64,000 bases of DNA from the NCBI RefSeq assembly GCF_000317615.1, contig NC_019780.1, positions 2,563,840-2,627,839 of the forward strand, in the 5' to 3' direction. The notes under the pieces are model-generated. The model did not search any database, was not told the origin of the DNA, and was given only the letters and a program-made list of their open reading frames with translations. The stretch's first letter is position 1, and the number at the start of each line of letters is the position of its first letter. Source of the DNA: Dactylococcopsis salina PCC 8305. Its GTDB lineage: Bacteria; Cyanobacteriota; Cyanobacteriia; Cyanobacteriales; Rubidibacteraceae. Shown piece after piece: positions 1 through 64,000 of the stretch. Made by a program: the position numbers and the translations under genes.

Positions 1-660
1 AATCTCGATCGGTTCTTTGGGGCGTTTGATATTTTTGAAGAAGTATTCTGTCAGTCGAATTGAGGAACAAACAAAACGAACGGTGTTTTCATTTTCCTCA
101 GTTTGTTTAGTTGCAGATACCCCAAAATTTGCTAAAGCGCGGTCTAGCTTTTCTTCGATCAATGGCGCAAGTTCAGCATCTGTCGCCCAATTGATGCTCC
201 CATAAGGCTTATTGTACTTATTCCGTCCCAGACTGACATATCCATCGCCATGAGTAAAACCAATCAACCAAGCGACATCAGGGTTTAAATCTGGAATGGA
301 AATTGCTTTTGCTGTTCGACTTTGAAGGGGATGAAGACTGGTTTCATCTGCTGGGAGTTGCGTAGGAATCCCCGCTAAAATTTTGGTATTGTGCAGCAGT
401 CGATCGCCCGATTCCAGTTCTCCTACTTGTTTCCAGACATAATCCCCATTAGCTGAACTTAAAACCGCCATGCGATGATTCTCCGTTGCTTGAGGATATG
501 TTCCATTGGTTTCGATTTCTCGAACATCTTGGATTCCTTGATCGAATTTATCCACCACACGACGGAAACCCAGAGGAGTTTGCACCAGATCGCCCACTTT
601 AACCTCTTTAATCGCCACCAACCCTCTTGCGGTATGAACTAAAGCATATTCTGGTAAACA
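1..660 (-). mobile_element. Intein with LAGLIDADG-type homing endonuclease (partial)
   Basis: The in-frame insertion begins with the Cys codon at 658-660, directly after the extein residues GNIRR. The splicing N-domain (CLPEYALVHTARG...VGDLVQTPLGF), a TENHRMAV block-B-like motif, and a dodecapeptide motif LIGFTHGDGYVSL at about 225-265 are visible. The endonuclease's second motif and the C-terminal His-Asn splice site would lie upstream of base 1. At least 220 residues are present, consistent with a large endonuclease-bearing intein rather than a mini-intein. Confidence 0.85.
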
Positions 661-1482
661 GCGCCGAATATTTCCAGCCACCACTGTTGCTGCTGCTTCA
701 TCAATCAACAAACAACATTCTTCTGCGTTGAGTTTTCTTCCCTGCGCTTGGTTAAGAATCTTTGCTAAACGGGGATATAATTCGGGAATTTTAACGGGAT
801 TCGCCACACCGCCAAACCCTTTGAGTCGCTCTCCTGCTGGTCGAACATGACTCGGATCAATGATAACTTTAACTTCTGTCGCTAAATCTTCGTTACTCGC
901 CAGTTCTAAAAGTGCCTGATAAGATTGTACCCAGCCTTGACGAGAGTCACCAATAGTAATTCTGACTGCTTGGGGATTATTAATTTTAACGGTTGTTTCT
1001 TCTGAGCGAGCTTCAGGTAACACTGTTCCAATTTTCCCATCGATCGAAACCTGAAGACAATTCCGCAGCGTGGGCAATTGCTTGATATACTTTTCTTCAA
1101 GGACAGCACCCGTGCCACACCCCATCATTGCTAAATCCATCATCAAGCCAAACGCTCGCCAATCAGTAACATTGGTGGAAGTGCAATTATAAGCGCCAGA
1201 ATAGTTTTTGGGGTTTTCTAACCATTGGGTTCCCCCCACCCAAAGCCAACGTCCAGCAGGAAGGCTTTTTAAGTGGGTCATGGTTTCGGTGATCAATTCC
1301 GCTTCGGCGGCGGTGAGTTGACCTAGCTTGACTAATCCATCAACGCATCGATCGCGCACCTGTTCCCAAGTTTCTCGTCCTTTTTCTGTCCGTCTGCTAT
1401 AAGTCCGAAAAAACACAGGGTTTGCCACTGGTGCGGTTTCTGGAAAATTTGTCGATTGTTTACGTGCAAGCTCTCTAACCAT
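1..1482 (-). CDS. nrdJ: Adenosylcobalamin-dependent (class II) ribonucleotide reductase, 5' part, with intein
   Basis: The open frame runs from an ATG at 1482 to the window edge (494 codons, no stop), so the 3' part lies outside. Residues 1-274 resemble class II ribonucleotide reductases, which reduce ribonucleoside triphosphates using adenosylcobalamin (SLPAGRWLWVGGTQW, YNCTSTNVTDWRAFG, AAATVVAGNIRR). At residue 275 a Cys starts a typical intein: block A CLPEYALVHTARG, a block-B-like TENHRMAV, and near residue 407 the LAGLIDADG-type homing endonuclease motif LIGFTHGDGYVSLG. The insertion point follows GNIRR in the catalytic domain, a known RNR intein site. The intein C-terminus and the rest of the enzyme are not visible. 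Product identity is secure by motif recognition; protein splicing activity is inferred. cobB in the same window fits a B12-using organism. Confidence 0.88.
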   Translation of the reverse strand, partial: MVRELARKQSTNFPETAPVANPVFFRTYSRRTEKGRETWEQVRDRCVDGLVKLGQLTAAEAELITETMTHLKSLPAGRWLWVGGTQWLENPKNYSGAYNCTSTNVTDWRAFGLMMDLAMMGCGTGAVLEEKYIKQLPTLRNCLQVSIDGKIGTVLPEARSEETTVKINNPQAVRITIGDSRQGWVQSYQALLELASNEDLATEVKVIIDPSHVRPAGERLKGFGGVANPVKIPELYPRLAKILNQAQGRKLNAEECCLLIDEAAATVVAGNIRRCLPEYALVHTARGLVAIKEVKVGDLVQTPLGFRRVVDKFDQGIQDVREIETNGTYPQATENHRMAVLSSANGDYVWKQVGELESGDRLLHNTKILAGIPTQLPADETSLHPLQSRTAKAISIPDLNPDVAWLIGFTHGDGYVSLGRNKYNKPYGSINWATDAELAPLIEEKLDRALANFGVSATKQTEENENTVRFVCSSIRLTEYFFKNIKRPKEPIEI

Positions 1483-1882
1483 AATTCGGGAATATGACTT
1501 GATAAATTTCTCTTTCAATTAAGACTGAGATTCTTATCTTAATTAATTCTCACGGAAGGGTAAAGGTGTTAGAAAAAGTGTTGCGATTCCTTTAAAGCTG
1601 CGCTATAACAAGCAGGAGTATCCTTCTATATTTAGTCATAGCCTGTCACGGTTGGCGACAGATCGTTCACTAGGGGTTGCTGAAAAAGTCCATTGGTTGG
1701 TTAAGTAAGGCAAGTTGCCTTAGGCAAGAGGCAAGTTGCCTTAGGCAAGTTGCCTTAGGCAAGAGGCTTGCATGCAATATGCGTGACGATTGAACAATCA
1801 ATGAACTTGCATTTTTATCTGAACTGAATCGCCTCAAATCCTTATTTGGTAAGACTTTCAGTTTTCTTGACTCAAGCCCTAA
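1483..1882. other. Intergenic region between nrdJ and thiL
   Basis: About 400 bases between nrdJ and the 3' end of thiL. The first half (1483-1679) is AT-rich, presumably carries the nrdJ promoter, and shows no recognisable RNA gene. The second half (1680-1861) is one copy of the GGCAAG-core interspersed repeat. No small ORF is convincing. Confidence 0.6.
1680..1861. repeat. Interspersed repeat, GGCAAG-core family, copy 1
   Basis: Starts with CTGAAAAAGTCCATTGG and ends with CCTTATTTGGTAAGACTTTCAG-like sequence. The ends are short imperfect inverted repeats (CTGAAA / TTTCAG). The core is a variable run of GGCAAGAG and GGCAAGTTGCCTTA units, followed by a conserved arm containing GTGACGATTGAACAATCAAT. 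The same arms recur at 4129-4379, 32444-32633 and, more diverged, 33543-33735. Confidence 0.8.
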
Positions 1883-2887
1883 CTACCAATGCTGAAAACT
1901 CTGGTTTAAGTCCAGATCAGAGTCCGATAATTTAATCTCAGGTTCGATCGAAACTTCTCCGATAATTTTCCCTGAGTTCCCCAATTTTTCCTGCAATTGT
2001 TCCGCTGCGTGACGCGGGAGGGTTAAAACTAATTCAAAGTCCTCTCCCCCGTATAACGTCCATTTTCGCGCCTCTTCTGGAGAAACCCACGATCGGACAG
2101 CCAACGGAATCGGAAGCGCCTCAGCGTCGATTTTTGCGCCGACACCGCTCGATCGAGCAATCTGAATAATTGCATCTGCCAAACCATCACTACTATCCAT
2201 TCCCCCCACCCGAAATTCTGGCAAAATCTCCCTTAAAATCGGGGGAACATCTAAACGCGGTTGTGGTCGTTGGTGAGCCTTAATCAACTGCTGAAAACTC
2301 ACCGTATCTAATTCCTGTTGACGTTCAGGGTGCAATAATAACTCCAACCCAGCGCGAGACGCACCATGATCCCCCGTCACAAAAATCACATCCCCAACTT
2401 TTGCATCTTGACGACGAATCACCTGCTGGGGCTGCACTTCTCCCACTGCGGTTATGGAAATGGTAAGTAGAGAAGAGCGAGTGACATCTCCTCCCCACAA
2501 TACCGTTTGATACTGTTCTAAACAACTACTTAATCCCTGATAGAGCCGTTCTACCCATGATACAGGAAGCGTGCCAGGGAGACTTAAACCCACTGTAATC
2601 CCGAAAGGGGTTGCTCCCATTGCCGCTAAATCCGATAAATTCGCCGCCACTGCTCGCCATCCCACATCTTCGGGGGATGTGGTGTAAACATTCGGTTGCG
2701 CCATGCCATCGCTAAAATGAACACCATCCACTAAAACATCAGTAGTGATGACAAGGGAGTGATCGCTCCTGTGATTAATGACAGCAGCGTCATCTCCAAT
2801 TAAATGCGACGGACAAAACTGGTGTAGTATTTTTAACAGACCTTGTTCTCCGATCGCAGCTACAGTTAAATTAGCTTCTGGTTTCAT
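1883..2887 (-). CDS. thiL: Thiamine-monophosphate kinase ThiL
   Basis: A 334-residue protein of the PurM/ThiL ATP-dependent kinase fold that phosphorylates thiamine monophosphate to thiamine pyrophosphate in the cytoplasm. Recognisable family motifs are IGDDAAVI near residue 30, TTDVLVDGVHF near 50, the LSDLAAMGATP block near 85, WGGDVTRS near 150, and MDSSDGLADA near 230. Length is normal for ThiL. Its ATG lies inside the end of the upstream cyclophilin gene (17 bp overlap), so the two are probably cotranscribed and translationally coupled. Confidence 0.93.
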   Translation of the reverse strand: MKPEANLTVAAIGEQGLLKILHQFCPSHLIGDDAAVINHRSDHSLVITTDVLVDGVHFSDGMAQPNVYTTSPEDVGWRAVAANLSDLAAMGATPFGITVGLSLPGTLPVSWVERLYQGLSSCLEQYQTVLWGGDVTRSSLLTISITAVGEVQPQQVIRRQDAKVGDVIFVTGDHGASRAGLELLLHPERQQELDTVSFQQLIKAHQRPQPRLDVPPILREILPEFRVGGMDSSDGLADAIIQIARSSGVGAKIDAEALPIPLAVRSWVSPEEARKWTLYGGEDFELVLTLPRHAAEQLQEKLGNSGKIIGEVSIEPEIKLSDSDLDLNQSFQHW

Positions 2888-4049
2888 TGTCGCGGTTGGC
2901 AGTTCTTGGGGAGGCTTGAGGACGTTCTAAGTTTTCAATTCCCTTCACCACACGAGCAGAGATGATTTTGTCTCCCTCTTGCATATCTTCTAAAATTTCA
3001 TCTCCTTGGACAGCGTAACCAAATATGGCATAACGTCCATCCATGAAATTAAATCCTGGAGGAGTCAGTTCGCTATCGAACTTAAAGAAGAAAAACTGAG
3101 AAGAACCGCCATTGGGATCACCGCTCGGACGTGCGATCGCTACTGCTCCATTGGCAGAAAAGGGCAAAACTGGCTGTGCTTTGTAGCGTCCGATTTCTTC
3201 GAGAGTTGCGCCATAAACAGGCTTTTCATCCCCTTGTACCAAAATTTCTAAAGGAATGGAACGATATTCTCCTGTTTCGGGATTGATAAAACCTTGTTCG
3301 GGTCCTGGGGGATCACCCGTTTGTACCGCAAAATCATTAACGCGGTTCACCTCTAATCCATCATAGAAGCCTCGATCGACCAAATCCACAAAATTTCCCG
3401 CCGTAATCGGGGCGCTATACCCATCCACAACCACAGTTAAATTCCCTTCGCTGGTTTCTACCTCAACCGTCGCTCGTCCTTTTAATCGTGGTAAATCAGC
3501 ATATTCTTCGGGAATGGAGAACGGAAACTCCTCCACAAACAACGCTTCGAGATCGTCCAGTTGTTCGAGGATATCACGGCGAACTCGCCAAATTTCCTCT
3601 AAATTCCGTTGATCCACTACTTCCCGTAATTCGTTGATATTTTTCTTAATTTCTGGAATTAAGGCTTTAGCTTCCTCACGATTTTGTTCGGGAACACCAG
3701 CTAATAGTTCCTCTGTTTTATTCGTTAACATCCGATTCGCGTTTTTCAAATCACGATTAATCGGACCCCAACGTTTCCCTCGCAGTTGGAAGCCAATATC
3801 CTCCATGCTATCTTGTAACTTTCGCGCGGGATAGTTTTCAAAAGGGAGGGCATAACGTAATAATGCAGTAGGGTCAGTAATCGCCTCCCCTTGAGCGAGA
3901 ACACTCTCTCGCTTCGGTTGTTTGTCTTCTTGCGATCCCCCCCAGAAGTTCCACCAAGCGCCACTGAGTCCAATGGAAAGACTCAGCAATAACAGGGTAA
4001 TGATACTGGTTTTGAACAGGGGTTCTAGCCATTTTAACGGTTTCAACAT
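2871..4049 (-). CDS. Lumenal cyclophilin-type peptidyl-prolyl isomerase (TLP40/CYP38-like)
   Basis: 392 residues. An N-terminal hydrophobic segment (about residues 12-32) looks like a signal/anchor. A helical region with PsbQ-like character follows (about 55-190), then a cyclophilin domain from about 200 (VEVETSEGNLTVVVDGYSAP, FVDLVDRGFYDGLEVNRV, GGSSQFFFFKFDSELTPP, FMDGRYAIFGYAVQG). This order matches plant TLP40/CYP38 and cyanobacterial homologues, which assist photosystem II assembly in the thylakoid lumen. The active-site Arg/Phe pattern is altered, as is common in this subfamily, so isomerase activity is uncertain. It lies directly upstream of thiL and overlaps it. Confidence 0.85.
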   Translation of the reverse strand: MLKPLKWLEPLFKTSIITLLLLSLSIGLSGAWWNFWGGSQEDKQPKRESVLAQGEAITDPTALLRYALPFENYPARKLQDSMEDIGFQLRGKRWGPINRDLKNANRMLTNKTEELLAGVPEQNREEAKALIPEIKKNINELREVVDQRNLEEIWRVRRDILEQLDDLEALFVEEFPFSIPEEYADLPRLKGRATVEVETSEGNLTVVVDGYSAPITAGNFVDLVDRGFYDGLEVNRVNDFAVQTGDPPGPEQGFINPETGEYRSIPLEILVQGDEKPVYGATLEEIGRYKAQPVLPFSANGAVAIARPSGDPNGGSSQFFFFKFDSELTPPGFNFMDGRYAIFGYAVQGDEILEDMQEGDKIISARVVKGIENLERPQASPRTANRDNETRS

Positions 4050-4128
4050 ACTTTAACTTGGGCAAATATAACACCTCAACTTTAATGTACACGCTCTCTC
4101 GTCCCCATATCAAACCGATTAGCGCCTC

Positions 4129-4379
4129 CTGAAAAAGTCCATTGGTTGGTTTAGTAAGGCAAGAGGCAAGAGGCAAAAGGCAAGAGGCAAAAGGCAAAAG
4201 CAAGTAGGTTGGGTGAAGTTTACGAAACCCAACACCAATCAGCAAGAGCCAAGAGGCAAGAGGCAAGAGGCAAGAGGCAAGAGGCAAGAGGCAAGGTGCG
4301 TGACGATTGAACAATCAATGAACTTGCATTTTTACTCATATCTTAATCGCCTCAAATCCTTATTTGGTAAAACTTTCAG
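4129..4379. repeat. GGCAAG-core repeat, copy 2, with nested GTAGGTTGGGT hairpin
   Basis: Left arm CTGAAAAAGTCCATTGG, an array of AGGCAAG/AGGCAAA heptamers, then the arm with GTGACGATTGAACAATCAAT and a right end TATTTGGTAAAACTTTCAG. At 4203-4243 a copy of the unrelated GTAGGTTGGGT...ACCCAACACC hairpin repeat is inserted into the heptamer array, so the two families nest. Confidence 0.8.
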
Positions 4380-4456
4380 CTTCCCAACAGCAAAACCCAA
4401 TTAGACAGGGACGAACCATTGTCCGTCCCTAGAAATGTCAATCCTAAATTTTTTAA

Positions 4457-4528
4457 CTCCCCAGGCAGGATTCGAACCTGCGACTAATCGGTTAACAGCC
4501 GACCGCTCTACCGCTGAGCTACTGAGGA
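4457..4528 (-). tRNA. tRNA-Asn (anticodon GTT)
   Basis: 72 nt. Reading the minus strand: acceptor 5' TCCTCAG pairs with CTGGGGA plus discriminator G, D arm GCTCAGCGGTAGAGC, anticodon loop CTGTTAACC with GTT, and T arm GGTTCGAATCC. The 3' CCA is not encoded. All four arms fold by inspection. Confidence 0.96.
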
Positions 4529-4639
4529 TTGTTTGAGTTACTTCGTTTGTAACGCTCTATCATTATAAACATAGGATTTTGATCTTGGCAAGGGCAAATC
4601 GAAATTTTTTTTGTACCTAAAATGTCTCTGAGTTGATAG

Positions 4640-4900
4640 ACTGTTTTGAACTCTCCACGGACTAAAATCGCGTGGATTCCAATCGAAACAACTCAATGGA
4701 TTCAAATCACAAATCGAGTGTTAGAAAGGAGTCTCCCGAAGCCGGAGCGAAGGGAGGATGGCACGTTCAAAGATGCCCTACAGACCTTGGCTAAACGAAA
4801 GTCTAGCTGTATCTCTACTTTTTTAATAAGCCTGACGGGTTTTTCACCATCTTTGGGCCTCGTCTATTATAGCAGACACAGAGGACTTTAGTCCTCTCTT
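4640..4900. other. Structured remnant, possibly the end of an IS200/IS605-like element
   Basis: Intergenic segment rich in stem-loops. TGAACTCTCCACG...CGTGGATTCC at 4648-4680 resembles the subterminal hairpins at right ends of cyanobacterial IS200/IS605 elements. A second pairable stretch, TCTCCC...GGGAGGA, lies at 4731-4757, and a perfect GAGGACT/AGTCCTC hairpin at 4882-4897. A nominal 81-codon ORF covers the region but has no recognisable protein features. Reading this as a decayed TnpB element with its guide-RNA scaffold is inference only. Confidence 0.3.
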
Positions 4901-5070
4901 GCCATTTCTCTGATTGGCGTTGAGAATATACATATTACTCTGATATTAGCGCAACTTATTAGAAGTGATTTAGGTGTTAGGAAACTATTAACTTTTATAA
5001 AATAAGTAGTTTGGAACTATGATCGTTTAGCTATCTTAAACTAATTCTTAGTCAATCTAGAACGTGAGTG

Positions 5071-5808
5071 ATGTACAAGTATTTACTAAATCTTACCCTC
5101 CCTTTATTGCTCTTGAGCTTAACTAATCTTCCTGCAAGTCAAGCGCAAGGTCAGCCCGAAAGAAGAGTATCACAAGAACCAAATCAAAGTTTACCGATTA
5201 ATGAAGATTCTAGTGCCGAAAGACAAGCTCCCACTGTCACAATTAAGTTGTTAGGAGAAATCAACAATGATACTGTAGGCAATTTAGTCAATCTTCTTAC
5301 TCAGCTGTCTAATCAAGGCATTGAAGATGTATTATTAGTGATTAACAGTGGTGGTGGAAAAGTTAAAAGTGGCATGATGGCTTATGAATATTTAAAGAAT
5401 CTTCCTATCAACTTACATACCCATAATATAGCTATGAGCAGCTCCGCAGCTTCATGGATTTATTGTGCAGGTGATAAAAGAACGGCTTCTCCAAATTCTT
5501 ATTTTACCCTTCATTATAGTACCACGAATCCTGGTAGGCAATACAGTCACCACCAAGCCGAAACAATCTATGAAGATATGAAAAACGACAGTAATTTTAT
5601 TGAAGAAGTTACCGAATCATGTACAAACTTGAGTAAGGCTGAAACGGTTAGAGCTTTAGAGCTAGAAACCTTATATACAGCATCAGAAGCCATTGATATA
5701 GGATTGGCTGAAGAAATAGGGTTTCCCAGTGAAATACTAGGTCAAAGTTGTTATCTATATTTGATTGATCAGGGTAATAAAGTGAGCTTTAGAGATGCTT
5801 GTCCTTAA
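5071..5808 (+). CDS. Exported ClpP/SppA-fold serine protease-like protein
   Basis: About 245 residues. An N-terminal signal peptide (YLLNLTLPLLLLSLTNLPASQAQ) is followed by a ClpP/crotonase-like domain: VTIKLLGEIN, LLVINSGGGKVKSGMMAYEYL, the putative nucleophile in AMSSSAASWIYCAG, and the putative His in FTLHYS. This order of oxyanion glycines, Ser and His is that of Clp-type peptidases, but cytoplasmic ClpP has no signal peptide, so this one probably acts in the periplasm or lumen. Start choice: GTG at 5068 and ATG at 5071 are adjacent; ATG is taken. Substrate unknown. Confidence 0.75.
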   Translation: MYKYLLNLTLPLLLLSLTNLPASQAQGQPERRVSQEPNQSLPINEDSSAERQAPTVTIKLLGEINNDTVGNLVNLLTQLSNQGIEDVLLVINSGGGKVKSGMMAYEYLKNLPINLHTHNIAMSSSAASWIYCAGDKRTASPNSYFTLHYSTTNPGRQYSHHQAETIYEDMKNDSNFIEEVTESCTNLSKAETVRALELETLYTASEAIDIGLAEEIGFPSEILGQSCYLYLIDQGNKVSFRDACP

Positions 5809-6144
5809 TCTGAATTTAACCGTTATTTATTTTGTCTAAGCAGTTGTGCATAATTAATTGCCTATATGCCTATATTGTGAGTCTATGCTCTCGTAACACA
5901 AAATTTTTGATTTACCACTATATGTCAATAATTTTGCATGGGTGCTTCTAGTAAATCTTTAGTAATAGTTAAGGGAGCTTTTGTACAGTCAAAGTAACTT
6001 TTAAATTCCCCTATTAGGGGGATTTTCTTATTGTTATTAACAGGAATTTAACATTAATTAAAAATACGGGAATCTGATATAAGTTTGGCGTAGAAGTCTA
6101 TTAATCCAGACAGAAACCATTTACTTCCACTTTTCTATTTGGGT
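5809..6144. other. Intergenic region with one terminator-like hairpin
   Basis: AT-rich spacer between two convergent genes. Apart from the CCCCTATTAGGGG hairpin at 6003-6029 nothing is recognisable; no ORF above 30 codons looks coding. Confidence 0.5.
6003..6029 (+). terminator. Probable Rho-independent terminator
   Basis: CCCC-TATTA-GGGG stem-loop followed by GATTTTCTT, downstream of the ClpP-like gene and between convergent genes. It sits almost 200 bp after the stop codon, so assignment to that gene is tentative. Confidence 0.45.
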
Positions 6145-6639
6145 TTACTGCCCATTTTCTTGGTTAGAACTATTAGAGTCATCTTGCTTTAACTCTTCAT
6201 CTTCTAAATTTATGATTAATTTATTGGTAATTTTGATTGCTTGCTTAACCATATCATCAACAGGATCATTTATCAAAGCATTACCACCCCATCTTCTTTG
6301 ACTCTTTTGTTTCATAGGATCAACATTACTGTTCGCTAGAATTCCATGTAAAACTACTATTGACATTAGCTCTCTTTTATTAATTCCACTTCTTAGTCCA
6401 TCGTCACTAGGGAAAGCAGACTGATTTTCAGCATCTTGAATAAAATTACTAGGAGACTGAATGTTAAATTGCAACCCATTCTCGTACGGAGATTGAGCAT
6501 TAACTGAACTGAAGTTACCCCAAGTAATTGACACACTTATAAAAAGGAGAAAGCAAGATAACATCAACAAAAATTTTTCTCTTGCCAATTTTTGCAATTG
6601 TGCCAGTCTAAAGAAAAGAGCTTTTCCAAAATTATTCAT
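6145..6639 (-). CDS. Hypothetical exported protein
   Basis: 164 residues, not recognised. A hydrophobic segment at about 24-42 (FLLMLSCFLLFISVSITWG) followed by NAQS looks like a signal peptide with a cleavage site near residue 49. The mature part is Asn/Ser-rich with an acidic tail (EDEELKQDDSNSSNQENGQ). No catalytic motif is visible. It is an isolated gene, convergent with the ClpP-like gene. Confidence 0.55.
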   Translation of the reverse strand: MNNFGKALFFRLAQLQKLAREKFLLMLSCFLLFISVSITWGNFSSVNAQSPYENGLQFNIQSPSNFIQDAENQSAFPSDDGLRSGINKRELMSIVVLHGILANSNVDPMKQKSQRRWGGNALINDPVDDMVKQAIKITNKLIINLEDEELKQDDSNSSNQENGQ

Positions 6640-6929
6640 GATATTAGTTACGATAATGAATTAAGTTTTATTAATGAGTGCGACTAATCTGCGATCGGTT
6701 GTCAATGAATTAGATATTATATCCCGTCAGTTTCTGGAGTGGTTACAATTTTTGTCCTGTACTTAACACTGACACACAAATCAATTCAAATTATTTCCCT
6801 GATTCTAAAAGACCTAAACAATTCATGTCAACTAAGAGCGTTGTACAAGGAGCAAACTTGTTCAAAAAGTTAAACGATCTCAGCTACTATTAAGTAACAG
6901 TCGTACTAGGAAATAACTCTCCTACAATT

Positions 6930-9080
6930 ATGGTCAGTTACCTTTTAGAAGTTGGCACTGAAGAACTCCCTGCTGATTTTGTTGAAAGCTCGATCGAGCA
7001 GTGGAAAACCCTGATTCCCAACCGCTTACAAGAACAATTTTTAACTTCAGAAACCTTGGCGTTTTACGGAACACCGCGTCGTTTAGCGGTGGTGATTACG
7101 GGGCTACCCGAAAAACAGCCCGATCGAGAAGAGGAAGTAAAGGGACCGCCGGCGAGTGCTGCGTTTAAAGACGGAGAAGCAACGAAAGCAGCGCAAGGAT
7201 TCGCTAAAAAACAAGGGGTGGCGATCGAAGACCTCGAAATTCGCCCCACAGACAAGGGAGACTTTGTTTTTGTCAAAAAAACCATTATTGGTCGTCCCAC
7301 TGCCGAGATTTTGCAAGAATTAACCGCACAGTGGATTTTTGGACTAGAAGGAAAGCGCTTTATGCGTTGGGGAGATGGCGATTTGCGCTTCCCGCGTCCG
7401 ATTCGCTGGTTAGTCACGCTGTTAGATGAACAGGTGTTATCTGTGGTTTTAGAAAATGGATCAGAGACGATTGCAAGTGGAAATGTTTCTTGGGGTCATC
7501 GGGTGTTGTCACCGCGCCAGATTCCGATTCCTACTCCCGAACAATATGTCAAAACCCTAGAAGAAGCACAAATTATTGTTGATCCTGAACAGAGAAAACG
7601 CTCGATCGCGCAACAAGTCCAAACCGAAGCCAAAGGGAAAGGAGGATATGCGATTCTCGATGAAGACTTACTCAACGAAGTCACCAACCTCGTAGAATTT
7701 CCGTTTGTCATCATCGGGAAATTTGACGAAGAATTTCTCAACCTTCCTCCCGAAGTCATCACCACCGAAATGATCTCTCATCAACGGTATTTTCCCGTTT
7801 GGACAGACGAAACCGCTCAAGCGCTTCTCCCCTACTTTATCACCGCCGCCAATGGTGATCCTGAAAAAGCAGACATCATCACCAGAGGAAATGAACGAGT
7901 GATTCGCGCTCGTTTAGCGGATGGTCAATTTTTCTACAATGCTGATTTAAGTCAACCCTTAGCAGATTATATCCCCCAACTGGATACCGTTACCTTCCAA
8001 GAAAAACTCGGATCAGTGGGAGAGAAAGTGAAACGGATTGAAAACTACGCGCAATGGGTATGTGAACAATTAGCGCGATCGGACTCCGAGAAACAGCAAA
8101 TCCAACGCGCCGCCCAATTGTGTAAAGCAGACTTAGTAACGCAGATGGTGGGAGAATTTCCAGAATTACAAGGAATTATGGGGGAAAAATACGCCCTCGC
8201 CAGTGGTGAAGATAGAGTTGTCGCCAGCGCCATTGCTCAACATTATCTCCCAAAAGGGGTTAATGATGCTCTTCCTGATCAAATTATCGCCCAAGTCGTC
8301 GCCATTGCCGATCGAACCGATACTTTAGTCAGTATTTTTGGTTTAGGAATGATTCCCAGTGGTTCATCTGATCCCTTTGCTCTCCGTCGCGCCGCCAATG
8401 GTATCATCAGCATTATTTGGGGATATGATCTCCCCCTCAACCTCAAAACCCTTTTACAACAAGGAGTGACTGACTTTATCAACACCTTTGGGAAAAGCGA
8501 ACATACCGTTAATCTCCTTTCCCAACTCCAAGACTTTTTCTTGCAACGGATACGCACCCTTTTAGCAGAGAAAAATATTGATTATGATCTGATCAACGCC
8601 GTTTTAGGGGAAAACGATCCAGAATATACCGAACGGGCGTTAACCGCTGTGTTAGACGTACAAGCAAGAGCGGAATTTTTGCAAGAAATACGAAATAATC
8701 AAACCTTAGATGCCATTTATGAAACCGTGAATCGTTCCACCCGTTTAGCCGCGAAAGGAACATTAGACAAGCAAACCCTTGATCCACGAGGATTGATTGA
8801 TCCGAATTTGTTTGAGCAAAACTCAGAAAAAGCCTTCTATGAGGCTTTAATCGCCCTTTTACCGAAAACCGAAGCGAGTCGGGAACAACGCAACTATGAG
8901 CAATTAGTGGCGGGATTAGTCGAAATTGCGCCAACTGTTAGTCGTTTTTTCGATGGAGAAGAAAGTGTTTTAGTCATGGCGGAAAATCCTGCAATCCAAC
9001 AAAATCGGTTACATTTGTTGGGATTATTGCGAAATCATGGGCGAATTTTGGCAGACTTCGGACAAATCGTCAAAAACTAA
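6930..9080 (+). CDS. glyS: Glycyl-tRNA synthetase beta subunit
   Basis: 716 residues, the normal size of the beta subunit of the bacterial alpha2beta2 glycyl-tRNA synthetase. The start [18 protein letters not shown] is diagnostic. Other family blocks are [53 protein letters not shown] and [14 protein letters not shown]. It binds tRNA-Gly and works with GlyQ, which is not in this window. It stands alone; a repeat array starts at its stop codon. Confidence 0.97.
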
Positions 9081-9228
9081 ACGTAGGTTGGGTGGAGGAA
9101 ACGTAACCCAACATCAAACGTAGGTTGGGTGAAGGAAACGCAACCCAACAGCAAACGTAGGTTGGGTGAAGGAAACGCAACCCAACATCAAACGTAGGTT
9201 GGGTGGAGGAAACGTAACCCAACAGCAA
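9081..9228. repeat. Tandem array of GTAGGTTGGGT hairpin repeat (4 units of 37 bp)
   Basis: Four near-identical 37-bp units, each ACGTAGGTTGGGTG(G/A)AGGAAACG followed by (T/C)AACCCAACA(T/G)CAA. Each unit is an imperfect inverted repeat (GTTGGGT / ACCCAAC). The array starts at the base after the glyS stop codon. There are no unique spacers, so it is not a CRISPR array. Confidence 0.9.
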
Positions 9229-9310
9229 TATAAATTCAGCCCCCTAACCCCCAATCTTGGGGGAACTTAAACTACAAAACTTGCTTGAGTTCTTGTAATT
9301 GTTTTTCTGA
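9229..9310. repeat. Duplicated segment: CCCCC hairpin plus PIN-gene fragment
   Basis: AATTCAGCCCCCTAACCCCC hairpin, then 36 bp (9275-9310) matching an internal piece of the adjacent PIN gene (9604-9639) with one mismatch. The same composite recurs at 10100-10225 on the other side of the toxin-antitoxin pair. Confidence 0.8.
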
Positions 9311-9312
9311 AA

Positions 9313-9753
9313 TTAAGATAAATTGGTATCCGTTTTTTCAATACCAATTATTGAAACAGCATCTGACGCAGTGACGATCGAGATATTTTCAACAGTTTTT
9401 AGTATTAATAAATCTCCTTTATCACCTGTTACAATTAAATCAGCTTTTCCCGCTATAGCAGTTGCGATAATCAAATTATCATCTGAATCTTTCGAGTAGT
9501 TAACTTCTGGCAAATCAGCAACCGTAACAGTAAAATCCTGTAAGGCACTAACCAGAATTCTTGCTTCATCTTGGTTAATAAATTTACGCAATTTTGGATA
9601 TTGCAAAACTTGCTTGAGTTCTTGTAATTGTTCTTCTGATGTAATCAGAGTAAATTCCTTTCTCCTCCAACCTTGATAAAGTAAATAAGGAAAACTCTTT
9701 TTACTAATAAGAGACGAGATTAGAATGTTAGTATCAAGAACGATTTTAGGCAC
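9313..9753 (-). CDS. PIN-domain toxin, COG1569-like, of a toxin-antitoxin pair
   Basis: PIN-fold ribonuclease. The first acidic motif is IVLDTNILISSL at the start; later acidic residues are in KDSDDNLIIATAIAGKADLIVTGDKGDLL (about residues 88-118). An upstream ATG at 9783 would add MLLTKRLEKT, but family members normally begin right before the LDTN motif. A GTG at 9753 gives VPKIVLDTN and overlaps the antitoxin stop by 8 bp, so 9753 is preferred. The expected role is RNA cleavage when free of antitoxin. Fragments of this gene are duplicated on both sides (9275-9310 and 10145-10225). Confidence 0.8.
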   Translation of the reverse strand: MPKIVLDTNILISSLISKKSFPYLLYQGWRRKEFTLITSEEQLQELKQVLQYPKLRKFINQDEARILVSALQDFTVTVADLPEVNYSKDSDDNLIIATAIAGKADLIVTGDKGDLLILKTVENISIVTASDAVSIIGIEKTDTNLS

Positions 9754-9973
9754 GGTTTTCTCTAATCGCTTCGTCAATAACATTCATAATTTCATCTTGA
9801 GAATACTGTAAATTACGTTCTTGTACAGTATCAATGGTTTCTTCAAAAATGTAACGCCTAACCGCTTCTTCAACTAAATTGGATAATTCTCCCTTTTCTG
9901 CGCCAATAGTACCGAGATAGCCTCTCACTGTACGGTCTATATCATCTGAAATAACTAATGACCAACGAGCCAT
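9746..9973 (-). CDS. Ribbon-helix-helix-like antitoxin partner of the PIN toxin
   Basis: 75 residues from the ATG at 9973 (MARWSLVISDDIDRTVRGYL); a longer frame to 9997 adds eight residues that look non-coding. An N-terminal beta strand followed by helices suits a ribbon-helix-helix DNA-binding antitoxin, and the charged C-terminal tail (SQDEIMNVIDEAIRENRA) would bind the toxin. It lies immediately upstream of, and overlaps, the PIN gene. Function rests mainly on context. Confidence 0.7.
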   Translation of the reverse strand: MARWSLVISDDIDRTVRGYLGTIGAEKGELSNLVEEAVRRYIFEETIDTVQERNLQYSQDEIMNVIDEAIRENRA

Positions 9974-10020
9974 AATAAACACATAATGGATAAGCACACT
10001 AACACATATTGTACATCAAA

Positions 10021-10225
10021 GTAAACGTAGGTTGGGTGAAGGAAACGTAACCCAACATAAAACGTAGGTTGGGTGGAGGAAACGTAACCCAACAGCAATA
10101 TAAATTCAGCCCCCTAACCCCCAATCTTGGGGGAACTTAAATTACAAAACTTGCTTGAGTTCTTGTAATTGTTCTTCTGATGTAATCAGAGTAAATTCCT
10201 TTCTCCTCCAACCTTGATAAAGTAA
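10021..10225. repeat. Two hairpin-repeat units plus duplicated PIN-gene segment
   Basis: Two 37-bp GTAGGTTGGGT units (10023-10098), then the same CCCCC hairpin composite as at 9229, then 81 bases (10145-10225) identical by eye to 9604-9684 inside the PIN gene. The copy has no start or complete domain and cannot encode a toxin. It looks like a recombination product of the flanking arrays. Confidence 0.85.
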
Positions 10226-10444
10226 CGTAGGTTGGGTGGAGGAAACGCAACCCAACAGCAAACGTAGGTTGAGTGAAGGAAACGCAACCCAACATAAAAC
10301 GTAGGTTGGGTGGAGGAAACGTAACCCAACATAAAACGTAGGTTGGGTGAAGGAAACGCAACCCAACATAAAACGTAGGTTGTATGAAGGAAACGCAACC
10401 CAACATAAAACGTAGGTTGAGTGAAGGAAACGTAACCCAACAGC
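10226..10444. repeat. Tandem array of GTAGGTTGGGT hairpin repeat (6 units)
   Basis: Six units of about 37 bp, of the same family as 9081-9228, ending about 100 bp before petJ. Apparent minus-strand ORFs across it are repeat artefacts. Confidence 0.9.
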
Positions 10445-10542
10445 AATTGATACAAATCTTAAAGTAAGACAAACTGTCTTTTGATTTCTCGATCGAATGT
10501 GTTTTATAGTGAGGAAGTCGAATTAAGAAATCGCTTTTAATT

Positions 10543-10860
10543 ATGAAAAGAATAATTGCATCTTTACTGATTGTTTTTTCCTTTTTTATCGCTTCTCCAG
10601 TACAAGCATCAGAAGAAGGCGGAAAAATTTTTCAAGCCAACTGTGCGGTTTGTCATGCTCAGGGAACTAACCGTATTATGGTAAATAAGACCCTGAAAAA
10701 AGACGCATTAGCTCGATATAATATGGATTCAAAAGAAGCCATTGTTCACCAAGTAACGAATGGAAAACGAGCCATGCCAGCGTTTCGAGGACGCTTAAAT
10801 TCATCTCAAATTGAAGCAGTTGCGGAGTATGTTTTAAGCCAAGCTGAAAAAGGTTGGTAA
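10543..10860 (+). CDS. petJ: Cytochrome c6
   Basis: 105 residues: a signal peptide (RIIASLLIVFSFFIASPVQA) and then a class I cytochrome c with haem attachment site CAVCH (about residues 34-38), NKTLKKDALARYNM, the axial-Met motif AMPAFRGRL, and the ending YVLSQAEKGW typical of c6. It carries electrons from cytochrome b6f to photosystem I or the terminal oxidase in the thylakoid lumen, often under copper control. A clear terminator follows. Confidence 0.96.
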   Translation: MKRIIASLLIVFSFFIASPVQASEEGGKIFQANCAVCHAQGTNRIMVNKTLKKDALARYNMDSKEAIVHQVTNGKRAMPAFRGRLNSSQIEAVAEYVLSQAEKGW

Positions 10861-10870
10861 TAACAAATTT

Positions 10871-10905
10871 GTCCTCACCCCTCGATTTTCGGGGGGACTT
10901 TTTTT
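10871..10905 (+). terminator. Rho-independent terminator of petJ
   Basis: GTCC...CCCC-TCGATTTTC-GGGG..GGAC stem followed by CTTTTTTT, 10 bases after the petJ stop codon. Confidence 0.85.
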
Positions 10906-10940
10906 AGATCATTTGAAATTTCAAAGATTATCTTAAGTTT

Positions 10941-11846
10941 ATGTTTAATTCTTCAATTCGTGTTAACCAAATTTTAGTTATCTCCCTCGTTTTTTGGTTG
11001 ATTTGTTTGCCCGCGCAAGCCACTAATTCCGATTTATTTACAGATGCGATCGAGCGCCTTCATCAAGGAAATCATCAAGAAGCTAGTTTAATCTTGGATG
11101 AGATATTACAAGAAAATACTCAACACTTAAAAGCAAAAAAATATCGCTGTTTTGCGAATCTAAATTTAGACCAATATGAGAAGGCGATCGAAGATTGTTC
11201 GGAGGTAATTCAACAAGATTCTAAACAATTACAAGCCTATCTTTGGCGCGGTTTAGCTTATTATCGTCGTGGCAATTATCAGCAAGCAATTAGTAATTAT
11301 AATCAAATTCTGGATCAAAATGTAGAACATCCACAAGCCTTGTATAATCGAGGTTTAGCAAAAAGCTCGATCGGGCTGTTATCCAGTGCCATTACCGATT
11401 ATAACCAAGCGTTGCAACTTTCCGATCGTTTAAACGCCACAGAAAAAGCAATGATTTATAATGATCGAGGGATTATTTATTTACAACAACAGCAATATGA
11501 TCAAGCAAGAAAAGACTTTTCTCAAGCGATTCAATTCGACAAAAATGATGCTCGATCGCTTTATAATCTCGGCTGTGTTTGTCATTATTTAGGGGAACAT
11601 TACACAGCAATTAAACATTTTACTCAATCCTTAGATCAAGCCCCTAACAATCCCTCTGCTTATATTAATCGTGGTTTAGCCTGGCATCAACTTGATTATA
11701 CCGCAAGCGCGATCGAAGACTTAAAACAAGGAGAAAATCTTTTGAAATATCAAGGAAAATTCCAAGCCGCCAAAGAAATACATCATCTAATTTCACAACT
11801 AGAATCAAGGCAAAGTAGCGTAAGTTTTCTTACCAGAAATATCTAA
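10941..11846 (+). CDS. Exported TPR-repeat protein
   Basis: 301 residues. A signal peptide (ILVISLVFWLICLPAQA, about 11-28) is followed by about seven 34-residue TPR units (for example LHQGNHQEASLILDEILQENTQ, AYYRRGNYQQAISNYNQIL, IYLQQQQYDQARKDFSQAIQFD, ALYNRGLAKSSIG). It is probably a periplasmic or lumenal scaffold for protein-protein contacts. Many cyanobacterial TPR proteins assist photosystem assembly, but nothing here identifies the partner. Confidence 0.8.
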   Translation: MFNSSIRVNQILVISLVFWLICLPAQATNSDLFTDAIERLHQGNHQEASLILDEILQENTQHLKAKKYRCFANLNLDQYEKAIEDCSEVIQQDSKQLQAYLWRGLAYYRRGNYQQAISNYNQILDQNVEHPQALYNRGLAKSSIGLLSSAITDYNQALQLSDRLNATEKAMIYNDRGIIYLQQQQYDQARKDFSQAIQFDKNDARSLYNLGCVCHYLGEHYTAIKHFTQSLDQAPNNPSAYINRGLAWHQLDYTASAIEDLKQGENLLKYQGKFQAAKEIHHLISQLESRQSSVSFLTRNI

Positions 11847-12144
11847 TTATACCATTTTAAACAATTGGCGCTACATTAACGATCAGTTAAGCCCCCCTTA
11901 AGTAAGGCAGGGCTGTTTCATTCTATTTTTTTGCTTGTTCCAGATGTTAGGAATAACCGGGGTTTTACGGCTTTTTTCTTATGAATAAGTCAAAAAGTAA
12001 GAAAAAGCGTTCGATCGAACGTACCAGAAGGGGTTCAGGCGATCGCTTTCGATTTTAACACCGAGAATGAAACAGCCCCCCTTAAGTAAGGGGGGTTTGG
12101 GGGGATCGGCTGTAACCTGACTTTTTGAAAATAGCATTAGTTTT
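11847..12144. mobile_element. MITE-like element with a second element nested inside
   Basis: The left end TTATACCATTTTAAACAATTGG and the degenerate right end TTGAAAATAGCATTA match the ends of a similar element at 59648-59743. The CCCCCCTTAAGTAAGG hairpin part is interrupted by a 169-bp element at 11910-12078 and appears on both sides of it. Non-coding. Confidence 0.55.
11910..12078. mobile_element. Nested 169-bp MITE with 15-bp terminal inverted repeats
   Basis: Perfect inverted ends GGGCTGTTTCATTCT (11910-11924) and AGAATGAAACAGCCC (12064-12078). The sequence CCCTTAAGTAAGG flanks both sides, two bases off a perfect target duplication on the left. No ORF inside, so any movement would need a transposase elsewhere in the genome. 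Confidence 0.7.
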
Positions 12145-12188
12145 CGGGTGGGAATTTCCCACCCTACGATTAATTTAAATCATCAAAA

Positions 12189-13523
12189 TTACAACGCACC
12201 CGCAGCAGTTTTATCAAAAATTCCTATTCCCAGATGACTGGTAATATTAATCGCTTGTAAGACTGGAGCGCCATCTTTTCCATCAGGATAATCAATCACA
12301 CTCACCGCGCCATTCCCCTGTTTAACATTCCAAAAATTACTCGGAGAAAGTCCTAACAAAGCACAAAGAATCACCTTATTAATCGCATCGTGAGCGACAA
12401 CAATTCCCGTTTTAATGCCATCGGGAGACTCTCCTTTTTCGGCAACAATTTCTTGCCAACATCCCACAGCGCGATCCCAAACTTCCTGTAAATTTTCTCC
12501 TTCTGGCATTTGTACTAATTCGGGGGTTTCTTGCCATTGTCTTAATAACTCAGGATACTCCTTTTGAATTTCTGGCTTTAATTTTCCTTCCCATTTACCA
12601 TGACTAATTTCTAAGAGTGGCTCTTTAATTTCTAACTCAACTCCTGCATGATGCGCTAAAATTAATTCTGCTGTTTCTTTCGGGCGTAACATCGGACTAG
12701 AAATTGCAAAATCTAGAGAAGTTTCTTTTAAAAAATCAGCCGCCTTTCGTCCTTGATTTCTGCCATTTTCATTGAGAGGAATATCCATTTTCCCTTGAAA
12801 ACGAGACTCTTTATTCCAATCGGTTTCCCCATGACGAACTAATAACAAACGGATTCCTTTATTTTGACGAGGAGAAGGTAACGCACTACCTAAATGAGAA
12901 GTTTGATTGAGGGATTCTAACTCCACTGGTTCGCCCCATTCTCCCTTAAAATTCAGAACATTAATCCCACAATTTGACTGTTGAATTGAATGATAAAGCG
13001 CAGGAGGAACACCGATCGCGCTACTAATTAAACAGCGATTAATGCCATTATGAGCAACAATAACGATCGTTTCTCCTTGATGTTTAGAAATCACATTTTT
13101 CCAGAAGGTTTGCGCTTGTTCATAGAGAGACAAAACTGGATAATGTTCTTTCCCATCAACGGTCATTTTAAAGTCATGGGGGCGATTTTTCCAACAATCA
13201 TATTCCTCTGGAAACCGACTCACCACTTCCTCTTTTTTCATTTCTTCCCACAGGGGAAGATCAACTTCTTGTAATAAATCAGAAACTTCTAGAGAAGGAG
13301 TAACATCAAAACAACTCTGGATGATCTCCGCCGTTTGTTTGGCACGTTGTAAAGGACTACAGTAGAATGTTGCTACATCAAGCTGACGCAACACGACACC
13401 CACTTTCTGCGCGTCTTCGCAACCTTTCTCCGTTAAAACAGATTTATCACAACGCCCTTGAATGATCTGTTCTACATTATAGGTACTTTGTCCATGACGG
13501 ACGATTACAACCTTTGTCGTCAC
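12189..13523 (-). CDS. Tandem histidine phosphatase (two phosphoglycerate-mutase-like domains)
   Basis: 444 residues with two complete histidine-phosphatase domains. The first opens with VVIVRHGQSTYN (catalytic His about residue 10), the second with LLLVRHGETDWN (about residue 228). Each has the later His motif (VAHNGINR and VAHDAINK). Two-domain proteins of this type in cyanobacteria and plants resemble 2-carboxy-D-arabinitol-1-phosphatase, which removes a Rubisco inhibitor. The exact substrate cannot be read from sequence. Confidence 0.88.
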   Translation of the reverse strand: MTTKVVIVRHGQSTYNVEQIIQGRCDKSVLTEKGCEDAQKVGVVLRQLDVATFYCSPLQRAKQTAEIIQSCFDVTPSLEVSDLLQEVDLPLWEEMKKEEVVSRFPEEYDCWKNRPHDFKMTVDGKEHYPVLSLYEQAQTFWKNVISKHQGETIVIVAHNGINRCLISSAIGVPPALYHSIQQSNCGINVLNFKGEWGEPVELESLNQTSHLGSALPSPRQNKGIRLLLVRHGETDWNKESRFQGKMDIPLNENGRNQGRKAADFLKETSLDFAISSPMLRPKETAELILAHHAGVELEIKEPLLEISHGKWEGKLKPEIQKEYPELLRQWQETPELVQMPEGENLQEVWDRAVGCWQEIVAEKGESPDGIKTGIVVAHDAINKVILCALLGLSPSNFWNVKQGNGAVSVIDYPDGKDGAPVLQAINITSHLGIGIFDKTAAGAL

Positions 13524-13665
13524 TGTTTCTCCTCCAATTGGTGAACGAGCTTATTGTACTACGATACCTGAACATCTTTATAATCAGCGCTAGATAATTG
13601 ATGGTTAATTTTCTCCTTCTTCGTAATCAGTTACAATCATTTAGAAGTCCCTAACTGAGAATTTT

Positions 13666-15228
13666 ATGACCCTGAAACGCTTTTTTTTACTCCTTCTCAC
13701 CCTTCTTGCTGTGGGAAAAATTGTTTTATCTTTAGGAAATAGCCTCTCACAGCCACAAATTCAAGCGCGACTGGAATTGTATCAAGTTAATTTATCGCTT
13801 CATGTGACAGCGTTAGAATCGAGTGCTGAAAATAGTCAGTTGTCTTCAGAAGCATTACTTGGGGAAACTCCCTACGCTGACGCAGAAAAAAAGTATAAAG
13901 AAATTTTAGATTTTGCAGAAAGCCGACGCTCTGATTTAAAGACACAATTACAAGAGTTATCTGAAGATAATTTACTCAGTAATTCTTCCTCTCAAACTTT
14001 AGCACAAGTTCCTGATCTTTCTCCACAACAGCAACAAATTACAGCACAACTTCAAGAGTTAAACGGATTCATTGGTGAGTTAAATATTAAGCTCGGAATT
14101 TTACAAGCGAAACAAGATCAAGTTACCACTGCTTTAAATACTTGGCAAGCCTTACAGGATCAATTTTCTACAGAATCTAGATTCCAAGAAATCCCTAGAA
14201 CAGCGCAAGTTTTAGGAGGATTATGGGAGAAACCACCACAAGTTTTAGACAGCGCAGAAACGGAAATTAAAAACGGATTAGATGGTTGGTTTCAAGATGA
14301 AGCATTGGCTAAATTATACGAAATCCAAGAAGATCAAACGGCTTTAACGACTCTTCAAACGCAGCGTCAAGAAAAAGCAGAACAAGCATTAATTAAGTTA
14401 GGAATGGTAACAGGTTTACCCTTAATTGGAGGGTTAATTGGGTTTGGGTTACTTCTTTTCTTCGGAACACAATGGTTGATCAAAGGGAAAGAGTCAATCC
14501 TAGCGACGAATCAAGAATTGAAATGGGAAACGCCTTGGAATTGGGAAATTACTTGGCAAGTTTTGGTTGTTGGTTTCTTCTTTATTGGTCAGTTTTTATT
14601 ACCGTTGGTGATCGGAATTTCAGGAATTAATCCCACAGGATGGGGGATTCAAGGAAAGGCTTTATATGTTTTAGCAACCTATGTTTTAATGACAACGGGA
14701 GGGTTAACGGTACTTTATTTTTCCATTCGGACGTATTTTCCGTTACCAGAAGGTTGGTTTAATTGGAAGGGAAATAATTGGTTATTATGGGGAATTGGTG
14801 GCTATTTGGTGGCGATTCCTTTGGTGGTGATTGTCTCGATTATTAATCAGGAAATTTGGCAAGGACAAGGGGGAAGTAATCCGTTATTATTTTTAGCAGT
14901 ACAAGCGCAAGATACGATCGCGCTGTTAATATTTTTTACGACGGCTGCGATCGCCGCGCCGATTTTTGAAGAGATTATTTTCCGAGGGTTTTTACTTCCT
15001 TCGCTGACAAAATATTTTCCAGTTTGGGTTTCGATCGCGCTTAGTAGTTTGTTATTTTCGGTAGCGCATTTGAGTTTATCAGAGGTGTTACCCCTGACAG
15101 TTTTAGGATTAGTTTTGGGTGTCGTTTACACGCGATCGAGAAACATTTTAGCTTCGATCGTTGTTCATAGTTTATGGAATAGTGGAACATTGCTGAGTTT
15201 ATACATTCTCGGAAGTGGTGTTAACTAA
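13666..15228 (+). CDS. CPBP (Abi) family intramembrane glutamic metalloprotease
   Basis: 520 residues. N-terminal membrane segment, a long helical extracytoplasmic region to about 240 rich in Gln and Leu, then about six or seven membrane helices ending in the CPBP domain. The diagnostic motifs are FEEIIFRGF (about 434), AHLSLSEVLPL (about 466) and VVHSLWN (about 500), the EExxxR and His positions of the catalytic site. The family includes Rce1-type proteases. The long N-terminal domain is typical of cyanobacterial members. Its 3' end overlaps the convergent histidine kinase gene by 30 bp. Confidence 0.88.
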   Translation: MTLKRFFLLLLTLLAVGKIVLSLGNSLSQPQIQARLELYQVNLSLHVTALESSAENSQLSSEALLGETPYADAEKKYKEILDFAESRRSDLKTQLQELSEDNLLSNSSSQTLAQVPDLSPQQQQITAQLQELNGFIGELNIKLGILQAKQDQVTTALNTWQALQDQFSTESRFQEIPRTAQVLGGLWEKPPQVLDSAETEIKNGLDGWFQDEALAKLYEIQEDQTALTTLQTQRQEKAEQALIKLGMVTGLPLIGGLIGFGLLLFFGTQWLIKGKESILATNQELKWETPWNWEITWQVLVVGFFFIGQFLLPLVIGISGINPTGWGIQGKALYVLATYVLMTTGGLTVLYFSIRTYFPLPEGWFNWKGNNWLLWGIGGYLVAIPLVVIVSIINQEIWQGQGGSNPLLFLAVQAQDTIALLIFFTTAAIAAPIFEEIIFRGFLLPSLTKYFPVWVSIALSSLLFSVAHLSLSEVLPLTVLGLVLGVVYTRSRNILASIVVHSLWNSGTLLSLYILGSGVN

Positions 15229-16656
15229 AAGAGAAATAATAAATGCTGTTCCTTTTTGCGGATTATCGGGAGGAATGGCGGGGCTAATTAAATCAATTTC
15301 TCCCTGCATTTTTTCCACATATTCTTTCACAATTGCTAATCCTAATCCAGTACCAGGAATGTCGCTGTTTGATTGTACACCGCGATAATGACGTTGAAAG
15401 ATTTTTGGTTGATCTTCAGGGGGGATTCCTGAGCCATTATCTCGGATCATTAAGTTTTGTTTTTGGGAGTTTTCTTGGTAAATAATTAGCTCGATCGAGC
15501 CTTTTTCAGGAGTATATTTAATCGCGTTATCCAGAAGATTGTTTAAGACTTCACCGAATGCTTTACGATTCGCTTTTACCAGTGGGAGTGAGTCAGGAAT
15601 TTGAGTTTTTAAGGTGATATTTTTCTCTTGGGCGATCGCGCGAATGGATTCTAAAATAGGCGTAATTACTTCCGTTACCTGTATTGTTTCTAAGTCAAAA
15701 ACTTGACTGGGAGGGAGAGATTTTACAGTCGAATTTCCTTCAGGAAGCGCAGTGGTTTCGGTTTCAATTGTTACTTCTTCCTCACCCATTTCCTCAAGAA
15801 AGTCTCCCATATCTTGTAACAATTGCTGGAGACGATCGCTTTCTCGCATGATATTCTCAGCAAAAGAGCGACTTTTCTGATTCTCTTCTGGATTCAAACG
15901 TTTAAGGAGAAGTTTTCCAAACGTTCTCAACGCCATCAAAGGATTACGCAATTGGTGTAAAATATCATCGAGTCGATCGCGCTGTTGTTCTTGCTGCCAT
16001 TGTTGTTGACGGAGTTTTTGTTGCGATAAGCCGTAACGTTGATCCAAAACACAAGCTAAAGCAATTGTTCCCGCCGTTCGTTGAATTTGGGTAAACTCCC
16101 ATTGACTCCATTGCGCTTGTTGACGAGCAATCACTAATAATCCCATCATCACATTTTCGTGCAACAATGGGAAAACAATTTGATGCTGATTTTGTTGATT
16201 AACCACATCAGGAATGATATCCTCCGAACCAACCGTTAACGCTGATTTATCCTCACTAGAAGCATCGGAAGGCAACTCAAAAGGCGTATTTTCCAACAAG
16301 GAATCTTCAGAAGTAATAATGGCTTCTTCCTCAGTGAAGTCACTCTCTTCAGGATAGACCACGATCGGAACCAGTTGTCTAGTACCAGAAGACAGTTCTT
16401 TTGTCAAATAAACCGCGCCGCGATCGGCATTTAAACCTTCTTTCAAATTCGTGATCTGCGAGCGACAAAGTGCGGTAAATTCGGAACTAGCGGGAAATAA
16501 AAGTCGGTTCACCATTGCGGGAGAAATTCTACTTAACTTCAGTTTTGATTCAGTACCCAAATCTGGCATTCCTCCCCATTCTAGTGTTATCTTTTCCCCA
16601 TCTACTTCCCCGAAAGTCTGAGGATTCGCTAAAATAATTAACCACCTGCAGCTCAT
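15199..16656 (-). CDS. GAF-domain sensor histidine kinase (Hik2/CSK-like)
   Basis: 485 residues from the ATG at 16656; a longer frame to 16767 would overlap trmD and is rejected. A GAF-like domain at about 40-210 (FTALCRSQITNL...DRGAVYLTKEL) precedes the H-box ILHQLRNPLMALRTFGKLL with the phospho-His near 235. Next come the N-box LNNLLDNAIKYTPEKG (about 372) and ATP-lid motifs RDNGSGIP and GTGLGLAIVKEYV. The LRTFGKLL H-box resembles the redox kinase Hik2 and chloroplast sensor kinase CSK, but that is from memory. No response regulator is adjacent. The gene is divergent from trmD with only 10 bp between start codons. Confidence 0.82.
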   Translation of the reverse strand: MSCRWLIILANPQTFGEVDGEKITLEWGGMPDLGTESKLKLSRISPAMVNRLLFPASSEFTALCRSQITNLKEGLNADRGAVYLTKELSSGTRQLVPIVVYPEESDFTEEEAIITSEDSLLENTPFELPSDASSEDKSALTVGSEDIIPDVVNQQNQHQIVFPLLHENVMMGLLVIARQQAQWSQWEFTQIQRTAGTIALACVLDQRYGLSQQKLRQQQWQQEQQRDRLDDILHQLRNPLMALRTFGKLLLKRLNPEENQKSRSFAENIMRESDRLQQLLQDMGDFLEEMGEEEVTIETETTALPEGNSTVKSLPPSQVFDLETIQVTEVITPILESIRAIAQEKNITLKTQIPDSLPLVKANRKAFGEVLNNLLDNAIKYTPEKGSIELIIYQENSQKQNLMIRDNGSGIPPEDQPKIFQRHYRGVQSNSDIPGTGLGLAIVKEYVEKMQGEIDLISPAIPPDNPQKGTAFIISLLVNTTSENV

Positions 16657-16666
16657 AAAATCAATC

Positions 16667-17359
16667 GTGCGTTTTGACGTTGTTACCCTATTTCCTGATT
16701 TCTTCCACTCTCCCCTCAACTCTGGGATTGTAGGAAGAGCCCTCCAAAAAAAGATCGCTGAAGTCAACTTTGTTAATCCTCGCGATTTTGCCTTTGATAA
16801 ACATCATCGCGTCGATGACGAACCTTATGGGGGAGGTGTAGGAATGTTGCTGAAACCCGAACCGATTTTTGCTGCTGTTGAGTCTCTCCCGCAACTTCCT
16901 CAGCGAGACATTATTTTGATGACTCCCCAAGGACAACCGATGAATCAGCCACTGTTTCGAGAATTAGCTTCCGATTATGAACAGTTGGTGCTAGTCTGTG
17001 GTCATTATGAGGGAATTGATGAGCGAATCCGTGAGCATTTAGTGACTCGTGAGGTTTCGTTAGGTGATTTTATTCTCACTTGTGGGGAAATTCCAGCACT
17101 GGCTTTGATGAATGGGGTGATGCGTTTACTCCCAGGAACGATCGGGAAAGCAGATTCTTTGAAAGCAGAGAGTTTTGAGACAGAATTGTTAGATTATCCG
17201 CAATATACAAAACCAGCGGTGTTTCGAGGTTGGGAAGTTCCGCCAGTGTTACGATCGGGACATCATGCGGCGATCGCGCAGTGGCGAAAAGAACAACAAA
17301 TGAAGCGCACTCAAGAACGTCGTCCTGATTTATGGGAAGAATGGAAGCGCAATCAGTGA
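16667..17359 (+). CDS. trmD: tRNA (guanine-N1)-methyltransferase TrmD
   Basis: 230 residues with a GTG start (MRFDVVTLFPDFF). TrmD uses S-adenosylmethionine to methylate G37 of tRNAs and prevents frameshifting. Hallmarks are PYGGGVGMLLKPEP (about 54), the VCGHYEGIDERI block and the SPOUT knot LGDFILTCGEIPALALMNGV (about 135-155), plus the C-terminal PEYTKP-like PQYTKPAVFRGWEVPPVL. The end runs directly into the short TGATCAG repeat array. Confidence 0.96.
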   Translation: MRFDVVTLFPDFFHSPLNSGIVGRALQKKIAEVNFVNPRDFAFDKHHRVDDEPYGGGVGMLLKPEPIFAAVESLPQLPQRDIILMTPQGQPMNQPLFRELASDYEQLVLVCGHYEGIDERIREHLVTREVSLGDFILTCGEIPALALMNGVMRLLPGTIGKADSLKAESFETELLDYPQYTKPAVFRGWEVPPVLRSGHHAAIAQWRKEQQMKRTQERRPDLWEEWKRNQ

Positions 17360-17421
17360 TCAGTGATCAGTGATCAGTGACCAGTGATCAGTGACCAGTG
17401 ATCAGTGACCAGTGATCAGTC
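17354..17421. repeat. Tandem TGATCAG/TGACCAG heptamer array
   Basis: About nine heptamers, alternating CAGTGAT/CAGTGAC. The first overlaps the trmD stop codon. Related arrays are at 25414-25516 and 27903-27990. It is followed at 17432-17460 by a CCCCCAAACTTGGGGG hairpin. Confidence 0.85.
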
Positions 17422-17526
17422 GCTTTATCTAGTTCCCCCAAACTTGGGGGTTAGGGGGCTAACAACTTGCGCGATCGAGCGACCATGACTTAAACTACTT
17501 TCAGTCTTAACTCATCAAAAAATACA

Positions 17527-17700
17527 ATGACAACTCATTTTATTGAAGCAGAAATCGACTTAACCGAAAACCCAGTCACCCTACAAAAAGAAATTGAAAC
17601 AGAACTAGCAAAACGGGGTAAGCCTTTACGCTGGGCAATTACCCGTGTTGATTCTCATCAGAAAACAGTGCAAATCGAAGCGATCGTTACTCAAAAATAG
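17527..17700 (+). CDS. Conserved-type small protein upstream of DUF3326 gene
   Basis: 57 residues (MTTHFIEAEIDLTENPVTLQ...), ending in TAG whose last base is the first base of the DUF3326 GTG start. This one-base overlap and the regular codon use argue for a real gene. No motif is recognised. It has an alternating strand/helix pattern and no membrane segment. Confidence 0.65.
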   Translation: MTTHFIEAEIDLTENPVTLQKEIETELAKRGKPLRWAITRVDSHQKTVQIEAIVTQK

Positions 17701-18773
17701 TGTTAACTCCTCCCTTTACTGTTGTCTTAATTGTTCCCACTGGAATCGGTGCAAAAATTGGCGGTTATGCGGGGGATGCTTTACCCATTGCTCGCTCGAT
17801 CGCACAAATTAGTGATCATCTTATCACTCATCCCAATGTCCTCAACGGGGCGCAATTATATTGGTCGCTTCCCAATATGTACTATGTAGAAGGCTATGGC
17901 TTAGATCAATTTGCAGCGAATCGGTGGGGATTGCGTCCCGTGCATCAAAACCGCGTCGGATTAATTTTAGATCAAGGGATTGAACCCGATTTAAGATTGC
18001 GTCACCTGCAAGCCGCAGAAGCCGTAAAAACCACTCTGGGGTTAAACATTGGTGATTACATTGTCACCGATACCCCTTTAGGAGTACAACTACAAACCGC
18101 TCATTCTGGGGCGAGTTGGGGAACGATCGCCCATCCAGATAGTTTACTCCGCGCGGCGGCTACTTTAATCGAAACAGCAAAAGTGAGCGCGATCGCAGTT
18201 GTCGCCCGATTTCCTGATGACATGGCAACCGAAACCCTCGCCAACTATCGTCAAGGAAAAGGAGTAGATGCCCTAGCAGGTGCAGAAGCCATCATCTCTC
18301 ATCTGATTGTCCGTGAATTTCAAATTCCTTGCGCCCATGCCCCAGCCTTATCTCCCCTTCCCGTTGATGAAACCGTTTCTCCTCGGGCCGCAGCGGAAGA
18401 ATTAGGTTATACGTTCCTCCCCTGCGTCTTAGTGGGATTATCTCGCGCCCCTCAACTGATTACAAGCATCGATCAAAGCACTGATTTACAAGGAAAACAA
18501 GTGGATGCGGTAGTCATCCCCGCCGATGCTTGTGGAGGTAGTAGCATTTTAAACTTCAGTCAATCTGAAGCTAAAATTATCGCCGTTGAAGACAACGCAA
18601 CCACAATGACAGTATCCCCTGAATCTTTAGGCATCAAAACCATTCGTGTAACGTCTTATTTAGAAGCATTAGGAGTCTTAGTCACCTTGCGAGGGGGGAT
18701 TAATCCTGATGCGTTGCGCGTGTCGGCATCGTCAATCAGTAGGTGGGGTGAAGGACACGAAACCCAACATTAA
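17700..18773 (+). CDS. DUF3326 domain-containing protein
   Basis: 357 residues with a GTG start overlapping the upstream small ORF by one base. The opening VVLIVPTGIGAKIGGYAGDALPIAR and the blocks VLNGAQLYWSLPNMYYVEGYGLD and VDAVVIPADACGGSS are characteristic of DUF3326, a family common in cyanobacteria and plants with no settled function. The C-terminal residues SRWGEGHETQH are encoded by a GTAGGT(T/G)GGGT repeat at 18739-18773, so the repeat supplies the stop codon. Confidence 0.85.
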   Translation: MLTPPFTVVLIVPTGIGAKIGGYAGDALPIARSIAQISDHLITHPNVLNGAQLYWSLPNMYYVEGYGLDQFAANRWGLRPVHQNRVGLILDQGIEPDLRLRHLQAAEAVKTTLGLNIGDYIVTDTPLGVQLQTAHSGASWGTIAHPDSLLRAAATLIETAKVSAIAVVARFPDDMATETLANYRQGKGVDALAGAEAIISHLIVREFQIPCAHAPALSPLPVDETVSPRAAAEELGYTFLPCVLVGLSRAPQLITSIDQSTDLQGKQVDAVVIPADACGGSSILNFSQSEAKIIAVEDNATTMTVSPESLGIKTIRVTSYLEALGVLVTLRGGINPDALRVSASSISRWGEGHETQH

Positions 18774-18785
18774 TCAGTACATTTT

Positions 18786-19553
18786 TCAAGAAAAATAAGG
18801 AGTGGAAGTCATAGAGTTTAGGGAAAGTTTTTGGTTTAAAAGAATCGTCGTTACCTTTTGATAATCTTCTTCATTTTCCGCCAAAGATGCACTTAAATTC
18901 GCGCCATAAATCGGAGTTTTTTGGTTTTTCTGAAGAAGATTTAAAGCGTTCCCACCTCCATTTACAATATCCCTTAAAACTAAAGGGCTAAACATGGCGA
19001 CTTCTGTTATTAGTGGTAACTCCATTGTATTATGGAGTAATGTTAAAAACTTCGGTCCGACTAATTGCGGCACCATTTGCTTCCCTTGAAACCTTTTAAT
19101 AATGCGTTGACAAGCATGGATATAAAAATCGAGAAAGCTATTATCTCGACAAAAGACACAAATCGCATTATGGACTTTAGGATAAGCACGAAGTTGATTA
19201 TTTTTGTCGTATTGAATCCACACTTCTAAACCAAACGCATATTCTTCTGTTACTTTAATTTCTAACTCATTAGGATTGAAAATTAACACATCCGCATCTA
19301 GCCAAATTGCTCGATCGTAGCCCTGATTTAAGAAATCTTTTGCTAATAAGAGTCTTCCTAAATCGGTTGCTACTACCTTCTGATGACGAGTTTTTTCCCA
19401 ATACCAAGCAGGAACCCGATCGAATATTTCATCCCCAATTAAAGCATATTCCCATCCGTTTCGATCGCACCACTGACGAACACTATCTAAGCAGATTTGT
19501 AACCAATTGGGAATAAAATTCGGGGAAACACTTTGATAAACAATCGTTTTCAT
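18786..19553 (-). CDS. GT-A-fold glycosyltransferase-like protein
   Basis: 255 residues. The N-terminal region (TIVYQSVSPNFIPNWLQICLDSVRQWCDRNGWEY) and the DxD-type motif AIWLDADVLIF near residue 86 suggest a nucleotide-sugar-dependent glycosyltransferase with a metal-binding DxD. Acceptor and sugar cannot be told. Convergent with the DUF3326 gene (12 bp apart). Confidence 0.65.
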   Translation of the reverse strand: MKTIVYQSVSPNFIPNWLQICLDSVRQWCDRNGWEYALIGDEIFDRVPAWYWEKTRHQKVVATDLGRLLLAKDFLNQGYDRAIWLDADVLIFNPNELEIKVTEEYAFGLEVWIQYDKNNQLRAYPKVHNAICVFCRDNSFLDFYIHACQRIIKRFQGKQMVPQLVGPKFLTLLHNTMELPLITEVAMFSPLVLRDIVNGGGNALNLLQKNQKTPIYGANLSASLAENEEDYQKVTTILLNQKLSLNSMTSTPYFS

Positions 19554-19560
19554 TTTCTAC

Positions 19561-19731
19561 TTAATCCCCCAAACTTGGGGGTGAGGGGGCGCATATAATC
19601 CCCCAAACTTGGGGGTGAGGGGGCGCATATAATTCCCCCAAACTTGGGGGTGAGGGGGCGCATATAATCCCCCCAAACTTGGGGGTGAGGGGGCGCATAT
19701 AATTCCCCCAAACTTGGGGGTTAGGGGGCAA
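19561..19731. repeat. Tandem array of CCCCCAAACTTGGGGG hairpin units (5 copies)
   Basis: Five units of 35-36 bp: a CCCCCAAACTTGGGGG palindrome, GTGAGGGGGC(G), CATATAAT. The array lies between the glycosyltransferase start and an inverted GTAGGTTGGGT copy (19747-19788). All units are nearly identical with no unique spacers, so this is not CRISPR. Confidence 0.9.
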
Positions 19732-19790
19732 AAAAACAATTCATACTATGTTGGGTTTCGTTATTCTCCACCCAACCTACACCGACTTAA

Positions 19791-21170
19791 TTACTTAAAC
19801 AGAAACTTTAGAAACTTAAACTTATCAGCATAAGGAGGATAACGCAAAGGAACATCTAACCAAAACTTGCGATTCGTGACACTTTTATAATGAGTAAAGG
19901 TATCAAAACTTGCTTTCCCATGATAAGCACCCATACCACTTTCTCCAACTCCACCAAACGGTAATTCGGTAGAAGCAATATGAACGATCGTATCATTGAG
20001 TGTCACCCCACCAGCAGAAGTTTCTTGAAGCACTTGTTTTTGTTTCGTTTTATTTTTAGAAAATAGATAAAGTGCCAAAGGTTTGGGACGAGAATTAATC
20101 TGATCGATCGCATCTTCTAAAGAATCATACTCTAAAATCGGTAAAATCGGACCAAAAATTTCTTCCTCCATGACAGGATCATCCCAATTTACCCCGTCTA
20201 ATAAAGTCGGAGCAATGTAACGATTTTTTGCATCAGTTTCGCCTCCAACAATAATCTTTCCATTGTCTAAAAACTGAGAGAGACGATTAAAATGTTTTTC
20301 ACTGACAATTCTCGCATAGTCAGAACTTTCCGCAGGATTTTCTCCATAAAACTCCCTTAAAACCGCTTTCATCGCCTCAATTAATTCCTCTTTAATCTGA
20401 CGATGAACTAATAAATAATCGGGAGCAATACAAGTTTGTCCCGCATTAATAAACTTCCCCCAAATAATCCGTTTTGCACTGTGTTCGATATGAATATCAG
20501 GTTCAACAACACAAGGACTTTTTCCCCCTAATTCTAAAGTTACTGGTGTTAAATGTTCCGCCGCCGCTTTCATTACAATTCTTCCGACTGCGCTCCCCCC
20601 AGTGTAGAAAATATGATCGAACTTTTGTTTTAATAATTCTTGCGCGATCTCTTTATCTCCTTCGACAACTGTAATATAACTGGGTTCAAATGTATTCGCA
20701 ATTAAATCAGCGAGAACCTTTGATGTGTTTGGCGTAATTTCTGACGGTTTAAGAAGCGCGCAATTTCCCGCCGCGATCGCGCCTAAAAGCGGAATAATAA
20801 CTAATTGAAAGGGATAATTCCAAGGTCCAATAATTAACACTTGTCCCAACGGTTCGGGAACAATAAAAGACTTAGCTGGAAAAAAGTTAACGGGGGTTTT
20901 GACGGGTTGATTTTTTGTCCATTTGTCCAGATGTTTGAGAAAATAATTAATCTCTTCTCCCACATAAGCCACTTCCGTAACGATCGCTTCAAACTTAGGT
21001 TTTCCTAAATCTTTAAATAACGCTTCGGTAATTTGATCTTGATAATCAGTAACCGCCGTTTTTAGTTTCTCTAATTGTTCTTTCCGAAACTGAATGTCTT
21101 TCGTTTTACCAGTGGCAAAAAAATCTTTTTGTGCTTGTACAATTTCTGAGACTTGAGTCGTTACTAACAT
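19791..21170 (-). CDS. Aldehyde dehydrogenase (ALDH3-like)
   Basis: 459 residues. NAD(P)-dependent oxidation of an aldehyde to an acid: active-site Glu in LELGGKSPCVV (about 214), nucleophile Cys in NAGQTCIAPDYLL (about 248), EEIFGPILPI (about 338), and PFGGVGESGMGAYHGKASFDTFTH near the end. The short length and hydrophobic C-terminus (FKFLKFLFK) match class 3 fatty-aldehyde enzymes; cyanobacterial members handle fatty aldehydes or apocarotenals. It is divergent from the DUF92 gene, 66 bp apart. Confidence 0.9.
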   Translation of the reverse strand: MLVTTQVSEIVQAQKDFFATGKTKDIQFRKEQLEKLKTAVTDYQDQITEALFKDLGKPKFEAIVTEVAYVGEEINYFLKHLDKWTKNQPVKTPVNFFPAKSFIVPEPLGQVLIIGPWNYPFQLVIIPLLGAIAAGNCALLKPSEITPNTSKVLADLIANTFEPSYITVVEGDKEIAQELLKQKFDHIFYTGGSAVGRIVMKAAAEHLTPVTLELGGKSPCVVEPDIHIEHSAKRIIWGKFINAGQTCIAPDYLLVHRQIKEELIEAMKAVLREFYGENPAESSDYARIVSEKHFNRLSQFLDNGKIIVGGETDAKNRYIAPTLLDGVNWDDPVMEEEIFGPILPILEYDSLEDAIDQINSRPKPLALYLFSKNKTKQKQVLQETSAGGVTLNDTIVHIASTELPFGGVGESGMGAYHGKASFDTFTHYKSVTNRKFWLDVPLRYPPYADKFKFLKFLFK

Positions 21171-21236
21171 AATAATTGCTTCCTACGTTCTATTTTTTGA
21201 TCAGGAGCAAATCTGGAAATAGATTACTATTGCTAA

Positions 21237-22052
21237 ATGATAGCCCGATCGCCTACCATTATGACAAATCAAGTGAAACAAACGACAATGATTAATCTTC
21301 CTACCGTTTTCACGCCTTGGCTGATTGCAATCAGTATTAACACTATCTTGTTATTAATTGCAATTATTGCTCCCAAAAAATTATTAACACCAGCAGGATT
21401 AGCAAATGCGTGGTTATTAGGTGTTATTATTTGGGGGACATTATCTTGGCAAGGTTATGTTGTGGTGATGTTCTACTTTTTAGCAGGATCGGCGGTAACT
21501 CGTCTCGGTAGCGCCGAAAAAGAAGCCGCAGGAATAGCCGAAAAACGCTCTGGTGCGCGAGGTCCCGAAAATGTTTGGGGATCAGCTTTAGTCGCCACAA
21601 TCTGCGCTTTGGGAGTAGTTCTCAACCAAACCGCTAATTTTAGCCTCATTCCCACTCCTGTTTTATTATTAGCTTATGTAGCAAGTTTTAGTACAAAATT
21701 GTCAGATACTACCGCCAGTGAAGTGGGAAAAGCCTATGGAAAACGCACCTTTTTAATTACTACTTTAAAACCCGTTTCTCCAGGTACAGAAGGAGCAGTA
21801 AGTTTAGAAGGAACATTAGCAGGAATGTTGGCTTCTGTGGTGATTGCGATGGTGGGTTGGGCTGTGGGATTAATTTCAGGTTTAGGAATCCTTTATTGTG
21901 TAATTGCCGCATTTTTTGCGACTAATTTAGAAAGTTTAATTGGCGCAACGTTACAAGAAAATTTTGACTTTCTGACGAATGAAGTAGTCAACATTATTAA
22001 TACGTTTTTTGGGGCAGTCATTGCCGGTGCTATTTTTGTAATTCTTTCTTAA
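21237..22052 (+). CDS. DUF92/TIGR00297 membrane protein, VTE6-like phytyl-phosphate kinase
   Basis: 271 residues with about six membrane helices. The loop block RLGSAEKEAAGIAEKRSGARGPENVWGS and the motif FSTKLSDTTASEVGKAYGKRTFLITTLKPVSPGTEGAVSLEGTLAG are typical of DUF92. Plant VTE6, of this family, phosphorylates phytyl-phosphate on the way to tocopherol and phylloquinone. The start could be the ATG at 21237, 21261 or 21291; all precede the first helix. Divergent from an aldehyde dehydrogenase. Confidence 0.8.
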   Translation: MIARSPTIMTNQVKQTTMINLPTVFTPWLIAISINTILLLIAIIAPKKLLTPAGLANAWLLGVIIWGTLSWQGYVVVMFYFLAGSAVTRLGSAEKEAAGIAEKRSGARGPENVWGSALVATICALGVVLNQTANFSLIPTPVLLLAYVASFSTKLSDTTASEVGKAYGKRTFLITTLKPVSPGTEGAVSLEGTLAGMLASVVIAMVGWAVGLISGLGILYCVIAAFFATNLESLIGATLQENFDFLTNEVVNIINTFFGAVIAGAIFVILS

Positions 22053-22094
22053 CACTTTTTGAATTAACATCAAGTTCTTAATTTATGAAATTAA

Positions 22095-22673
22095 TTAATA
22101 AAACTGACAAGGCTTTTTAATCGCGATCGAGAGCCATTTGTTATATTCCTTTTCCTTAATTTCATAAGCACCAAAACGAGCTAAATGTGGATTTTGCATT
22201 TGAGCATCAAATAATAAAAAACCTCGCTTTCGCAAATGTTCAACTAACTTCACCAAAGCCACCTTTGAACCTTCAGGAATCCGATAAAACATAGACTCGC
22301 CAATAAACGCTCCTCCCACCACAATTCCTAACACTCCTCCCGCTAACTCATCTCCTTGCCAAGTTTCAAAACTGTAAGCGAATCCCGCTTGATAAAGTTG
22401 CCAATAAACCGACTTTAAATCATCAGAAATCCAAGTGGTTTCTCGATCGGAACAACCTTCACAGACTGCCATAAAATCGCGATTAATGGCAACTTCAAAC
22501 CAATTTTGATTCAACACCCGTCGTAGAGATTTCGGATAACGAAAACGATGATCTAAAGGAATAATCGCATGAGAACGACTCCCATACCAACTTAATCCTC
22601 CCCCTTCATCTGCCATCAAAAACAGCCCTTCTGCATAACCCGAAATAATATCTGAAACCTGAATTTCCATCAC
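22095..22673 (-). CDS. aat: Leucyl/phenylalanyl-tRNA-protein transferase
   Basis: 192 residues. Transfers Leu or Phe from tRNA to N-terminal Arg/Lys of proteins, tagging them for ClpS/ClpAP. Visible family motifs: [92 protein letters not shown]. An N-terminal Met at 22673 or one residue later fits. Confidence 0.93.
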
Positions 22674-22923
22674 TCAATACCTTAGCAATTAGTATCCCTT
22701 ATTCCCGATTCCCTGTTCCCTAAACCGATAATGAAAGTACCTCACCAGCTTAGGAAGTGCTATAGATCAATTTAGCAATTCCATAAAAATAGAGGATATC
22801 CGCCAAACTCGGACTAAATCAGCGTTATTTTCCCCCTAGGGGGGTTAGGGATTACGTTAACAGAAATTCTGACTTATCATCGTTGCCAGAAGGTAATTTT
22901 TTCTTAACAAGGACGAACACAAA

Positions 22924-23526
22924 ATGGGATACGAACTACCAGCACTTCCTTACGATTACACAGCTTTAGAACCAGCAATTTCTAAATCAACCCTCGAATT
23001 TCATCACGACAAACATCATGCTGGCTATGTCAAAAAATTCAATGCTGCCGTAGAAGGAACAGAATTGGATAGTAAACCGATAGAAGACGTGATTAAAGCG
23101 GTTGCTGGAGATGACAGCAAAACAGCGATTTTCAACACAGGCGCTCAGGCTTGGAATCATACCTTTTACTGGAATTCGATGAAACCCAACGGCGGTGGAA
23201 CACCCACAGGAGAGTTAGCACAGAAAATTGATGCTGATTTTGGCAGCTTTGAAAAGTTCAAAGAAGCGTTTAAAGCCGCAGGAACTGGTCAATTTGGTAG
23301 TGGCTGGGCATGGTTAGTCTTAGACAATGGAACGCTGAAAGTGACCAAAACTCTTAATGCTGATAATCCTCTCACTAAAGGACAAACCCCACTGCTAACA
23401 ATGGATGTTTGGGAACACGCTTATTATTTAGATTATCAAAATCAGCGTGGCACTTATATCGATGCGTTTTTGGATCAGGTTGTAAACTGGGAATTTGCGG
23501 CGGAAAATTTCGCTAAGGCAAAGTAA
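22924..23526 (+). CDS. sodB: Iron superoxide dismutase
   Basis: 200 residues. Metal ligands are His27, His79 (AWNHTFYW) and the Asp/His of MDVWEHAYYLDYQ (about 162 and 166). Gln75 in GAQAWNH and the AGTGQFGSGWAWLV block indicate the Fe rather than Mn type. There is no signal peptide, so it is cytoplasmic and protects Fe-S enzymes and photosystem I from superoxide. Start supported by AAGGA upstream at 22909-22913. Confidence 0.97.
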   Translation: MGYELPALPYDYTALEPAISKSTLEFHHDKHHAGYVKKFNAAVEGTELDSKPIEDVIKAVAGDDSKTAIFNTGAQAWNHTFYWNSMKPNGGGTPTGELAQKIDADFGSFEKFKEAFKAAGTGQFGSGWAWLVLDNGTLKVTKTLNADNPLTKGQTPLLTMDVWEHAYYLDYQNQRGTYIDAFLDQVVNWEFAAENFAKAK

Positions 23527-23615
23527 AATTTCCCTAATACGATTTCTAAATCACCGTTGTAGAGACGTTACCTAAAATGTCTCTACCTTTCTAAACTTTG
23601 ATTAAATCATCAAAT

Positions 23616-23843
23616 ATGACCATTATTCTCGATCCCAACTATCCGAAAAATATTCTTGCCTTTAGCTATCAAGGGTTTGATATTGAAATTTGCATCGACG
23701 AGGAAGAAGAGATGATTACTTATTCAGCGTGGGTTGGATATGATTACGGGTGGGCAATGGCAACTCCTGTAGCGAAAACGCGAGGTCAAGCGATACGTGA
23801 AGCGAAAGCATGGGTAAATCGGAAGTTAGCTTCTCATGGCTAA
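23616..23843 (+). CDS. Small hypothetical protein
   Basis: 75 residues from ATG 23616 (MTIILDPNYPKNILAFSYQGF); an upstream ATG at 23598 is possible. Acidic N-terminal half (EICIDEEEEMITYSAWVGYDYGW) and a helix-forming C-terminus (GQAIREAKAWVNRKL). Not recognised. The last 128 bp overlap, on the opposite strand, the end of the membrane protein gene at 23716-24240. Confidence 0.6.
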   Translation: MTIILDPNYPKNILAFSYQGFDIEICIDEEEEMITYSAWVGYDYGWAMATPVAKTRGQAIREAKAWVNRKLASHG

Positions 23844-24240
23844 AAATGCCGATCGAGTAGCCAATGATACAAGTTAATAATAAAATCGTCAAAGCCTGCC
23901 AACGCTTAAATTTTGCTTGCTGTAAATCTAAACGAAACAAAGTCCCCGCTGCTAATAAAACCGTTACCCGTGCAAAAATCTCGATCCAAGTCAGAATAAC
24001 AACAAGACCCAAAGATAGGACTAAAACTGTCAGAAAAGCACGTTTATCTGTCGTTAACCAACTGCCAAAAAAGATTTCGATGAGAGTAATGGGAGCGGTT
24101 AATCCCATGTCCATTAACAGCAGAAAACTCCCAGCGATAATCCAAACTCTAAACGCTTGAGTGGAAGTGGAAAGTATCCAGCCAAAAACCATACAAGCTA
24201 GAAGCAAAAGCAGAAAAGAAAGCCAAGGAAACTTACGCAT
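23716..24240 (-). CDS. Hypothetical membrane protein
   Basis: 174 residues from MRKFPWLSF (24240); five more if 24255 is used. Four or five hydrophobic helices (LSFLLLLLACMVFGWIL, WIIAGSFLLLMDMGLTAPITLI, AFLTVLVLSLGLVVILTWIEIF, ALTILLLTCIIGYSIGIF). The last ~43 residues are antisense to the neighbouring small gene and look less constrained, so an ancestral stop near the HEKLTS region may have been lost. Family not recognised. Confidence 0.6.
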   Translation of the reverse strand: MRKFPWLSFLLLLLACMVFGWILSTSTQAFRVWIIAGSFLLLMDMGLTAPITLIEIFFGSWLTTDKRAFLTVLVLSLGLVVILTWIEIFARVTVLLAAGTLFRLDLQQAKFKRWQALTILLLTCIIGYSIGIFSHEKLTSDLPMLSLHVSLDLAFSLQELPLPTRNHIQPTLNK

Positions 24241-24290
24241 AGATGGGATTAACAAAGGGCGAACACTGATTCGCCCTAACTGCTCACAGT

Positions 24291-24776
24291 TTAAGACATG
24301 GCTTGGATAATATAGTCAAAATAGGGGGAGGCTTCTGTTGCATCTTCAGCAGTCAGTAAACCTAAAGAAGCATCTTTAAGACAACGAATTGCGTCCGCCA
24401 TACCAGGAACGGGAACATCTAGCGCATTGTACATTTCCCGTACTCCCACTAAACCGATGCTTTCAATGGGCTGTTTATCCCCAGCAATCACACCATAGGT
24501 GATTAAGCGCAAATACCAACCGTAATCCCGTAAACAAAGAGAACGTTCTCGCGAGCCAAAGGCATTCCCCCCAGGGGCGATATATTCGGGATGAAGTTTC
24601 CACAGTTGCTTACTTGCTTGGTCAACAATTTTGCTTTCGTTTTCTGCGAAAGTTTGGGCAATTCGCATCCGTTTCTCGCCAGTTTTCAGGAATTCTTCAA
24701 TTCCTTTTAATTCCCCACTGGTGGGATAACGGAGTTCGTCGTCGGCTTTAAGAATAACTTGGCTAACTACACTCAT
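24291..24776 (-). CDS. apcD: Allophycocyanin alpha-B subunit ApcD
   Basis: 161 residues, starting [23 protein letters not shown], the ApcD opening rather than ApcA. Bilin-attachment Cys in [18 protein letters not shown] (about residue 81). It is a terminal emitter of the phycobilisome core and carries energy to photosystem I or II. It lies apart from other phycobilisome genes, as usual for apcD. Confidence 0.95.
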
Positions 24777-24898
24777 GATTTTATGATCGTATTAAATAGG
24801 TTTAGTAAGTCTAGGATATCATTCCCAGAATCTAGAGTAACCGAAACCGTTACACTAAGAGAAGCTAAACGGATTCAAAAATAACTAATATTAAACTG

Positions 24899-25051
24899 AT
24901 GCAATTTATTCGTGCTTATGTAATGCCTTTTCTCGTCATTCTCACTTTTACGATCGCTTTGTTGGCGGTGAGTGCGAGAATTTTTCTCCCTGATGATATG
25001 TTAGCACCAGCCCCCGGCGCCGAGTCGGTACAATCAGCAACGGAAAATTAG
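24899..25051 (+). CDS. Small single-helix membrane protein
   Basis: 50 residues (MQFIRAYVMPFLVILTFTIALLAVSARIFLPDD...). One membrane helix at about 9-27, then a Pro/Ala-rich tail DMLAPAPGAESVQSATEN. Divergent from apcD, 122 bp between start codons. The composition resembles low-molecular-weight thylakoid subunits, but no known Psb, Psa, Pet or Ndh protein is recognised. Confidence 0.6.
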   Translation: MQFIRAYVMPFLVILTFTIALLAVSARIFLPDDMLAPAPGAESVQSATEN

Positions 25052-25413
25052 TGATCCGCTCTCTTGACATTTCCCTATCTCCGTGAGTTGATTTCATTCA
25101 TAATGAAACGACCCTGCTTGGTGTCGGAGGTGGGGATGATGTTTAATTCAACCTAAAATCTACTTGCATACCATATTTTTCCAATTTTGCCCACTGGCTT
25201 TCCTTATGGTTGCTGTTCAATTATCTTTTCAATCCTAATGCTCGATCGAAGCCTGTCAATACGGGTAGGGGGGATATTAGAAACGAGTTTCCTTGCTTTC
25301 AGGGACGTTTTCTAAAATTGGCAATACTTCCCATTATATAGAAATACTCTATCAGAAAGCTCGATCGAGCGCAACCCCTGAAAAAAATATTTGTTATTCG
25401 TTATTTGTTATTT

Positions 25414-25516
25414 GTTCACTGGTCACTGATTACTGGTCACTGGGAGACGTTCCATGGAACGTCTCTACATTGGTCACTGATTACTGGTCACTGATTACTG
25501 GTCACTGGTCACTGGT
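25414..25516. repeat. TGGTCAC/TGATTAC heptamer array with 22-bp palindrome insert
   Basis: Heptamers related to the arrays at 17354 and 27903 (inverse orientation). A perfect palindrome, GAGACGTTCCA and its complement, sits at 25444-25465 in the middle. The identical palindrome recurs at 38589-38610, also inside another repeat, so it behaves as an independent small insertion. Confidence 0.8.
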
Positions 25517-25917
25517 TTGTTGAGTGGAGTTGACGAAACCTAACCCCAATAATGATTCTGCTTCTGCGAACCAAGTCAACGTCATTATATCCAGTTGATT
25601 ACTAATTATTCCGATTCCCCAGAAGAAGTTTGTTTTTCTGTTTCGATCGAGCGATTCATTCCGTGAATCATTTTCAGTAATCCTCGGACTTTTGCGTTAG
25701 GGTTTCCCGTTAGAGAAACGGATAAATGATCTCGATCGAGAGGATTTGATCAAGCATTTCTCCCCAGTGAGTCAGTTGGAAATAAAAAGTATAAGGAATC
25801 TGTAAAAGCGCGATCGATCCAGAAAAGATCAAGAAAGGTAAATAGGGTTTCCTGTTGGGAAACTGAAACCTTTACCCAATGAGGCTTTAAGGCTCTTAAC
25901 CCCTCAAAAAAGTGCAA

Positions 25918-26055
25918 GGGAGACAAGGGAGAAATGGGAGACAAGGGAGACAAGGGAGACAAGGGAGACAAGGGAGCGATTTTTCTTCCCCATCTTCCCC
26001 ATCTTCCCCATCTTCCCCATCTTCCCCCATCTCCCCCATCTCCCCCATCTTCCCT
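25918..26055. repeat. Minisatellite of GGGAGACAA and CATCTTCCC units
   Basis: About six 9-bp GGGAGACAA units on the plus strand, then an AGCGATTTTTCTTCC spacer and about eight CATCTTCCC/CATCTCCCC units. The two halves are roughly complementary and could form a long imperfect hairpin. Apparent ORFs on both strands encode only short periodic peptides and are rejected. Confidence 0.85.
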
Positions 26056-26171
26056 CTTGCCTTACTACACCAACTAATTAACTTTTTCAGCAAACCCTAA
26101 TTAGTTTAATGAATACTCAGCCCTCGTTTACACTCAATCAAAAAGCAAGCTAGAGTTTAACTGCATAACTT

Positions 26172-26490
26172 CCAAATTCTGTCAACCCCTCGTTACGAAA
26201 GTTATAATTCCTTAACTAAAATTGATGCTAACTGTTTCGGAAAAACTTGACAAGATTTAATCAGTAGCCACGACAGCATGAGGGTTTGAAGTGGCTAAAT
26301 TTTGATCGAGACAGAACATCCCGTGGGATTATTGTTTTTATCAACATACCTGAAAAGACGTAATCTCGTCATCCGTACTCCCGAACCAAGTTCGGGAGCC
26401 TGCGGATGACCGTTGCTCAATATTTTCACTTCAAAATAATCGTAAAGAAATGTAAATAATGCCGTTTGATATAAAAAACTAATTCAATGT
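26172..26490. repeat. Diverged copy of ~300 bp structured element, with palindromic insert
   Basis: Matches the 29634 and 30012 elements in scattered conserved blocks: TTCTGTCAA(C/T)CCCTCG near the start, ACTTGACAAGATTT, CATACCTGAAA, TCTCGTCA and GTTTGAT...AACTAATT near the end. Relative to those copies it carries an extra ~48 bp at about 26370-26417 that forms a nested hairpin (GTCATCCG/CGGATGAC enclosing CTCCCGAAC/GTTCGGGAG). Confidence 0.65.
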
Positions 26491-26624
26491 CTTTGCAAAC
26501 ATTAGTTTTACTAATAAAATTTGGCACAAGGAATGATAAATGTTGGGTTGCGTTGTCACTTCACCCAATCTACGACTACGACTACGACTGATGGATGTTG
26601 GGTTACGTTGTCACTTCACCCAAC

Positions 26625-26768
26625 CTACGAGTGGGAGGGTTGTTTCTGACGTTGTTTAGGAACAATCGCACGGCGCGATCGATGCTGTGTTTGCGGTTGC
26701 GCCACAAATCCTGCCATACCACCGAGGCCTAAAATAAAAAGGCGTACCAAAAGCACTAAAACCAGCAT
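26625..26768 (-). CDS. Small membrane protein with basic tail
   Basis: 47 residues (MLVLVLLVRLFILGLGGMAGF, then VAQPQTQHRSRRAIVPKQRQ...). One strongly hydrophobic helix at about 2-23 followed by a basic, Gln-rich cytoplasmic-type tail. The stop codon TAG falls in the adjacent GTAGGTTGGGT repeat, so the repeat may have trimmed the gene. Divergent from speE. Family not recognised; coding status inferred from composition. Confidence 0.5.
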   Translation of the reverse strand: MLVLVLLVRLFILGLGGMAGFVAQPQTQHRSRRAIVPKQRQKQPSHS

Positions 26769-26962
26769 GGATGATAATCATCGCAGCCTAAACCATAGGT
26801 TGTTATTGAGTGCGATGGTCAGACTGCCATTATTATAGTTCCTTCGTTCAAAGGGGTCGGAAAGAAACGATAACGTTCTCGCTTAAGTTACAATAACCTG
26901 TGAAAGAGTGGGACTCGGAGGATACCGAGAATTTATCGATCGAAAAAGGAGAATCAATCATT

Positions 26963-27925
26963 ATGGCGGGTAGTGAGTTAAAAGCTGATCTTTGGGTTAC
27001 AGAATACATTACCCCTTGGGACATTTATGTGCATGGGGTGACGGAAATCTTGGCACATCAAAAAACAGCATTTCAGGAGATGTATATTGTCCAATCTGGA
27101 GCTTACGGAAAGGGATTAGTTTTAGATGGGAAATGGCAATCTTCCACAGGGGATGAGTTTCTTTACCATGAGGCTTTAGTCCATCCAGGGATGATCGTTC
27201 ATCCGCAGCCGAAAAAGGTTTTAGTGTTGGGAGGGGGTGAAGGCGCAACCATTCGGGAGGTATTGCGCTGGGAAACGGTGGAAAAAGTGAAAATGGTGGA
27301 TATTGATGGGGAGGTAGTGGAAGCCTGTAAACAGCATTTACCAGAGATGCACCAAGGCGCATTCGATGATCCGCGAACGGAGTTGGTCATTGGGGATGCG
27401 TTAGCGGTGTTGGATCAGAGTGAGGAACAATGGGATGTGGTGATTAGTGATCTTTCTGATCCCATTGAGGAAGGCCCTTCGTTTAAGTTATTTACAAAAG
27501 AATTTTTTGAGAAGGTCGATCGCGTTTTAGCCCCTGATGGCAAGTTTATTTTACAAGCCGGACCGGTGGCTTCTCCTTATATTTCCACTCACGCCAAACT
27601 GTTTAATACTCTGAAAACGGTGTTTGAACAGAATGTTTCTTATACGACTTTTGTTCCCACTTACGGTGAACCGTGGAGTTTGATTTTATCTTCTCATACT
27701 GCTTTTAATACTCGTCCCGAACCTACAGCAATTGATCGAATCTTAACCGAAAAAACCACTGGAACGTTACAACTGATTGATGGGATAACCGTTTTGGGGT
27801 TATTCCAAACTCCTGCTTATATTCGTCGCGCGATCGATCAACATCAAGAAATTTTTACTCTCTCTGAACCCCCGAAGTTTTTCGGAAAGGGGGTTAGTCA
27901 TCAATCAGTGACCAGTGATCAGTGA
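26963..27925 (+). CDS. speE: Spermidine synthase-like aminopropyltransferase
   Basis: 320 residues from ATG 26963 (MAGSELKADLWVTEYI), preceded by AAGGAG at 26946-26951; the frame opens earlier at 26900 but those residues look non-coding. The SpeE fold is clear: YGKGLVLDGKWQSSTGDEFLYHEALVHP, the nucleotide-binding VLVLGGGEGATIREVLRW, VDIDGEVVEACKQHLP, and DVVISDLSDPIEEGPS with the catalytic Asp. It transfers an aminopropyl group from decarboxylated SAM to a polyamine; whether the product is spermidine or another polyamine is not decidable. The last residues HQSVTSDQ come from a CAGTGAC repeat array. Confidence 0.88.
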   Translation: MAGSELKADLWVTEYITPWDIYVHGVTEILAHQKTAFQEMYIVQSGAYGKGLVLDGKWQSSTGDEFLYHEALVHPGMIVHPQPKKVLVLGGGEGATIREVLRWETVEKVKMVDIDGEVVEACKQHLPEMHQGAFDDPRTELVIGDALAVLDQSEEQWDVVISDLSDPIEEGPSFKLFTKEFFEKVDRVLAPDGKFILQAGPVASPYISTHAKLFNTLKTVFEQNVSYTTFVPTYGEPWSLILSSHTAFNTRPEPTAIDRILTEKTTGTLQLIDGITVLGLFQTPAYIRRAIDQHQEIFTLSEPPKFFGKGVSHQSVTSDQ

Positions 27926-27990
27926 CCAGTGACCAGTAATCAGTAATCAGTGACCAGTAATCAGTGACCAGTAATCAGTGACCAGTGATA
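27903..27990. repeat. Tandem CAGTGAC/CAGTAAT heptamer array
   Basis: About twelve heptamers of the TGATCAG/TGACCAG type. The array begins inside the speE reading frame and supplies its stop codon. Confidence 0.85.
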
Positions 27991-28046
27991 AATAACGAAT
28001 AACAAACAACAAATAACGATCCCTAAACTGTTTCAGGAGGCACTAA

Positions 28047-28598
28047 TTATTGGAAAATGATTTTTTCTAGTTCAATGAGCGATCGATCGATGTCATCATT
28101 AACAATTGCATAATCAAATTCCTCGGCGGCTGCGATTTCTGTTTTTGCCTCTGCTAATCGCTGCTCGATCGCTTTCGGATCATCTTTCCCCCGTTTTTCC
28201 AACCGTTGTTCTAACACGGGAAGAGAAGGAGGTAAAATAAAAATTCGAGTCGCTTCGGGGAAACTTTCCTGAACTTTTCTTGCTCCCACCACTTCAATTT
28301 CTAAAATTACTTTTTTCCCTGCTTGTAGTTGCTCTTCTACTGCTTTTTTCGGTGTGCCATAATAATTCCCTGTATATTTAGCCCATTCTAAAAATTCCCC
28401 GTTTTCAATCATTGTTTCAAACTCTTCAGAAGATAAAAAATAGTAGTCTTTTCCCTCTACTTCTCCCTCACGAGGAGCGCGAGTGGTTGCGGAAGTTGAT
28501 ACACTCAATTCAGGATGATGAGCGAGGAGTAATTTCACTAATGTTCCTTTTCCTACACCACTGGGTCCGGTAATAACAATCAATTCACCGTTTGCCAT
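28047..28598 (-). CDS. gmk: Guanylate kinase
   Basis: 183 residues. Converts GMP plus ATP to GDP plus ADP. Walker A ITGPSGVGKGTLVKLL (about 7-22), the GMP-binding TRAPREGEVEGKDYYFLS and FLEWAKYTGNYYGTPK, and the later ILEIEVVGARKVQE block are all present. Length is on the short side of normal but complete. Preceded by remA with 12 bp between them, the conserved remA-gmk pair. Confidence 0.96.
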   Translation of the reverse strand: MANGELIVITGPSGVGKGTLVKLLLAHHPELSVSTSATTRAPREGEVEGKDYYFLSSEEFETMIENGEFLEWAKYTGNYYGTPKKAVEEQLQAGKKVILEIEVVGARKVQESFPEATRIFILPPSLPVLEQRLEKRGKDDPKAIEQRLAEAKTEIAAAEEFDYAIVNDDIDRSLIELEKIIFQ

Positions 28599-28610
28599 GA
28601 GTTCTTCCCA

Positions 28611-28877
28611 TTAATTACTAGCTGCTTGGTTATCTTTGCTCAAAACAAAGCGATGTGCAACTGTTTCTGGTTGAATCGCTGACAGAATCACATGGCTAGA
28701 ATCGGTAATAATTACGGCCCTGGTTCGCCTGCCATAAGTGGCATCCACTAACTGACCTCTATCGCGTGCGTCGGTGACAATGCGCTTAATGGGCGCTGAT
28801 TCTGGACTCACGATCGCCACCACCCGATTCGCACAAACTATGTTCCCAAATCCGATATTAATTAGCTGCATTTTCAT
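28611..28877 (-). CDS. remA: RemA/DUF370 family regulator
   Basis: 88 residues. [30 protein letters not shown] and [42 protein letters not shown] are the RemA (DUF370) signature. In Bacillus RemA is a DNA-binding activator of matrix genes; in cyanobacteria the role is unproven. Located directly upstream of gmk in a probable operon. Confidence 0.92.
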
Positions 28878-29006
28878 ACACTTAACAGCATTTCCTCATT
28901 AACTATGGGTAGCCCTTTTGTCTCTATGTTATCCACAAAAAAAACTCTCTACCATTAAAAAAGATACATATCTTTGATTTGGTTTGATTTTGTCGGAAAA
29001 TGCTTT

Positions 29007-29609
29007 ATGAATAAGGTCTCTCTTGTCCGTTTCTTACTTCCTCTTGGCTTTCAATTGGCGCTGATTTGTGCTATTCCAGCGCCAGCCATCTATACGCAAA
29101 TAACGGGAACAAAGGCGATTCTGCAAACGATTTCTGTTGATCCTTATGGTTTCCTACGCGGCTATTCTCAAACTTTACGGTATGATATTTCTCGCTTGGA
29201 TACTGTGGAAAGTCTCTCTGGCTGGGAAACTGTGGTGCGTCAAACGGGAACAGGTCAGTTTCCTCCCAATGGCATTACTTTATATGTGATTCTACAAGCA
29301 CCAAATCTCGATCGCCCTGTTTCTCCCCCTCGTCCTTGGCAACCGATCGCGGTTCGTCACCAACCACCTGTCAATCTGGGTCAGAATCAAGTTGCTATCA
29401 AAGGTGAGTTAAATAATTCCTCGGTAACTTATGGTTTGGAGCGGTATTATTTCCCTGAATCACAACGACAAAAAATGAATCAAGCGATTAGTAATTTACA
29501 ACAAAACAACACTCAAGAACGTTCTTTTGTGGTAGAAATAAAGGTAGATGAAAAGGGAAATGCTGTTCCGATTAGTCTTTGGTTGGGAGATAAAAATTAC
29601 CGCTTTTAA
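29007..29609 (+). CDS. GDYXXLXY-type membrane-anchored protein
   Basis: 200 residues from ATG 29007 (MNKVSLVRFLLPLGFQLALICAIPAPA). One N-terminal membrane helix/signal anchor, then GFLRGYSQTLRYDIS, a variant of the GDYXXLXY motif seen in a family of small exported proteins of unknown role. The later VAIKGELNNSSVTYGLERYYFPE matches the rest of that family. Not known to be enzymatic. Confidence 0.7.
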   Translation: MNKVSLVRFLLPLGFQLALICAIPAPAIYTQITGTKAILQTISVDPYGFLRGYSQTLRYDISRLDTVESLSGWETVVRQTGTGQFPPNGITLYVILQAPNLDRPVSPPRPWQPIAVRHQPPVNLGQNQVAIKGELNNSSVTYGLERYYFPESQRQKMNQAISNLQQNNTQERSFVVEIKVDEKGNAVPISLWLGDKNYRF

Positions 29610-29633
29610 TTCGCTATGCACAGCTTCTTAATT

Positions 29634-29936
29634 CTGTCAATCCCTCGCAACAAAAGTTTTAACTCTGCAACAAAAATCCATGGCAGTTGTCTGCTAAAAA
29701 CTTGACAAGATTTGCTTCTCCTCAACGATGGCATGGGAGTTTTACCCACCAATTTTGATAAAAGACAAAAACTCCCTCTGGATTATGGTTTCGAGTATCA
29801 TACCTGAAAGGGCGCATTCTCGTCAATATTTTTCTTCGGTGCGCGATCGTTTATTTTTGTTAAGGGGACGGTTTGATTGAAAGAACTAATTTAATATAAC
29901 TATTCAAATTAGCTTTTCTTATCTGTGCTTGACCTA
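29634..29936. repeat. ~303 bp structured direct repeat, copy A
   Basis: Nearly identical to 30012-30316, starting 378 bp apart. It contains GGGAGTTTT...AAAAACTCCC, a pairable stem around ACCCACCAATTTTG, and further motifs shared with the diverged copy at 26172. No ORF. A family of conserved non-coding RNAs is one reading, a MITE another. Confidence 0.8.
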
Positions 29937-30011
29937 GATTAGATATAGAGTTACGATAAAGTGTTATCCAAAGGCTGGAGGAGCAAAAACTCTAAAAGCA
30001 CTCAATTGTAG

Positions 30012-30316
30012 TTCTGTCAATCCCTCGCAACAAAAGTTTTAACTCTGCAACAAAAATCCATGGCAGTTGTCCGCTAAAAACTTGACAAGATTTGCTTCTC
30101 CTCAACGATGGCATGGGAGTTTTACCCACCAATTTTGATAAAAGACAAAAACTCCCTCTGGATTATGGTTTCGAGTATCATACCTGAAACGGCGCATTCT
30201 CGTCAATATTTTTCTTCGGTGCGCGATCGTTTATTTTTGTTAAGGGGACGGTTTGATTGAAAGAACTAATTAAGTATAACTATTCAAATTAGCTTTTCTT
30301 ATCTGTGCTTGATCTA
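30012..30316. repeat. ~303 bp structured direct repeat, copy B
   Basis: Differs from copy A at a handful of positions (for example TCTGCT/TCCGCT, GAAAGGG/GAAACGG, TTTAATATA/TTAAGTATA). The unique spacer between copies (29937-30011) has no match elsewhere in the window. Followed by an array of inverted GTAGGTTGGGT units (30335-30435). Confidence 0.8.
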
Positions 30317-30334
30317 TGTTTTGGTTACTGGTAA

Positions 30335-30435
30335 AAGATGACTGTTGGGTTTCGCTTGGCTTCACCCAACCTACGTTTTCTTCACCCAACCTACGTTTTC
30401 TGTTAGGTTTCGCTTGGCTTCACTAGAGCCTACGT
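30335..30435. repeat. Inverted GTAGGTTGGGT repeats
   Basis: Three adjacent inverted copies (TTGGGTTTCGCTTGGCTTCACCCAACCTACG and shortened variants) that run into the stop region of the DUF1997 gene. Confidence 0.75.
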
Positions 30436-31023
30436 TTGGACTGTTGGGAGATCGTAGCGAGAATGAAAATCGACTTGGACTTGGTGAGTGAGACGACGGG
30501 AGACTTGACGAACAATTTGGGCGAGAACGCGATCGCCCGTTTTCTGTATGACTTTCTTGGGGAAACGATGGATAAATGGAGGGAAATAAACGGTAACACC
30601 TAAATCCAGAGTCCATTCCACTTGAGTCTGAGAAGAGTTGGAGAGAGTGTCTTCTACCAGTTGTAATGCGGCTTGATAGTTGACTTCATAAAATTCTGCG
30701 TCGGGGTTTTCGATCGCAACGGTTTCCATGGAATAGATACCGTCGGTTTCGGGAAGTAATTCCACTCCTAATTTTGGTTCTAATTCAAAGCCTAATGCCC
30801 CAAAACGACCGATCGTAAGAGCATAGCTATTTTCGCCAATAGGTTGAGCTTTCATTGGTTTAGCACAACGGACAAACCACCCTTGATGAGCGTTGAGATA
30901 TTCTTTCACGGTTTCCGCATCACTGGAGAGGGTCATTGTTCCTTCAAACTGATTATAGAAAGAGAACGGCTTTCGTTGTTGAGTTTCGGGTTGTTTGGGT
31001 TGGGTTGATTGAGACTCCATCAC
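30430..31023 (-). CDS. DUF1997 family protein
   Basis: 197 residues. FSFYNQFEGTMTLSSDAETVKEYLNAHQGWFVRCAKPMKAQPIGENSYALTIGRFGALGFELEPKLG matches DUF1997, a cyanobacterial and chloroplast family with a START-like profile and unknown function. It starts four bases after cobB ends, on the same strand, so it is probably in an operon with it. The 3' end touches the inverted GTAGGTTGGGT repeats (LPTVQT). Confidence 0.82.
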   Translation of the reverse strand: MMESQSTQPKQPETQQRKPFSFYNQFEGTMTLSSDAETVKEYLNAHQGWFVRCAKPMKAQPIGENSYALTIGRFGALGFELEPKLGVELLPETDGIYSMETVAIENPDAEFYEVNYQAALQLVEDTLSNSSQTQVEWTLDLGVTVYFPPFIHRFPKKVIQKTGDRVLAQIVRQVSRRLTHQVQVDFHSRYDLPTVQT

Positions 31024-31027
31024 ACAA

Positions 31028-32389
31028 TTAATTGAGGGTTTTCAAAGATTGATTTTGTCGAAGCAATTTTTGGGGAAACTCAGGGATTGTTCCCCAGTGG
31101 AGATGCAAGTAAGACGCATACACTGATCCTAGCTTCCATCCTTCTTGATACTGGTTTTGGTAGAGATCAGACAGTTGATAAAGGGGAGAGGGAGAAGAAT
31201 CTTCACATTGAGAACGATGAAACTCATGTCCCCAGATGATTGTCTCTGTTGAGAGAAGCGGGTGATTGCCAGTGGGAGTGCCTTGACGATAACCTAATGT
31301 TAATCGTTTCTTCATTCGGGTTTCGGTGGGAAGAATGCCTAACATTTCCCAACGGTCTTCCTTGAAGTCGGTGATGCTTTGGGAAAGATACATTAATCCG
31401 CCACATTCGGCGTAGGTAGTCCGTCCCTGTTTGATCGCGCTTTGTATTTGTTTAAGGATGGGGAGATTTTGAGACAATTCTGGAGCGAACATTTCTGGGA
31501 AGCCACCAGCAAAATAGAGGAGATCAAGTTCTGGCGGAAGCTGAGTATCATGGAGAGGACTCCAGAAGACTAATTTTGCGCCAAGATGTTCGAGGAGATC
31601 GAGATTATCTTGATAGTAGAAGTTAAACGCGCGATCGAACGCGACTCCAATTGTTACTGGAAGTTGAGGACGGATATTGTCCCAAAGGGGAGGAACAGAT
31701 GTTTGGGGAGCGTTGAGGAGAGGAAGAAGGAGTGAGAGGTTAAAACTCTCCTGTGCCATTTTTGTCAGCCGTTGTTGGATGCGAGAAAAGTCTTCAATTT
31801 CATTGGTGGGAATTAAACCTAAATGTCGATCGCGCAAGGCGATGTCTTCTTGACGAGAAAAAACTCCTAAAATCGGTAGCTGTAGCGAATCTAAAGCGGT
31901 TTTTAACAGGGTCAAATGTCGCTCACTTCCCACACGGTTTAAAATCACTCCTGCTAATTTAACTTGGGGATGAAAATTTGCGTATCCCTGAGCGATCGCC
32001 GCCACTGATCCAGATAAGCGAGAACAATCAATCACCAACGCCACTGGAACTTGTAATAAACTAGCAAGATGAGCCGTAGAAGCATAATCATGGCGTTGTC
32101 CGAGAGATACCCCATCAAATAGCCCCATCACGCCTTCTATCACCGCATAATCGACTCCTTGACTATGATGGAGAAAGGACTGTTTCACATACTCTGGACT
32201 GGTTAAAATCGGATCGAGATTGCGACAGGGACGACCGGTTACTTGCGTATGAAACATGGGGTCAATATAATCGGGTCCCACTTTATAGGATTGTACCGTT
32301 TCCTGTTGATGAGCTAAAAGGGAAAGCAGAGCGAGGGTGATGGTAGTTTTTCCAACACCACTGCGTTCACCCGCAATAATTAACGCCAT
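31028..32389 (-). CDS. cobB: Cobyrinate a,c-diamide synthase
   Basis: 453 residues; CobB/CbiA amidates the a and c carboxylates of cobyrinic acid with glutamine and ATP in B12 synthesis. P-loop IAGERSGVGKTTITLALLSLL (about 4-24), DYIDPMFH, VIEGVMGLFDG, and the glutaminase-like domain with catalytic Cys in TYAECGGLMYLS (about 328) and the His of WGHEFHRSQ. Complete length. With nrdJ in the window it supports de novo B12 synthesis and use. Confidence 0.95.
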   Translation of the reverse strand: MALIIAGERSGVGKTTITLALLSLLAHQQETVQSYKVGPDYIDPMFHTQVTGRPCRNLDPILTSPEYVKQSFLHHSQGVDYAVIEGVMGLFDGVSLGQRHDYASTAHLASLLQVPVALVIDCSRLSGSVAAIAQGYANFHPQVKLAGVILNRVGSERHLTLLKTALDSLQLPILGVFSRQEDIALRDRHLGLIPTNEIEDFSRIQQRLTKMAQESFNLSLLLPLLNAPQTSVPPLWDNIRPQLPVTIGVAFDRAFNFYYQDNLDLLEHLGAKLVFWSPLHDTQLPPELDLLYFAGGFPEMFAPELSQNLPILKQIQSAIKQGRTTYAECGGLMYLSQSITDFKEDRWEMLGILPTETRMKKRLTLGYRQGTPTGNHPLLSTETIIWGHEFHRSQCEDSSPSPLYQLSDLYQNQYQEGWKLGSVYASYLHLHWGTIPEFPQKLLRQNQSLKTLN

Positions 32390-32443
32390 AATTGATCTCA
32401 GTCTGATGATTGTTCTTAGGATAGCAAACTGATTTAGTGCCTC

Positions 32444-32633
32444 CTAAAAAAGTCCATTGGTTGGTTTAGTAAGGCAAGAGGCAAAAGGCAAGAGGCAAAA
32501 GGCAAGAGGCAAAAGGCAAGAGGCAAAAGGCAAGAGGCTTGCATGCAAGGTGCGTGACGATTGAACAATCAATGAACTTGCATTTTTACTCAGATCTTAA
32601 TCGCCTCAAATCCTTATTTGGTAAAATTTTCAG
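32444..32633. repeat. GGCAAG-core repeat, copy 3
   Basis: Left end CTAAAAAAGTCCATTGGTTGG, about nine AGGCAAA/AGGCAAG heptamers alternating, then the GTGACGATTGAACAATCAAT arm and right end TATTTGGTAAAATTTTCAG. Confidence 0.8.
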
Positions 32634-32774
32634 TTTCCCAACAGCTCATTAATATCAGTGATCGCATCAGAGTTTTCTCTAGCGCGATCGATGCGTTCAC
32701 CTTGATTTTTTTACCAAAATTCATACATTTAATTTTCGTTGCAGCAACTGGACAACTGTGATAGCTTAAAAAGT

Positions 32775-33536
32775 ATGTATGATGAAGACGACCTCACCCT
32801 ACTCGAAACAGACACTGACTTCTTAGAAGAAGACCCTTTGGATCAGATGGAGGCGGTAGAAGAAGAAGCTCCTCCCCCCCTCGATCCAGAGGAAATGTTG
32901 CCGTTGTTAGAAGCCAGTGACGCACCGCAACGGATGTTAGCGGCGCGGGCTTTTTGCGAATTGCAGGACGATCGCGCTGTCCCTGCTTTGATCAATCTTT
33001 TAAGTGATGTCTGTCCGTTGGTGCGAGTTAGTGCCGCTTATGCGTTAGGACGCAACCCGAACCCCGATGCCGTTGAACCGTTACTCAACCAGTTAGCCAC
33101 AGATTGGAATGGTTATGTAAGAAAAGGACTGGTTTGGGCTTTAGGAAACTCGCGCGATCGACGCTCAATTCCCCCACTGTTGCACGCTTTAGCCACAGAC
33201 ATCTCGGCGGTGCGTCTTTGGGCGGCAAGTGCCTTAACTCATGTGGGAAGATTAAATTACGAAGATATTATTCCCGCGATTCCCCCGATTATAGAAGGTT
33301 TAAGGAAAGATAGTGTGGCGGCGGTGCGTAGTAATTGCGCTTGGACATTAGGACAATTATGCGCGGAACTCCCCTCAAATGTTGTGTACGCCACCGCAGT
33401 GGATGCTTTAATTGAAACCTATGTTGAAGATGAAGATTTTGGGGTGAAAGAAGACGCAAAAGCGTCTTTATTAAAACTCGGTGATCCGCGCGGACTGCAA
33501 ATGATTGAGGAATTGGAAGAAGAAGGAATCATTTAG
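32775..33536 (+). CDS. HEAT-repeat protein
   Basis: 253 residues from [16 protein letters not shown] at 32775; ATG 32739 is possible but weaker. An acidic N-terminus (about 1-40, [23 protein letters not shown]) is followed by about five HEAT repeats ([68 protein letters not shown]). A scaffold of the PBS-lyase-like HEAT type found in phycobilisome-linked proteins, without the lyase-specific N-terminal features. Role unknown. Confidence 0.8.
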
Positions 33537-33542
33537 GGTTTG

Positions 33543-33735
33543 CTGAAAAAGTTCATGTTTTCGGTGTAGTAAGGCAAGAGGCAAGTTGCCTTAGGCAAGA
33601 GGCAAAAGGCAAGAGGCAAAAGGCAAGAGGCAAAAGGCAAGAGGCAAAAGGCAAGAGGCAAAAGGCAAGAGGCAAGATTTCAAGGTTTTGATGCAGGGTG
33701 CGTGACTATTGAGCGTTCAATTTCCTTGTTTTTCC
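33543..33735. repeat. GGCAAG-core repeat, copy 4 (diverged)
   Basis: Left end CTGAAAAAGTTCATG, about eleven GGCAAGA/GGCAAAA heptamers, then a diverged right arm (GTGACTATTGAGCGTTCAAT). The right inverted end is not recognisable. Follows the HEAT gene by 6 bp. Confidence 0.75.
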
Positions 33736-33753
33736 AAAGGTGGAGAACTCACA

Positions 33754-33873
33754 TTATTTTTCTTGCAATTTTGACGGGGGTTGACTCGGTTCAAAGAGGT
33801 AGGTGGTATGATTCCCATCAGGATATAAAAACGTACAAACCACTGATAATTCGGGATTATACTTAATAATCAT
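33754..33873 (-). CDS. Possible 39-residue protein or gene fragment
   Basis: MIIKYNPELSVVCTFLYPDG followed by NHTTYLFEPSQPPSKLQEK. The composition looks protein-like, and the frame stays open a few codons upstream of the ATG (DWKESGIQD), so it may be the tail of a decayed larger gene. No family recognised. Just downstream of ycf51 on the same strand. Confidence 0.35.
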   Translation of the reverse strand: MIIKYNPELSVVCTFLYPDGNHTTYLFEPSQPPSKLQEK

Positions 33874-33923
33874 GTCTTGTATGCCAGACTCCTTCCAATC
33901 ACTCAGTCATCGTCTTTACAAGA

Positions 33924-34460
33924 TTAATTCACTTTTGGCGCTTCTGTGTTGCGGCTGGTTGGTAATAGAGAAAATTGTGACGAGAAAACCTCAATACTTA
34001 AATTGCTATCCGATCGATCTTGGGATAATTGTCGTTCCACTTTTCCCAAATATAAAGGCTTAGAAACCCCTTCTTCGGGATGAATGACCGTTCGCGCTCG
34101 AATGGTCATTTGATTATCAGTTCCCCCTAAACGTCCGTAGGAATAGAGATCAGCACTGGCTTTTCTTAAACTTGCTTCTACTTCTGACTCGGTTACGGTT
34201 TGCGGTAACTTAATCACCACCTGTGAGCCGCCATTGTCGTACACCACAGAAAAGGGAGCCGCCCCAGGGACATCAGTATAACTAAATAGTCCTAAAGATA
34301 GACCAAACAAGCCAATGGTGAGAACGCCCATAAAGCCTGTAATTCCCACTAAGCGAAAACGAAATCCCCAATTAAAGATAAAGGCGATGAGGGTAAAAAG
34401 AAAAACAGCACCAGTCAGAATCGCTGACCATTTAATGTAAATTGTAAATTCGGGATTCAT
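33924..34460 (-). CDS. ycf51: Ycf51 family membrane protein
   Basis: 178 residues from MNPEFTIYIKWSAILTG at 34460. The frame opens earlier at 34544 but that extension overlaps ftsW and looks non-coding. Two or three N-terminal membrane helices (FLFTLIAFIFNWGFRFRLVG, FMGVLTIGLFGLSLGLFSYT), then a soluble domain (VVIKLPQTVTESEVEASLRKASADLYSYGRLGG). It matches Ycf51/DUF2518, conserved in cyanobacteria and some plastids, role unknown. It follows ftsW on the same strand by 40 bp. Confidence 0.86.
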   Translation of the reverse strand: MNPEFTIYIKWSAILTGAVFLFTLIAFIFNWGFRFRLVGITGFMGVLTIGLFGLSLGLFSYTDVPGAAPFSVVYDNGGSQVVIKLPQTVTESEVEASLRKASADLYSYGRLGGTDNQMTIRARTVIHPEEGVSKPLYLGKVERQLSQDRSDSNLSIEVFSSQFSLLPTSRNTEAPKVN

Positions 34461-34500
34461 TATTATTATTATTGGTTTATTATTGATCGGTTTGTTTCTA

Positions 34501-35673
34501 TTATCTACGAGAAGAGCTTGGAAACTCAACCACATTCCCTTCATGGTTTTCTCTGGCGACTCTCACCAGTAAACCTGCTAAAAACAAACTGGCTAAGACA
34601 GAGTTTCCGCCATAACTAAACAAGGGAAACGGTAAACCAGTGGTGGGAAGAGAACCAGTGGCAACACCGATGTTGATTAAAGATTGTCCCACCAGAAAAA
34701 TCACTGCTCCCACCGCAATGAGACGATGGACAGCGTTTAGAGCTTGACTAGCGATGATTAAAGCAACAGTAGTAAAACTCATAATTAGTGACAATAGCAC
34801 CACACAACCCACAAAACCAAATTCTTCTGCATAGACGGCAAAAATAAAGTCAGTGTATTGAATGGGTAAATAAAAGAGTTTCTGCTGAGATAATCCTAAA
34901 CCCGTTCCCGATATACCACCAGAACCAATTGCCATCAAACTTTGCGTTAACTGATAACCATCTCCTTGTGCTTCCGCCCAAGGATCAAGAAATGAAATCA
35001 CCCGTTGTCGTTGATAGTCTTGAAAGGTGATGCTGAGTGCTGCTAACCCGACACCACTAGCGGCGACCATAATTAAATATCGCCAACGGATTACTCCCGC
35101 TAGAGCGATTAACCACAAACTCATCCCACATAAAGCGGTATTACTGAGATCAGGTTGAATTAAAATCCCTCCCAATACCATGGCAAAAATAGTGAGCCAA
35201 AACACACGACCAAAGGGTTTGAGACGATACCAATTCCCAAAAACGATCGCGCTTTGTAGGACTAAAAAGGGTTTAATCAATTCTGAAGGTTGTAGGAGTA
35301 ATGGACCCACCGCCAGCCAGCGTTTTGCGCCATTAACTGTCACACCAGCAAACTTAGTGGTAATCACCAACACCAATAAGAGGATCAGAGCAAAGGGAGC
35401 AATTTTCAACCAACGAGTCAGAGAGATACGAGTGACCAGATTAAACAAAAGCAGTCCCACATAAGCCCAAATCACCTGTCGTTTCACGTAATATAATCCA
35501 TCACCAAACTCATCATTGGCAATGGCATAAGAAGCGGAAAACAACACCACTAAACCAATGAGAAGCCAAACGAACGTCAACCAGCGCAAGAGACGGGCTG
35601 ACGTTGCCCAACTTTCGATTTCGGGAGGGAAAAAAGGGATCAGATACTTAAACACCATGAGATCAGAGATCAT
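34501..35673 (-). CDS. ftsW: Cell-division SEDS protein FtsW
   Basis: 390 residues with about ten membrane helices. SEDS hallmarks: VNGAKRWLAVGPLLLQPSELIKPFLVL, DYQRQRVISFLDPWAEAQGDGYQLTQSL, GSGGISGTGLGLSQQKLFYLPIQYTDFIFAVYAEEFGF and GLPFPLFSYGGNSVLASL. FtsW polymerises septal peptidoglycan with its cognate PBP. The start could be M1 or the later Met in MVFKYLIPF. Followed by ycf51. Confidence 0.93.
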   Translation of the reverse strand: MISDLMVFKYLIPFFPPEIESWATSARLLRWLTFVWLLIGLVVLFSASYAIANDEFGDGLYYVKRQVIWAYVGLLLFNLVTRISLTRWLKIAPFALILLLVLVITTKFAGVTVNGAKRWLAVGPLLLQPSELIKPFLVLQSAIVFGNWYRLKPFGRVFWLTIFAMVLGGILIQPDLSNTALCGMSLWLIALAGVIRWRYLIMVAASGVGLAALSITFQDYQRQRVISFLDPWAEAQGDGYQLTQSLMAIGSGGISGTGLGLSQQKLFYLPIQYTDFIFAVYAEEFGFVGCVVLLSLIMSFTTVALIIASQALNAVHRLIAVGAVIFLVGQSLINIGVATGSLPTTGLPFPLFSYGGNSVLASLFLAGLLVRVARENHEGNVVEFPSSSRR

Positions 35674-35728
35674 AACCGACGGCTACGAGGCGGACTCATT
35701 GTAGCAAATTCGGTGTTCCGTTAAGGAA

Positions 35729-36598
35729 TCAAGGGGTAAAAATAAATTTTTCTAAAGCTGCGACAACACCATCAGCTTCAACATTGGGCGCTACCCAGTT
35801 GGCTTCGGTTTGGACTTCTAGGGGTGCGTCTCCCATTGCGATTCCGATGCCAGCATACTGCAACATTTCTAGGTCATTAAAATTATCCCCGATCGCGATC
35901 GTGTTGTCTGCTTGGAGATGTAACACTTTTTCAATGAGATAACGCACTGCTTTTCCCTTACTCGCCCCAGGATGACAGGCTTCAAAAAAATAAGGATTGG
36001 ACTGAGTTAAATATAAATCATCTTTGGAATAGCGTTGTTTAAGAGTCGAAAGTAGATTCTTGGTTATTGCTGGGTTGCTACTCATGGCGAGAACTTTGGT
36101 CGGTGCTTCGGTTAAAAGTTGACGGAGATCACCCACCGCGTTGGCTTCGATGCGACTACGCTCAATGTAAAGACGGGTTTCCTCATTGATTTCTCGCACA
36201 TAAAGTTGATCATTGAGATAAAAATGAACATCCAAAGATGCTCTTCGTTGCGGTTGTTCGCAGTAGTCTAGTAATTCGGCTGCGAGAGGAATCGGTACAG
36301 GTAAATGCCAGAGTTTTTCGTTGGTTTGCGGGTTTTGCATCCAAGCGCCGTTGTAGCAAATAATCGGCAAATCAGCACTGATCGCCTCAGCAAAGTATAA
36401 CGCAGAACGATACATTCGTCCCGTTGCGATCGCCACTTGAATCCCTTTTGCTTTTACTGCTTTTAGAGCCTCAACAACGGTAGGATTCACTTCATTGGAT
36501 GCTCCTGAGATTGTACCATCAATATCTAGCACTACGACACGGATTTCAGGGGGAATGGGAAAGGTGAGGGAATCAGGATTAATAACAGACTCAGTCAT
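35729..36598 (-). CDS. HAD-IIB (Cof-type) phosphatase
   Basis: 289 residues. HAD motif I in VVLDIDGTISGASNEV (about 23-38; nucleophile Asp about 25), motif II region IATGRMYRSA, and motif IV AIGDNFNDLEMLQYAGIGIAMG. The C2B cap lies between. Acts on small phosphorylated substrates; the specific one is unknown. Same strand as ftsW with 55 bp between. Confidence 0.9.
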   Translation of the reverse strand: MTESVINPDSLTFPIPPEIRVVVLDIDGTISGASNEVNPTVVEALKAVKAKGIQVAIATGRMYRSALYFAEAISADLPIICYNGAWMQNPQTNEKLWHLPVPIPLAAELLDYCEQPQRRASLDVHFYLNDQLYVREINEETRLYIERSRIEANAVGDLRQLLTEAPTKVLAMSSNPAITKNLLSTLKQRYSKDDLYLTQSNPYFFEACHPGASKGKAVRYLIEKVLHLQADNTIAIGDNFNDLEMLQYAGIGIAMGDAPLEVQTEANWVAPNVEADGVVAALEKFIFTP

Positions 36599-36699
36599 AA
36601 GAAGATAAGAGTTTGACTGCGTTGAGGAACGAAACTATGTTACCTTAAAAAAAGATTAAGCAATATAAACAACTGTTTTCAAGAACAGAAGAATTACCC

Positions 36700-37113
36700 A
36701 TGGTCGGATTCATTAAAAATATCTTTGGCTCAAAAAACGATAACAACGGCGAACGACAGCCACGTCAAAAACAACAAGCCTTTTATCTTGATCCTGATGA
36801 GGCAAAAACTTATGGCGATATTGATTATATGCGCCAACCTACGAAAACTAGAAAGAGCTTTCCTAAAACTGTAGATAATCCTGAAGGTGGCGAACTCATT
36901 GAGGAAGTTTCTGCTTTAGAGAAAAAGTCTCTCTCTAAAAAACAATCTAATCAAAAAAGTAATCAGTCTTCCTCAACCTCGGTTACACCATCAGAATCGA
37001 CTCAGGAAGGAAAAATTTATTCTGCAAAAGATGATCCAGAAATCCAAAAGCGTCGTCAGTCTGATTCCAGTATGGATATGTTTAGAAATATGGCGAAAGA
37101 CATCAAGAAATAA
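36700..37113 (+). CDS. Conserved cyanobacterial low-complexity protein
   Basis: 137 residues: MVGFIKNIFGSK, then FYLDPDEAKTYGDIDYMR, a Ser/Gln/Lys-rich linker (about 80-125) and the ending SSMDMFRNMAKDIKK. The conserved start, YGDIDYMR block and DMFRNMAKD end with a disordered middle recall a cyanobacterial family of unknown function. No membrane segment. Confidence 0.7.
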   Translation: MVGFIKNIFGSKNDNNGERQPRQKQQAFYLDPDEAKTYGDIDYMRQPTKTRKSFPKTVDNPEGGELIEEVSALEKKSLSKKQSNQKSNQSSSTSVTPSESTQEGKIYSAKDDPEIQKRRQSDSSMDMFRNMAKDIKK

Positions 37114-37259
37114 TCTGTTTTTGGGTTAAAAACTCACTTAATAAAGCAGTAGCGGTTAGAGGGGAATAATTCTAGATTAACTAGATTAAGTTGATGGTTT
37201 TATGCTTCTCTAACTTTTTTATAGAATTAAAATTATCATCAGTTATCTCCTACAAAATA

Positions 37260-38183
37260 ATGATCTTAAATCAAGAAACTCAAGCAACTCAAGTCTATAC
37301 TTGGAATAATTTTCAAGGCACTTATGAAGTGATAGAGTCAACGGAAACGGGAGAAAAAGCATCGATCGCGCTGTTATTAATTCATCCCATTGGTGTTGGA
37401 TTATCTCGTCAATTTTGGCAAAGATTTTGTCAGCAATGGCAAGGAAAAAGTCAATTAGAAACCATTTATAATCCTGATTTAATTGGCTGTGGAGAAAGTG
37501 CTTTACCACGAGTGGCTTATACACCAGAAGATTTTGCCGCCCCCTTAAAAAAACTCATTGAAGAAGTAATAAAAAAGCCTGTGGTTGTTATTTCTCAAGG
37601 TGCTTCCTTCCCGATCGCGCTAGAATTGTTAGCAATGAAACCCTCTCCCGAAATTGCAGGTTTAATTTTAGCCGGTCCCCCTGCTTGGTCAATTATTACT
37701 CAAGAAAAAACCGAAAGAGAACAACGTTTATTATGGAACTTATTTAACTCTCCTCTGGGGGGATTATTTTATCGGTATGCGCGTCGTCGTAACTTTTTAC
37801 AGTCTTTTTCTGTGCGTCAGTTGTTTGAAAAAACCGAGGATGTAGATCAAGAATGGTTGGATATGTTAAAAACTGGGTCAGAAGATTTAAACACCCGTCA
37901 TGCTGTGTTTTCCTTTCTAGCAGGATTTTGGCGGAAAAACTATGAAGGCGCGATCGCTTCGATCACTCAACCCACCCTCGTTTTAATGGGAGAAACCGCC
38001 TCCAGCATCAGCCGCGATAGTGACACTGAATCCGCACAAGAACGCATCGACAGCTATTGTAACGTTCTCCCCAACGGACAAGGAAAAATCCTCCCAGGAC
38101 GCAACGTTCTCCCCTACGAATCAACAACCGCATTCACCACCGCTTGCGAAGAGTTTATTCAACAAATTAAGTCGGTTGGGTAG
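37260..38183 (+). CDS. Alpha/beta-hydrolase-fold protein without canonical nucleophile
   Basis: 307 residues from ATG 37260 (MILNQETQATQVYTWNNF); the frame opens at 37191. The fold is clear: LLLIHPIGVGLSRQFWQRF, YNPDLIGCGESALP, GLILAGPPAW, TQPTLVLMGETAS. However, the elbow reads VVVISQGASFP, where G-x-S-x-G would be expected, so the usual Ser position appears to be Gly. Activity is therefore doubtful or non-hydrolytic. Confidence 0.78.
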   Translation: MILNQETQATQVYTWNNFQGTYEVIESTETGEKASIALLLIHPIGVGLSRQFWQRFCQQWQGKSQLETIYNPDLIGCGESALPRVAYTPEDFAAPLKKLIEEVIKKPVVVISQGASFPIALELLAMKPSPEIAGLILAGPPAWSIITQEKTEREQRLLWNLFNSPLGGLFYRYARRRNFLQSFSVRQLFEKTEDVDQEWLDMLKTGSEDLNTRHAVFSFLAGFWRKNYEGAIASITQPTLVLMGETASSISRDSDTESAQERIDSYCNVLPNGQGKILPGRNVLPYESTTAFTTACEEFIQQIKSVG

Positions 38184-38211
38184 AGAGAAACAAAACTTCC
38201 AAACTTAAATC

Positions 38212-38547
38212 ATGTCCTCCCTAATCCTTTCCCGTCAGCTTCAACAAACCCTAAAACAACTCAAACAGCAACTTCAAAACACTTATCAAGACCAACTTGT
38301 TAATCTAATTTTATTCGGATCACAAGCGCGAGGAGATGCCGAACCTGACTCTGATGTGGATATTTTAGTCATTCTGGCTAAAGATGTGAATCCCGTCGCC
38401 GAAATTAAACACAATAACCCCTTAATTTCTGGGCTTTCCCTAGAAACTGATCAACTGATCAACTGTATTTACCTCTCAGAAAAAGACTGGCATCATCTAA
38501 AAACCCCTTTGCTCCAAAACATCCGTAAAGAAGGAATTTTCGTTTGA
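38212..38547 (+). CDS. MNT-type nucleotidyltransferase (antitoxin of MNT/HEPN pair)
   Basis: 111 residues. NLILFGSQARGDAEPDSDVDILVIL is the minimal nucleotidyltransferase signature (GSxARG and the catalytic DxD). MNT proteins paired with HEPN toxins inactivate the toxin by adding AMP. The HEPN partner lies immediately downstream but is broken. The stop codon overlaps the left end of a MITE (38547). Confidence 0.85.
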   Translation: MSSLILSRQLQQTLKQLKQQLQNTYQDQLVNLILFGSQARGDAEPDSDVDILVILAKDVNPVAEIKHNNPLISGLSLETDQLINCIYLSEKDWHHLKTPLLQNIRKEGIFV

Positions 38548-38654
38548 TATCAGGTTCGCTCAATCAATTATAAAAAGTAGGTTGGGTAGAGACGTTCCAT
38601 GGAACGTCTCTACGCGAAACCCAACACCAATTATAAGCAATTACCCGAACCCAA
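38547..38654. mobile_element. MITE with ATATCAGGTTCG end, carrying palindrome insert
   Basis: The left end ATATCAGGTTCGCTCAATCA and the inner GTAGGTTGGGT...ACCCAACACCAATTATAA match the element at 45607-45699 in reverse orientation. The 28-bp palindrome at 38586-38613 has inserted in its centre. The right inverted end is degenerate (ACCCGAACCCAAT). It sits between the MNT gene and its HEPN partner. Confidence 0.75.
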
Positions 38655-38655
38655 T

Positions 38656-38884
38656 ATGACTCCTGAACAAGACCAACTGTTCCAAAAAGCGCAACAAAGC
38701 CTTAATGCTGCCAAATATCTCCATTCCCCTTGAATTTCATCGCCAGCTAAAAGAAGCTCAAGACTTACGAAACTTGGGAGACTATGGTGAAGTTGAGCTA
38801 ATTTCTCAACAAGAAGCAGAACTGCAAATTCAACGAGCAGAAGCCTTTGTCGTATTTTACGCATCGAATGCAGATGTCATTTAA
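38656..38884 (+). pseudogene. HEPN-domain toxin pseudogene (internal deletion and frameshift)
   Basis: The first frame gives MTPEQDQLFQKAQQSLNAAK plus YLHSP, then TGA. The +1 frame continues with PLEFHRQLKEAQDLRNLGDY, GEVELISQQEAELQIQRAEA and FVVFYASNADVI. These are the beginning and end of a normal ~125-residue HEPN protein. The central helices, which carry the R-x4-6-H ribonuclease motif, are absent. The toxin should be inactive. Confidence 0.8.
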
Positions 38885-40386
38885 TATTTTGCTTCTCGTT
38901 CCAAGCGTTCAATTTCTCTTTGCCATCGTCTTAAAACTTCTTTCCGTTTCGATTGTTTATCAGCATCAGGTTCACGAAGTCCCTTCTGAGGATCATAAGG
39001 ATCACGATAGGGTTGATTTGGATTATGTTTATTTCTACGTTTAAAGTAAGTTGTTCCAGGGTTAGGGACAATTCTTCGTTCTCGCAACCATCTCTCACAA
39101 TAAATTTGCCACAGATATTTATGATCATGAACCTTTCCCCCCAAAGCCCGTAAACGCTTCACCGATAACTGAGAAGACTCAAACAATTCTTGTTCAATAT
39201 TCGGATATTGAAAACGGTTAAAAATGCGAGTCTCGCTTCCACTTCCTCGGAAAAACTCCACAACAAAACAATCTCCAAAATCAAAAATACAAATTTCTGT
39301 TTCTTCACTGCCATCATCTTGAAGAATATCAATATTTTGGACGAATTGGTTACCTACAACATTAACGGAAGACTGAGGAAGTAAAACACGAATGCGCTTA
39401 AACTGATTAGAATATTGTTCCCAAAAATACTTTCTGCTGATCAGTTGATTCTTTTCAGGGTGTTCTTCTTCATCCTTATCTGGAAGCTGAGAAGCGACTA
39501 AATCAACTAACCTTTGAAAATCTCGATAATTAGCAGAACCAAACCATTGTCTTAACGCACTTTTTCCTTCACTAGATAACCGATTCCACTTAGAAGCAGT
39601 AGTTCTTGAGCCATAATTATTCTGTAACCATGTGACTAAGTTAGTAAACTGTCCGCCAATCTCAGCACTAACATTTTTTAGTAATGTTTCCACCGCACTA
39701 ATTTCCTGTTCAACGGTCATATCTTCCAAACATTGAACTAACCAGGCAGCGTGGTTTTGTTGAAGTTTTGACTGAGAAAAAGCCGTCACCACATACTCTA
39801 AAACATCATTAATGATGCTTAAATTACTAGGCAATTGAGCCGTAATAAATAAATTTTTCGGTGTTAATTCTTCAGCGAGAGACAGCTGTGCTAAAGGTAA
39901 AAGTGGATCACGTTTTCTGAATTGAAGTAAAACGCTAACGGTTAGATCATCATCCCCAACCACATCAGATAAAGTCGAAAACGTTTCGACAAAAGAGGGC
40001 GCTAAAACCTTTTTATTTCCATCATAATAATAAGCCAATCGGGAACATAAACGTTGCTTTAGCATATCGTTCCCAATTGCATTTTCCCAAACTAATCGAG
40101 AAGTAGCCAATCGCTGTTCTGATGAATGTTCACGATCCCATTCTTGTTTTGCATAAATACAGTAAATCCACTCTAAAAAAGTAATATGATCTATATTTCC
40201 ATCCTCTAAATCCATCAGAATTTTATCTAGAGAACGCGGAGTATAATTCTTATATTGAGCCACTTCTGGTGGTAAATCTGGGGGATAATATTCATTATTA
40301 TTTTCTAGATTATACGCTAATCTTTGGAGTGCTGTGGGTTTTAATTGTAACGGTTCAATAGAAACAATGGACTTAAAATTTTTCAT
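38881..40386 (-). CDS. zorC: EH-signature-domain protein, ZorC-like
   Basis: 501 residues from ATG 40386 with AAGGAAG just upstream; the frame opens at 40419. The helical N-terminal part is not recognised. The C-terminal part fits the EH_Signature domain of ZorC: KYFWEQYSNQFKRIRVLLP, then IFDFGDCFVVEFFRGSGSET, then LRALGGKVHDHKYLWQIYCERW. A basic tail (RNKHNPNQPYRD...KRKEVLRRWQREIERLERE) follows. Third gene of the zorA-zorB-zorC order. In type I Zorya, ZorC partners ZorD; no ZorD follows here. Assignment rests on motif memory and gene order. Confidence 0.72.
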   Translation of the reverse strand: MKNFKSIVSIEPLQLKPTALQRLAYNLENNNEYYPPDLPPEVAQYKNYTPRSLDKILMDLEDGNIDHITFLEWIYCIYAKQEWDREHSSEQRLATSRLVWENAIGNDMLKQRLCSRLAYYYDGNKKVLAPSFVETFSTLSDVVGDDDLTVSVLLQFRKRDPLLPLAQLSLAEELTPKNLFITAQLPSNLSIINDVLEYVVTAFSQSKLQQNHAAWLVQCLEDMTVEQEISAVETLLKNVSAEIGGQFTNLVTWLQNNYGSRTTASKWNRLSSEGKSALRQWFGSANYRDFQRLVDLVASQLPDKDEEEHPEKNQLISRKYFWEQYSNQFKRIRVLLPQSSVNVVGNQFVQNIDILQDDGSEETEICIFDFGDCFVVEFFRGSGSETRIFNRFQYPNIEQELFESSQLSVKRLRALGGKVHDHKYLWQIYCERWLRERRIVPNPGTTYFKRRNKHNPNQPYRDPYDPQKGLREPDADKQSKRKEVLRRWQREIERLEREAKY

Positions 40387-40435
40387 GTTTATTCTTCCTT
40401 GAATTTGGGTGGTGAACATTTAATTATCAGAAACT

Positions 40436-40560
40436 GTAGGTTGGGTTGAGGGAACAATCAGTCATTTAGATGCTTAACAGCTTAAGGTGGGCAATGCCCA
40501 CCCTACTTACACTGATTTAATTCCCCCCTTTCAAAGGGGGGGGTTAGGGGGGATAAACCC
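40436..40560. repeat. Palindromic repeats between zorB and zorC
   Basis: GTAGGTTGGGT remnant, GTGGGCAATGCCCAC palindrome at 40488-40502, and a CCCCCC...GGGGGG hairpin at 40521-40555. Non-coding; could fold in the zorBC transcript. Confidence 0.7.
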
Positions 40561-40582
40561 CGTTTAATTATAAAAAATATAA

Positions 40583-41305
40583 TTAACGTTGGTTATCAAT
40601 AGACTCTTTAACCTTTTCTCCTTCTTGGTTAACAAAATCGCTAAAATCAGGGCGACGTAATTGGAAACGAAAAGTTACTTTTCGATCTTTAGCATTATCT
40701 AGGCTTTGATTAGCATCAATTTCCCCTCGTCCACTAATTAAAATTTTCTCTTCAAAACGTTCTTCATTGGAAAAGTTCAATTGCTCAGAAAAGATATAAT
40801 TAGTAACCGATAAAGCCCGTTCTAAACTTAAAGCGCGATTCACTTCATCTGAACCTTGAGAACTGGTGTGTCCTTCAATTACTACCCTTGCAATTTCCTT
40901 GTCAAATTGTTCATCAGAAAAAATAACATCGCTATAAATCGGAATAAATTTGTTAAGAAATGCTTTTCCTTCAGGCTTCAGTTCAGACTCTCCTTCTGCA
41001 AACAATATTTTGTCATCTAGACTTACATCTCCTGTTTCTGGATCAACTTCTACTGCATCACCACCAACGCCTTCTTCAATTGCAGTTTGAACGACTAAGG
41101 GAAGGTTTTTTAGTGCTTCCTCATACTTTCTTAACTCTTCTATTTTTTTCTGTAGCTGAATTTGAGTGGCGATAAATAGTAAAGCAAAAAATAACAGCAA
41201 TCCTGACATTAAATCGCTAATTGATAGCCAAACGCCAGATTCTTGATCTTGTTCGTCTTCTAAGTCTAGTTCGGAATTGGAATTAAGTTTGTCTAAATTT
41301 AGCAT
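40583..41305 (-). CDS. zorB: MotB/OmpA-like membrane protein, ZorB-like
   Basis: 240 residues. A short cytoplasmic N-terminus, then WLSISDLMSGLLLFFALLFIATQ (about 26-48), a membrane helix with an Asp (about 31) at the place of the proton-carrying Asp of MotB. A coiled stalk follows, then an OmpA-type peptidoglycan-binding domain (ARVVIEGHTSSQGSDEVNRALSLERA). This is the ZorB layout. AAGGAG precedes the ATG. Predicted stator subunit of the ZorAB motor in the inner membrane. Confidence 0.85.
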   Translation of the reverse strand: MLNLDKLNSNSELDLEDEQDQESGVWLSISDLMSGLLLFFALLFIATQIQLQKKIEELRKYEEALKNLPLVVQTAIEEGVGGDAVEVDPETGDVSLDDKILFAEGESELKPEGKAFLNKFIPIYSDVIFSDEQFDKEIARVVIEGHTSSQGSDEVNRALSLERALSVTNYIFSEQLNFSNEERFEEKILISGRGEIDANQSLDNAKDRKVTFRFQLRRPDFSDFVNQEGEKVKESIDNQR

Positions 41306-41342
41306 TGTTTTCTCCTTTTACATCTGTTTAATTTTTTGAAGA

Positions 41343-41403
41343 GGTGGGCAGTGCCCACCCTACAAGGGCTTTTGAATAGGTGGGCAGTGCCCACCCTACA
41401 AGG
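41343..41403. repeat. Two tandem GTGGGCAGTGCCCAC palindromes between zorA and zorB
   Basis: Two copies of AGGTGGGCAGTGCCCACCCT ACAAGG, of the same family as the copy at 40488. Each forms a 15-bp perfect hairpin in the intercistronic RNA. Confidence 0.85.
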
Positions 41404-41409
41404 ACTGTT

Positions 41410-42855
41410 TTAACGATTACTGTTAGAATTATTTAAATCCTCGGCTGTTGCCACTAAATAGTTAGCAACACTCATTAATCCTTGAGAAGTTTGATTGAGT
41501 TGGTTACACACTTCTGCTGCTGCTTGTTCTGATTCTTGTCGCCCTTGTTGATAGGTTTCGTTGGCTTGTTCAAAGTATTGGGTTAGATTTTCATTCCAAG
41601 TTTCTAAGCCTTGATTGAAGTTATAAATCAGGTTTTGATAAGCCTGATTGATTTGTTTTGATTCATTTCCTAATGTTCGTGCTATTTCTTGAATTTGGGC
41701 TAAACGTTCGGCAGAAGTTAAACCCGTTGTATTGGCTAAGTCGCTAACAGCTTTTGTTGTTGTTTGAATTGTGTTCATGCTTTCAATGACTTGTTCGGTC
41801 ATGTTTTTAGCATCTTCTTGGAAGACTCGTTGTAATTCTTTGACCACTTCTTCTAAGCCTTCTCGTTGTTTTCCTAATGTTTCTTCGAGGAGGTTATTTT
41901 GTTGTTCAAAAAACTGATTGAGTGATTCTTGATAGTTGAGACGGAAGTTTTCTAATTCTTGCTGTGCGGTTTGGCGCGTATTTTGCAACATGGAATCAAT
42001 ATTGGTGAGTGTTCCGTTGAGGTTATCGCTGGCGTTACCCATCATGTCAGAGGCTGCGGTGCGTTGGGCTTCCATTCCTGCTAATTGTTCTCTGAGTTCT
42101 TTAACTGCATGAGAAGCCTCTCTTGTCATTTCTGCACTTTCATCGAGGCGGGTGACGACTGGTTCGATGACTTCGTTTTTGAGTTCTCCAATGAGGGTTT
42201 TTAGAAGTTCTTGGCGTTGGTTTTCAATGGTTTGGCGTTGCGGGTTTAGATCATTTTGAATCTCTCCAAAAATGGGTTTTAAGGCTGTTGCGACTTCCTC
42301 TCCGATATTTTTGGCGTTGAGTGTGGCTAACCCTTCCATTTTTTCGACAACATTCCCTAATTGATTAATCAGGGCTTGAGTGGTGTTTTGATCACTATTT
42401 TGACGAATTTTTGGAATTAAATTATTACGGCGAATTCGCTTTAAAGTTTCACTGATAGCAAGAATAAAAATAAATAAACTTGCGCCACCTAACCCCCAGA
42501 GGGAGGTTTGGAAGGCGGTTTTCATTCCTGCTAAAAGTTCGGTGCTGTTGTTAAGAAGTGCATCGGTATCATTGATGTTTTCTAAAGCAATTCCTTTTAA
42601 CCCCTGAGAAATGCCCCAAAATGTTCCTAAAATTCCAATTGCGGTCAATAATGTCGGAATAAAGTGTAATGGACTACGAATGTTTCCTTTGCTGAAAATA
42701 GAAAGATCACGATTTTCGTTTTTTTGTTTTGCCTTTTTTCCTGTTTCTCTATAATAGTTTACGATCAGTACGATTTCGATCGATAATCCCAAAATAAAGA
42801 TGATCCTTACAATGTTGATGAAAAACCAGTTATTGATTTCAATAGCGTTAAGCAT
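41410..42855 (-). CDS. zorA: MotA/ExbB-like membrane protein with long coiled-coil tail, ZorA-like
   Basis: 481 residues. Membrane helices at about 8-30, 66-90 (FIPTLLTAIGILGTFWGISQ) and 112-136 (AFQTSLWGLGGASLFIFILA) form the MotA-type channel unit. Residues about 150-470 are a Gln/Glu-rich coiled coil with repeated heptads, the cytoplasmic tail expected of ZorA. It is shorter than the E. coli type I protein as I recall it. TAAGGAG precedes the ATG. With zorB it should form a proton-driven motor that senses cell-envelope disturbance by phage. Confidence 0.85.
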   Translation of the reverse strand: MLNAIEINNWFFINIVRIIFILGLSIEIVLIVNYYRETGKKAKQKNENRDLSIFSKGNIRSPLHFIPTLLTAIGILGTFWGISQGLKGIALENINDTDALLNNSTELLAGMKTAFQTSLWGLGGASLFIFILAISETLKRIRRNNLIPKIRQNSDQNTTQALINQLGNVVEKMEGLATLNAKNIGEEVATALKPIFGEIQNDLNPQRQTIENQRQELLKTLIGELKNEVIEPVVTRLDESAEMTREASHAVKELREQLAGMEAQRTAASDMMGNASDNLNGTLTNIDSMLQNTRQTAQQELENFRLNYQESLNQFFEQQNNLLEETLGKQREGLEEVVKELQRVFQEDAKNMTEQVIESMNTIQTTTKAVSDLANTTGLTSAERLAQIQEIARTLGNESKQINQAYQNLIYNFNQGLETWNENLTQYFEQANETYQQGRQESEQAAAEVCNQLNQTSQGLMSVANYLVATAEDLNNSNSNR

Positions 42856-42887
42856 GATGATTTGGACTCCTTAGTTTTAAGTGTTAT

Positions 42888-43021
42888 GGTGTTGGGTTGG
42901 GTTTTTCTTGTTAGTGAGGGTGTTGGGTTGGGTTTTTCTTGTTAGTGAGGGTGTTGGGTTGGGTTTTTCTTGTTAGTGAGGGTGTTGGGTTGGGTTTTTC
43001 TTGTTAGTGAGGGTGTTGGGT
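42888..43021. repeat. 31-bp tandem repeat upstream of zorA
   Basis: More than four units of GGTGTTGGGTTGGGTTTTTC plus TTGTTAGTGAG, identical to the base, ending in an inverted GTAGGTTGGGT copy. It lies in the divergent promoter region between zorA and gnd. No spacers. Confidence 0.9.
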
Positions 43022-43214
43022 TTCCCTTCGCTCCACCCAACCTACGTTTTTTGAGTTAATGGTGTTGATTTCTATTACTAGCGTTTCGAGACTGGGGTTA
43101 AGTTCCATAATTCGGCGATACACAACCAATCTTTATCTATTTTTTAGAGAAAACTCATGGATTTACCGTTATCCTGAAAACAAACAAATGTTGGACGATC
43201 GCGGATTACAAATT

Positions 43215-44639
43215 ATGACACAACCGAGCTTTGGTGTAATTGGTTTAGCAGTAATGGGAGAAAACTTGGCTCTAAATGTGGAAAGTCGAGGTTTTCCAGT
43301 GGCTGTTTATAACCGCACGGCGGAGAAAACTAAAACTTTTATGGCGGAACGAGCGCAAGGCAAAAATGTCACTGATACTTACACAGTAGAAGAGTTTGTC
43401 AAGGCGTTGGCACCTCCTCGTAAAATTTTGGTGATGGTAAAAGCGGGAAAACCAGTGGATGCTGTGATTAGCCAACTGAAACCCCTCCTCCAAGAAGGAG
43501 ACATGATTATTGATGGCGGAAACTCTCTCTATGAAGACACTCAACGACGCACAGAAGAGTTAGAAGCGGTGGGTTTAGGTTTTATGGGAATGGGTGTCAG
43601 TGGCGGTGAAGAAGGAGCGCTTCTCGGACCGAGTTTGATGCCAGGTGGGACTCCTGAAGCCTACGACAAGGTAGAATCGATCGTCACGAAAATTGCGGCG
43701 CAAGTGGATGATGGCCCCTGTGTGACTTATATTGGACCGGGTGGCGCGGGTCATTATGTGAAAATGGTTCACAATGGCATTGAATACGGCGATATGCAGT
43801 TAATTGCAGAGGCTTATGATTTATTGAAAAATGCTCTCGGTTTGAACCATGAACAGTTAAGTGAGGTGTTCGCGCAATGGAATCAAACAGAGGAGTTAAA
43901 CTCGTTTTTAATTGAAATTAGCGCGGAAATTTTCAAGAAAATTGACCCAGAAACCGATCGCCCGCTAGTAGATGTTATTCTTGATTCTGCGGGGCAAAAG
44001 GGAACTGGACGTTGGACGGTTGTCAGTTCTTTAGAGTTAGGGATTCCCATTCCGACGATTTACGCGGCGGTGAATGCGCGAGTGATTTCTTCGTTTAAGG
44101 AAGAGCGAGTGGCGGCGAAAGAACAACTCGCCGGTCCGAGTGGGAAATATGAGGGAGATGTACAATCATTTATTGATAAGGTTCGAGATGCCCTCTACTG
44201 CTCGAAAATGTGTTCCTATGCTCAAGGAATGGCGTTGATGGGGAAAGCCTCGGAAGAGTTTGGGTTTAATCTCAATTTGAGCGAAATTGCTCGTATCTGG
44301 AAGGGAGGTTGCATTATTCGCGCTGGTTTCTTGGATAAAATTAAAGCGGCTTTTAAGGAGAATCCGAAACTCCCTAATCTTTTACTTGCTCCTGAGTTTA
44401 AACAGACGATTCTCGATCGACAAGAGGCGTGGCGAGAAGTTTTAGCTGTGTCTAATCAGTTAGGGATTCCTGTTCCCGCGTTTAGTGCTTCTTTAGATTA
44501 TTTTGACAGCTATCGGCGCGATCGACTGCCTCAAAATCTTACTCAAGCTCAACGGGATTTCTTTGGCGCTCACACCTACGAGCGAGTCGATAAACCTCGC
44601 GGTGAGTTCTTCCATACGGAATGGATGGAAAATAGTTAA
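43215..44639 (+). CDS. gnd: 6-phosphogluconate dehydrogenase (decarboxylating)
   Basis: 474 residues from ATG 43215 ([20 protein letters not shown]); the frame extends to 43059 but a 474-residue product is the family norm. NADP fold [28 protein letters not shown], substrate motifs [19 protein letters not shown] and [15 protein letters not shown], and the family end [10 protein letters not shown]. Oxidative pentose phosphate pathway: 6-phosphogluconate to ribulose 5-phosphate, CO2 and NADPH. Confidence 0.95.
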
Positions 44640-45101
44640 TTATTTTTTATCCCCCCTAACCCCCCTTTGAAAGGGGGGAACATAGATAATAAGTAGGTTG
44701 GGTGGAGTTTACGAAACCCAACACCAATTAGTCATTAGTCATTAGTCATTAGTCATTAGTCATTAGTCATTGGGAAAACTGATCTCTTACTAATACCTTA
44801 GTTCACCATATTGAGCTTTCCCTAGCACTTATTCCCTTTCTGGCGAGTCATACTTAGGATATAGTTACACTTAACTCCCTGCTTTCCACCCCACCGTTAC
44901 CAGCGACGCAGTTGGGAGCGGGAATACCCATGCACACTTGGGCAGAGTCTTTCTGAGGGACTCACTCTCTAAATGCAACATCGTGTCGCACTTCCAAAAT
45001 GGTATAATAACGAAGGACAAATAACGAAGGACAAAGGACAATCATGTAGGTTGGGTGGAGTTTACGAAACCCAACACCAATTAGTCATTGGTCACTGGTT
45101 A
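44640..45101. other. Intergenic region after gnd
   Basis: Contains a CCCCCC...GGGGGG hairpin at 44650-44678, GTAGGTTGGGT copies at 44692-44727 and 45044-45080, a TAGTCAT heptamer array at 44728-44771, and an unexplained GC-richer patch at 44880-44960. No gene seen. Confidence 0.6.
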
Positions 45102-45632
45102 ATGGAAAACTGGCAGAAAAAATCTGTTTTCAAATCGCTCATTGTGATTAGCCTACTATACTTTCTTTTAGTGGCGGTTCGTCTCATTAGTAGCGGTTTT
45201 CAAATTACTTTTGGATCAGAAGCCAAAGATTTATTTAACTTTGCAACCAATCCTTTTTTAGGTTTAATTATTGGCATTTTCGCCACTGCTTTAATTCAAT
45301 CTTCCAGCACCGTTATCTCGATTTTAGTTGGTTTAGTTGCTGGTGGTTTGCCGCTTTCTATCGCGATCGGGATCGTGATGGGAGCAAATGTTGGCACAAC
45401 GATCACCAATACAATTGTTAGTTTAGGTCATCTCAAAGCATCGGAAGAATTTAAACGAGCGTTTGCGGCTGCTACTGTCCATGATTGCTTTAATTTTTGT
45501 TGTTTAATCCTATTTTTTCCGTTAGAAATTACATTTCATGGTTTAGAGAAAGCGTCGCAGTTTATCAGCAATTTTTTAGTTAGTTTTGAGCAAAATTGGC
45601 ATCTAATATCAGGTTCGGGTAATTGTTTATAA
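45102..45632 (+). pseudogene. Truncated Na+/Pi cotransporter (NptA/PF02690 type)
   Basis: 176 codons from ATG 45102 (MENWQKKSVFKSL). Membrane helices and the first QSSS repeat (TALIQSSSTVISILVGLVAGG) and GANVGTTITN are clear, but the family has two such repeats and roughly twice this length. Here the reading frame leaves the transporter near LVSFEQNWHL and finishes inside a MITE (ISGSGNCL, stop at 45632). The second half is absent from the window. Probably non-functional. Confidence 0.75.
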
Positions 45633-45699
45633 TTGGTGTTGGGTTTCGCTTCGCTACACCCAACCTACTTTTTATCATTGATTGAGCGAACCTGATATA
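45607..45699. mobile_element. 93-bp MITE with 12-bp perfect inverted ends
   Basis: ATATCAGGTTCG at 45607-45618 and CGAACCTGATAT at 45688-45699, enclosing an inverted GTAGGTTGGGT-type hairpin. Same family as 38547-38654 in opposite orientation. It truncates the Na/Pi transporter gene. Confidence 0.85.
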
Positions 45700-45710
45700 A
45701 TTTGATCATC

Positions 45711-45815
45711 TATAGCCATTCTAATTCTTATGTTAAAAGTTGATCAACCGTTCCCCCCGATCATTGGGGGGTTAGGGGGGATTAATCTACAATTCTTATG
45801 GGATTGCTATAACAA
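45711..45815. repeat. TATAGC-ended palindromic repeat
   Basis: Starts CTATAGCCATTCTAATTCTTATG and ends CTTATGGGATTGCTATAAC, imperfect inverted ends around a CCCCCCGATCATTGGGGGG hairpin. A relative begins at 59442 (TATAGCAATCCCAAATCATT). Confidence 0.65.
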
Positions 45816-45830
45816 TTCAGATCCGATATG

Positions 45831-47288
45831 CTAGATGACGGGGAGTTGATACTGTTCTTGTAAAGCCAGTAATTTCTGGGTTGCTGATTCGGCGTTTTTG
45901 GCTAATTTTCCAAACTCTAAAAAACGTTTTAATTCTTTTTGTAATAGTTTGCGTTCTACTTCCCAAGTTGCTCGATCGAGCTGCGGTGGAATAACAATTA
46001 AATCAAAAATAGTTGCTTCTTTTTTCTTGGGATGAGGTCGTAATACCCTTCCCCGTCGTTGGATAAATTGACGCGGATTCCCTGTACTCGCTAAAATCAC
46101 GCCATGACAAATAGCAGGAATATCAACCCCTTCATCTAAACAATGAATCGCCACTAAACCTTGTAATTCGCCACTTTCAAACTGTTGACGTAACTTTTCT
46201 CTTTCGGGTAATGGTGTTTCGGCGGTGTAACTATTAACCCGAAATCCTAACTCATTTCCTAATAATTGAGTGACGGCGGCAACTTGACGATAAGTTCCGC
46301 GATCGGGGCTTTCGATCGCGCCATCTCCACAGTAGAATAAAGTATGGCTGGTATGCAAACGAGACGACATTAATTTAAATAAAGTGGGAAGTTTATTTTC
46401 TGCTGTTCCCACTAAGCGCGATCGTTGCATTAGTAAAGCAGTTAAAGTTTCATTGTTTTTCCAATTAGAATTTTCCGCTAATTCCCAACCAATACGTTTC
46501 GTTAATTTGGCATAAGCTAAGGCTTCTGATTCCGTTAGTTCCACAAAAATTGGGTAATAATAATAAGGAACTAAAGCCCCCTGCTCGATCGCATCTGCTA
46601 AAGTAAATTCAGGCTTTAAAACGCTGCCAAAATAACCAAATATAGCATCAGTTCCTGTTTCATCAAAATATCGTTCTGGTGTCGCCGATAACCCTAACCG
46701 TAAGCCAATAGTTTTCGGTAAACTTGCCAACAGACGCGGTGAACCAAAATGATGAACTTCATCTCCGACAATCAAACTTTTTTCGGGAAAATAACTCAGT
46801 TGCGATTGTAATCCTTCCGTTATTAAAGTAGCGTTTGTAGTAATTACAGTGACAAAATCGATCGTTCCTCTAGTTAAAAGATAAAGCTGATGGGATAATT
46901 TTCCCTGCCATTGTTCCACACTTTCAAAAGCTAAAATCGGTTGTAAATTAAACTTTTCACTTTCTCTTGACCATTGAGTTACTAAATGACGATAAGGACA
47001 AACCACCAACAAAACCTGTAAACCTATTTTCTCATATAATTCGATCGCAATCGCAAGAGCCGTGATCGTTTTACCGCTACCAGTTGCCATTTTTAGCACT
47101 CCTCGACCACGATGACGAAACCAATTAATAACAGCTTGTTTTTGATAATCTCTTAAAATCAAATCAGAGGGAAAACTAGGAGACGGTGTAGCTTGAAAGT
47201 TATAATTTCCTCGAACTTCCCTAACTGTATTGCGGTAGCGGTTCTTATTTTCGTAGTTTCGCGCTAATTCTTCCCAGTCGATGTTCAT
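45831..47288 (-). CDS. DEAD/DEAH-box (XPB/SSL2-like) helicase
   Basis: 485 residues from MNIDWEELARNYENKN at 47288. LRDYQKQAVINWF Q-motif-like start, Walker A MATGSGKTITALA, DEVHHFG (motif II DEVH), LGLSATPERYFDETG, then the C-terminal helicase half with EGVDIPAICHGVI and QFIQRRGRVLRP. Compact superfamily 2 helicase of the phage/restriction-associated UvsW/XPB type. No nuclease domain is fused. It is separated from the zor operon by gnd, on the same strand as zor, so a functional link is speculative. Confidence 0.85.
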   Translation of the reverse strand: MNIDWEELARNYENKNRYRNTVREVRGNYNFQATPSPSFPSDLILRDYQKQAVINWFRHRGRGVLKMATGSGKTITALAIAIELYEKIGLQVLLVVCPYRHLVTQWSRESEKFNLQPILAFESVEQWQGKLSHQLYLLTRGTIDFVTVITTNATLITEGLQSQLSYFPEKSLIVGDEVHHFGSPRLLASLPKTIGLRLGLSATPERYFDETGTDAIFGYFGSVLKPEFTLADAIEQGALVPYYYYPIFVELTESEALAYAKLTKRIGWELAENSNWKNNETLTALLMQRSRLVGTAENKLPTLFKLMSSRLHTSHTLFYCGDGAIESPDRGTYRQVAAVTQLLGNELGFRVNSYTAETPLPEREKLRQQFESGELQGLVAIHCLDEGVDIPAICHGVILASTGNPRQFIQRRGRVLRPHPKKKEATIFDLIVIPPQLDRATWEVERKLLQKELKRFLEFGKLAKNAESATQKLLALQEQYQLPVI

Positions 47289-47425
47289 TGCTACCCCACC
47301 TCGAAATATTCCATCATTATATTTTAAGGGGTATAAATTGGCAAATGCGATTTGAGTTCTCCACACTTTGAAAAAGTAGATTTTTGAGGGTATGCTTATG
47401 TAGGAGAGATGCGAAAAAAAAACAG

Positions 47426-47614
47426 ATGAAAGATACTAACGTAACCATCAATGATCAAACTTACCATGCTTCCTATGAAGTAAAAGATCAGGTAATCACG
47501 GTTTATTTTGAATATGGTAAGGATCGTAAATCCGAAGCGATCGGATCAGCAGACGAAGCGGCGCTGGCTAAGGTTTTACTTGCTGAAATGGTAATGGAGA
47601 TGTTGAAGAATTAG
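47426..47614 (+). CDS. Small hypothetical protein
   Basis: 62 residues from MKDTNVTINDQTYHASYEV at 47426; the frame opens earlier at 47384. Predicted beta-rich half (QVITVYFEYGKDRKSEAIG) then a helix (EAALAKVLLAEMVMEMLKN). Divergent from the helicase. Family not recognised. Confidence 0.55.
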   Translation: MKDTNVTINDQTYHASYEVKDQVITVYFEYGKDRKSEAIGSADEAALAKVLLAEMVMEMLKN

Positions 47615-47659
47615 CTGTATAACAATGTGTTAGGTAATTCGTAAAAACTTATGCACCCA

Positions 47660-47696
47660 AATCCCCAATATTGGGGGCTTTCATTAATTATTTTTC
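47660..47696 (+). terminator. Possible terminator hairpin
   Basis: Perfect CCCCAATATTGGGG hairpin at 47663-47676 and a T-rich stretch (TTATTTTTCC) some 14 bases later, 46 bases after the preceding stop. The gap before the T-run makes it weak. Confidence 0.4.
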
Positions 47697-47848
47697 CTCA
47701 CTCAAATTGAGAATTTGGGCTTATCCTAAATATAAATTCAGGTTGCTTCCTTATTAAGAAGTAGAATTAATAGAAACGATCGCCCGAAGTGTGAAAAGAA
47801 TAAAACTTATAATTGAGGAGGAAACAGAAGCTAAGAAAGAAAAAGCAG

Positions 47849-48211
47849 ATGAAAACCTTACTAATAACGACGATCGCGGCGTTTGTAGTAATAGGAAACG
47901 CCCCTTCCTTATCAGCAGAAACCCCGTCTCTAATGATTCAGTATCGTAATCGAATCGAACTGAATAAAGCCAAAAATCTCGCCCGTCAAGCAGCAGAAAA
48001 AGCCAATGGGGGATTAAGTGAATACCGCGCAGAACCGAAAATGCACAGTCTTTCAACTGAGACAAATCACGAAGAAATTGCTCCTGGGATGTGGAAATTT
48101 ACCTTCCGAGGAAAGCGCCCCCAAGCGAGTGATTATACGATCGAGAGCGTGGTAATTGTTGACACTAACTCTGATACAGTAACGATCGAATATAATGGCA
48201 AAATCCGTTAA
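47849..48211 (+). CDS. Hypothetical exported protein
   Basis: 120 residues from MKTLLITTIAAFVVIGNAP at 47849, preceded by AGGAGGAA upstream at 47816-47823. Signal peptide ending SLSAETPS. The mature part begins with an amphipathic helix (NRIELNKAKNLARQAAEKANGG) and ends in beta strands (YTIESVVIVDTNSDTVTIEYNGKIR). Likely periplasmic; function unknown. Confidence 0.65.
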   Translation: MKTLLITTIAAFVVIGNAPSLSAETPSLMIQYRNRIELNKAKNLARQAAEKANGGLSEYRAEPKMHSLSTETNHEEIAPGMWKFTFRGKRPQASDYTIESVVIVDTNSDTVTIEYNGKIR

Positions 48212-48542
48212 TGAAAATTAATGAGGTCACTGATCACTGGTCACTGCAATGGGTGGAGGGAAACGAAACCTAACAGCAATTATAAGAATCAATTAATCCT
48301 CTTCAAAATATCACAAGGGAAGTCAAACTAATTTGTTATACCATTTTCAAAAAGTCATGCTACGGTATAAGTGAAACTTATTAGTTTAATTGCCAGACGC
48401 AGGCAGACCTTTGAAGCGCATTACGGCTGGATCAAAGCCATACTCTTTTCAGATTAGACTTTGACCCAACCGTTACCATTTTCTGCTCTTTTGAGGTCTC
48501 CCTTAGTCAAGCGTTTCAAAATAATACTGGAGAAGCCAAGTC
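48212..48542. other. Upstream region of the giant adhesin
   Basis: Contains a short TCACTGATCACTGG array and a GTAGG-type repeat remnant (48225-48285). A small inverted-repeat element, TTATACC...GGTATAA, lies at 48345-48381. Then a unique 160 bp presumably holds the promoter. GGAG at 48530-48533 serves the GTG start at 48543. Confidence 0.5.
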
Positions 48543-51500
48543 GTGAATGATTTAATCGAAGCGTTAATGCTCAATGGGGGGACACTCATCAATGAGTTTG
48601 CCCAAAGTAACCTGTTTTTTTCAGGATTAGAAACCGCTTTCGGAACTGATTACGAAATCGAGACCGCGGCAACTTTACAAGCAATGCTCACTGATGGGAC
48701 GTTTTTAGACGAACTAGGGATGGAAGTGTTGCCCAGTTCGGCATTAAATGGGGCGTTGGGAGCTTATGCCAGTGCAACAAATACGATTTATTTATCCAGT
48801 GCGTTAGAGGGTTTTTCCCTAGAAGTTACCACCGCCGTGTTTTTAGAAGAGGTGGGTCATGCTGTTGATGCTTTCCTCAATACCACAGACAGCGCTGGGG
48901 ATGAAGGGGCAATTTTCTCGGCGTTAGTACGAGGAAAACCTCTCAGCGAAGAAAAATTAGCAGGTTTGCGTCAAGAGGATGACTTCAGCACAATTGTTGT
49001 TGATGGGGAAGAAATCATCATTGAGCAAGCGACTCTCACTGTGGATACTGAAACTGATGAAAATGATGGTCTTGAAGCAGGAGATGGAATCAGTTTACGA
49101 GATGCGATCGAATCGATCGCGCCTGGGGGAACAATTACCTTTGCTGATGGGATTAACACGATTACCCTCGATGAAGCATTGGGGGAATTAGTCATTGACA
49201 AAGGCTTAACCATCGATGGCGACCTCGATGATGATGGCAGCCCTGATGTCACGGTGCAACGAGCAAGTGACGCGACTGCTGAATTCCGCATCTTTAATAT
49301 TGATGATGGGAATGATGCCAACGTAGTGACTGTTACCCTCGACGGTTTAACCATTAGTGGCGGGACTGTCTCAGGTGATGGCGGGGGAATCTTAAACAAT
49401 GAAAACCTAACCCTCAGCAACAGCACCGTCAGTGGCAATTCTGCTCTTTTTGGCGGGGGGATTTATAACGGCTACTACTATGCCACAGCCAATGTCACCA
49501 ACAGCACCGTCAGTGGCAATTTTGCTACTGGTAGTGGCGGGGGGATTTTTAACTACTCTGGCACAGCCAATGTCACCAACAGTACCGTCAGTGGCAATTC
49601 TGCAACTAATGATGCCGGGGGGATTTATAGCGGCTTCGATGGCATAGCCAATATCACCAACAGCACCATCAGTGACAATTCTGCAACTAATGGTGGGGGG
49701 ATTAATAGTGGCTTCAATGGCACAGCCAATATCACCAACAGCACCATCAGTGACAATTTTGCTACTGGTAATGGCGGGGGGATTTATAACAATTTTGCCA
49801 CAGCCAATGTCACCAACAGCACCGTCAGTGGCAATTCTGCTACTGGTAATGGCGGGGGGATTTATAACGGCAACTATGGCACAGCCAATGTCACCAACAG
49901 TACCGTCAGTGGCAATTCTGCTGCAATTAATGGCGGAGGGATTTATAACTATGATGGCACAGCCAATGTCACCAACAGTACTCTCAGTGGCAATTCTGCT
50001 AATTCTGGCGGGGGAATTTATAACGGCTACTATAGCACAGCCAATATCACCAACAGTATCGTCGCCAATAGTGTGGGGAACGATCTATCTCGTGACACTG
50101 GAACAATCAACGCCAGTTACAGCCTCATTGAGAATAATGCTGACCAAATCAATGGCACTAATAGCAACAATATCACTGGACAAGACCCCCTCCTTGATCC
50201 TGCATTACAAGACAATGGCGGTGTCACACAGACGATCGCGCTGTTAGCGGATTCACCCGCAATTGATGCTGGCGATAATAACTCGATTCCTGCTGGTGTT
50301 GACTTTGACCAACGGGGAGACGGCTTCGATCGAATTTTCAACGGCACAGTGGATATTGGAGCGTTTGAAGTGCAACTTCCTCCTCCAACGGATTTAATCG
50401 TGGACACCATTATAGATGAAGCCGATGGCAGAGTCACCGATGGGGATGTGAGCTTACGAGATGCTCTAGCAGTGATCGTGCCCGGAGGTACAATTACCTT
50501 TGCTGATGGGATTAACACCATTACCCTCGATGAAGCATTGGGGGAATTAGTCATTGACAAAGGCTTAACCATCGATGGCGACCTCGATAATGATGGCAGC
50601 CCTGATGTCACGGTGCAACGAGCAAGTGAGGCGACTGCTGAATTCCGCATCTTTAATATTGATGATGGGAATGATGCCAACGTAGTGACTGTTACCCTCG
50701 ATGGCTTAACCGTTACAGGTGGAGTAGCCAGTGGGTCGTCTCCAAATAATCGCGGTGGGGGAATTTTTAATAACCGTGAAGATTTAACCCTCACCAACAG
50801 CACCGTCAGTGGCAATTCGGCTGCTGATTCTGGCGGAGGGATTTATAACTACTATGGCACAGCCAATGTCACCAACAGCACCGTCAGTGGTAATTCTTCC
50901 TTCCTAGGCGGCGGGGTTGGTAACAATGGGACATCAACGATCAATAACTCTACCCTTAGTGAAAATTCGGCTGATTTCGCCGGCAGCGGGGTTTTTAACT
51001 ATGGAACATCAACGATAAATAACTCTACCCTTAGTGGCAATTCGGCTGATTTCGGCGGCGGGATTTATAACAATGGGACATCAACGATCAATAACTCTAC
51101 CCTTAGTGATAATTCGGCTGAATTCGGCGGCGGGGTTAATAACTTTGGAACATCAACGATCAATAACTCTACCCTTAGTGGCAATTCTGCTAATTCTGGC
51201 GGGGGGATTTATAACGCTGGCACAGCCAATGTCACCAACAGCACCGTCAGTGGCAATTCTGCTACTAATGGCGGGGGGATTTATAACGGCTACTATGGTA
51301 CAGCCAATGTCACCAACAGTATCGTCGCCAATAGTGTGGGGGACGATCTCTCTCGTAACGGTGGAACAATCAACGCCAGTTACAGCCTCATTGAGAATAA
51401 TGCTGACCAAATCAATGGCACTAATAGCAACAATATCACTGGACAAGACCCCCTCCTTGATCCTGCATTACAAGACAATGGCGGTGTCACACAGACGATC

Positions 51501-54500
51501 GCGCTGTTAGCGGGTTCACCCGCAATTGATGCTGGCGATAATGACTCGATTCCTACTGGTGTTGACTTTGACCAACGAGGAGACGGCTTCGATCGAATTG
51601 TCAACGGCACAGTGGATATTGGGGCGTTTGAATCACTTCCGTTTGCATTGGAAGTGGATACTGAAACTGATGAAAATGATGGTCTTGAAGCAGGAGATGG
51701 AATCAGTTTACGAGATGCGATCGAATCGATCGCGCCCGGAGGTACAATTACCTTTGCTGATGGGATTAACACGATTACCCTCGATGAAGCATTGGGGGAA
51801 TTAGTCATTGACAAAGGCTTAACCATCGATGGCGACCTCGATGATGATGGCAGCCCTGATGTCACGGTAGAACGGGCAAGTGACGCGACCGTTGACTTCC
51901 GCATCTTTAATATTAATGATGGGAATGATGCCAACGTAGTGACTGTTACCCTCGATGGCTTAACCGTTACAGGTGGAGTAGCCGATGGGTCGGTTCCAAA
52001 TGATCGCGGTGGGGGAATTTCTAACCGTGAAGATTTAACCCTCACCAACAGCATCGTCAGTGGCAATTCGGCTGCTAATTATGGCGGGGGGATTTATAAT
52101 GCTGGCACAGCCAATGTCACCAACAGCACCGTCAGTGGTAATTCTTCCTACATAGGCGGCGGGGTTCTTAACTATGGAACATCAACGATCAATAACTCTA
52201 CCCTTAGTGGTAATTCGGCTGATTTCGGCGGCGGGATTTATAACTATGGGACATCAACGATAACGATCAATAACTCTACCCTTAGTGGTAATTCGGCTGA
52301 ATTCGGCGGCGGGATTTATAACGGTGGGACATCAACGATAACTAACTCTACCCTTAGTGGCAATTTGGCTGCTGACGGCGGCGGGGTTTATAACAAAGGA
52401 ACATCAACGATAACTAACTCTACCCTTAGTGGCAATTCGGCTGATGACCCTTCCTTTGGGGGAAATGGCGGCGGGTTTTTTAATGGTTATGGTGGAACAT
52501 CAACGATCAATAACTCTACCCTTAGTGACAATTACTCTACTTTCGGCGGCGGGATTTATAACGCCTATGCAACCTTAACGATCAATAACTCTACCCTTAG
52601 CAGCAATTCGGCGTTCCAAGGTAGCGGGGTTTATAACTATGGGACATCAACGATAAATAACTCTACCCTTAGTGGCAATTCGGCTGATGACGGCGGCGGG
52701 ATTTATAACAGTGGGACATCAACGATTAATAACTCTACCCTTAGTGGTAATTCGGCTGATGATTACGGCGGCGGAGTTACTAACTATGGAACATTAACGA
52801 TCGATAACTCTACCCTTAGTGGCAATTCGGCTGCATACGGCGGCGGGATTTATAACAGCTACTACGGTGGGACATCAACGATTAATAACTCTACCCTTAG
52901 TGGTAATTCGGCTGATTTAGGCGGCGGGGTTTCTAACTATGGGACATCAACGATCGATAACTCTACCCTTAGTGGCAATTCGGCGGAATACGGCGGCGGG
53001 ATTTATAACGCTGGCACAGCCAATGTCACCAACAGCACCGTCAGTGGCAATTCGGCTGCATACGGCGGCGGGGTTAATAACAATGGCACAGCCAATGTCA
53101 CCAACAGTATCGTCGCCAATAGTGTGGGGGACGATCTCTCTCGTGACACTGGAACAATCAACGCCAGTTACAGCCTCATTGAGAATAATGCTGACCAAAT
53201 CAATGGCACTAATACCAACAATATCACTGGACAAGACCCCCTCCTTGATCCTGCAGGATTACAAGACAATGGCGGCCCCACACAGACGATCGCGCTGGTT
53301 GCTAACTCCCCAGCCATAGACGCTGGCGATAACACTTTAATCCCTGCTGGTGTTGACTTTGACCAACGGGGAACAGGCTTCGATCGAATTGTCAACGGCA
53401 CAGTGGATATTGGGGCGTTTGAATCACTTCCGTTTGCATTGGAAGTGGATACTGAAACTGATGAAAATGATGGTCTTGAAGCAGGAGATGGAATCAGTTT
53501 ACGAGATGCGATCGAATCGATCGCGCCTGGGGGAACAATTACCTTTGCTGATGGGATTAACACGATTACCCTCGATGAAGCATTGGGGGAATTAGTCATT
53601 GACAAAGGCTTAACCATCGATGGCGACCTCGATAATGATGGCAGCCCTGATGTCACGGTGCAACGGGCAAGTGACGCGACCATTGACTTCCGCATCTTTA
53701 ATATTAATGATGGGAATGATGCCAACGCAGTGACTGTTACCCTCGACGGTTTAACCGTTAGTGGCGAGACTGTTAATAATAGTGGTACGGTTGCAGTTGA
53801 AACCGGTCGCTTACAGTTTGATGCTGGTTATACTCAAACCGCTGGTTTAACCCGTGTGGCGGAAGTCGCAACCTTAGGGGGAACTCTCAATATTGAAGGG
53901 GGAACGTTACAAGGTAATGGCTTCATTAATGGCAATGTCACAATGGGAGGCACGTTTGCCCCTGGTAATTCGGTGGGTGAAATTGAGGTTCGAGGTGACT
54001 ACAATCAAACAACGGCAGGGACTTTAGAAATTGAAATTGGGGGCGTTGAGGCGTTCGATCGAGCCTTCATTGACGGAAATGTCTCCTTAGCTGGTCGTTT
54101 AGAGGTTAATCTCTTGGATGGGTTTACGCCTAGCTTGGGGGAAACTTACTCGGTTTTAAGTGCGAATAATATCGAAGGGGACTTTAATCGTTTCCGAGGG
54201 TTAGAGTTAGACAATGGACTGCTGTTGCAACCAATTTTAGAAAACAATGAGTTGGTGTTGTCAGTGGAAGAAAGTCGTTTTAGTTCCTCTCAAGATTTAG
54301 GCTTTGGACAAACGGGAGTGGATGTGATTACGGGTTCAGAGTTAGATAACTTTGAACAAGAAAGTATCATCTTATTTACAGGAGAGGGGAACGATCGCGC
54401 TGAATTTGCAACCAGTTCCGCAAACACCCGCAACCGTCTTTATGGTAGCAAGGGGAATGATGAACTACTTGTCGGTAGCCGCGATCGCGCTTTCGGCGTT

Positions 54501-54854
54501 TTAGGAAATGATATCCTAGACGCAACGCAAGGGAACGGCAATAACCGACTCTATGGCGGAGACGGACAAGATCAGCTATTTGCAGGTAGTGGCGACATCC
54601 TTTTCGGTGGTAACGACGCTGACGAATTTTGGGTGGCAAATAATACCCTCCCCGAAACCGCAAACATCATCGGAGACTTTACCCCCGAAACCGATAAAAT
54701 TGGCTTAGGTAGCGTTAACCTCAGCTTCGATGACTTAACCTTTAGCGACAGTGAAGGCGATGGGGTGATTGCTACTAATAATCAATCGATCGCGATCGTC
54801 AAAAACACCGCCGCCAGTCTTCTGGATAACCCCGATCATTTCCTCTTTACCTAA
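48543..54854 (+). CDS. Giant beta-helix surface protein with CSLREA/choice-of-anchor-Q modules and RTX-like end
   Basis: 2103 residues, GTG start. Residues 1-130 form the domain seen at the start of large cyanobacterial surface proteins, including a degenerate metallopeptidase-like TTAVFLEEVGHAVDAFLN. Three modules follow (from about 165, 617 and 1035), each opening with VDTETDENDG-type and GISLRDAIESI-type sequence. Each has many ~21-residue parallel beta-helix turns (NNSTLSGNSADxGGGIYNYG) and closes with NSPAIDAGDN...DFDQRG...VDIGAFE. A fourth opening (about 1632) lacks the helix and leads to an autotransporter-like beta region (about 1765-1900) and RTX-type turns (NRLYGGDGQDQLFAGSGDILFGG). 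No signal peptide, so type I secretion is likely. DNA-level near-identity between modules suggests recent duplication. Confidence 0.85.
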   Translation: MNDLIEALMLNGGTLINEFAQSNLFFSGLETAFGTDYEIETAATLQAMLTDGTFLDELGMEVLPSSALNGALGAYASATNTIYLSSALEGFSLEVTTAVFLEEVGHAVDAFLNTTDSAGDEGAIFSALVRGKPLSEEKLAGLRQEDDFSTIVVDGEEIIIEQATLTVDTETDENDGLEAGDGISLRDAIESIAPGGTITFADGINTITLDEALGELVIDKGLTIDGDLDDDGSPDVTVQRASDATAEFRIFNIDDGNDANVVTVTLDGLTISGGTVSGDGGGILNNENLTLSNSTVSGNSALFGGGIYNGYYYATANVTNSTVSGNFATGSGGGIFNYSGTANVTNSTVSGNSATNDAGGIYSGFDGIANITNSTISDNSATNGGGINSGFNGTANITNSTISDNFATGNGGGIYNNFATANVTNSTVSGNSATGNGGGIYNGNYGTANVTNSTVSGNSAAINGGGIYNYDGTANVTNSTLSGNSANSGGGIYNGYYSTANITNSIVANSVGNDLSRDTGTINASYSLIENNADQINGTNSNNITGQDPLLDPALQDNGGVTQTIALLADSPAIDAGDNNSIPAGVDFDQRGDGFDRIFNGTVDIGAFEVQLPPPTDLIVDTIIDEADGRVTDGDVSLRDALAVIVPGGTITFADGINTITLDEALGELVIDKGLTIDGDLDNDGSPDVTVQRASEATAEFRIFNIDDGNDANVVTVTLDGLTVTGGVASGSSPNNRGGGIFNNREDLTLTNSTVSGNSAADSGGGIYNYYGTANVTNSTVSGNSSFLGGGVGNNGTSTINNSTLSENSADFAGSGVFNYGTSTINNSTLSGNSADFGGGIYNNGTSTINNSTLSDNSAEFGGGVNNFGTSTINNSTLSGNSANSGGGIYNAGTANVTNSTVSGNSATNGGGIYNGYYGTANVTNSIVANSVGDDLSRNGGTINASYSLIENNADQINGTNSNNITGQDPLLDPALQDNGGVTQTIALLAGSPAIDAGDNDSIPTGVDFDQRGDGFDRIVNGTVDIGAFESLPFALEVDTETDENDGLEAGDGISLRDAIESIAPGGTITFADGINTITLDEALGELVIDKGLTIDGDLDDDGSPDVTVERASDATVDFRIFNINDGNDANVVTVTLDGLTVTGGVADGSVPNDRGGGISNREDLTLTNSIVSGNSAANYGGGIYNAGTANVTNSTVSGNSSYIGGGVLNYGTSTINNSTLSGNSADFGGGIYNYGTSTITINNSTLSGNSAEFGGGIYNGGTSTITNSTLSGNLAADGGGVYNKGTSTITNSTLSGNSADDPSFGGNGGGFFNGYGGTSTINNSTLSDNYSTFGGGIYNAYATLTINNSTLSSNSAFQGSGVYNYGTSTINNSTLSGNSADDGGGIYNSGTSTINNSTLSGNSADDYGGGVTNYGTLTIDNSTLSGNSAAYGGGIYNSYYGGTSTINNSTLSGNSADLGGGVSNYGTSTIDNSTLSGNSAEYGGGIYNAGTANVTNSTVSGNSAAYGGGVNNNGTANVTNSIVANSVGDDLSRDTGTINASYSLIENNADQINGTNTNNITGQDPLLDPAGLQDNGGPTQTIALVANSPAIDAGDNTLIPAGVDFDQRGTGFDRIVNGTVDIGAFESLPFALEVDTETDENDGLEAGDGISLRDAIESIAPGGTITFADGINTITLDEALGELVIDKGLTIDGDLDNDGSPDVTVQRASDATIDFRIFNINDGNDANAVTVTLDGLTVSGETVNNSGTVAVETGRLQFDAGYTQTAGLTRVAEVATLGGTLNIEGGTLQGNGFINGNVTMGGTFAPGNSVGEIEVRGDYNQTTAGTLEIEIGGVEAFDRAFIDGNVSLAGRLEVNLLDGFTPSLGETYSVLSANNIEGDFNRFRGLELDNGLLLQPILENNELVLSVEESRFSSSQDLGFGQTGVDVITGSELDNFEQESIILFTGEGNDRAEFATSSANTRNRLYGSKGNDELLVGSRDRAFGVLGNDILDATQGNGNNRLYGGDGQDQLFAGSGDILFGGNDADEFWVANNTLPETANIIGDFTPETDKIGLGSVNLSFDDLTFSDSEGDGVIATNNQSIAIVKNTAASLLDNPDHFLFT

Positions 54855-54995
54855 TCATTGGCTGTTGGGGGAACAATATTTCCTCCCGACATCAACGAAA
54901 GATAGTGATCATTTATTCATTTAGCCTCTACAGGATTCCTGTCCCTGTAGGGGTTAAAATATTGTGGTAACTACAAGATAGGGAATGATAAATTT

Positions 54996-55208
54996 ATGAT
55001 GAGTGATTCGAGTTCCCAAAACTCACCAGAATCTGAGGTGACAAGCGCTTACGTTGAACAAACCGAAGCATTGTTAGGCTTAAATGTTCCTGATGAATAC
55101 CAAGACAACGTGATTGAAAACTTTAATCAACTCAGCGCGATCGCGCAAAAAGTGATGGAATTTCCCCTTCCCTCTCATATCGAAATTGCTCCCGTATTTA
55201 AACCTTAA
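54996..55208 (+). CDS. DUF4089 (AtzG-like) small protein
   Basis: 70 residues. VTSAYVEQTEALLGLNVPDEYQDNVIENFNQLSAIAQKVMEFPLP is the DUF4089/AtzG pattern. AtzG-type proteins bind and stabilise amidases such as AtzE; no amidase is adjacent here. The next gene starts 30 bp downstream. Confidence 0.75.
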   Translation: MMSDSSSQNSPESEVTSAYVEQTEALLGLNVPDEYQDNVIENFNQLSAIAQKVMEFPLPSHIEIAPVFKP

Positions 55209-55238
55209 TTTGATTGATCAAGAAGACTAAAAAACATT

Positions 55239-55622
55239 ATGTTTGCAGGAAAACGACCCACCAACTTAGGAATAAATTCAGGAAAACTTGCTCCTTGTCC
55301 AGATACTCCCAACTGTGTTTCTAGTCAAAGTGATGACTCCGAACATAGTATTAAACCCCTCCCTTTTGTGGCAATTGCTGAGATTAAAAAAGTCGTAGAA
55401 AATATGGAACGGACAACCATTATTGAAGAAAATGAAAACTATCTTTATGCTGAATTTAAAAGTAAATTAATGGGTTTTGTAGATGATGTGGAATTTCACA
55501 AAGATGATATTAATCAAGTCGTTAATGTTCGCTCGGCATCTCGTTTAGGAAAATCCGACTTAGGAGTCAACAGAAAACGAGTCGAAGCAATTCGTGAAAA
55601 ATTAGAAGCGATCGAAAATTAA
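55239..55622 (+). CDS. DUF1499 family protein
   Basis: 127 residues. LAPCPDTPNCVSSQSDDSEHSIKPLPF and YLYAEFKSKLMGFVDDVEFHKDDINQVVNVRSASRLGKSDLGVNRKRVEAIR are diagnostic of DUF1499. Function unknown. Same direction as the DUF4089 and Crp-type genes, possible small operon. Confidence 0.88.
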   Translation: MFAGKRPTNLGINSGKLAPCPDTPNCVSSQSDDSEHSIKPLPFVAIAEIKKVVENMERTTIIEENENYLYAEFKSKLMGFVDDVEFHKDDINQVVNVRSASRLGKSDLGVNRKRVEAIREKLEAIEN

Positions 55623-55642
55623 ATTTTAACCCATCTTAGTTT

Positions 55643-56362
55643 GTGATTCCTTCAAAGTCACCCGAACAATTTTTAATGGAGAGTACAGTCGTTAGTGAAA
55701 ATTTCCCCTTACTCAATGCTGCTGAAACCGAAACCCTAGACTGGTTATTATCAGTAGCAATTGAGCAAGACTTCCAACCAGAAGAGAAGATTCTTGATGA
55801 TCAATCTTGGGGAAATGCCGTTTATTTCATCGTCTCAGGTTGGGTAAAATCAAGGCGCTGGTATAATGAAAACCCAACCACATTATCTATTCGAGGAAGA
55901 GGAGATTTTTTTGGCGAAACCGCCATTTTAGACGAGCCTCCTCGTGCCACAGAAATTATAACGCTTAGTGAAACTAAAGTGATTAGTATTTCCGCTCAAC
56001 GCTTTATCCAAACCCTTTTTCAAGACTCACAACTCCATCACAAACTCCTACAAATTACAGTGCGTCGTGTGCGACAAATGGATATGCGGTTACAACTCCG
56101 TCATCATCCTCCTGTGGTAAAACTCGCTTCTACTTTAATTAATTTAGCGGAAAACTATGGCAAACCCATAGAAGAAGGAATGGAAATTTTGCTAATTCCT
56201 GAAACAGATATAGCAGATATTTCAGATTTAACTTTAGAAGAAACTCAAAAGTATTTAAGTAAGTTTCAAAATAAAGGTTGGTTAGAATTGAATCAAGATG
56301 AGAAAACTTTATCAATAACAAATATGCGTCAACTGACTCATCTATCTACAGGAACAATTTAG
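55643..56362 (+). CDS. Crp/Fnr-family transcription regulator
   Basis: 239 residues with a GTG start at 55643, or 228 from ATG 55676. A cyclic-nucleotide-binding-like barrel lies at about 35-135 (VYFIVSGWVKSRRWYNENPTTLSIRGRGDFFGETAILDEPPRATEI). A helical dimerisation region and a C-terminal winged helix follow (TDIADISDLTLEETQKYLSKFQNKGWLELNQ). The cAMP-binding Arg-Ser pair is not obvious (GETAILDEPPRATEI holds E and R but T/A for S), so the ligand is uncertain. It ends 11 bp before the M61 peptidase gene. Confidence 0.85.
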   Translation: MIPSKSPEQFLMESTVVSENFPLLNAAETETLDWLLSVAIEQDFQPEEKILDDQSWGNAVYFIVSGWVKSRRWYNENPTTLSIRGRGDFFGETAILDEPPRATEIITLSETKVISISAQRFIQTLFQDSQLHHKLLQITVRRVRQMDMRLQLRHHPPVVKLASTLINLAENYGKPIEEGMEILLIPETDIADISDLTLEETQKYLSKFQNKGWLELNQDEKTLSITNMRQLTHLSTGTI

Positions 56363-56373
56363 GAAGAGGTCTG

Positions 56374-58158
56374 ATGACTGAAGCAACAATTACACAGCCC
56401 AAAAAAGTCGAAGAAACACAAGCTAAATTAGCTTATGAAGTCTCTTTTCCCGAACCGCAAACCCACCTATTTCAAGTGAAGTTACAGGTTTTAGGTTGGG
56501 AAAACGATACGTTAAAAATCCAGTTCCCCGTCTGGACACCAGGCTCTTATTTAGTGCGAGAATATGCGAGACATATCCAACAATTAACGGCTTATAATTC
56601 AGAAGATAATCAACCGCTTTCCCAAGAGAAACAATCTAAAAATACTTGGTTGATTAATAGCGAAACCACGAATAGTATTACAATTGAGTACCAAGTTTAT
56701 GCGAATGAATTAACCGTGAGAACGAATCATCTTGATGCCACTCATGGTTATTTTAACGGCGCAGCGTTATTTTTTGATGTTCCCGACTTAGAAAATTCTC
56801 CCATTGAAGTTAAAATTGTTCCCCCTGCTGCTCATTGGAAAGTTACCACATCTCTGCCATCAGTAGAAGGAAAAATTAACACTTATTTAGCCGCTGATTT
56901 TGATACCTTAGTTGATAGTCCTTTTGAAATTGGAACCCATCAAGTTTATGATTTTCAGGTTTTAGATAAACCTCATCAACTGGCAATTTGGGGACAAGGA
57001 AATGCCAACCCCGAACCAATTATTCAAGACATCAAAAAAATTGTGGTGACAGAAGCAAAAATTTATAAGGAACTCCCTTATGATCACTACATCTTTTTAT
57101 TACATCAAGCGGGGAGCGGTTTCGGTGGTTTAGAACATAAAAATTGCTGTTCCTTGATTTACCCTCGATTTGGTTTTCGGGCTACTGATAAATATAATCG
57201 TTTTATGCAGTTAGTCGCTCACGAATTTTTTCATTTGTGGAATATTAAACGCATTCGTCCGAAAGCATTGGAAGCGTTTGATTATAGTCAAGAAAATTAT
57301 ACAACAGCGCTGTGGTTTGCGGAGGGAACAACCAGTTATTATGATGCCTTGATTCCGATGCGAGCAGGGATTTATAATGCAAGAACTTGTTTGGATAATT
57401 TAGGCAAAGATATCACTCGGTTTTTAAAAACGCCAGGACGAAAAGTGCAGCCGTTAGCTGAGTCGAGTTTTGATGCTTGGATTAAGTTATATCGTCGGGA
57501 TGGAAATAGCGATAATAACCAGATTTCTTATTATTTGAAAGGAGAATTGGTGTCGTTATTGCTTGACTTGTTAATTCGGAGTCGCCATAATAATCATCGA
57601 TCGATGGATGATGTGTTACTCGCACTGTGGGAACAGTTTGGTAAGCCCGAAATTGGCTACACTGACGAGCAATTAAAATCGGTTTTAGAATCCGTCGCAG
57701 AAAGTGATTTAACCCCGTTTTTAGAAACCTATCTCTACACTACAGAAGAACTTCCTCTAGCGGATTATTTGCAGCGATTTGGCTTACAATTAAGCTCGAT
57801 CGAGGACGATGATCCAATTCCCGATTTAGGGCTGCGAGTGGCGACAGAAAACGGCGCAACGAAAATTAAATTTGTGGATGCCGACTCTCCCGCGGGTTTA
57901 GCTGGAATAGACGCGGGAGACGAATTACTGGCAATGGATGGGATACGAGTGAATGCAGAACAACTGCTCGATCGAAGCAAAGACTATCAACCGGGCGACA
58001 CCGTTCAACTAACCGTTTTCCACCAAGACGAGTTACTTACTCATACCCTCACCTTTGCCCCACCGCAACCCGATCGCTATCATATCAGCAGTATTGAAGA
58101 GCCTTCAGAAGCACAAAAAGAACTGCTGTTTGGATGGTTAGGAGTAACCACCGTTTAG
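56374..58158 (+). CDS. M61-family glycyl aminopeptidase with PDZ domain
   Basis: 594 residues. N-terminal beta domain (YEVSFPEPQTHLFQVKLQVLGW), then a gluzincin core with HEFFH (about 283-287) in VAHEFFHLWNIKRIRPKAL and the downstream Glu in ALWFAEGTTSYYDAL (about 317). The C-terminal PDZ is at about 485-560 (ADSPAGLAGIDAGDELLAMDGIRV). No signal peptide is visible, so it is probably cytoplasmic. Metal-dependent aminopeptidase, family preference Gly/Ala. Likely cotranscribed with the Crp-type gene. Confidence 0.92.
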   Translation: MTEATITQPKKVEETQAKLAYEVSFPEPQTHLFQVKLQVLGWENDTLKIQFPVWTPGSYLVREYARHIQQLTAYNSEDNQPLSQEKQSKNTWLINSETTNSITIEYQVYANELTVRTNHLDATHGYFNGAALFFDVPDLENSPIEVKIVPPAAHWKVTTSLPSVEGKINTYLAADFDTLVDSPFEIGTHQVYDFQVLDKPHQLAIWGQGNANPEPIIQDIKKIVVTEAKIYKELPYDHYIFLLHQAGSGFGGLEHKNCCSLIYPRFGFRATDKYNRFMQLVAHEFFHLWNIKRIRPKALEAFDYSQENYTTALWFAEGTTSYYDALIPMRAGIYNARTCLDNLGKDITRFLKTPGRKVQPLAESSFDAWIKLYRRDGNSDNNQISYYLKGELVSLLLDLLIRSRHNNHRSMDDVLLALWEQFGKPEIGYTDEQLKSVLESVAESDLTPFLETYLYTTEELPLADYLQRFGLQLSSIEDDDPIPDLGLRVATENGATKIKFVDADSPAGLAGIDAGDELLAMDGIRVNAEQLLDRSKDYQPGDTVQLTVFHQDELLTHTLTFAPPQPDRYHISSIEEPSEAQKELLFGWLGVTTV

Positions 58159-58285
58159 TAGGTTGGGTGACAACCCAACAGCAGAAATGTAGGTTGAGTG
58201 ATAACCCAACAGCAAAAGTAGTGACAACCCAACAGGGAGCTTATAATCGGTGTTGGGTTTCGCTTCGCTTCACCCAACCTACGTT
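58157..58285. repeat. GTAGGTTGGGT repeats, degenerate and inverted
   Basis: Short copies GTAGGTTGGGTGACAACCCAACAGCA and variants at 58157-58232, then a full inverted copy at 58248-58283 abutting the 3' end of the CupB-like gene. It supplies part of that gene's last codons (TNQT). Confidence 0.8.
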
Positions 58286-59412
58286 TGATTTGTCATTTGT
58301 AATCGAGTATTTAACATCCGATCCATCCATTGTTCTAGATAACGGCGATTTTCCCGTTTTTTCTCCACATCTGTCGTATCAAATGGATGGGGGGCCAACC
58401 CTTTTACCGCCGCCGTTGTTACACAAAACATCGACTTCTGGAAACTCTGACAAATTTTGACTAATAAATCTCCTTCTTCTCGTCCAGACTGTTGATAAAA
58501 TTCTTGTAAATAATCAGGAAGAAAATGTCTCATATCCTGCATTAATAACGTCGGTGGCACGCCAGATGTTCCCGTCGCCACCACATCCGCATTTAAAGCC
58601 CCATAAGCAAACTCTTCTTGTTCGGCAGGAATTTGATAGGCTTGAGCATTGAAAGACACTAAGCCTGGAAAAGGTGTTCCCCGAAAGAAAATCGACTCCA
58701 CATAGGGAACTGCTGTATCGGGAAGGAAGGTTAAACCTGCAGCCTTTGGGATTAAATCATAGGTTTGACCGCGAATTTCCACTGCGTAGGTAATGGGTGT
58801 ATTGGCATCATTGACTAATCCTTGTTGGATATGATCAACAACATCAGGAATGGATTTAATTTCGCCTTTTAAGTATCGATCGCTGAGTTCTAAGAAAATT
58901 TTACTCATAATTGTCCAGAACTCACCTAAACCTTTATAATACGCCATCTGACGTAAATGTTCGGGCAGAAATTCATTAAAAACCTGATGAAACCCTCGCA
59001 TTAAAGGATTTAATCGGAACTTTGCTTGAATGACTTTTTCTGCAGCCTCTCGAAACTCAGGAGTATCTAAATAAGAATCTAAGCCACCGCCACCATGCCA
59101 CATCATCGCTCGCATCGTATATTCAGCATACTCATAGTTAATGCGATCGTGCCACCAATGACGGAATAACTTTTGCAAATTTACCTCGCCATTAAAATAC
59201 TTAAAGAAATTAAAAAATATCAAAAACTGGTCTTCCGCAACATATTTTAAGTTTTCCGCATAAGCATCTAACACCACACCATAACTCCTTAAAATTCCCA
59301 CCACCTCAATCAAATTAGTGGGAGAATCGACTAATAGCGCTTCTCCAGCTTCTAAGCGATAGATATCCTCAGCGAGACGATGTTGAGAGGGTTCAAATTG
59401 TGTGACGACCAT
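58279..59412 (-). CDS. CO2 hydration protein (CupB/ChpX-like)
   Basis: 377 residues. HRLAEDIYRLEAGEALLVDSPTNLIEVVGILRSYGVVLDAY, FFKYFNGEVNLQKLFRHWWHDRINYEYAEYTMRAMMWHGGGGLDSYLDTPEF and FGYGAL-like FAYGALNADVV, with QSFQKSMFCVTTAAVKGLAPHP, match the Cup family. These attach to specialised NDH-1 complexes and convert CO2 to bicarbonate at the thylakoid. Its similarity to CupB rather than CupA (length, YGVVLDAY, NGEVNL) is a judgement from memory. No ndhD/ndhF is adjacent, consistent with CupB. Confidence 0.85.
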   Translation of the reverse strand: MVVTQFEPSQHRLAEDIYRLEAGEALLVDSPTNLIEVVGILRSYGVVLDAYAENLKYVAEDQFLIFFNFFKYFNGEVNLQKLFRHWWHDRINYEYAEYTMRAMMWHGGGGLDSYLDTPEFREAAEKVIQAKFRLNPLMRGFHQVFNEFLPEHLRQMAYYKGLGEFWTIMSKIFLELSDRYLKGEIKSIPDVVDHIQQGLVNDANTPITYAVEIRGQTYDLIPKAAGLTFLPDTAVPYVESIFFRGTPFPGLVSFNAQAYQIPAEQEEFAYGALNADVVATGTSGVPPTLLMQDMRHFLPDYLQEFYQQSGREEGDLLVKICQSFQKSMFCVTTAAVKGLAPHPFDTTDVEKKRENRRYLEQWMDRMLNTRLQMTNQT

Positions 59413-59929
59413 AAATATTTAAATAGTTATTGATGACTTAGTATAGCAATCCCAAATCATTTGTAAAAAGTTGCTTAACCATTCCCCCCTTAAAAAGGCT
59501 AGGGGGGATTAACCGTTCCCCCCTTGCGAAGGGGGGCTAGGGGGGATTAACCATATCGGCTTTTCCATCTTATCAAAGTTCTCTTACAAGAAGATAATCA
59601 GTGTTTTAACCGAAGAGAATGAATAGTTCGGCAAAGAGTACCATAAGTGAACAATTGGCACTACAGACAGGCTACCTAAGCCCCCCAACCCCCCAAGTTT
59701 GGGGGGCTTTAATGTAACTTGATTTTTGCAAAATGGTATAACTCAGCAAATTAAGCAAAATTGGGAGTTCGAGAGGAAAGCAACTGTATCAGTCAGTACA
59801 ACTTAAACATTCTTAATGCAAATTATCATCAAGTTAGTTTACGCTATTTTAATTAAGTCCCATTTTCTAAGATGTTTAGAAACGCTCTAAAACTAATCTT
59901 GTCGTTTACTCAAGCAAAGCAATTTTAAT
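59413..59929. other. Intergenic region upstream of heme oxygenase, with hairpin repeats
   Basis: Holds a TATAGCAATCCCA-ended CCCCCC/GGGGGG repeat (59442-59555) and a MITE at 59648-59743 with a CCCCCCAACCCCCCAAGTTTGG hairpin. A unique 190 bp before ho1 (59744-59929) presumably contains its promoter. No ORF. Confidence 0.6.
59648..59743. mobile_element. MITE-like element, TTATACC/TACCAT-ended family
   Basis: TACCATAAGTGAACAATTGGCACTAC on the left and TTTGCAAAATGGTATAA on the right, with a CCCCCC/GGGGGG stem between. It is the uninterrupted relative of the element at 11847-12144. Confidence 0.6.
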
Positions 59930-60664
59930 ATGACTGTAGATTTAGCCACAATGTTAAAAGAAGGGACGAAAAAGTCCCACACGATGGCAGAAAACGTGGG
60001 TTTTGTCAAGTGTTTCCTGAAAGGAGTAGTGGAAAAAAACTCCTATCGTAACCTCGTCGCCAACCTTTACTTTGTCTATTCCGCGATGGAGGAAGAAATG
60101 GCGAAACATAGCGAACACCCAATTGTCTCTAAAATTTACTTCCCAGAATTAAACCGTAAAGAGAGTTTAGAGGAAGATTTACAATACTATTTTGGTAACA
60201 ATTGGCGAGAAACTGTTTCTCCTTCTGCGGCTGGAAACGCTTACGTTAACCGCATTCGGGAAGTCTCAGCCGAAGCACCAGAGTTGTTAGTTGCTCATTC
60301 CTATACTCGTTATCTGGGAGATTTATCTGGTGGACAAATTCTTAAGGGAATTGCTCAACGAGCGATGAATTTAGAAGACGGTGTGGGAACATCTTTTTAT
60401 GAGTTTGAAGCGATTTCTGATGAGAAGGCATTTAAAGATACTTATCGTCAAGGGTTAAATAATTTACCCATTGATCAAAGTACCGCCGATCGAATTGTTG
60501 AGGAAGCGAATGATGCTTTTGGCTTAAACATGAAACTGTTTAAGGAACTCGAAGGCAATCTCATTAAAGGCATCGGGATTATGCTATTTAATAGTGTCAC
60601 CCGTCGTAACCGTTCTCGCAAGAATAAAAACAACGAATTTGCTACCGCCGAATCAACCAATTAA
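59930..60664 (+). CDS. ho1: Heme oxygenase (biliverdin-forming)
   Basis: 244 residues. Proximal His17 in TKKSHTMAEN, LVANLYFVYSAMEEEM, and the distal-helix motif YTRYLGDLSGGQILKGIAQ. It opens haem with reduced ferredoxin to biliverdin IX-alpha, the first step to phycocyanobilin for phycobilisomes. Normal length plus a short Arg/Lys/Asn-rich tail. Monocistronic here. Confidence 0.96.
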   Translation: MTVDLATMLKEGTKKSHTMAENVGFVKCFLKGVVEKNSYRNLVANLYFVYSAMEEEMAKHSEHPIVSKIYFPELNRKESLEEDLQYYFGNNWRETVSPSAAGNAYVNRIREVSAEAPELLVAHSYTRYLGDLSGGQILKGIAQRAMNLEDGVGTSFYEFEAISDEKAFKDTYRQGLNNLPIDQSTADRIVEEANDAFGLNMKLFKELEGNLIKGIGIMLFNSVTRRNRSRKNKNNEFATAESTN

Positions 60665-60774
60665 TGGTTACTTCTGGTTAAGCCGATTCTAACGGAAAAG
60701 CAACTCAGTTGGTGAAGTGACAGTTGGTTATTTTACGGACTGGGTTGTTGTCATTTTAAATAGTGAGTGGCAAC

Positions 60775-61025
60775 TTATTCCTTTCGTTTCGATCGAGCAA
60801 GAATCACTTCACCGAACCACCAACCGCAACTTCCCGCGATCGCAGCGGCAAGGATTAAGCCAGCAAAATATAACGGTTGATTTAGAAGGATGGCAAACTC
60901 ATCTCCCACCCCAAAAGCGGCGAGTAAATAACCGATAACGATCGCAGTGGTAAAGAAAACAATATTTCCTAAACATCGGTTTGGCTTCGATCGATAGCTT
61001 CCTCGGAATATTGACGCTCTCCCAT
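60775..61025 (-). pseudogene. Small two-helix membrane protein gene with frameshift
   Basis: Starting at ATG 61025 the frame reads MGERQYSEEAIDRSQTDV then TAG. In the neighbouring frame the sequence continues LGNIVFFTTAIVIGYLLAAF, an acidic loop, YFAGLILAAAIAGSCGWWFG and a basic end to a stop at 60775. The two parts together make a plausible ~83-residue membrane protein, so a single-base indel (real, or a sequencing error) has split it. Family not recognised. Confidence 0.55.
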
Positions 61026-61029
61026 CAAA

Positions 61030-61602
61030 TCAAATCTTCGACAAGCGGACACTGAGCGTGTCGAAGTGCAGATGCCGATTATCATGGGAGATTCTTGCTT
61101 CTAACATATGAGCTATGCTCAGAGGCTCTTTCTGACGCTTAATCAGAGTAGCAACCCGTTTAAGGGTTTTATGTGGATGACGGCGTTTTATCCAACGACG
61201 TAGTTTGTTATAGACGAGGATTAGATCAATAGGATTCGGATCAATGTCAGAGAAAGGATTTTCTACCGTAAAGTTGAAGTTTCCGAGATTGAGGGGGAGA
61301 GGTCGATCGGGCCAATTACCATTAAAGTTAAAGTATTGGAATTGAAGATAGCGATCGGTTTGAGAATCGTTATCAAAGTTTTCCTCATCAGCAAAGCTGT
61401 TCACTTCTCCAAACAGATCAGTTGCAAAAAGATTAGAGGTTTCGTTGAAGGTGAGGTTTGAGGAATCGTAATGAAGACGGAGTGCAATTCCCGTGAGGGT
61501 ATTATCCACTGGGGAAGTATTGTAATTGAGAGCGAGATCAAAGTTACTATCTACCTCTAACGTTAGGTTTGGGGTTGCAAGTTGGATAATTTGAAAGTTC
61601 AT
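61030..61602 (-). pseudogene. Cohesin-like protein gene fused to group II intron maturase-like fragment
   Basis: 190-codon frame. Residues about 1-125 (LTLEVDSNFDLALNYNTSPV, TGIALRLHYDSSNLTFNETS) look like a cohesin-type beta-sandwich of surface proteins and break off at DIDPNPIDL. The rest (YNKLRRWIKRRHPHKTLKRV, about 132-151) resembles the C-terminal end of group II intron reverse transcriptases and is followed by out-of-context sequence ending in a CTTCGACA/TGTCGAAG inverted repeat (61038-61068). The chimaera suggests an insertion followed by deletion. It lies just downstream of the dockerin-bearing gene. Confidence 0.55.
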
Positions 61603-61671
61603 TGAGTTCTCCTAAAAAAGTGTGTTAGTTGAGTTAAATCGGTGTGAATATCGGTGTGAATCAAAGGGAGG

Positions 61672-64000
61672 TTAAATAGAAGTGAGATCAGCAAGATTGG
61701 CTTGAATTTCCTCTAGAGATAAAGAAGAATCAGGGGAAATTGCGCCATTAATCAAAGCCTCACCAGCAAAAGCATCCCCAAACAAGAAGCGCACCGCGAT
61801 AATGCCATCGGAAAGAGGATTAATTTCCCCATCCTCGTCAATATCGAGGAAACCTTCATCAACTCCGATTTGGAGATGGTCACGAATTTCTGGTAAGCTG
61901 CGACTTGCCTCAGCACCGATCGCGCCATTAATCAAGTCATCATTACTAAACGCATCACCAAAGAGAAAGCGCACAGTCATAATGCCATCGGAAAGCGGAC
62001 TAATTTCCCCATTTCCATCAATGTCTAATGACCAATCTATTGTTTCATCAACGTCGGTTACTTCGATTTGGAAGTTTTCGGTGATGATTCCGCCGTTTCC
62101 ATCTTCTGCGGTGACTTCTAGTTCATAAATGTTATCCTCATCAGCGTCTATAGGGTTTTCAAAGTCGGGAGGATTATTAAACTCTAATTCTCCTGTATCA
62201 GGATTAATCGTAAATAATCCTTGGTCAGCGCCACCCGTGAGGGAGAAAGTAACTTCATCCCCATCTGGATCATCTGCTTGGAGAGAGAGCGGCGCGATCG
62301 TGTTTTCTTCAATGGTTTGTAAGGAATCAGAAGTAATGATCGGAGATTCATTGGTGTCTTCTGAAACATCCAACACTTCTATGTTGAGCGTTTGACTGGT
62401 GTTTCCACCGTTTTCATCTTCTGCGGTGATTTCTAGTTCATAAATGTTATCCTCATCAGCGTCTATGGGGTTTTCAAAGTCTGGGGCTTCAATAAAGTTC
62501 AAATTGCCTTCAACATCAAGGGTAAATAATCCTTGGTCAACGCCACCAGTGAGGGAGAAGGTTAAAAAGTCTCCTTCTGGATCATTTGCGGTTACTGTGT
62601 CAACAAATGTATTATTTTCTTCAATGGAGAGTGCTGAATCCGATGTGATTTCTGGGGGTGAGTTATCTTCAGGTTCAACATCAATTAAGCTGACGGTAAC
62701 TGTACTTGTGCCAATAATCGTATCATCATTGGTCTGAGTCGCAGTGACATCAAATTCAAAACTCGGTGTGGTTTCAAAGTCTAAGTCACCAGGGTCAGCA
62801 ACGGTAATTAAACCATTTTCAGCAATGGTGAAGGCATCTGTGCCATTACCATTCGGGTCTAAATCACCTTCAAGACCTAATGTAAACTCATCTCCTTCTG
62901 CATCAGTCGCGATCGCCCGACCGACGATCGTTCCCTCAGGGCTGTTTTCCCGAATCTCATTGACATTCGCTGCCACAGTTGGGGGCTGATCAACATCAGG
63001 ATTATTTTCCACAATAGTGACCGAGCCAGTACCCGTTGCGCCTAGAGGGTCAGTTGCCGTAACACTTAAGCTAAAGGCTGTTCCTTCTCCTGCTTCTACT
63101 AAATCACCGCTATCATTGATTGTGATTTGTCCCTGTCCATCGATCGCGAAGGGTAGATTTTCATCACCATCAATATCGTCATTTCCAGCGCTGATGCTGA
63201 CTTCGAGGTTATCTCCATCATCACCGTCTTGGATTGAGACAGTTCCGACCACTTCACCATTAACTAAGTCTTCTTCGATATTGAAGACGGCATCATCTAC
63301 TTCTGGTGTCGCATTACCACCGGCGACATTGAGAGCCGAGTCAATAAAGCTATCATCCCCTGTGGTGGCAAAGTCGATAATCGCTGAAGTCCGTAAGAAT
63401 CCTTCAGGAACACCCGCTGCTTCGACTTGGGCAACAATGTCATTGAAGGCTTCTGTGCCTAAGTCCGCTTCTAAACTGGCGAGGGTAACTTCTTCGGCGG
63501 CAAAATCAGGGTCATTAATTTCATTGATATCCTCTCCCTCCCGTAAGAGTAAAGAATTAGTTGCTTCAGTAACACGGAAAGCATCAGCAAACTCACCGTT
63601 AATTTGTTCAAAGGTTGCCTCTTCAATCACATCACCGTTGCTGTCAACGATGTCATTACTGGGATCGCCGTCTTTATTCCCCATAACGCCTGTAATGTTG
63701 CCATTACGCTCCTCAGAAAGGAAGAAACGAGGGTCAATTCGGTTTTCAAGGAATTGCACAACGATCCGTTCTTGGGCTTCACCACCAAGATTGATGTTTA
63801 AGAAGCCATCACCCAAGTCAGTTATGCGACCACTATCTCCTACTTCGATTCCATCTACAGGAATATCGGTTACGGTTTCACCATTGATCACTACAGGATT
63901 TTCTTCTCTTGCATAAATGGCAACGGTATCGCCACCAAAATCAGTAGCAATGGCGGTATAGCTAGACAGTTGATCTGAAGGTGTTCCGTCATCTTGAATA
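61672..64000 (-). CDS. Cadherin-repeat surface protein with VWD-like and dockerin-like domains (5' truncated by window)
   Basis: At least 776 codons, open to the window edge. Near the visible N-terminal part a von Willebrand D-like segment reads RIDPRFFLSEERNGNITGVMGNKDGDPSNDI. Next come about five cadherin-type beta repeats with calcium motifs (SPEGTIVGRAIATDAEGDEF, DFENPIDADEDNIYELEVTAEDGNGG, duplicated nearly verbatim). At the C-terminus are two dockerin/EF-hand-like loops (DIDGNGEISPLSDGIMTVRF and DIDEDGEINPLSDGIIAVRF). Strongly acidic. Predicted secreted, calcium-stabilised adhesin or matrix protein; upstream domains are unseen. Confidence 0.85.
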   Translation of the reverse strand, partial: IQDDGTPSDQLSSYTAIATDFGGDTVAIYAREENPVVINGETVTDIPVDGIEVGDSGRITDLGDGFLNINLGGEAQERIVVQFLENRIDPRFFLSEERNGNITGVMGNKDGDPSNDIVDSNGDVIEEATFEQINGEFADAFRVTEATNSLLLREGEDINEINDPDFAAEEVTLASLEADLGTEAFNDIVAQVEAAGVPEGFLRTSAIIDFATTGDDSFIDSALNVAGGNATPEVDDAVFNIEEDLVNGEVVGTVSIQDGDDGDNLEVSISAGNDDIDGDENLPFAIDGQGQITINDSGDLVEAGEGTAFSLSVTATDPLGATGTGSVTIVENNPDVDQPPTVAANVNEIRENSPEGTIVGRAIATDAEGDEFTLGLEGDLDPNGNGTDAFTIAENGLITVADPGDLDFETTPSFEFDVTATQTNDDTIIGTSTVTVSLIDVEPEDNSPPEITSDSALSIEENNTFVDTVTANDPEGDFLTFSLTGGVDQGLFTLDVEGNLNFIEAPDFENPIDADEDNIYELEITAEDENGGNTSQTLNIEVLDVSEDTNESPIITSDSLQTIEENTIAPLSLQADDPDGDEVTFSLTGGADQGLFTINPDTGELEFNNPPDFENPIDADEDNIYELEVTAEDGNGGIITENFQIEVTDVDETIDWSLDIDGNGEISPLSDGIMTVRFLFGDAFSNDDLINGAIGAEASRSLPEIRDHLQIGVDEGFLDIDEDGEINPLSDGIIAVRFLFGDAFAGEALINGAISPDSSLSLEEIQANLADLTSI

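Follow-up and report, generated by a model that had tools for sequence, protein, structure and literature searches.

Three copies of an element of roughly 300 bp lie in the window, the whole 64,000-nucleotide stretch of Dactylococcopsis salina PCC 8305 DNA analysed here. Copy A (positions 26162–26526; no strand is assigned to the elements or their ends) is a diverged, full-length, intergenic element with a 48-nt insert, some 440 bp upstream of the ATG of a spermidine-synthase-like gene that matches speE-type NCBIfam models at scores somewhat below their cut-offs. Copy B (29617–29934), also full length, begins directly 3′ of the stop codon of a GDYXXLXY-domain gene (28974–29609), and copy C (29997–30314) is its full-length tandem duplicate, at a start-to-start distance of 380 bp. 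The right end conserved in alignments falls at 26501–26515 in copy A (ATTAGTTTTACTAAT), and at 29908–29922 and 30288–30302 in copies B and C (ATTAGCTTTTCTTAT in both). A preliminary description of this DNA had called copies B and C almost identical over ~303 bp and the third copy diverged with its ordered blocks kept; indeed, positions 29629–29928 and 30009–30308 are 98% identical over 300 nt, and the named blocks are present in copy A, which is 68–75% identical to copies B and C in stretches of 97 and 63 nt. Its view that this is not a mere recent duplication holds for the family as a whole, but not for copies B and C, which are a recent tandem duplication.

The three copies are part of a large family of ~300-base non-coding intergenic elements found in this genome and in some of its relatives. 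Gathering all genome copies, as had been proposed, with a sequence-only model gave 29 strong full-length matches (E ≤ 1.8e-29), all covering the whole model, and hence a family larger than stated; 28 of the 29 sat in the model's alignment and the 29th was found by the model. BLAST of the same genome with one copy hit 44 places at E ≤ 1. Six genomes of the genus carry 29, 6, 2, 1, 1 and 1 copies, that of G004 being a weaker match (E 7.8e-9), and order-wide there are matches in 62 of 291 genomes at E ≤ 0.01 and in 27 of 291 at E ≤ 1e-5. We name genus g55 Planktothrix on a basis that includes one flanking gene that is almost the same as its counterparts at g55 loci. A pattern scan returned five records, two of them titled as other phyla; the profile confirmed that L161 and L162 carry the element in full length and L159 a weak copy, and found none in the remaining two. 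At its gathering score, Rfam matched the element neither in the window (one tRNA was found elsewhere in it) nor in 20 loci, and a relaxed Rfam search gave a single chance-level overlap (CRISPR-DR36, E 3.6). No title on this ~300-bp repeat stood among the best literature matches listed, which is not proof of unpublished status; the family has apparently gone unlabelled and unrecognised so far.

Over a 195-nt core, each of the six reading frames is open in only 0–2 of 31 copies, in agreement with the earlier statement that no ORF is present. A protein-coding gene, which one block made attractive by eye, is rejected on these stop counts; one Planktothrix-type copy seemed open by eye, and neighbouring copies had early stops (uncounted). 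That this non-coding element is under selection is strongly supported. Among 24 non-redundant rows, 36 of 191 columns are invariant, whereas 200 equal-rate neutral simulations averaged 0.24 such columns and never exceeded 2. Element regions are 50–76% identical, compared with 28–63% for the adjoining outside 60 nt (nine comparisons, five loci). Five of the six G001 loci examined are syntenic with D. salina, and several copies hold orthologous positions in sister species while the adjoining spacers have diverged. Element length is near-constant, and the conserved primary-sequence blocks keep near-fixed spacing.

The preliminary description had located this selection in RNA structure; the non-coding core, synteny and invariant columns uphold selection on the element, whereas structure is mostly unsupported, and a structured RNA on the plus strand, as first proposed, now appears very improbable. 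RNAalifold on 22 Planktothrix-group copies did give energies well below column shuffles on the plus strand (−27.7 versus −5.6, sd 2.4) and likewise on the minus strand (−39.4 versus −8.3, sd 2.8), and the genus set (n = 21) reached −28.8 as a whole, with several windows below shuffles; in 9 of 23 own-genus copies there are also plus-strand extended −10 sites, clustered to the left of the core. However, 31 copies together yielded no consensus pairs, the pairs from the 21 non-redundant genus copies mostly have an invariant block on either side, and single copies fold with z-scores of −0.3 to −0.6, like their flanks and no better than shuffled sequence. A few both-side changes occur in the genus set, only in a CTAAT..ATTAG stem. 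A 19-bp plus-strand helix, named from one sequence, had a covariation score of 0.159 versus 0.117 (sd 0.009; 0 of 500 shuffles), and both sides had changed in 40 cells versus 26.6 (0 of 500), with slid versions lower; against a structured RNA, only 67.7% of the cells are paired, the number of pairs with both-side changes is as in shuffles (261 of 500), and matched versus mismatched strands gave −11.96 and −11.29 kcal (56 of 2,000 permutations). The covariation check gave nearly nothing in the genus set and something for one long-range helix in the wider set. Limited structure is possible, since the inverted repeat ACGA..GGGTT / AACCC..TCGT, which is long-range and stands out most in the Planktothrix group, covaries more than shuffles.

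The preliminary description had written out the plus strand, but the conserved promoter reads the opposite way: a SigA-type signature lies mid-element on the minus strand, with TTGACG, an 18-bp spacer and TAnnnT. In an unanchored alignment of 31 copies, −12T, −11A, −7T, −14G and the CGT of the −35 box are invariant while positions −10 to −8 vary; T157 and T158 (A on the minus strand), 7–8 nt past the −10 box where a start is expected, are invariant too. CGTCAA is invariant in 41 of 41 rows of a wider alignment. Among 87 located copies (three of 90 were unlocated, and three of the 87 are double-counted: L031/L090, L032/L091 and L033/L092), the spacer is 18 in 86, the −35 box is TTGACG in 77 and the last T of the −10 box is kept in 82; the locating pattern presets TA and the −35 box, so that independent observations come only from the spacer, from the last T and from how −10 positions 3–5 vary. 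The promoter is the top minus-strand promoter-like site in 72 of the 87, with a mean score of 9.3 versus 7.9 for the best shuffled site.

The element is accordingly predicted to carry its own promoter, of housekeeping (SigA/sigma70) type, in the middle of each copy. On the minus strand, alignment and promoter scan place the −35 box of copy C (TTGACG) at 30201–30206 and its −10 box (TATGAT, after the 18-bp spacer) at 30177–30182; the scan places those of copy B (TTGACG and TATGAT) at 29821–29826 and 29797–29802. In copy A the −35 box, ATGACG at 26367–26372 in the scan, is altered by the insert, and the sequence reads TATGTT at −10 (26343–26348). The predicted starts, placed by the invariant T157/T158, lie near 30170, 29790 and 26336, from where transcription would proceed leftward; the transcribed parts would span about 30015–30170 in copy C, 29635–29790 in copy B and 26180–26336 in copy A, all on the minus strand. 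A simple pattern search found no enrichment of intrinsic terminators at the expected 3′ end or at any fixed place. Left neighbours, called as mechanical ORFs, are oriented at random (37 minus, 40 plus and 9 none, n = 86), so the element is not simply the promoter of a flanking gene; that general role is rejected, and was kept as possible only for ntcA, where the element may double as a distal promoter at one locus.

HLR1-like repeats are typical of RpaB-type regulators. In the genus of D. salina, such a repeat stands upstream of the promoter, with a mean score of 12.5/16 versus 10.6/16 when shuffled; it reaches at least 13/16 in 14 of 23 copies, lies 17–22 nt before the −35 box in 21 of 23 and scores 16/16 in the ntcA copy. 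The consensus, KTTACAWW-N2-KTTACAWW, has the consulted portion of PMC13421787 among its sources. Copy A has the direct repeat TTTACATT-TC-TTTACGAT (15/16; 26439–26456, minus strand), while copies B (29846–29863) and C (30226–30243) have a weak one on the same strand (12/16; the two are the same sequence, and one of the pair was scored). Scoring covered the own genus only, and Planktothrix-type copies had no HLR1-like repeat by eye. The right half of the element would be an upstream control region, with the repeat within it in the own genus, through which we infer that an RpaB-type regulator may act.

Selection together with a conserved promoter suggests that the copies are probably small untranslated RNA genes, not folded RNAs or simple jumping DNA. 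Our leading reading, to which we give a probability of about 0.48, is that each copy forms a small transcription unit of its own, non-coding and belonging to a dispersed family of paralogues. Its product would be a short untranslated RNA, a conserved, weakly folded sequence of ~155–180 nt. The sequences themselves show the family, its constraint, its lack of coding capacity, the promoter signature and where the repeat lies; that the element is transcribed, that RNA and not DNA alone is the product, and that it might act as a base-pairing sRNA, we infer from sequence. The constraint could instead reflect a cis-acting DNA site, either an array of TTTTGTCAA, TTGACAAG and TCGTCAA blocks that bind a nucleoid, segregation or recombination protein, or two long inverted operators flanking the promoter. 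Constraint that acts on primary sequence, in blocks set at near-fixed distances, RNA folding no better than shuffled and the inverted ACGA..GGGTT / AACCC..TCGT blocks are consistent with such a site, which we nevertheless think unlikely: if there were no transcription, it would be difficult to account for invariant and variable positions that follow the sigma70 pattern, and genome positions, judged by eye only, have no apparent strand polarity or regular spacing. Type I toxin-antitoxin systems, CAST/Tn7 ends and dif/cer-like sites, considered on general grounds, were not adopted.

A promoter inside a transposon can likewise be conserved, which counts against reading the copies as sRNA genes. 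An ancient mobile element that is non-autonomous, whether MITE-like or of another kind, with the internal promoter as its own and a history of slow spread and persistence, would account for the variable copy number among the six genus genomes, for close relatives dispersed in the D. salina genome (85–94% identical over ~300–500 nt), for a Planktothrix locus at which three of eight genomes have the element and five do not, and for element ends that directly abut predicted genes in several genomes. We nonetheless hold it to be rather doubtful. No terminal inverted repeats were seen: in alignments the left end, gCAtAAA..TTTTGTCAA, is not an inverted copy of the right end, ATTAGnAAAACTTAT. At the one Planktothrix locus examined, with and without the element, neither a target duplication nor a clean empty site was found, the spacer being otherwise too changed for a junction to be read. 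Orthologous retention and constraint do not fit neutral decay, all the strong D. salina matches span the whole model, and plasmids, phages and viral contigs gave no match (one query or exact pattern each). A plain MITE, the alternative that the preliminary description had set against its own view, is disfavoured by the lack of inverted ends, by synteny and by constraint; dispersal and presence/absence variation of the element nonetheless exist. More tentatively, the copies could be an order-wide set of paralogues, amplified to ~29 in one genome: small RNA genes under light or redox control that spread between intergenic sites yet are selected, a class between an sRNA gene family and a domesticated mobile element.

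As far as the consulted part of PMC2662882 describes them, the Yfr2 RNAs resemble the element in having several paralogous short non-coding RNA genes per genome, with their own promoters and variable neighbours, in several cyanobacteria; they have a conserved stem and a 12-nt loop, however, and the element has no comparable structure, is a ~300-bp unit in up to 29 copies and has no Rfam match. PsrR1, in the section seen of PMC13421787 an sRNA of the RpaB regulon of Synechocystis, shares with the element a possible HLR1/RpaB-linked non-coding unit; unlike PsrR1, the element has many copies, and its HLR1-like repeat was found in the own genus only. MITEs, in the portion of PMC10969869 available to us, are likewise short, non-coding, dispersed and variable in copy number, but in the element no terminal inverted repeats were seen and no target duplication was found, and its copies are retained at orthologous sites under purifying selection. 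A major photosynthetic lineage would gain a non-coding family that is multi-copy, under selection and apparently unrecognised, and a single genome offers up to 29 natural paralogues in which to follow the duplication, dispersal and divergence of a regulatory RNA family; the start sites predicted from the promoter signature are precise and can be checked by RNA-seq.

The insert of copy A, which the preliminary description did not mention, is by sequence comparison a 48-nt REP-like hairpin (26369–26416, no strand assigned) within the −35 box. Four full copies of the hairpin were found in the genome, all at the same site of the ~300-bp element, and an insert alters the −35 box in four copies. GTAG/CGTC-tagged REPs, in the excerpt consulted of PMC3733652, resemble this nested hairpin; the likeness does not extend to the 300-bp element that carries it.

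The window carries a dispersed, intergenic element of about 300 bp in three copies. As in the preliminary description, two are nearly identical and the third is diverged: copies B (29617-29934) and C (29997-30314) are tandem duplicates at 98% identity, and copy A (26162-26526) is their diverged, full-length relative. With copy C as query, BLAST found 44 places in the same genome at E<=1; a sequence-only model built on 31 copies (28 from this genome, three from sister genomes) found 39 at E<=0.1, 29 of them full-length at E<=1.8e-29 and 10 weaker. Six pairs of copies are closely spaced, 380 to about 2,095 bp apart, and dispersed close relatives have about 300-500 nt in common.

The six genomes of the genus, own genome first, hold 29, 6, 2, 1, 1 and 1 clear copies plus weaker partial matches, the match in the fifth (G004) being weaker than the others (E 7.8e-9). 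Across the order, 62 of 291 genomes match at E<=0.01 under strict filters with at most eight candidates scored per genome, and 27 still do at E<=1e-5; chance may account for the weakest among the 62. A broader model, with at most five candidates scored per genome, matched 12 of 388 genomes in a class sample at E<=1e-4, all 12 in the same order, the make-up of the 388 by order not being listed. Many matches in other genomes, Planktothrix among the carriers, are full-length and in several copies per genome. Plasmids and phages gave no match to one copy used as query, nor did viral contigs to one exact pattern. A locus in another genome (L137 772-1546, G265:C14) is a tandem array that stems from a portion of the element, with about 3.8 units 206 bp long and matching at 94%; 300-nt repeats, four in tandem and two as a pair, at L153 451-2161 (G000:C1:1822700-1825500, own genome) and L152 are weakly related to the element's left part.

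The element is real, non-coding and under selection, with a conserved promoter signature. The reported absence of an ORF was borne out, the core having no conserved open frame, and so was selection: 36 of 191 columns are invariant among 24 non-redundant rows, against a neutral mean of 0.24 and maximum of 2 (200 equal-rate simulations, tree length 7.2 substitutions per site). Five of the six loci examined in the sister genome G001 have flanking genes in common with a copy-bearing locus of the own genome. At orthologous loci (nine comparisons, five loci) the element is 50-76% identical and the 60 nt bordering it 28-63%; some stretches farther away, which are coding, reach 79%. Of eight Planktothrix genomes compared at one locus, three have the element and five lack it, three of these five with both flanks syntenic; comparing spacers there with and without the element revealed no clean junction. 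No terminal inverted repeats were seen in the element. The nearest predicted gene on the left has its start toward the element in 37 of 86 cases and its end in 40, with none in nine.

In the unanchored 31-copy alignment A165, T169, A170, C172 and C189-G190-T191 are invariant, and CGTCAA does not vary in any of the 41 rows of a larger alignment. On the minus strand, these columns spell a predicted promoter with -7T, -11A, -12T, -14G and a -35 box TTGACG; sigma70 promoters tolerate variation at -10 to -8, a freedom that the variable columns 166-168 fit. T157/T158 read as A on that strand and fall 7-8 nt past the -10. The pattern could be located in 87 of 90 copies offered (three counted twice), with an 18-nt spacer in 86, T at -10 position 6 in 82 and TTGACG in 77, although the TA and -35 counts are not independent because the locating pattern presets both. 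The site ranks as the best promoter-like minus-strand sequence in 72 of 87 copies and within the best three in 80. On the plus strand, the extended -10 sites of 9 of 23 own-genus copies cluster some 55-67 nt to the left of the core. Judged from sequence, the product is most likely a small untranslated RNA, whose expression and function are inferred.

The proposal that selection acts on RNA structure was for the most part unsupported. RNAalifold predicted zero pairs on 31 copies, and single-copy folding z-scores (own genus, -0.42 plus and -0.31 minus, n=20; other copies, -0.56 and -0.51, n=24) resemble that of the own flanks (-0.46). With ribosum scoring, non-redundant sets had energies below column shuffles, the pairs lying mostly between invariant blocks; a CTAAT..ATTAG stem showed a few two-sided changes. 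One long-range helix stood above shuffles in cells paired (67.7% versus 64.1, sd 0.7; slid versions 32-46%), in cells with two-sided change (40 versus 26.6) and in covariation score (above 500 shuffles), but pairs with two-sided changes were no more numerous than in 500 shuffles, and its strands pair only slightly better matched than mismatched.

The -35 box is also the exact site at which four otherwise diverged copies, copy A included, carry the same 48-nt REP-like hairpin (window 26369-26416; G000:C1 near 1423427, 2833287 and 3380294). No further full copies were found in the own genome, where partial relatives comprise a core with two mismatches and a 21-nt piece. Sister genomes contain related hairpins, and the four of these that were read are preceded by TTGA (two), CTGA (one) and TTAA (one), which together with the shared site suggests targeted insertion.

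An HLR1-like direct repeat precedes the -35 by 17-22 nt in 21 of 23 non-redundant own-genus copies, scoring a mean of 12.5 of 16 versus 10.6 shuffled and at least 13 in 14 of 23. The part of the literature consulted gives HLR1, the motif of an RpaB-type regulator, as KTTACAWW-N2-KTTACAWW, and places activating sites at about -66 to -45; the element's repeat would sit near -73 to -56. The repeat is perfect (16 of 16) in the own-genome copy beside ntcA, a gene identified by NCBIfam NtcA above cut-off. Copies at this position occur in five of the six genus genomes (L003, L092, L123, L187 and L093, one per species), always upstream with the minus strand toward ntcA, and may represent a link between light/redox and nitrogen control.

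By eye, several element copies are adjoined by another dispersed repeat (TGTTGGGTTTCG..CACCCAACCTACG, in inverted orientation too), in the window at 26526-26640 and 30342-30430. Short tandem arrays of 7-14-nt units, of GGTCACT and GGCAAGA types, lie at 25399-25522, 27889-28016, 32443-32579 and 33564-33714.
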